19,192 bases of DNA from Desulfobacteraceae bacterium. Its GTDB lineage: Bacteria > Desulfobacterota > Desulfobacteria > Desulfobacterales > SURF-15. The stretch's first letter is position 1. Every line of letters starts with the position of its first letter. A program made the position numbers and the translations under genes. The notes under the pieces were generated by a model. That model was not told where the DNA came from, did no database searches, and saw only the letters and a program-made list of their open reading frames with translations. This document shows positions 1 through 19,192 of this stretch, piece after piece. The stretch spans positions 1 through 19,192 of the forward strand of contig QZKK01000266.1 of the NCBI GenBank assembly GCA_003599475.1, written 5' to 3'.

Positions 1-18
1 CGTGTGCTCTTCCGATCT
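1..18. other. Illumina adapter remnant (artefact)
   Basis: The first 18 bases, CGTGTGCTCTTCCGATCT, equal the 3' end of the Illumina TruSeq read-2 adapter (known from memory). Native sequence appears to start at about base 19, where the alcohol dehydrogenase frame becomes meaningful (Q-L-L-K-V-A-G from base 21). The adapter should be trimmed and not read as biology. Confidence 0.95.
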
Positions 19-512
19 TCCAACTGTTGAAGGTTGCCGGCTGCGGAAAGATCATCGCGGTGGATATCGAACCGGAAAAGCTCGATTTCGCGTTAAAAGT
101 CGGTGCCGACTCGGGGCTCAATCCGAAGGAGACGAATGTACCTGCCCGGGTTTTCGAGCTGACAAAAGACCGTGGAGCGGACATTGCTTTCGAGGTTGTG
201 GGAGTCGGGGATGCGGTCAATTGCGCAATCGAGAGCGTACGAAAAGGCGGGACGGTGACTTTGGTCGGAAATACAGCCCCGCGCATCGACTTCCCGCTTC
301 AATGGGTGGTCACACGAGAGCTGAAGCTTCAGGGAAGCTGTTCGATCCGAGGTGAATTCGAGGCGGTATTGGACCTCCTGGGCAGAGGGGTGATCGACAC
401 CCGAGTCATTCTAAGCGCAGTGGCGCCTCTATCCGAAGGAGCACAATGGTTCGAAAGGCTCTACAGGAAGGAAAAAGGGCTGATGAAGGTGATCCTCAAG
501 CCGGGCGCATGA
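19..512 (+). CDS. Zinc-type alcohol dehydrogenase, C-terminal part (5' truncated)
   Basis: This is the C-terminal ~163 residues of a medium-chain (GroES/Rossmann) dehydrogenase of the sorbitol/threonine dehydrogenase type, which oxidises alcohols or polyols with NAD(P). The part present begins inside the Rossmann fold. KIIAVDIEPEKLDFALKVGA is the second beta strand, with the acidic residue (D of AVDIE) that usually selects NAD over NADP. It is followed by GADIAFEVVG, the strand with KGGTVTLVGN, and the C-terminal return to the catalytic domain (LSEGAQWFERL). The catalytic zinc half is off the contig, so the substrate cannot be told. The TTG at base 27 is internal, not a start: the frame is open back to the adapter. 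The stop is 21 bp from the convergent neighbour's stop. Confidence 0.88.
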
Positions 513-533
513 GGTACGGCTGCGCGCTACGGC

Positions 534-1085
534 TTACGGAACTATTGAAGGACCACCGGGTTCGTTCTCCATTCGGTGGAGGGATTCGATGTCGGACGTT
601 CCAGTTCCATGCAGGATTCTCGATTTCTCCTGATCGTATTCTTCACGGGTAATCAGATCACTCTCAAGGAGGCGAGCCAGCTCGGAGAGATCCCGGATTC
701 GGGTGGTTTCAGGACCTTCCAGCCGGAGGAGCCCCTTGGCCGAGTGATCGACCGGTTTCGGTTCACCGGCCGATCCACCGATCTTTACAGAGGCAACCCC
801 ACCTAAAAAGCTCACTTCCACCGGCCGGCCGTCAAACATGGGGGATTTCAATGTCTCCTTCAGCGTTTTCCCCTGCATTCTAAGTTTCCTGTAGAAATAA
901 ACGGAACCGGAAAGAAGGATCAGGCTCCCTCCGAGAAATATCCAGAACATATAGTGGACGACACCACGGAAAAATATGACCAGCAGGCCGATTCCGGCAA
1001 CAAGCAGGAGATGGAGCGCCAAAATCAGATAGGCGATCATCACGCTTTTAAAGTAGCCGACGTTTTTGCCCCCGTCGTGCTTCAT
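534..1085 (-). CDS. Two-helix membrane protein with SHOCT-like C-terminal tail
   Basis: An uncharacterised inner-membrane protein of 183 aa. Two hydrophobic segments lie at about residues 14-38 (SVMIAYLILALHLLLVAGIG) and 43-64, with a short loop between them. A cytosolic part of ~115 residues follows. Near residues 130-157 it contains IRDLSELARLLESDLITREE followed by a charged helix, the pattern of the short SHOCT/oligomerisation motif found at the ends of many bacterial membrane proteins (leucines, then L-I-T-x-E-E-Y). The start chosen is the ATG at 1085, with GAGGG about 12 nt upstream. An ATG 36 nt further out (1121) is in frame but has no ribosome site and sits in an intergenic repeat. 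Function unknown. The gene is convergent with the dehydrogenase and divergent from the deacetylase-like gene. Confidence 0.72.
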   Translation of the reverse strand: MKHDGGKNVGYFKSVMIAYLILALHLLLVAGIGLLVIFFRGVVHYMFWIFLGGSLILLSGSVYFYRKLRMQGKTLKETLKSPMFDGRPVEVSFLGGVASVKIGGSAGEPKPVDHSAKGLLRLEGPETTRIRDLSELARLLESDLITREEYDQEKSRILHGTGTSDIESLHRMENEPGGPSIVP

Positions 1086-1119
1086 GATTTCATATGACCC
1101 TCGGAAGTTTGCGTCATCC

Positions 1120-1138
1120 AACCCGCAACCCGCAATTC
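1120..1138. repeat. Short acccgcaaccc word repeat
   Basis: AACCCGCAACCCGCAATTC is a degenerate tandem of a 7-8 bp unit. The same word family returns as a longer block at 5114-5180. It lies in the divergent spacer between the membrane protein and the deacetylase-like gene. Confidence 0.55.
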
Positions 1139-1274
1139 AGTTCACGCAGTCTACTCAAAACCCTTTGAATTTGCAAGCTGACCCTTGCCGGCAATCCGCA
1201 TCCTGTTGTAAAAAGGGTTCTCATGCAGGACAGAAACATCAGACCCGCGGCCGTTCTTATCTGTGGAGGTCTTG

Positions 1275-2360
1275 ATGGAGCGCCTGCGTCTCGCAGAGAA
1301 TCCACCGGTATCGCTTTGGGTCAAGACTGGAGCAGGAGAAAGAAGGAACAACATGATTCTATACGACCCCGGAAAGAGATTTGGTTTAATCGAATTCGGC
1401 ATCGAGATTCCGGTCGATCACAGCCGGCAATCAATGACTTTCGATGCATTGATGAAGGATCCGATGCTGGGAAGCATGAGATCTCGATGGCATATCGATA
1501 CCCTCAGTGAGAGCGCAGCAAGGGAAGACCTCCTGAGGGCTCATTCGAAAGCCTATGTGGATAAGCTTTTTTCCGAAGCTCTCGAGGGGGAGATCGTCAG
1601 AACATTTGAGCTCATCGATGAGAAAGGGGAATACTACCGTTACAATCCAAAAAATGCTTCTCTTCCGCTTGTCCGGCTATTCGACCGGATCCTGATGAAG
1701 GTCGGCGGTACCATCCAATGCTGCCGGACGGCTCTGGAAAATGGATTCTGCTTTTTTTTCGGCGGAGGAATGCACCATGCACAGAGGGATTTCGGAAACG
1801 GGTTCTGCATGTTGAACGACCTTGTGATCGCCGTTCGAAAACTGCAGGCGGAAAACAAAATCGAATCCACCTGGATCATCGATCTCGATGCGCACAAAGG
1901 CGATGGAACCGCCGCGATCACCCAAGGAGACGGGACGATCAAGACTTTGAGCATCCATATGGCGCAGGGATGGCCGCTGGACGGTCCGAAATATGACCGA
2001 AGCGGGAACTTAAATCCTTCTTTTATCCCGAGTGATGTCGATATCGGCATCGGAAGGGGAGAGGAGAATCTCTACTCGAAAAGGCTCGAAGAGGGTTTGA
2101 AAATTTTGGAGGAATCGGGCTTGCCGGATTTTGCCCTGGTTGTTTCAGGTGCCGATCCTTACGAAAAAGATGAGCTGCCTTCGGCCATGGCGCTTCGACT
2201 CACGCTTGCCCAGATGAAGGAAAGAGACCTGCTGGTCTATCGGTTCCTGCAGGAAAGGGAGATCCCTCGGGCATATGTTTCGGCCGGTGGGTACGGCAGA
2301 TCCGCATGGGAAGTCGATGCACAGTTTCTGAAGTGGGTGCTGAAGAAAAGGATGGGCTGA
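1275..2360 (+). CDS. Histone-deacetylase-fold zinc amidohydrolase
   Basis: A member of the arginase/deacetylase superfamily (HDAC, acetoin-utilisation AcuC, acetylpolyamine amidohydrolase), which removes acetyl groups from amines using Zn2+. All landmarks are present (361-aa numbering): the histidine pair in GGGMHHAQ (167-168), the GFC..ND block (~177-183), zinc ligands D205 and H207 in DLDAHKGDGT, the third ligand D294 in SGADPYEKDELP, and the catalytic tyrosine of GGY (338-340). The substrate in bacteria is usually an acetylated small molecule rather than histone; it cannot be told here. Start: ATG 1275 has a perfect GGAGGT 5 nt upstream. ATG 1353 (MILYDP) also has AGAAGGA and sits right at the first strand of the fold, so the protein may be 26 residues shorter. 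The phosphoesterase gene follows 11 nt downstream, suggesting one transcript. Confidence 0.9.
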   Translation: MERLRLAENPPVSLWVKTGAGERRNNMILYDPGKRFGLIEFGIEIPVDHSRQSMTFDALMKDPMLGSMRSRWHIDTLSESAAREDLLRAHSKAYVDKLFSEALEGEIVRTFELIDEKGEYYRYNPKNASLPLVRLFDRILMKVGGTIQCCRTALENGFCFFFGGGMHHAQRDFGNGFCMLNDLVIAVRKLQAENKIESTWIIDLDAHKGDGTAAITQGDGTIKTLSIHMAQGWPLDGPKYDRSGNLNPSFIPSDVDIGIGRGEENLYSKRLEEGLKILEESGLPDFALVVSGADPYEKDELPSAMALRLTLAQMKERDLLVYRFLQEREIPRAYVSAGGYGRSAWEVDAQFLKWVLKKRMG

Positions 2361-2371
2361 GTGAGTTCTCG

Positions 2372-2860
2372 ATGAAAATTGAAGACAAAGAGGGCCTTCG
2401 GATCGGGGTGCTTTCAGACACACACGGCCTCCTGCGCCCTGAAGCGGTCGATGCACTGGAGGGGACCGATCTTATCGTTCACGCGGGAGATATCGGAGAC
2501 GCGAAGGTGCTCGAATCGTTGAGAGCCTTGGCCCCGGTCGCCGCGGTCCGCGGGAACACGGACCGGGGAGAATGGACCGGAGATTTGCCTGAAACCGAAA
2601 TGGTTCAAATCGGCAACCGATGGTTATACATTCTCCATAACTTTTACGATCTCGATCTGGTACCGGAGGCAGCCGGCATCTCCGTTGTGATCTCGGGCCA
2701 CAGCCACAAGCCGTCCCTCCGGTCTGAAAACGGCGTCCTCTATCTGAACCCCGGCGGTGCCGGCCGCAGGCGCTTCGATTATCCGATCACGGTTGCCATC
2801 CTTGAATTTACGGAAGACAGCATCCTGCCTGAAATAATCAAAATCGACCCGGCGAAGTAG
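2372..2860 (+). CDS. YfcE/MJ0936-type metallophosphoesterase
   Basis: A small single-domain calcineurin-like phosphoesterase of 162 aa, normal for the YfcE family, which hydrolyses phosphodiesters with two metal ions in the cytoplasm. The full metal-binding set is visible in order: D-x-H in GVLSDTHG (~12-19), G-D-x-x-D in HAGDIGD, G-N-x-D in RGNTDRG, a conserved histidine in LHNF, and GHSH near the end, followed by the family's NPGG turn. Start: ATG 2372 (MKIEDKEG), 11 nt after the deacetylase stop, with only a weak GTGAG-type ribosome site, which fits translational coupling. The natural substrate is unknown for most members. Confidence is high in the family and low in any pathway. Confidence 0.93.
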   Translation: MKIEDKEGLRIGVLSDTHGLLRPEAVDALEGTDLIVHAGDIGDAKVLESLRALAPVAAVRGNTDRGEWTGDLPETEMVQIGNRWLYILHNFYDLDLVPEAAGISVVISGHSHKPSLRSENGVLYLNPGGAGRRRFDYPITVAILEFTEDSILPEIIKIDPAK

Positions 2861-2919
2861 GCGGTGAGCTTTAGCGGCACAGAGCGGAGTCCAAAGAGCA
2901 GAGAGAGTATTTTCTGCGC

Positions 2920-2947
2920 TTGACAATCCCTCCTCGCATGCTAATTT
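2920..2947 (+). promoter_or_regulatory. Sigma-70-like promoter for the Mrp gene
   Basis: A perfect TTGACA (2920-2925), a 16-nt spacer and TAATTT (2942-2947) preceded by TG-C, i.e. an extended -10 element. It lies ~75 nt before the Mrp ATPase start, so it separates that gene from the deacetylase/phosphoesterase pair. Sequence match only. Confidence 0.55.
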
Positions 2948-3020
2948 TCGGCCGGACGTTGAAAATGAGGTGCAACTTCGATTATTGCTTCGATATTTCG
3001 AGGAAAGGAACCGGAAGAAG

Positions 3021-3884
3021 ATGAAAGAAATGTTCAAGATGGAGAAACCACAGGGAGCAAGCTGTGGTACGGCAAACCGAAAAAATTCCCAGGACCATCT
3101 GGATGCCTCCGTGAAGGGATCTCTTGAAAAAATCAAAAATAAATTCCTGGTGATGAGCGGAAAGGGGGGAGTTGGAAAGACCAGCGTTTCGGTCAATATC
3201 GCGATTGCGCTTGCCGATAAGGGATTTAAGGTTGGTCTGATGGATGTGGACATTCACGGGCCGGATGTACCGAGGATGCTCGGATTGAATGGAATGCTGG
3301 ACCTCAACGAAAACCGGAAACTGATCCCCATGCAGTATTCGGAAAATCTCGCTGCGGTGTCGCTCGAAGCGCTCATCCCCAACAAAGACGATGCGATCAT
3401 CTGGCGTGGGCCGATGAAACACAATGTCATCCGCCAGTTCGTTTCCGATGTGGAATGGGGAAATCTCGACTACCTCATCATCGACTCTCCACCGGGGACC
3501 GGAGATGAGCCGCTGACCGTCGCTCAAACCATTTCCGATGCCAAGGCCATCATCGTTACGACCCCGCAGGAGATTTCTCTGGCCGATGTGAGGAAGTCGA
3601 TCAATTTCTGCAAGACCGTCTGTTTGGAAATTTTCGGGATCGTTGAAAATATGAGCGGCTTCGTCTGCCCGCACTGCGGAGAGACCGCCGATCTTTTCGG
3701 CTCCGGGGGAGGAGAAAAAACGGCGCATGCATTCGGTATTCCGTTTCTCGGAAAAATCCCGTTCGATCCGAAGGTCGTAAGCTGCGGCGATGCCGGCAAA
3801 TCCTATCGGGCCGTCCATCCGGATTCGCCGGTAACGAAGGCCTTCGATACGATCGCTGATAAGATCAGGGATGCAGGGGTATAA
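3021..3884 (+). CDS. mrp: Mrp/NBP35-family Fe-S cluster carrier ATPase
   Basis: A cytosolic P-loop ATPase that binds a [4Fe-4S] cluster and passes it to target enzymes. The 287 residues show the deviant Walker A motif GKGGVGKTS (47-55, signature lysine K48), DVDIHGPDVPRMLG (switch I region), IIDSPPGTGDEP (Walker B/switch II) and ENMSGFVCPHCGE with the CxxC pair (C216, C219) that bridges a cluster between two subunits. The ~40-residue N-terminal extension with an isolated cysteine (ASCGTAN) resembles the short cysteine-bearing leaders of Mrp in anaerobes; there is no MIP18/DUF59 domain. Start: ATG 3021 with AAAGGA 11 nt upstream. ATGs at 3030 and 3039 are alternatives. A good promoter lies just upstream. 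Family call is very secure. Confidence 0.95.
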   Translation: MKEMFKMEKPQGASCGTANRKNSQDHLDASVKGSLEKIKNKFLVMSGKGGVGKTSVSVNIAIALADKGFKVGLMDVDIHGPDVPRMLGLNGMLDLNENRKLIPMQYSENLAAVSLEALIPNKDDAIIWRGPMKHNVIRQFVSDVEWGNLDYLIIDSPPGTGDEPLTVAQTISDAKAIIVTTPQEISLADVRKSINFCKTVCLEIFGIVENMSGFVCPHCGETADLFGSGGGEKTAHAFGIPFLGKIPFDPKVVSCGDAGKSYRAVHPDSPVTKAFDTIADKIRDAGV

Positions 3885-3891
3885 ATCGAAG

Positions 3892-4063
3892 CAAATTCCA
3901 AGTACACAAGCATCAAATTTCAAACAATATTCAATATTCAAAAATCCAATAATCAAAAGAGGATGAGTTTAAATAGCGGCTGTTCGTTTGCTTTGGTTTT
4001 GGTTGAATATTTTTTCATTTAACTATTTTGCACGATTGTTTGAAATTTGATGCTTGGAATTTG
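3892..4063. repeat. Imperfect inverted repeat of the caaattccaagcatcaaat family
   Basis: Left arm 3892-3928 and right arm 4035-4063. Twenty-one bases (3908-3928, aagcatcaaatttcaaacaat) are exactly complementary to 4035-4055, and caaattcca at 3892-3900 pairs with 4055-4063. The left arm carries a 7-base insertion (agtacac) relative to the right. The ~106-nt AT-rich middle repeats aatattcaa words. It sits between the convergent stops of the Mrp and flavoprotein genes and could fold into a long hairpin acting as a terminator for both. Confidence 0.7.
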
Positions 4064-4093
4064 TGATTTCTTCCTCTTTTCTTCTTTCTCTTC

Positions 4094-4172
4094 GCCCTCT
4101 GCCCTCTGCGCTCTCAACTTCTCATCTTTCTTGGCTTCTTGTCCTTTCCGGCTTCAGACTTCTGACTTCCGG
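4094..4172. repeat. Pyrimidine-rich word repeats (gccctct; cttctgactt)
   Basis: Three tandem 7-mers (gccctct, gccctct, gcgctct) at 4094-4114 are followed by a pyrimidine-rich stretch and then cttcagacttctgacttcc at 4152-4170. Read on the minus strand, the last block runs into the end of the flavoprotein gene and encodes its final K-S-E-V and stop codon (4154-4156). Confidence 0.55.
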
Positions 4173-4999
4173 AACCACTTCCCATCCCTGCGATATTCTC
4201 CGGTGATTCGCCGCAGGGTTTCCTTCTGCTCGATGAAGCGGTTTTTCATCCCTTTGAGCCAGTCCCGGTGCTCGAAAACGTCTTCTTTCGTCAGAAACAG
4301 CTCATGGGCGCTCCTTTTGATTTCGAACACGGGCCGGCCCTCTTTCATGGAGAAAATGCCGGTATTGCTGCACAGCATGCAGCGCACGGTCGCATGATCG
4401 ATAAACCGGAAGGTATCGCCTCCGCAGTTCGGACAAGCGGGTTGTCTATTCAGGGGCTTGTCTGACAGTAAGGATAAAGCCAGTTTTTCTGCGATCTTCT
4501 TGTTTTTCTCATCGATAAAAATCTCGCCGAGAAGCGCCCCGTAAACGACAGCCGTCATCTTGATATCGGCGAGGATCATTTTCAGAAAACTTTCGATTCC
4601 CAGCCGGGAGTAGCCCTCCTTGCCCTCGATACCGGCAACACAGACACCGACAGCCGGTTTGGCCCACAGTCTTTCGGTATGTGCATAAAAGGCAAGCCCC
4701 CGGTCGATGAACTGTTTGAGACAGGCGTTGGGACCCAGAAAGTAGGTCGGGGCGGCCAATACGAGTGCATCGGCATTCAGGATGGAGTTCAAAACGAAAT
4801 AAAAGTCGTCTTTCTGGTGACAGCCCTCTTCCTGAAAGAGGCATTGATAGCATCCGCGGCACGGCTCGATGTTGAAATCGGAGAGGCGAAGGAGATCGAG
4901 TTCGTGCGGGATGACGATTTGTCGGCTGATTTCCTTGATCATGATCTCACAATTTCCCGATTTCCGGGGAGAGCCGACGATCCCGAGTATTTTTTTCAT
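4154..4999 (-). CDS. Iron-sulfur flavoprotein with C-terminal zinc ribbon
   Basis: A flavodoxin-fold, FMN-binding reductase of the NADPH-dependent FMN reductase/iron-sulfur flavoprotein family, used for low-potential electron transfer in anaerobes. Residues 1-180 form the flavodoxin domain: KKILGIVGSPRKSGN is the phosphate-binding loop and AAPTYFLGPNACLKQFIDR the flavin-contact segment. The compact CxxCxxCx6C cluster motif (C47, C50, C53, C60) would bind [4Fe-4S]. An extra tail of ~90 residues adds CPNCGG (C189, C192) and CMLC (C207, C210), a likely zinc ribbon or rubredoxin-like site that classic members lack. Start: ATG 4999 with GAGGA 8 nt upstream. An upstream ATG (5077) has no ribosome site. 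It stands alone on its strand; the redox partner is unknown. Confidence 0.88.
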   Translation of the reverse strand: MKKILGIVGSPRKSGNCEIMIKEISRQIVIPHELDLLRLSDFNIEPCRGCYQCLFQEEGCHQKDDFYFVLNSILNADALVLAAPTYFLGPNACLKQFIDRGLAFYAHTERLWAKPAVGVCVAGIEGKEGYSRLGIESFLKMILADIKMTAVVYGALLGEIFIDEKNKKIAEKLALSLLSDKPLNRQPACPNCGGDTFRFIDHATVRCMLCSNTGIFSMKEGRPVFEIKRSAHELFLTKEDVFEHRDWLKGMKNRFIEQKETLRRITGEYRRDGKWFRKSEV

Positions 5000-5113
5000 C
5001 AGTCGATCCTCATTGTCTGTGCAGTCCTGGCTGTGCCGCTTGCGGCATTTATCGAGAACGAGACTCGTCATTTTCATAGAAGGTGACGGGTATCAGATGT
5101 CAGAAGACGGATG

Positions 5114-5180
5114 ACCCGTAATCCGCAATCCCGCCTCGGCGGGATAACCCGCAACCCGCGACGCGTAACGCGCAACGCGT
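5114..5180. repeat. Degenerate acccgcaaccc/acgcgtaacg repeat block
   Basis: A run of 7-8 bp words (acccgta, atccgca, atcccgc, aacccgc, aacccgcg, acgcgta, acgcgca, acgcgt), with a small hairpin inside (cccgc-ctcg-gcggg, 5130-5143). The flanking 5094-5110 (atcagatgtcagaagac) belongs to the other word family seen near 4160. The block fills most of the 315-nt divergent spacer between the flavoprotein and pyrD genes. I see no convincing promoter in the rest (5181-5314). Confidence 0.6.
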
Positions 5181-5314
5181 TTATCTCATGGATTGTGATT
5201 TTTTTCAAATCGATGTAAAAATCAGTATCGGGCTTTTGAAGGCTTTGCCGCTGAAGCCTGAAAACTCAAACCGGGTTCTGCCTTTGACATCGCGAGGAGG
5301 CTCCAAAAAAATCT

Positions 5315-6277
5315 GTGACAAAAAAGACACCAGCAAAAGAAAACCCTTCGGACAGTCCGAACCTGCAGGTCGATATCGGAGGTTTGCGCCTGAAGAACCC
5401 GGTGATGACCTGCTCCGGAACCTTCGGGTATGGGAAAGAGTTTGCCCCCTACCTCGATTTGAATCGAATCGGCGGCATCGTCGCCAAAGGGCTCTCGCTT
5501 GAGCCGTCCAGGGGAAATCCGCCTCCGAGAATCGTCGAGACTCCCTGCGGCATGCTCAATGCGATCGGTCTGGAAAATGTCGGCATCGAGGCGTTTGTAA
5601 GGGAGAAACTGCCTTTTCTGAAGACCCTGTCGACTCCGATTTTCGTAAACATATACGGGAAAACCATCGAGGAGTATGCGGAACTCGCAAAGCGGGTCGA
5701 TGAGATTGAAGGGATCGCCGGGATCGAAGTCAACATCTCATGCCCTAACGTAAAGGCCGGCGGATGTCTTTTCGGACAGGATCCCAAGATCGTCCATCTG
5801 CTGGTAAAGACGGTGAGAAAGCGGACGAAGTACCCGTTGATGATCAAGCTCAGCCCCAACGTTTCCGATATCACGGTGATCGCCCGAAGCGCCGAAGAGG
5901 GGGGGGCCGATGCATTGTCCCTGATCAACACGATTACCGGGATGGCCGTCGATATCAATACCCGCCGGCCGGTTCTTGCCAATGTCACCGGAGGCCTTTC
6001 GGGTCCGGCCATAAAGCCGATCGCTCTGCGGATGGTCTGGCAGGCGGTCAATTCTGTAGAGATTCCCGTCGTCGGAATCGGCGGCATCATGAGCGCCAGG
6101 GACGCCCTCGAGTTTCTGATTGTCGGAGCCCGAGCGATACAGGTGGGGACCGCAAACTTCGTCAACCCCCGAGCGGCTGTCGATATCGTCGAGGGAATCG
6201 AAGCCTATCTGATTGAAAAAAACTTGAGCAAAATTACGGACGTCATCGGAAGCCTTGAGATTCAGTCTTCTTTTTGA
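5315..6277 (+). CDS. pyrD: Dihydroorotate dehydrogenase, class 1B catalytic subunit
   Basis: An FMN-dependent TIM-barrel enzyme that oxidises dihydroorotate to orotate in pyrimidine synthesis. The 320 residues carry the family order: NPVMTCSGTFGYG (~28-40), KGLSLEPSRGNPPPR, the active-site loop EVNISCPNVKAGG with catalytic cysteine C143 (cysteine rather than serine marks class 1), MIKLSPNV, LSLINT and the C-terminal FMN-phosphate loops GIGGI and GARAIQVGTA. Class 1B normally works as a heterotetramer with the electron-transfer subunit PyrK. No pyrK is next to it, so it must be elsewhere or another partner serves. Start: GTG 5315, the only plausible one, with strong GAGGAGG but at an unusually long spacing (14 nt). 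The first ~15 residues are non-conserved. The rubrerythrin-like gene follows 13 nt later. Confidence 0.95.
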   Translation: MTKKTPAKENPSDSPNLQVDIGGLRLKNPVMTCSGTFGYGKEFAPYLDLNRIGGIVAKGLSLEPSRGNPPPRIVETPCGMLNAIGLENVGIEAFVREKLPFLKTLSTPIFVNIYGKTIEEYAELAKRVDEIEGIAGIEVNISCPNVKAGGCLFGQDPKIVHLLVKTVRKRTKYPLMIKLSPNVSDITVIARSAEEGGADALSLINTITGMAVDINTRRPVLANVTGGLSGPAIKPIALRMVWQAVNSVEIPVVGIGGIMSARDALEFLIVGARAIQVGTANFVNPRAAVDIVEGIEAYLIEKNLSKITDVIGSLEIQSSF

Positions 6278-6290
6278 AAGGGGAGGAGCC

Positions 6291-6758
6291 ATGAAATTCG
6301 AGAATCTTCAGGAGATCATCGATTTTGCGATCGAAAAGGAGATCGAAGCCGCGGCTTTTTACGAGGAGGTCAGCGGGCGTGAAGAGATGTCGGGGGCCAG
6401 GGAAATGCTGCTGGAGTTTGCCGGGCAGGAGAAAAAACACCGGAAAATGCTCGAGGAGCTGAAGGAAAAGGGCGCTGTGGAGGGGATTTCGGATTACCGG
6501 TTGAAATGGATCCCGGACATCAAACGGAGCGATTACATGGTCGACCTGCAGTATCAAAAGGGGATGGATTACCACGAACTGCTCATGCTGGCCATGAAGC
6601 GGGAAGAAAAAGCACTCGCCCTATACAATCGCCTTCTTGCGCAGACGGAAGGAAAAAACGCAAAGAAGCTTTTCAAAGTGCTCTGCCAGGAAGAGGCCAA
6701 ACACAAGCTTGCCCTGGAGACAAAATACGACGACTACATGGCGCAGATGGGGGATTGA
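6291..6758 (+). CDS. Rubrerythrin-like ferritin-family diiron protein
   Basis: A four-helix-bundle protein of 155 aa with two repeats of the erythrin diiron motif: E17-x6-Y24 with E47-x-x-H50 (GQEKKH), and E105-x6-Y112 with E135-x-x-H138 (EEAKH). Rubrerythrins of this kind reduce peroxide in anaerobes. This one has no C-terminal rubredoxin (no cysteine pairs), so its electron donor would be a separate protein, and storage or iron-handling roles are also possible. Start: ATG 6291 behind a perfect GGGGAGGAG, 13 nt after pyrD, so the two are probably co-transcribed. The stop lies 10 bp from the stop of the convergent operon, leaving no room for a separate terminator. Confidence 0.92.
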   Translation: MKFENLQEIIDFAIEKEIEAAAFYEEVSGREEMSGAREMLLEFAGQEKKHRKMLEELKEKGAVEGISDYRLKWIPDIKRSDYMVDLQYQKGMDYHELLMLAMKREEKALALYNRLLAQTEGKNAKKLFKVLCQEEAKHKLALETKYDDYMAQMGD

Positions 6759-6768
6759 CGGTCATCTC

Positions 6769-7149
6769 CTAACTGGTCAGCGGAAGCACCCTGTCGAGCC
6801 TATAGAAGACCAGAAACCGTGCCTCTCCGGCCGACGCTTGGTCGTATTCGGGAATTGAACGTTCCGAGATCCTCCCGCCGGCGGCCTCTTCCTCCCGAAT
6901 CTTCGTAAGGAAGAGGCGCACCCCTTTGTACCCATGGCCGGCCTCGATGTACAGGTAGGCGGCATGGGGATTTGACAGTGTGTTGTAATGGGTCAGCCTG
7001 TCCGCCATGGCAAATACCAGAGTGCCGTCGCCGGCAAAGTGCGGGCGGGCGTAAAGGGCGGCGTCCACTTTGCCCAGCCCGTCGGCAGTCGCCAGGACGC
7101 CGAGGCCCGGGGTGGTTTCAAAATAAGTCTTCAACTCCGTTTTTTCCAT
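6769..7149 (-). CDS. PPOX-fold (pyridoxamine-phosphate-oxidase-like) flavoprotein
   Basis: A short split-barrel protein of 126 aa of the pyridoxamine 5'-phosphate oxidase-like superfamily. These bind FMN, F420 or haem and carry out small redox reactions in the cytoplasm. Visible pattern: GLGVLATADGLGKVDAALYA (strands 1-2), GTLVFAMADRLTHYNTLSNP (the flavin-contact segment) and HAAYLYIEAGHGYKGVRLFL. It is about the size of the single-domain members and too short for true PdxH. Start: ATG 7149 with AAAGGAG 5-6 nt upstream. It is the last gene of the leftward operon, 58 nt after the lipoprotein gene. Substrate unknown. Confidence 0.85.
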   Translation of the reverse strand: MEKTELKTYFETTPGLGVLATADGLGKVDAALYARPHFAGDGTLVFAMADRLTHYNTLSNPHAAYLYIEAGHGYKGVRLFLTKIREEEAAGGRISERSIPEYDQASAGEARFLVFYRLDRVLPLTS

Positions 7150-7207
7150 CACGCTCCTTTCGAACCGCAACAGCGCGCGTATTCCCGCAGCTTGCATTCT
7201 TTTTCCT

Positions 7208-7855
7208 TCAATCGATCAGGTTCTTATAGCGGACCAACCCCTTTTCCGGGCTGTAGATGAAATTTTCCCTGAATTCCAATTCACCGTTTCCCATGGTCAT
7301 TTCCCAATCATATTCGAGGGAATAGGGGATTCCTTTGTAGGAGAAGTTCAGGTTTTTTATGGTGATTCTGGCATTCTTGGCAACCGGCCGTCCGTCGATG
7401 TATTCATAGAAATCGAAAGCCCGAGCCTCGCCTTGGGACCATTGACCGATCGGGAAAAGCGGCTGCCCGGAGAAAGTCCGGATTTCACGGGAAGGTCTTT
7501 CATCGAAGACTTTGACCAAAGCGGTCCCTTCGGAGTTTACGGTGAACAACTGGGTCTTGAGACCGTCTTTCTGTTTGTTGACCCGTCGGTAAACCACCAT
7601 TTTTTCCCCGGTGACCGGGTGCGTCCAATCAATAGGACCCGTGATCTGCTTATCCCGTTTGTCTCCGAAGGTCTTTTCTGCCGCCCTCAGACGGACTTCT
7701 CGAGATCCGCTCCAGGATTCTCCGGTCCATAATTCCATCGGAACAAAGCGTGCTCCCTGACGGGCGGCAGAGTCTTCCCAGGTCTTCAAGTCGGGTCCGG
7801 CGCAGCCCGCTGAAAGGATCAAAGATGTGAGTGAAGCAATCAAAAACCGTTTCAT
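7208..7855 (-). CDS. Predicted lipoprotein of unknown function
   Basis: A 215-aa protein with a classic lipoprotein signal: MKRFLIASLTSLILSAGC, where K-R, a hydrophobic core and the lipobox L-S-A-G-C give Cys18 as the lipidated residue. The mature part looks beta-rich, with alternating charged and aromatic stretches (WTHPVTGEKMVVYRRVN, NLNFSYKGIPYSLEYDWEMT). I do not recognise a family. Residue 19 is alanine, not aspartate, so outer-membrane sorting is likely if Lol rules apply. Start: ATG 7855 with AAAGGAG 8 nt upstream; the frame continues further upstream but through the end of the ABC-hydrolase gene. It lies 16 nt after that gene, so the two are very likely one transcript, and the lipoprotein may be the envelope partner of the transporter. 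Confidence 0.85.
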   Translation of the reverse strand: MKRFLIASLTSLILSAGCAGPDLKTWEDSAARQGARFVPMELWTGESWSGSREVRLRAAEKTFGDKRDKQITGPIDWTHPVTGEKMVVYRRVNKQKDGLKTQLFTVNSEGTALVKVFDERPSREIRTFSGQPLFPIGQWSQGEARAFDFYEYIDGRPVAKNARITIKNLNFSYKGIPYSLEYDWEMTMGNGELEFRENFIYSPEKGLVRYKNLID

Positions 7856-7871
7856 GGATGGGCTCCTTTCT

Positions 7872-10313
7872 TTACATACGGTCAAACAGAAAATGAAAAA
7901 CCTCCGACCCCATAGCCCCTTTTTGCATACACTCCGAAAAACTATGGGTGCAGGAGGGAAGGGCGCGAAAAATAAACTCCGTATCAAGCCCTTGAGCGGC
8001 GGCGGCTTCCCGCATTGCATGAGTCCAGTTTCTCGCTCTTTCAAGCCGTGTGACCCCCTGCTGCCGGTCGATGCGGCGGGATGCTCTGAGTACGACATCC
8101 CGGCTCACGTCGTCTTCCCCGACTAGCGAACAAACCGGAATCTGCAGAAACCGTTTAGGCTCGAAGTCGATTCCGGGAAGTTTCGAAGATCTTCCGGTTC
8201 CCTGGGGGTAGGGGAGATCGGGATCCGGATACGTATACCATCCGGCGGCTGCTGCGACTGCGCGCTCCACCCGATCGGGGTGTGCCATGGTATATCGGTG
8301 AGCGAACTGCCCGCCTCCCGAATATCCAAACAGGTATACTTTTCGGGTGTCGGCTCCTGTGAGCCTCTGAACGTCGGAAAGAATCTTTTGAAGCGCCAGA
8401 TCGGCCCGGTCCCCTCTTCCTTTCCGACCGAGGCGCTGGTAGTCGGGAAACCGCGTCTGCGCAAACAAGGGGGATACCAGTATCACGCCGTATTTTTCGG
8501 CCAGTTCAGAGAAAAGAAGCGTTTGCTCCTTTGCCCTTCGATGGATGCCGTGAACGGTGACCAGCACACGCTTTTCCCGGCCGAAATGAACAGGCTGATA
8601 AAGAAAATAGGAAAGCTCCGGATCGTCGGGAACCACCCGGGCGCATACCCGACCAAGAGAAGGCGGCGGATATTCGATTGTTGCGAGTCTGCCGTTTTCC
8701 AGATGCCAAACGGCATCTGCATTTTTCTGCCGCTCGGCCCGGTGAGTCACCAAAATGACAGTGCGCGGGTAAAAGCCGAGAATCCTTTCCAGCAGGCGGT
8801 CGGCATCCGCATCCAAATGGGCTTCGGCTTCATCGAGCAGAAGGATGTACGGTTCGCCGAGCAGGGCACGGGCAAGAGCGATCCGCTGTCGCTGGCCGAA
8901 TGAAAGATTCCCTCCGCCTTCGCTCAGCCGGGTTTGATCCCCCTTCGGAAGCTCGGCCAGCACCGCATCGAGCTCGCAGAGTCTGCGCACCCGCTCCAAT
9001 TCCTCTTCCGGAGCTTCGGGCCAGCGGTAGCGGAGGTTTTTTTCTACTTTTCCGCGCAAAAGCGGAAGATCCGGACTCACCATTCCGACGGCTCGACGCA
9101 CAGAAGAGAGCCTGCAGCCGGTAAGATCCTGGCCGTCAAGAAGGATCCGGCCTCTGTCAGGATTCACCAGCCGCGCGATCAGAGAAAGAAGTGTGGACTT
9201 GCCGGCGGCGTTCGGTCCCGTCAGCACGATCACCATCCCGGGGTGAACGGTTCCAGAAATGCTTTCGAGCCCGTCTTCAACGGAGACATCCACCAGATCC
9301 AGTCTTCCTGCTCCGGGCTTCAGGCGGGGAGTTTTAAATGGCGATACACCGGTTGCGGGTGTCGACAGAAACTCATCGATTTTACATGAGCTTACCGCCG
9401 CGCTGTGCCAGTACTCGTAAACACGCCCGAGGTCGCGCAATGATGGGACCAGCAGGCCGACGATGGTCATGGAGGCGACCACCGTGCCGGGTGTCGCCCG
9501 CCCTGCGGACACCTCGTTTGCGCCAAGAATCAGCAAAATCGCGCTTGAAAGTGCAATGGTCGCCTGGGAAACGGCACGCAGCCGGCCGATTTTCCCCGCA
9601 CGTTCGATCATGGCGTCCCTCAACCTCCGGCTCTGGCGGCCGATCCTGCGCCGCTCCCGGCGAGATTGCCCGAAAACCTGGACCACCGGCATGACCGCGA
9701 TTTTCTCGTTTACGTTTGCCGCAAGAACAGCACGGCGGCGGCGGCTCTCTTTCACCGCAGCCCGTATGCGCCTGCCGAGCCTGAAGGCATGAACGGTTCC
9801 GGCGCTCACCACCACGGCGACACCGGCTGTGAGGCGCCAGTTGACGGCCGCCAGGGCCGTGAGTGCGATTACGGTATTGACCCCGGAGACGGTCATCCGG
9901 GCAAACCCAAAGCTCACCCACTGCTTGAGCGCGTTCAAATCTCCGATAAAGCGTAAAACGATGGCCCCCCGACTGCGTCGCTGTAAAGTCCTCGAAGGAA
10001 GTGCGCTCAAGTGTTTGAACATCAGGATCCGGATTTGATGAATGTAATCCTGGCCCAGGCGTTCAGAATCCACACGCTCTCGCATTCGAAGCCAGGCCAG
10101 CACAGCCGCGCAGAATGCCAGGCCGCCGGCAATCCGAATCATCAGAGGGCCGTTGGGACCTCCTTCAAACGGGGTTGCGATGATGAGGCGGTCGAAGGCC
10201 GTTTTCACCAGCAAAACCGTCGTGACGGTGGCCAGAGCCTGGGCGAATCCGTTGGAAACGAGCCCGAAGATCAGCCTGGCTCTCCGGCCGGACATGAGTG
10301 TCGGCAGACTCAT
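7872..10313 (-). CDS. ABC half-exporter fused to alpha/beta hydrolase
   Basis: One frame of 813 aa. Residues ~10-310 are an exporter-type transmembrane domain (hydrophobic segments near 15-40, 58-75, 140-175 and 250-290). Residues ~335-545 are the ATPase: Walker A GPNAAGKST (366-374), signature LSFGQ (470-474), Walker B ILLLDE (490-495), H-loop His524. The Q-loop glutamine is replaced (VGMVSPD, Ser413). Residues ~560-813 form an alpha/beta hydrolase resembling polyhydroxybutyrate-depolymerase/feruloyl-esterase-like enzymes: oxyanion strand VLVTVHG, nucleophile elbow GYSGGG (Ser665), a likely Asp at 734-735 (VGEDD) and His790 (CTHSF). The hydrolase should be cytosolic because it follows the ATPase. 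Start ATG 10313 overlaps the preceding stop by 4 nt (ATGA), so translation is coupled. Such a fusion is not one I know as a characterised family. Substrate unknown. Confidence 0.9.
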   Translation of the reverse strand: MSLPTLMSGRRARLIFGLVSNGFAQALATVTTVLLVKTAFDRLIIATPFEGGPNGPLMIRIAGGLAFCAAVLAWLRMRERVDSERLGQDYIHQIRILMFKHLSALPSRTLQRRSRGAIVLRFIGDLNALKQWVSFGFARMTVSGVNTVIALTALAAVNWRLTAGVAVVVSAGTVHAFRLGRRIRAAVKESRRRRAVLAANVNEKIAVMPVVQVFGQSRRERRRIGRQSRRLRDAMIERAGKIGRLRAVSQATIALSSAILLILGANEVSAGRATPGTVVASMTIVGLLVPSLRDLGRVYEYWHSAAVSSCKIDEFLSTPATGVSPFKTPRLKPGAGRLDLVDVSVEDGLESISGTVHPGMVIVLTGPNAAGKSTLLSLIARLVNPDRGRILLDGQDLTGCRLSSVRRAVGMVSPDLPLLRGKVEKNLRYRWPEAPEEELERVRRLCELDAVLAELPKGDQTRLSEGGGNLSFGQRQRIALARALLGEPYILLLDEAEAHLDADADRLLERILGFYPRTVILVTHRAERQKNADAVWHLENGRLATIEYPPPSLGRVCARVVPDDPELSYFLYQPVHFGREKRVLVTVHGIHRRAKEQTLLFSELAEKYGVILVSPLFAQTRFPDYQRLGRKGRGDRADLALQKILSDVQRLTGADTRKVYLFGYSGGGQFAHRYTMAHPDRVERAVAAAAGWYTYPDPDLPYPQGTGRSSKLPGIDFEPKRFLQIPVCSLVGEDDVSRDVVLRASRRIDRQQGVTRLERARNWTHAMREAAAAQGLDTEFIFRALPSCTHSFSECMQKGAMGSEVFHFLFDRM

Positions 10314-11395
10314 TTGGCTTCGGAAAGTCGAATCACATTTTCTTCTTTTGATGCGGCAATCCAGCGGCCGAGCTGCTTTTTGACATCGGGGTTCCTCAGG
10401 AAATTGGAATCCACCACCGGAAGCCTGACCGTATTTTCCAATTCACGCATGGCAAGCGGGGACTGGCAGATGACGCCTCCTACAGCCATTACGTTCAAGC
10501 GATTTTCGAGCAGCCGCTGCACCCCTTCTTTGCCCCCGATGGAGTCTTTAAGGGTAAAAATTACTCCATCGACGGTTTCGGCAAAGGCCCTCGAGGAGAG
10601 AAGCGTTTCCGTCTCTTTTTGATACAATCCGTCTGCGACTTCAAGAACGATGGCCTCTGTCCCCGAGGCGCAGAGGTGTTGAACGAGGAGCTGCAGAATT
10701 TTTATGACCTTTTCGGTTTCCAGAAGATAGGTGGATGCATACCCGGCATCGGTGAAGTCATAGACCTGGACTGCGCCCGCATCCCACATGCACCAGGGGT
10801 CTCCGCCGGAGCCGGTACCGGTGACCTTGGCCGCGCCGACTCTCAAGCCTGCGCGGCTCAACCCATGGATCAAATCCGAGGCGGTCGTAGTCTTTCCGGA
10901 ATTCATGGAAGTGCCCACCACGGCGACGACGGGCGGTTTTTTCCTGTCGCACAGGCGGCCGGAAAGGGCGAAGTCCGAAAGGTTGATCGCTTCTCCATTG
11001 CGGTCCCCCAGAATTGCGATAGGGGCGATCTGGGTCGGCATCTTCATTTTGGAATGCTTTACCAGAAACTTGGAGGCGATGCCGCCACCTGCCACCAGGT
11101 GGCAGGATTCCAAAGATTCCGGGATGACCGATTCGAACTGATCGGGAGCATATCGGTTACCATAGGCGACGATGATTTCGTCTCCTGCAAAAAGCTGCGC
11201 TTTGCGGCCGTTTGTCAACTCGAGCCGTTTGTGCTGACCGAGCTTTTCCACACGGGCCAGCAAGAGATCTCCGGCAGCCGGGCGGACGTCTTGGTCGATC
11301 AGCGCCTCGACCGCCCGTAGATTTACCCGGCGGGTCGTGTAGGCAGCTTTCGCCCTGGCAAGACGCACCTCCCGCAAAGGACCGTGTTGCGCCAT
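10310..11395 (-). CDS. P-loop NTPase of unknown function, coupled to ABC gene
   Basis: A 361-aa protein in two parts. Residues ~1-130 form a beta-rich domain (AGDLLLARVEKLGQHKRLEL, FAGDEIIVAYGNRYAPDQF). Residues ~150-361 form a nucleotide-binding domain with Walker A GTSMNSGKTTT (161-171), then KVTGTGSGGDPWCMWDAGA and IVLEVADGLYQKET. The fold suggests the SIMIBI group, near dethiobiotin synthetase, MobB or the DUF1611 P-loop proteins; I cannot assign it more closely. Start ATG 11395 has a strong AGGAGG 8 nt upstream. It leads the four-gene leftward operon and overlaps the ABC-hydrolase gene by 4 nt, which suggests the two proteins work together, for example on a metabolite that is modified and exported. 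Confidence 0.8.
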   Translation of the reverse strand: MAQHGPLREVRLARAKAAYTTRRVNLRAVEALIDQDVRPAAGDLLLARVEKLGQHKRLELTNGRKAQLFAGDEIIVAYGNRYAPDQFESVIPESLESCHLVAGGGIASKFLVKHSKMKMPTQIAPIAILGDRNGEAINLSDFALSGRLCDRKKPPVVAVVGTSMNSGKTTTASDLIHGLSRAGLRVGAAKVTGTGSGGDPWCMWDAGAVQVYDFTDAGYASTYLLETEKVIKILQLLVQHLCASGTEAIVLEVADGLYQKETETLLSSRAFAETVDGVIFTLKDSIGGKEGVQRLLENRLNVMAVGGVICQSPLAMRELENTVRLPVVDSNFLRNPDVKKQLGRWIAASKEENVIRLSEAK

Positions 11396-11940
11396 CGCTT
11401 TTTCCTCCTGTTTTTGTCGTGATCTCTCCCATATCGTTTTTTAAACGCTATTGGGGGCGCAAAGATTTCTTGTATCTCTGCCCGTGATCTCTAGTAATAG
11501 ATTGGAACGGTTGAATTCTGACAGTGGGTTCAATGGGTATATCGGGATACGCGTTTTCAGCATTTCGATGTCAGGTTTTTACTGAAAGACGATCACCTGC
11601 TCGACCTTTCCGGATCGATCATCGGGAAATCTCTTTCAAGAATTCCGGCGCTTCGGCTATCGGATGGGCTCGGATACGATAGGTATCCGGAATGAACCCA
11701 AACAATCCAGCTACTATGGGTGACAGACGGAGGGCGGTACAAGCCCCCTCTTTGCTCCGAATCCTGGCGGAGCGGTTCAAAAAAAATCAAAAAACCATAA
11801 AAAATCCTTGACTATTTTAACAATCGGGAATATTGGCATTTTTAGATTCGGTAGGATGCCCCCGGCATCCCGTTCGTTGTAAAAACGTTCCACGCCATTC
11901 ATTCCTTTACGCTCCAATCGTAGCTGTTTCTGACAATTTG

Positions 11941-11956
11941 AGTTCTTGCAAGAACT
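11941..11956. promoter_or_regulatory. Perfect 16-bp palindrome, possible operator
   Basis: AGTTCTTGCAAGAACT is its own reverse complement. A dimeric regulator could bind here, ~155 nt upstream of the comEA-like gene. It does not match an SOS box or other operator that I know for this group, so the role is open. Confidence 0.35.
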
Positions 11957-12057
11957 GCGGCTTTTTCGCCCAGCATTTCTAATATTTTCGATTTCGGGTC
12001 TTTTGCAGGCGTAAGTAAGCAGGAAAAACGAGAGCCAATCGAAACCGACGGCACTAC

Positions 12058-12079
12058 CGGGCCTGAAATCTCAGGTCCG
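12058..12079 (+). promoter_or_regulatory. 9-bp stem-loop in comEA leader
   Basis: Stem cgggcctga/tcaggtccg (one G-U pair) with a 4-nt loop aatc, ending 30 nt before the comEA start and ~20 nt before its ribosome site AAAGGAGGT. It has no T run, so it is not a standard terminator; a translation- or stability-control element is possible. I could not match the surrounding leader to a known riboswitch class. Confidence 0.4.
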
Positions 12080-12109
12080 AAATTTAACCCCATAAAAGGA
12101 GGTAGGGCC

Positions 12110-12394
12110 ATGTACTTACGAAAGTCCATCGTAATGTTCGTTGTTGTCGCTTTCTTTATGGCGGTGGGAGCTCCGGTAATTGCCCAGCAGCAATCCGAAA
12201 AAATCAATATCAACAAGGCATCGGTCGAAGAGCTTGCCAAGCTGAAGCGGGTCGGCCCGAAATCTGCGGCAAAGATCATCGAGTATCGGGAGGCCAATGG
12301 ACCGTTTTCAAAGGTGGAAGACATCACGAAGGTTCCCGGGATCGGTCCGAAGACATTGGAAGAAAACCAAGGAATCATCGTCATCGAACCGTAG
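12110..12394 (+). CDS. Secreted ComEA-like helix-hairpin-helix protein
   Basis: A 94-aa exported protein. Residues 1-25 are a signal peptide (K-S-I, then VMFVVVAFFMAVGAPV, with A-Q-A-type cleavage near IAQ). The mature 65-70 residues are the ComEA DNA-binding domain with two helix-hairpin-helix motifs: ININKASVEELAKLKRVGPK (hairpin L-K-R-V-G) and FSKVEDITKVPGIGPKTLEE (hairpin V-P-G-I-G). Periplasmic ComEA binds double-stranded DNA during uptake in naturally competent cells. Many anaerobes carry stand-alone copies like this without being known to be competent. Start ATG 12110 follows AAAGGAGGT with ideal spacing. It is a single-gene unit with a structured leader and a strong downstream hairpin. 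Confidence 0.92.
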   Translation: MYLRKSIVMFVVVAFFMAVGAPVIAQQQSEKININKASVEELAKLKRVGPKSAAKIIEYREANGPFSKVEDITKVPGIGPKTLEENQGIIVIEP

Positions 12395-12485
12395 GCAGGT
12401 ATAGTAGAGACCTTGCATTCTCGCGGCATCTGGATTCATTTGAGCCCCCCTGCAGGCGGCGATAAGGATGCGGGGCACGCCAAAA

Positions 12486-12524
12486 CCTGCGGAATCGGTT
12501 TGGCGGTAAAATCGATTCCGCAGG
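12486..12524. terminator. Long hairpin downstream of comEA
   Basis: Perfect 12-bp arms cctgcggaatcg (12486-12497) and cgattccgcagg (12513-12524). The stem continues inward with a G-U and three A-T pairs, giving 16 pairs around a 7-nt loop. It is followed by gcctttgac rather than a run of Ts, so it may end transcription weakly or protect the comEA mRNA 3' end. It lies ~90 nt after the comEA stop. The rest of the 12395-12752 spacer holds only the promoter noted below. Confidence 0.6.
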
Positions 12525-12595
12525 GCCTTTGACCAAGCTGTTCGACTTCTAAGGTTCGGATCTTTTTTCCCGCTCTGGCTCCGCTCACAATGGAT

Positions 12596-12625
12596 TTGAC
12601 AACAATCTGAATTTATGAGAATATT
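12596..12625 (+). promoter_or_regulatory. Candidate promoter for the 77-aa/NTase pair
   Basis: TTGACA (12596-12601), 18-nt spacer, AATATT (12620-12625, 4/6 to consensus). It is located ~130 nt before the 77-aa gene. Sequence match only. Confidence 0.4.
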
Positions 12626-12752
12626 TCAGACCATGACACGGGAAGGTCATAAAATATCTCCTGATGACATGAAAAAAATCCCGATAAATGATAAACTTGG
12701 AAGTTCAAAATGGTTCTTCTATGGAAGGAGATAGTCTGGAGGATACTTCCAG

Positions 12753-12986
12753 ATGAAGCACCGGCACCTAAATATCGAAACGGATCGGTGGGGCGTCGCC
12801 GTGATCGAATCCATATGGGAGCGGGGTTCGGATGCCGACATTCGTGCGCTCCTCCGGGAATGCAAAAAAGATCCCTTCGGTCCCGCGGCGGATGCTGTTC
12901 GCCGGACGATCCCCCATTCTAAAGCATATGGCTACCCATCGATGTTTCGATACTTTTTGGATTATCTTGAGCGGGGACGGTTATGA
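12753..12986 (+). CDS. 77-aa protein, candidate antitoxin partner of NTase
   Basis: A small soluble protein that I do not recognise. It has an aromatic N-terminal strand (HLNIETDRWGVAVIESIWE), a charged helix (GSDADIRALLRECKKDP) and an aromatic C-terminal helix (GYPSMFRYFLDYLERGRL). No DNA-binding motif is obvious. Start ATG 12753 has GGAGGA 9 nt upstream. Its stop overlaps the start of the nucleotidyltransferase gene by 4 nt (ATGA, 12983-12986), the arrangement seen in toxin-antitoxin operons where the small first gene is made in slight excess. The antitoxin role is inferred only from size, order and overlap. Confidence 0.75.
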   Translation: MKHRHLNIETDRWGVAVIESIWERGSDADIRALLRECKKDPFGPAADAVRRTIPHSKAYGYPSMFRYFLDYLERGRL

Positions 12987-13669
12987 CGCAAAATCATGAA
13001 GAATGGGAGCGTCTTCTTTCTGCTGCCGCAGAGTTGCAGCATCTTATCCCTGGCTGTGTGCTTGTCGGGGGATCGGCTGCAGCAATTCATGCAAAACATC
13101 GTTTTTCACTGGATGTGGATCATGTTTTGACCGATCTTGAAAAACGTTTCGATGATCTTTTGGAGTTTTTGGAAAAGCACAAAGAGTGGAAAACAGCCCG
13201 AATCAACCCCCCAAAACTTATCTTGGGGAATTTTCGCGGCGTCGAAACCGGGCTGCGTCAACTGGTCCGGTCCCGACCCCTTGAAACCGAATCGGCTGAA
13301 GTCTCCGGAAAATCATTGACGATCCCGACTAAGGCCGAAATGCTGCGAATCAAAGCATGGCTGATCCTCATTCGCAATGCAACGAGGGATTTCATCGATT
13401 TTGCAGCCATTTCCGACATCCTCGGTGATTGGGAAGTCGTGGATGCCCTCAGGAAATTCGACCACTATTATCATGATACATACAGAGGAAACGAGGTCTC
13501 GCCATTGAACCAACTCAGCCGTCAATTGGCCGAACCCAAGCCCTTCGATCTCGATGATATCGATATTTCAGATTACAAAGGGATTTCGCCCCCGTTAAAC
13601 CGCTGGGAAACCATATCGCATGCCTGCAACCGGGTATCTGCCCTTTTGAGCGATATCCTTTCCGAATGA
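12983..13669 (+). CDS. AbiEii-like nucleotidyltransferase, candidate toxin
   Basis: A 228-aa protein of the DNA polymerase beta-like nucleotidyltransferase superfamily. The N-terminal half has the superfamily core: LVGGSAAAIH (GGS at 29-31, the nucleotide-phosphate loop) and FSLDVDHVL (D44-x-D46, metal-binding aspartates). The later segment LTIPTKAEMLRIKAWLILIR followed by RDFIDFAAISD (~111-145) is the lysine and R-D-x-x-D pattern of the AbiEii/AbiGii and MenT group, toxins that transfer nucleotides to tRNA or block translation. It is shorter than typical AbiEii (~300 aa). It is translationally coupled to the 77-aa gene upstream; no HTH antitoxin (AbiEi) is present. A housekeeping role in sugar-nucleotide or antibiotic adenylation is less likely given the pairing. 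Activity has not been shown. Confidence 0.82.
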   Translation: MTQNHEEWERLLSAAAELQHLIPGCVLVGGSAAAIHAKHRFSLDVDHVLTDLEKRFDDLLEFLEKHKEWKTARINPPKLILGNFRGVETGLRQLVRSRPLETESAEVSGKSLTIPTKAEMLRIKAWLILIRNATRDFIDFAAISDILGDWEVVDALRKFDHYYHDTYRGNEVSPLNQLSRQLAEPKPFDLDDIDISDYKGISPPLNRWETISHACNRVSALLSDILSE

Positions 13670-13722
13670 GCCGCTCTTTTTCAAGCTGGGAAAAACGTTA
13701 CAAGGTTTTCATGAGTTTCCCA

Positions 13723-13751
13723 TTTACATATCCTTGATGAAATTTTACAAT
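13723..13751 (+). promoter_or_regulatory. Promoter for the DIP1984-family gene
   Basis: TTTACA (13723-13728), 17-nt spacer, TACAAT (13746-13751). Both boxes match the sigma-70 consensus at 5 of 6 positions with ideal spacing, 84 nt before the start codon and after the NTase stop. This makes the downstream gene a separate unit. Confidence 0.6.
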
Positions 13752-13835
13752 AAAACTAATGAGATACTGAGAGTCCTCCGGAAAGAGAAGTGTTATCAGC
13801 CGTAAAACGGATCTGCGGTGAAAGGAGGAAAGCAA

Positions 13836-14369
13836 ATGAATGACAATAAGCGGCCATTGTATTTATACGAGGCGCTCGAGCTCCGCTCCGAGTATGATGC
13901 AAGAATCAAAACGTTGAGAGACTGTTTGCCTGAAACAAAACAGAACAGGGAAAGGTTCTCGTTTAGCAGGGACGAAGGGATTCGTCGTGCCAGTGCGGAC
14001 TTTGATGCTGTTTCTGCTCGAAAAGAATTGAAAAAGATCGAGATAAAGAGGCGCAAGCTCAACAGCGCTATCCAGAAGGCAAACTTCAGTCATTTTATAG
14101 ATTTTCATGGAGATTCGATTAATCTCAGTGAAGCCCTAGAGATTCGCAAGTCTCTAAATGAACAGATTGGGGAATTGCACAATCAAGTTGTCAATTCATC
14201 TTACCAGAAAGTGATCTACAAGGAAGGTCGTGATATTGTTGAAGAGAATGAAATTTCCTATATGGATGCGGTCAAAAATCTCGATGAGGCCAGATTCGCT
14301 TTCAGGGGGTTAAACAGAAAGCTCAGATTGGCATCTTTCGAGACACTGGTTGAATTTCAAGACGAATAA
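13836..14369 (+). CDS. DIP1984 family protein
   Basis: A 177-aa helical protein. Two similar segments, LYEALELRSEYDARIKTLRD (N-terminal) and INLSEALEIRKSLNEQIGEL (~residues 96-115), have the L-x-E-A-L-x-x-R-x-x-L-x-x-x-I-x-x-L pattern of the DIP1984/septicolysin family, and a third leucine-rich helix (MDAVKNLDEARFAFRGLNRK) closes the protein. The middle (KKIEIKRRKLNSAIQKANFS) matches the family's I-x-x-I-N-x-T-N region. Family function is unproven, and a coiled-coil assembly is likely. Start ATG 13836 follows AAAGGAGG; a GTG 18 nt earlier lies upstream of that site. It sits between two nucleotidyltransferase modules in an accessory-looking patch. Recognition is from motif memory. Confidence 0.72.
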   Translation: MNDNKRPLYLYEALELRSEYDARIKTLRDCLPETKQNRERFSFSRDEGIRRASADFDAVSARKELKKIEIKRRKLNSAIQKANFSHFIDFHGDSINLSEALEIRKSLNEQIGELHNQVVNSSYQKVIYKEGRDIVEENEISYMDAVKNLDEARFAFRGLNRKLRLASFETLVEFQDE

Positions 14370-14403
14370 AACATAGTTTATGGAGACAGGGGAGCAAGTG
14401 CGA

Positions 14404-14478
14404 ATGCTTTGGTGACAAAGCATAGCCCAGACCAAAGCTTCTGAGATAGCTTTACTATAGGGCTGACGACCCATCGTC
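14404..14478. ncRNA. Candidate structured RNA (three consecutive hairpins)
   Basis: Three hairpins follow each other almost without gaps. (1) 14404-14423: atgctttg/caaagcat, 8 perfect pairs closed by a GTGA (GNRA-type) tetraloop. (2) 14424-14464: outer agccc/gggct and inner aaagct/agcttt around an 8-nt loop. (3) 14465-14478: gacga/tcgtc with loop ccca. They lie in the 14370-14534 spacer between the DIP1984-family gene and the broken nucleotidyltransferase. I cannot match this to a known RNA family, and no T run follows. Confidence 0.4.
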
Positions 14479-14534
14479 CGGAAAAGACAAAAACATCAGA
14501 GCAGAATACGATTCAGCGAATTCAGAAAAAGAGC

Positions 14535-14876
14535 TGCATAGCATTATGGCTCCGCGTCTCCACTTTCGCTTTTTAAATCAAAAAAACAATTCATGATATT
14601 GATTTAGGGATTTGGCAGATGGGGTTTCCACAAAATAATGCTACAGGATTTTCAATCCAACTTTCAAATGATTTTTCCCAACAGTTAAATTATCCGATCG
14701 ACATTCGTGTTCTCAATTTTGCATCGGTTCCTTTTCGTTTTCAGATGGTAAGCGGAAAACTCCTTCATGTGAAGGCTGATGAAATCCATAGCAAATTTTT
14801 AGAAGAAACAATTCGAAGGTATCTGGATATCAAACCGATTTTATACCGGGCGACCAAGGAAGCTTTTGCAGAATGA
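14535..14876 (+). pseudogene. Decayed MNT-type nucleotidyltransferase (antitoxin remnant)
   Basis: The open part from ~14577 reads through HDIDLGIWQ (the D-x-D metal site) into FSIQLSNDFSQQLNYPIDIR, VLNFASVPFRFQMVSGKLLH and LEETIRRYLDIKP, which is the C-terminal half of a minimal nucleotidyltransferase (MNT, partner of HepT). The essential GSR motif upstream is broken. Around 14548 the bases ggctccgcgtctccactttcgctttt would read G-S-R-V-S-T-F-A-F only after adding one base after ggctc and removing one T at 14571-14575; as it stands, a TAA interrupts the frame. The 85-aa stretch starting at ATG 14619 therefore lacks the active site. At least two frame disruptions point to an inactive relic, unless they are sequencing errors. 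Confidence 0.6.
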
Positions 14877-14994
14877 AATTGAATCCGGAAATCGTTCGAA
14901 CACGATTCCATCGGACGACTCAATGAAATACGAAAGAATGGCAAAGTTCGCTTCCTCGATTACAGACGTCTACCCGTTGGAAACAAGACCGTGA
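14873..14994 (+). pseudogene. HepT-like toxin remnant
   Basis: An ATG overlaps the MNT stop by 4 nt (ATGA), as in intact mntA-hepT operons, and begins M-K-L-N-P-E-I-V-R-T-R-F-H-R before a stop at 14924-14926. Shifted frame from 14914 continues DDSMKYERMAKFASSITD, so together they read like the first ~35 residues of a HepT/DUF86 protein (R-x-x-x-I-D-D-S-x-x-x-L-E-R-M). Nothing of the later RNase motif is visible. Call based on motif resemblance and position. Confidence 0.45.
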
Positions 14995-15175
14995 ATCTCG
15001 TACCCTGTTCCGACAGTCTTCCTTTTCTGCGTGGCCCCGGAGAGAACAACGCCCGTGTTTTGTCGATTTCAGATCCCACCTCCTTTCTTCGATCTCGATA
15101 GTTCTCTGCTCGGGTAGACCTACCTCTGTGCGCAGTGACCCATCGAGACCACTATATATTGCGATCCAATTTAGC

Positions 15176-15204
15176 TTGACACCCAAGATGAAATGCTGTA
15201 GATT
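15176..15204 (+). promoter_or_regulatory. Sigma-70-like promoter
   Basis: TTGACA (15176-15181), exactly 17 nt, then TAGATT (15199-15204). Transcription would start near 15211 and meet the palindrome at 15324-15369. No convincing coding start follows, so an RNA product is the simplest reading. Confidence 0.6.
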
Positions 15205-15210
15205 GTGCAC

Positions 15211-15370
15211 CAATTTGGAGTGGTTTCAGTAAAAAAGATCAATAAGATTAAAGTATTAGACCTAAATCGAAAACTCAAAACTTTTAAAAACCGATCACCT
15301 CATTTTTCTGTTGACAATCCCCTAAAAAAATGTTCAATAGCTGAACGTTCAGTTATTGAACATTTTTTTT
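15211..15370 (+). ncRNA. Candidate small RNA (~160 nt)
   Basis: Defined by the promoter at 15176-15204 and the terminator-like palindrome ending in eight Ts at 15370. The body (15211-15323) is AT-rich. A GTG-initiated 50-codon frame (15220-15372) runs through it and ends right after the palindrome, but it is lysine-rich and low in complexity, so a peptide is less likely. A second possible promoter (TTGACA 15311-15316, TTCAAT 15333-15338) overlaps the palindrome. Confidence 0.4.
15324..15369 (+). terminator. 46-nt near-perfect palindrome with A/T tracts
   Basis: Left arm 15324-15346 and right arm 15347-15369 are complementary at 23 of 23 positions, counting one G-U (15340/15353). The centre is ctgaac|gttcag, and seven As on one side match the T run on the other (eight Ts to 15370). 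The layout is that of a bidirectional intrinsic terminator. The nested tgttcaat/attgaaca and tgaacgttca could equally be a repressor site. Confidence 0.65.
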
Positions 15371-15482
15371 AATCAATTCAAAAATGAGGTTTTCCATCTC
15401 ATTCATGAAACCCACCAAGCGGAGCTATTTTCAAACGCAAGCTAAAGTATAGACTAATTATTTGTATTCATTTTAAATTCCT

Positions 15483-15511
15483 CCCTTGCGACTTGGCGCC
15501 TTTGCGTGAGA
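15483..15511. repeat. ttgcgacttggcgcctttgcgtgag word repeat
   Basis: Internal near-repeats (ttgcg-acttggcgcc-tttgcg) characterise this 29-nt intergenic word. I recall closely similar words in the spacers of many environmental bacterial genomes; its function is unknown. Confidence 0.4.
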
Positions 15512-15552
15512 CATGATCTTAAATCCAAATTCCTTCATTCCAGCACTCCATT

Positions 15553-15593
15553 ATTCAAACAATTCAACGAATTAACGAATCGACGATTTAACG
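15553..15593. repeat. Degenerate 7-9 bp tandem (aacgaattaacgaatcgacg)
   Basis: Tandem words attcaaac, aattcaacg, aattaacg, aatcgacg and atttaacg run to within 8 nt of the start codon of the winged-helix gene. They leave no Shine-Dalgarno sequence there. Confidence 0.5.
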
Positions 15594-15600
15594 CTCCAGC

Positions 15601-16182
15601 ATGAACAACGACGATATCCGTACCCTTAAGATTTTGGAAGAAATCGACAAAGGATATCATCCAAGCCAACGGGATCTCGCAAACGAGCTGAATGTCTCTC
15701 TTGGGCTTATCAATTCATTTATCAAGCGGATGGCAAACAAAGGCTACTTCAAAATCGTCAACATTCAAAGAAACCGGGTCAAATACCTGCTTACTCCTCA
15801 AGGAGTTGCGGAAAAAACTCGATTGACCTATGAATTCATTAAACTTTCTTATCAGTTCTACAACGGTGCAAGGGAAAAACTACGATTGCTCTATGAACAC
15901 CTTGAAGGGGAAGGATGCTGTCGGTTGGTATTCTACGGTGCCGGTGATTTGGCCGAAATCGCCTTTCTCTCGACCCACGGCACAGCGATAAAGATGGTCG
16001 CTGTCGTTGACAGTTACTCTAAGGGGAAATTTTTCTTCAACGATAAAATTCTGGATCCGGAAAGGCTGAATACGCTGACTTTCGATAAAATCCTGATCAC
16101 GAGCACGGATTCGATCGAAAGCGTGGTAACCCATATTGTCGAAAAAGGTATTCCTAGAAGCAAGGTCGTATTTTTCCAGTGA
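15601..16182 (+). CDS. Winged-helix regulator with Rossmann-like C-terminal domain
   Basis: A 193-aa two-domain protein. Residues ~4-75 form a MarR-like winged helix: HPSQRDLANELNVSLGLINS is the helix-turn-helix (recognition helix around SLGLINSFIKRM), followed by the wing YFKIVNIQRNRVKYLLTPQG. Residues ~105-193 resemble a small nucleotide-binding fold: CCRLVFYGAGDLAEIAFLST has the G-x-G-x-x-A loop, then VAVVDSYSKG and a final strand VVFFQ. Regulators of this build often open surface-polysaccharide clusters in deltaproteobacteria and may sense a sugar nucleotide. The pseB-like gene follows 113 nt later on the same strand. The start at ATG 15601 has no ribosome site because a word repeat lies directly before it, so translation may be weak or leaderless. 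Confidence 0.82.
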   Translation: MNNDDIRTLKILEEIDKGYHPSQRDLANELNVSLGLINSFIKRMANKGYFKIVNIQRNRVKYLLTPQGVAEKTRLTYEFIKLSYQFYNGAREKLRLLYEHLEGEGCCRLVFYGAGDLAEIAFLSTHGTAIKMVAVVDSYSKGKFFFNDKILDPERLNTLTFDKILITSTDSIESVVTHIVEKGIPRSKVVFFQ

Positions 16183-16205
16183 AATCTGTTGATAATTCTC
16201 TTTTT

Positions 16206-16226
16206 GGACACGGATAAACACGGATT
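16206..16226. repeat. ggacacggataaacacggatt word repeat
   Basis: A 9-10 bp word (acacggata/acacggatt) occurs twice in tandem. The reverse complement, aatccgtgtttatccgtgtcc, is a phrase I recall from many bacterial intergenic regions. It lies in the 113-nt spacer before the dehydratase gene. Confidence 0.5.
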
Positions 16227-16295
16227 GCCAAAGATTATTTATGGATTCTTTAAAGAAAAATCGGTGTCCTATAATAGCCTCAAGGGTGAAAACCG

Positions 16296-17336
16296 ATGCT
16301 GAATGACAAAACGATACTCATCACAGGCGGAACCGGATCGTTCGGGAAAAAATGCACCCAGATCATTCTCGAAGCTTATCATCCGAAAAAACTCATCATT
16401 TTCAGCAGGGACGAGCTCAAGCAGTTTGAGATGTCCCAAAGATGGAGTATGAAAAAATATCCGTGCGTCCGGTATTTTATCGGCGATGTGCGGGATCGAT
16501 TCAGGATGATACGGGCTTTTCAGGATGTCGATTACGTCATCCATGCTGCCGCATTGAAGCAGGTGCCTGCAGCAGAGTACAACCCGGCTGAAGCCATCAA
16601 AACCAATATCATGGGGGCAATGAATGTAATCGATGCGGCATTGCAGAACAATGTCAAACGCGTGGTGGCGCTATCAACGGACAAAGCATGCAATCCCATC
16701 AACCTTTATGGGGCAACGAAGCTGTGTTCGGACAAGCTTTTTCTGGCAGCCAATGTATATCGGGGCAGGGAACGGGAAACGACCTTCAATATCGTTCGCT
16801 ACGGAAATGTACTCGGGAGTCGAGGCTCGGTCGTACCCTTTTTTAAAGAACGAGCCAGAACAGGTACGCTTCCGATTACAGACACCAGAATGACACGGTA
16901 TTGGATCACATTGGATCAGGCCGTCCACTTTGTTCTTCATGTGCTGGAATTAAACGCAAGAGGAGCGATTTTCGTCCCCAAGATTCCTTCTATGAAGATC
17001 ACCGACTTGGCAAAAGCCATTGCTCCCGAATGCAAGCAGGAAATGGTTGGGATTCGGCCTGGTGAAAAGATCCACGAAACCCTGATCGGGGAAGACGAAG
17101 GTCGGAACACCGTAGAATACAAACACTGCTATGTGGTTTGGAACAGCTATTCCCCCGATACGGGAACCCCGGTGTTCAACAATGGAGGAAATCCATGTCC
17201 GGAAGGATTCAAATATACATCGGATAACAACCCGGATAAACTGACTGTCGCCGATTTAAGGGTGATCCTGGAGAAGATATCCGACGACTATACCATCGAG
17301 AAAACTCGATGGTCCTTAAACGACGTACCGCAGTGA
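16296..17336 (+). CDS. pseB: UDP-GlcNAc 4,6-dehydratase, PseB/FlaA1 type
   Basis: An extended SDR enzyme (346 aa) that converts UDP-GlcNAc to a 6-deoxy-4-keto sugar nucleotide, the first step to pseudaminic acid and related amino sugars. Visible: the NADP-binding loop ITGGTGSFG (9-17), FSRDELKQ (family signature after strand 2), the GDVRD loop, HAAALKQVPAAEYNPAEAIK, and the catalytic set T128-D129-K130 in STDKACNP with Y138-x-x-x-K142 (LYGATK). VRYGNVLGSRGSVVPFF contacts the sugar. The D-K pair is that of single-domain inverting dehydratases (PseB); membrane-bound PglF types are longer. CapD-like enzymes of the FucNAc pathway are close relatives and remain possible. Start ATG 16296 with AAGGGTG ~9 nt upstream. 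The reductase-aminotransferase fusion follows after 11 nt. Confidence 0.92.
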   Translation: MLNDKTILITGGTGSFGKKCTQIILEAYHPKKLIIFSRDELKQFEMSQRWSMKKYPCVRYFIGDVRDRFRMIRAFQDVDYVIHAAALKQVPAAEYNPAEAIKTNIMGAMNVIDAALQNNVKRVVALSTDKACNPINLYGATKLCSDKLFLAANVYRGRERETTFNIVRYGNVLGSRGSVVPFFKERARTGTLPITDTRMTRYWITLDQAVHFVLHVLELNARGAIFVPKIPSMKITDLAKAIAPECKQEMVGIRPGEKIHETLIGEDEGRNTVEYKHCYVVWNSYSPDTGTPVFNNGGNPCPEGFKYTSDNNPDKLTVADLRVILEKISDDYTIEKTRWSLNDVPQ

Positions 17337-17347
17337 TTCAACGACGA

Positions 17348-19192
17348 ATGAATAGACCACGCTGCCTCATCACCGGTATCAGTGGACTGCTCGGGAATAA
17401 TCTTGCCGATTATTTTAAAAACCGGTGGGAAATTCTGGGCCTGTATCATCGGAATCCGGTTTGTATCGATGGGGTATACACGCAAGGATGTGATATTACT
17501 GATTCTAAATCCATTTATAGAATCGTTGCAGATTTCGACCCCGATCTTCTTATTCATTGTGCGTCGCTGACCGATATCGATGAATGCGAAGTGGACCGAG
17601 AATATACACATCTCGTCAATGTCGAAGCAACTAGTTATATTGTAGAGTCAATAAGGGACAGAGATGCCAAACTGGTATATATCTCGACCGATGCGGTTTA
17701 TGACGGCGCCGGAGGTGGGTTCCTGGAAACGGATGAGGTCCGTCCGAGGAATTATTACGGGCTTTCCAAACACGAAGGGGAGCTTGAAGCACAGAAAAAA
17801 GAATCTGCACTGATTTTCCGCACGAATATTTTCGGTTGGAACATAATCGACAAGAAAAGTCTCGGCGAGTGGGTCGTTCATGCGCTCAAGGCCGGTGAAA
17901 CCATCAAAGGTTTTATCGATGCCGTTTTTTCATCCATTTATACGGTGGAACTGGCAAGGATCATCGATATCTCGCTGAAAAGAAACCTTTCAGGCACCTT
18001 TAACTGCGGGAGTGTGACGCCTGCCTCAAAATATGAATTTTGTAACAAAATTGCACACATATTTGGACTTGATGAAACATTGATTGTTCCATCATCCATT
18101 GAGGATTTCGGGTTTTGTGCGAAACGGGGGAAGAATCTGTCGCTCGATGTGGAAAAACTACAGGAAGCCTTAAATTATCAGTTGCCGACCCTTGATTATT
18201 GCATCGAGTCTTTTTACAGAGATTATCAAACCGGCAAACCGGAAATCATAAAATCGGGCCGATCGCTTAACAACCCATCCAACTTTATCAGCTACGGTAG
18301 ACAATGGGTTGACGCTAACGACATACGATCTGTTGTCGATGTGGTGAAATCAGGGCCTATCACCCAAGGGCCAAAGGTGAAAGCGTTTGAAGAAGCATTA
18401 CAAAACTATTGCAGCGCAAACTTTGCTGTAGCATTGAATTCGGGAACTTCCGGTCTTCACATTGCATGCTTGGCAGCAGTTTTAAAAGAAGGTGATGAGG
18501 GAATTACATCTCCGATTACCTTTGTCGCTTCCGCGAACTGCATGATTTATTGCGGCGGAAAGCCTGTTTTTGCAGACATCAACCCCAAGACTTATAACAT
18601 CTCCCCAGAAGAGGTCGAAAAAAAGATTACCTCCAAAACCAAAGTTGTCATTCCCGTCCATTTTGCTGGACAAAGCTGCGATATGGAGTCGATCTTTAGG
18701 ATCGTCAAAGATGCTGAAAACCGATTCGGGAACAAAATATACATCATCGAAGATGCCAGTCATGCCTTGGGCTCTGAATATAATGGAAGCAATGTCGGAT
18801 CCTGCGCTTACTCGGATATGGCAGTCATGAGTTTTCACCCGGTAAAACATATTACTACGGGTGAAGGTGGCGCAGTGTTCACAAACGACGAATCGCTTTT
18901 CAAGAGGTTGCGCCGTTTACGCTCCCATGGAATCACCAGCACTTTCGAGGAATTTGTCTTCCCCCGCAATGCACTTGCACTTTCCGATTCCGAAGATCAA
19001 AAATTGATCAATCCCTGGTATTACGAACAGATCGATTTGGGTTTAAACTATCGAATTACCGATATTCACTGTGCTTTGGGTATTTCACAGTTGAAAAGAT
19101 TGGGGCAATTCAAACGGCGCCGCCGGGAAATCGTGGGTCGAGCTCACCGCGGACGACTTCTTCGCCGGGATCGAGAAGCAGGCCGAGGACGG
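17348..19192 (+). CDS. RmlD-like reductase fused to PseC-like aminotransferase (3' end chimeric)
   Basis: One uninterrupted frame of 615 codons, open to the contig end. Residues ~1-295 are an RmlD-type SDR: GISGLLG (10-16) binds NAD(P), STDAVYDG (113-120), catalytic Y137-x-x-x-K141 (YYGLSK). After a linker (~296-312) comes a DegT/DnrJ/EryC1 PLP aminotransferase of PseC type: FISYGRQWVDANDIRSVV, SGPITQGP, ALNSGTSGLH, SPITFVASANC, IIEDASHALGS, and SFHPVKHITTGEGGA with Schiff-base Lys500. The linker has no stop and no methionine, supporting a true fusion. PseC aminates the 4-keto sugar made by PseB; the reductase half would instead reduce a keto group, so the two may give alternative or successive products. 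Start ATG 17348, 11 nt after pseB, without a clear ribosome site. From ~19128 the sequence is foreign, so the real C-terminus is missing. Confidence 0.85.
   Translation, partial: MNRPRCLITGISGLLGNNLADYFKNRWEILGLYHRNPVCIDGVYTQGCDITDSKSIYRIVADFDPDLLIHCASLTDIDECEVDREYTHLVNVEATSYIVESIRDRDAKLVYISTDAVYDGAGGGFLETDEVRPRNYYGLSKHEGELEAQKKESALIFRTNIFGWNIIDKKSLGEWVVHALKAGETIKGFIDAVFSSIYTVELARIIDISLKRNLSGTFNCGSVTPASKYEFCNKIAHIFGLDETLIVPSSIEDFGFCAKRGKNLSLDVEKLQEALNYQLPTLDYCIESFYRDYQTGKPEIIKSGRSLNNPSNFISYGRQWVDANDIRSVVDVVKSGPITQGPKVKAFEEALQNYCSANFAVALNSGTSGLHIACLAAVLKEGDEGITSPITFVASANCMIYCGGKPVFADINPKTYNISPEEVEKKITSKTKVVIPVHFAGQSCDMESIFRIVKDAENRFGNKIYIIEDASHALGSEYNGSNVGSCAYSDMAVMSFHPVKHITTGEGGAVFTNDESLFKRLRRLRSHGITSTFEEFVFPRNALALSDSEDQKLINPWYYEQIDLGLNYRITDIHCALGISQLKRLGQFKRRRREIVGRAHRGRLLRRDREAGRGR
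19128..19192 (+). other. Chimeric tail: GC-rich thiC-like fragment
   Basis: In frame from 19128 this encodes ELTADDFFAGIEKQAEDG (after K-S-W-V), which matches the T-x-D-D-x-F-x-x-I-E-K-Q-A-E-D-G-V-D-F region of ThiC (HMP-phosphate synthase). All codons from 19131 end in G or C, unlike the AT-tolerant gene before it, and the aminotransferase frame turns into arginine-rich nonsense at the same point. This is a join between two organisms' DNA, with the breakpoint at about 19115-19130. Confidence 0.8.

Follow-up and report, generated by a model that had tools for sequence, protein, structure and literature searches.

An ABC half-exporter joined to a C-terminal PahZ1/LpqC-type hydrolase, and the gene cassette in which the two recur

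The window, by which we mean the whole stretch of 19,192 nucleotides analysed here (contig QZKK01000266.1 of a Desulfobacteraceae bacterium), carries on its minus strand a gene in which an ABC half-exporter and an alpha/beta hydrolase form a single protein, flanked by the genes of a P-loop protein and a putative lipoprotein. The features are as follows.

7872..10313, minus strand: ABC half-exporter with a C-terminal alpha/beta hydrolase, one 813-aa protein in one open frame; both parts are matched in other fused proteins
8670..10313, minus strand: ABC transporter part (TMD and ATPase), residues 1-548; from Pfam, NCBIfam, structure model and Foldseek
7875..8660, minus strand: alpha/beta hydrolase part, residues 552-813; from PDB profile search and triad counts
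8319-8321, 8109-8111 and 7944-7946, minus strand: codons of the triad Ser665, Asp735 and His790, respectively, read from the sequence
10310..11395, minus strand: BioD/DUF1611-like P-loop protein of 361 aa, called DUF below; ATGA overlap with the fusion gene at 10310-10313
7208..7855, minus strand: putative lipoprotein of 215 aa, 16 nt behind the fusion gene

The reading frame of the fusion gene begins with ATG and is unbroken over exactly these coordinates, with no stop codon near residue 550. Its transporter half (residues 1-548) is a type IV ABC half-exporter. A Pfam scan of the fusion protein placed ABC_membrane at residues 47-289 (76 bits) and ABC_tran at residues 349-496 (102 bits), both over the cut-off, and gave a weak Abhydrolase_1 match at residues 638-700 (21.3 bits against a cut-off of 25.8), while the MsbA-type model of NCBIfam matched the transporter part at 227.9 bits, below its cut-off of 602. 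The nucleotide-binding motifs, to which we assign the names that we take to be customary, were complete in the alignment (Walker A, 366-374; LSFGQ, 470-474; DE, 494-495; H524). The AlphaFold model shows six long helices ahead of the ATPase and a low-confidence stretch (547-556) between the ATPase and the hydrolase; because its mean pLDDT was 73 and its pTM 0.40, no domain arrangement was read from it. The Foldseek matches listed are type IV exporters, TmrAB, TM287/288, MsbA, and PCAT1 among them. In the hydrolase part the triad is intact, and in an alignment of 115 rows, which are related and in a few cases repeat one protein, Ser665 was conserved in 115/115 and Asp735 and His790 each in 113/115. 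The initial annotation, which described an exporter TMD-ATPase running straight into a hydrolase with a serine, an acidic residue, and a histidine, is thus confirmed by the single frame, the Pfam and profile matches, and the aligned triad.

The joining is not peculiar to this contig. We found at least 10 further ABC-hydrolase fusion proteins besides that of the window, one of which (P0137) is a fragment. A search with the whole protein returned 1057 homologues, and at least 10 ABC-hydrolase proteins, including that of the window, were among the best 120 of the 1057, their make-up being checked by BLAST. Used alone as the query, the hydrolase part retrieved 24 proteins: the window protein, four ABC-hydrolase proteins (P0137 being newly found among them), 16 proteins in which the hydrolase is fused to the DUF instead of the ABC protein, one open reading frame joining the hydrolase to a barrel (P0121), and two others. 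Three kinds of joining were therefore seen, ABC-hydrolase, DUF-hydrolase, and hydrolase-barrel. P0121, in which the barrel is of the alginate-export type, was dropped as a secure fusion for a signal-like stretch, judged by eye, between its parts. Because six of the nine fused homologues that the whole-protein search had given escaped the hydrolase-part search, all fusion counts are lower bounds. Other records carry the same fusion, which excludes chance or misassembly as its origin, and a lost stop codon was likewise rejected; the initial annotation had allowed that homologues might always be encoded as two genes, and ten fused homologues were found. A phage search yielded 11 records that matched part of the query, none of them 80% of it, and among the five listed the ABC part was covered at about 27% identity.

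A seven-row profile of the hydrolase, compared with the PDB, matched PahZ1 and LpqC over nearly the whole hydrolase part at E-values from 2e-32 to 9e-36, including poly(aspartic acid) hydrolase-1 (PahZ1, 9o7u; 8.5e-36) and LpqC (3d0k; 9.4e-34). By single sequence, the same relatives gave modest scores of 63-81 bits. PHB-depolymerase models in NCBIfam reached an E-value of 3.6e-12 and stayed below their cut-offs (NF050058, 46.3 bits against 150; TIGR01840, 35.9 bits against 107.85). Judged by full-length homology and the Ser-Asp-His triad, the hydrolase is of the PahZ1/LpqC type. PahZ1 is described as cutting the beta-amide bonds of poly(aspartic acid) in an endo-type manner (PMC4456602). The earlier designation as an esterase goes beyond the evidence, one of the two closest solved relatives being a beta-amide hydrolase, although the bond may still be an ester because these relatives include LpqC, named a putative PHB depolymerase.

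We then considered the genes around the hydrolase. A genome scan with the hydrolase alignment gave 254 relatives, from which 79 distinct loci were kept, and the sample therefore favours close relatives. An ABC gene lies immediately upstream of the hydrolase in 61 of the 79 loci, 76 of which extend 600 nt or more in that direction. The DUF precedes that ABC gene in 49, upstream sequence of 3.2 kb or more being available in 61 loci. Downstream of the hydrolase, 39 loci have a barrel that belongs with the Porin_O_P relatives, and 73 extend 1.5 kb or more on this side; all four barrels scanned with Pfam were Porin_O_P. In seven loci the DUF stands directly ahead of the hydrolase and the ABC gene is absent. 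These seven belong to the 15 loci that have room for an adjacent ABC gene and lack one, together with four from Paenibacillus, in which neither ABC nor DUF was found within the stretch examined, and L014, L031, L041, and L064; an ABC gene of the cassette type occurs a few kb from the hydrolase in L031 and L041. ABC-hydrolase pairs among the 79 loci were unfused in 58 cases and fused in three (L045, L068, and L074, apparently the same proteins as P0002, P0015, and P0004), and in these three and in the window the DUF gene stands in front of the fusion gene with an apparent 4-nt overlap. L074 (6030-8300) has two P-loop genes in tandem at this position. The gene order was hydrolase-DUF-ABC in L081, L082, and L115, so that the order is shuffled and the partners are kept, and L108 has DUF-ABC with no hydrolase detected. 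The initial annotation treated the fusion protein as standing alone; the fusion itself holds, but the unit is an operon with the DUF and other genes. The lipoprotein gene is likely the third gene of this operon in the window. It gave no Pfam match, and a homologue, 43-46% identical, follows ABC-hydrolase in one other genome (L097/L112) and was absent from all other loci examined, while L002 and L006 have, by eye, a barrel-like gene in its place.

Carriers were few in the phyla sampled: the hydrolase was found in 5 of 297 genomes of G017's phylum at an E-value of 1e-30 (G017 included), and the DUF in 5 of 398 genomes of G001's phylum at 1e-20 (G001 included, two of them distant) and in 2 of 97 genomes of G013's phylum, both previously known carriers. 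The literature within our reach, from which subscription journals were mostly absent, yielded no paper on a DUF/ABC/hydrolase cassette and none on an ABC exporter with a C-terminal hydrolase fusion. Taken together, the fusions and the conserved neighbours define an operon that occurs in several phyla.

A general esterase or housekeeping hydrolase might simply travel with the operon, the fusion being a near-neutral loss of a stop codon devoid of functional meaning. In 24 of the 58 unfused pairs a possible start of the hydrolase gene overlaps the end of the ABC gene by 4 nt, so that a small change would fuse the two; however, two different partners from one operon are each found fused to the hydrolase, the partners stay together as the gene order changes, and at least two parts of the tree retain fused forms, and we regard this explanation as distinctly unlikely. 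In an ABC tree of 81 rows (L045 and L098 being one genome), the window groups with 14 rows at a support of 99/97; on the basis of title, source name, or phylum draw, seven of these were assigned to Desulfobacterota and one to Nitrospirota. The fused rows require four changes on this tree, or three without P0081, whose hydrolase part is only 31% identical and which perhaps arose by a separate joining event. A single clade of fused rows was rejected with a p-AU of 0.028 in a test that was chosen after the tree was seen and on a tree with several long branches; we therefore limit the claim to the alphaproteobacterial and the Desulfobacterota-side fusions, which on this tree are probably separate events.

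On which side of the membrane does the hydrolase work? The ATPase side of the exporter family is cytosolic, and because the hydrolase follows the ATPase, the fused hydrolase must be cytosolic. Among 58 unfused ABC-linked hydrolases, however, a 12-residue hydropathy rule marked the N-terminus as signal-like in 20 and did not in the other 38. These 58 come from loci with an ABC match above 250 bits, leaving out L031, L041, and the fused loci, and were chosen differently from the 58 unfused pairs of the overlap count. A stricter earlier rule had called 13 of 66 ABC-linked domains signal-like, with fused ones included. Five of the 38 negatives (L013, L015, L017, L020, and L023) come close to the threshold and belong, like most of the positives, to one 23-row clade, outside which L007, L040, L065, and L078 are also positive. 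The signal label needs 9 changes on the tree against 17-20 in the five shuffles listed. The initial placement of the hydrolase in the cytosol beside the ATPase thus stands for the fused forms and fails as a general rule, and this apparent change of membrane side is a sharp puzzle in its own right. As the hydrolase is kept with one transporter on either side of the membrane, it most simply acts on the cargo of that transporter.

The structure model of the DUF (pLDDT 92.5) matched dethiobiotin synthetase and TM0796 and has the P-loop fold of the latter, and SRP GTPases fit the model as well as BioD does. The DUF scored 23.4 bits against the DUF1611 model of Pfam, under the cut-off of 25, and had no confident family match in Pfam or in NCBIfam, where no DgcN model came up; its first 150 residues were unmatched in the comparison with DUF1611 and dethiobiotin synthetase. 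Acetyltransferase folds were absent among the best 50 fold matches listed, which excludes nothing. We take DgcN to be a DUF1611 member and an N-acetyltransferase. One distant DUF relative lies between argC and argR (L110, 3727-8239), in a genome in which ArgJ and ArgA were not found, and is possibly an alternative N-acetylglutamate synthase. A candidate DUF-hydrolase fusion on a Microvirga ossetica plasmid (L080) was dropped after Pfam showed a Mutator transposase joined to a piece of the DUF; this P-loop gene (6950-8713) lies beside annotated CapA, HlyD, and ABC genes.

Several loci give hints about the cargo. In L056 (8842-19146), the P-loop protein and the hydrolase occur with HlyD, a 7TM_transglut/ATP-grasp protein, and PGA_cap, and further genes encode a lamin-tail-domain protein and an ATP-grasp cyanophycin-like protein; L060 and L069 share this setting by clustering, and all three are possible polyamide synthesis-export loci. 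RimK ATP-grasp and Mur ligase genes lie near the DUF and the hydrolase in L041. A cyanophycin-synthetase N-domain was found in only 6 of 30 cassette genomes; polyamide genes are therefore not constant partners, and cyanophycin was rejected as such.

Taking these results together, we propose that the fusion gene is the fused form of a three-component cassette, a reading to which we give a probability of roughly 0.4. The DUF, as a BioD-fold P-loop enzyme, would build or N-acylate a compound that derives from an amino acid and is probably acidic, a homodimeric type IV ABC transporter would export it, and the PahZ1/LpqC-type serine hydrolase would cut an amide or ester bond of the exported compound at the transporter. 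Fused and signal-less hydrolases would cut in the cytosol just before export and the signal-bearing clade in the periplasm just after it; the fusion would tie one hydrolase to each half-transporter, and an outer-membrane barrel would often be part of the cassette. That enzyme and transporter share a cargo is likely. We are less sure of export rather than import, which is favoured by the exporter fold, the ligase/HlyD/PGA_cap settings (L056, L041), and the alginate-export-type barrel of P0121. An acidic amide-type cargo, suggested by the substrate of PahZ1, the porin type, and the same settings, and N-acylation by the DUF are leads only, drawn by analogy. The earlier idea that the hydrolase trims or activates a substrate before export remains the leading one and is partly supported, but a cytosolic site before export is not general. 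The fuller version, an undescribed class of ABC-coupled cassette for synthesis and secretion in which an N-acylating or ligating DUF, the transporter, and a hydrolase on either side make, move, and release a new type of acidic amide compound and the fused form cuts its cargo cycle by cycle, is in our view doubtful; if true, the fused protein would be a transporter that cuts its own cargo in this way with a C-terminal serine hydrolase.

Regulation bears on the direction of transport. A sigma-54-like site, scored with what we take to be the consensus, precedes the DUF in 11 of 62 upstream regions against about 1% of shuffles. Pho and Fur boxes were discarded, their top scores being about equal to those of shuffles. 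Five loci with a sigma-54-like site before the P-loop gene (L040, L049, L062, L070, and L077) also have nearby a histidine-kinase-family gene and an NtrC-like-looking response regulator; the Pfam scan covered just two kinases, those of L070 and L039, and the regulator was judged by eye.

Such sites would suit nutrient scavenging, and the cassette could serve import and digestion: the barrel would admit an acidic amide- or ester-linked oligomer, the exporter-fold transporter would work as an importer, the hydrolase would cut in the periplasm or at cytosolic entry, and the DUF would acylate the released amino acid for breakdown. IrtAB and YbtPQ are exporter-fold importers, IroE and Fes are siderophore esterases, and DgcN, which acylates D-glutamate, offers an analogy for the DUF. 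The Porin_O_P barrels, the presence of the hydrolase on either side of the membrane, and the position of Paenibacillus hydrolase genes near genes that look by eye like those of solute-binding proteins are in keeping with import, as is the role of DgcN, which is described as the key gene in a route that racemises D-acidic amino acids irreversibly (PMC12363236). Against it stand the type IV exporter fold, the HlyD, ligase, and PGA_cap settings suggestive of synthesis and export, and the alginate-export-type barrel of one relative (P0121); moreover, no solute-binding protein was noticed beside the DUF-ABC-hydrolase set. Import is thus conceivable but rather doubtful.

A distant DUF relative on a Priestia megaterium plasmid (L083, 4724-13412) lies among annotated genes for two ATP-grasp proteins, ornithine carbamoyltransferase, M20, and a PEP mutase-family protein, a set that looks like a phosphonate-peptide cluster. 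This annotation invites the idea of self-protection in a natural-product pathway, where the DUF and the hydrolase would interconvert the masked and the active form of an inhibitor that the ABC transporter would pump out. However, the cassette-type hydrolase and ABC protein were not found in that Priestia stretch and, by eye, no biosynthetic assembly-line genes were recognised beside the main cassettes, and we consider this idea very improbable.

Returning to the proposed export cassette, the window protein can be compared with known fusions. In it, as in PCAT1 and the C39 bacteriocin exporters, a cytosolic hydrolase that might process the cargo is fused to a type IV exporter. C39 bacteriocin exporters carry an N-terminal C39 cysteine peptidase, whereas the window protein has a C-terminal serine alpha/beta hydrolase, and membership of the PCAT group was rejected since Pfam gave no C39 match at an E-value of 0.001. 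IrtA, a mycobacterial siderophore transporter with an N-terminal flavin-binding siderophore-interaction domain, likewise couples an ABC protein of exporter fold to an enzyme domain in the cytosol; no N-terminal domain of that kind was matched in the fusion protein (Pfam, 0.001). PahZ1 and LpqC differ in being stand-alone enzymes. The cyanophycin metabolism-associated ABC transporter (NF052233) is a related exporter, against whose model the window protein scored 146.8 bits with a cut-off of 880, and ABC stretches 31-34% identical adjoin cyanophycin-synthetase-like genes in L086 and L089. The window protein adds a C-terminal serine hydrolase, probably fused more than once, to the N-terminal (C39) hydrolase-ABC fusions. 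The fused form lets the operon be tested with one protein, in which the substrate of the enzyme should be the cargo of the transporter.

An Rfam scan of the window gave no match. Bases 1-18 resemble the end of what we take to be an Illumina adapter, so that the contig starts in untrimmed adapter. At about 19117-19192 an aminotransferase-like frame turns abruptly GC-rich and another frame reads, by eye, like a different protein; the last ~75 bases may be a chimeric end. On the plus strand at about 12754-13669, a 77-aa ORF and the gene of an AbiEii-type nucleotidyltransferase (PF08843, 25.4 bits against a Pfam cut-off of 22.5) share 4 nt and are possibly a type IV toxin-antitoxin pair, and positions 1263-2360 of the same strand encode a histone-deacetylase-family protein (PF00850, 139.5 bits).
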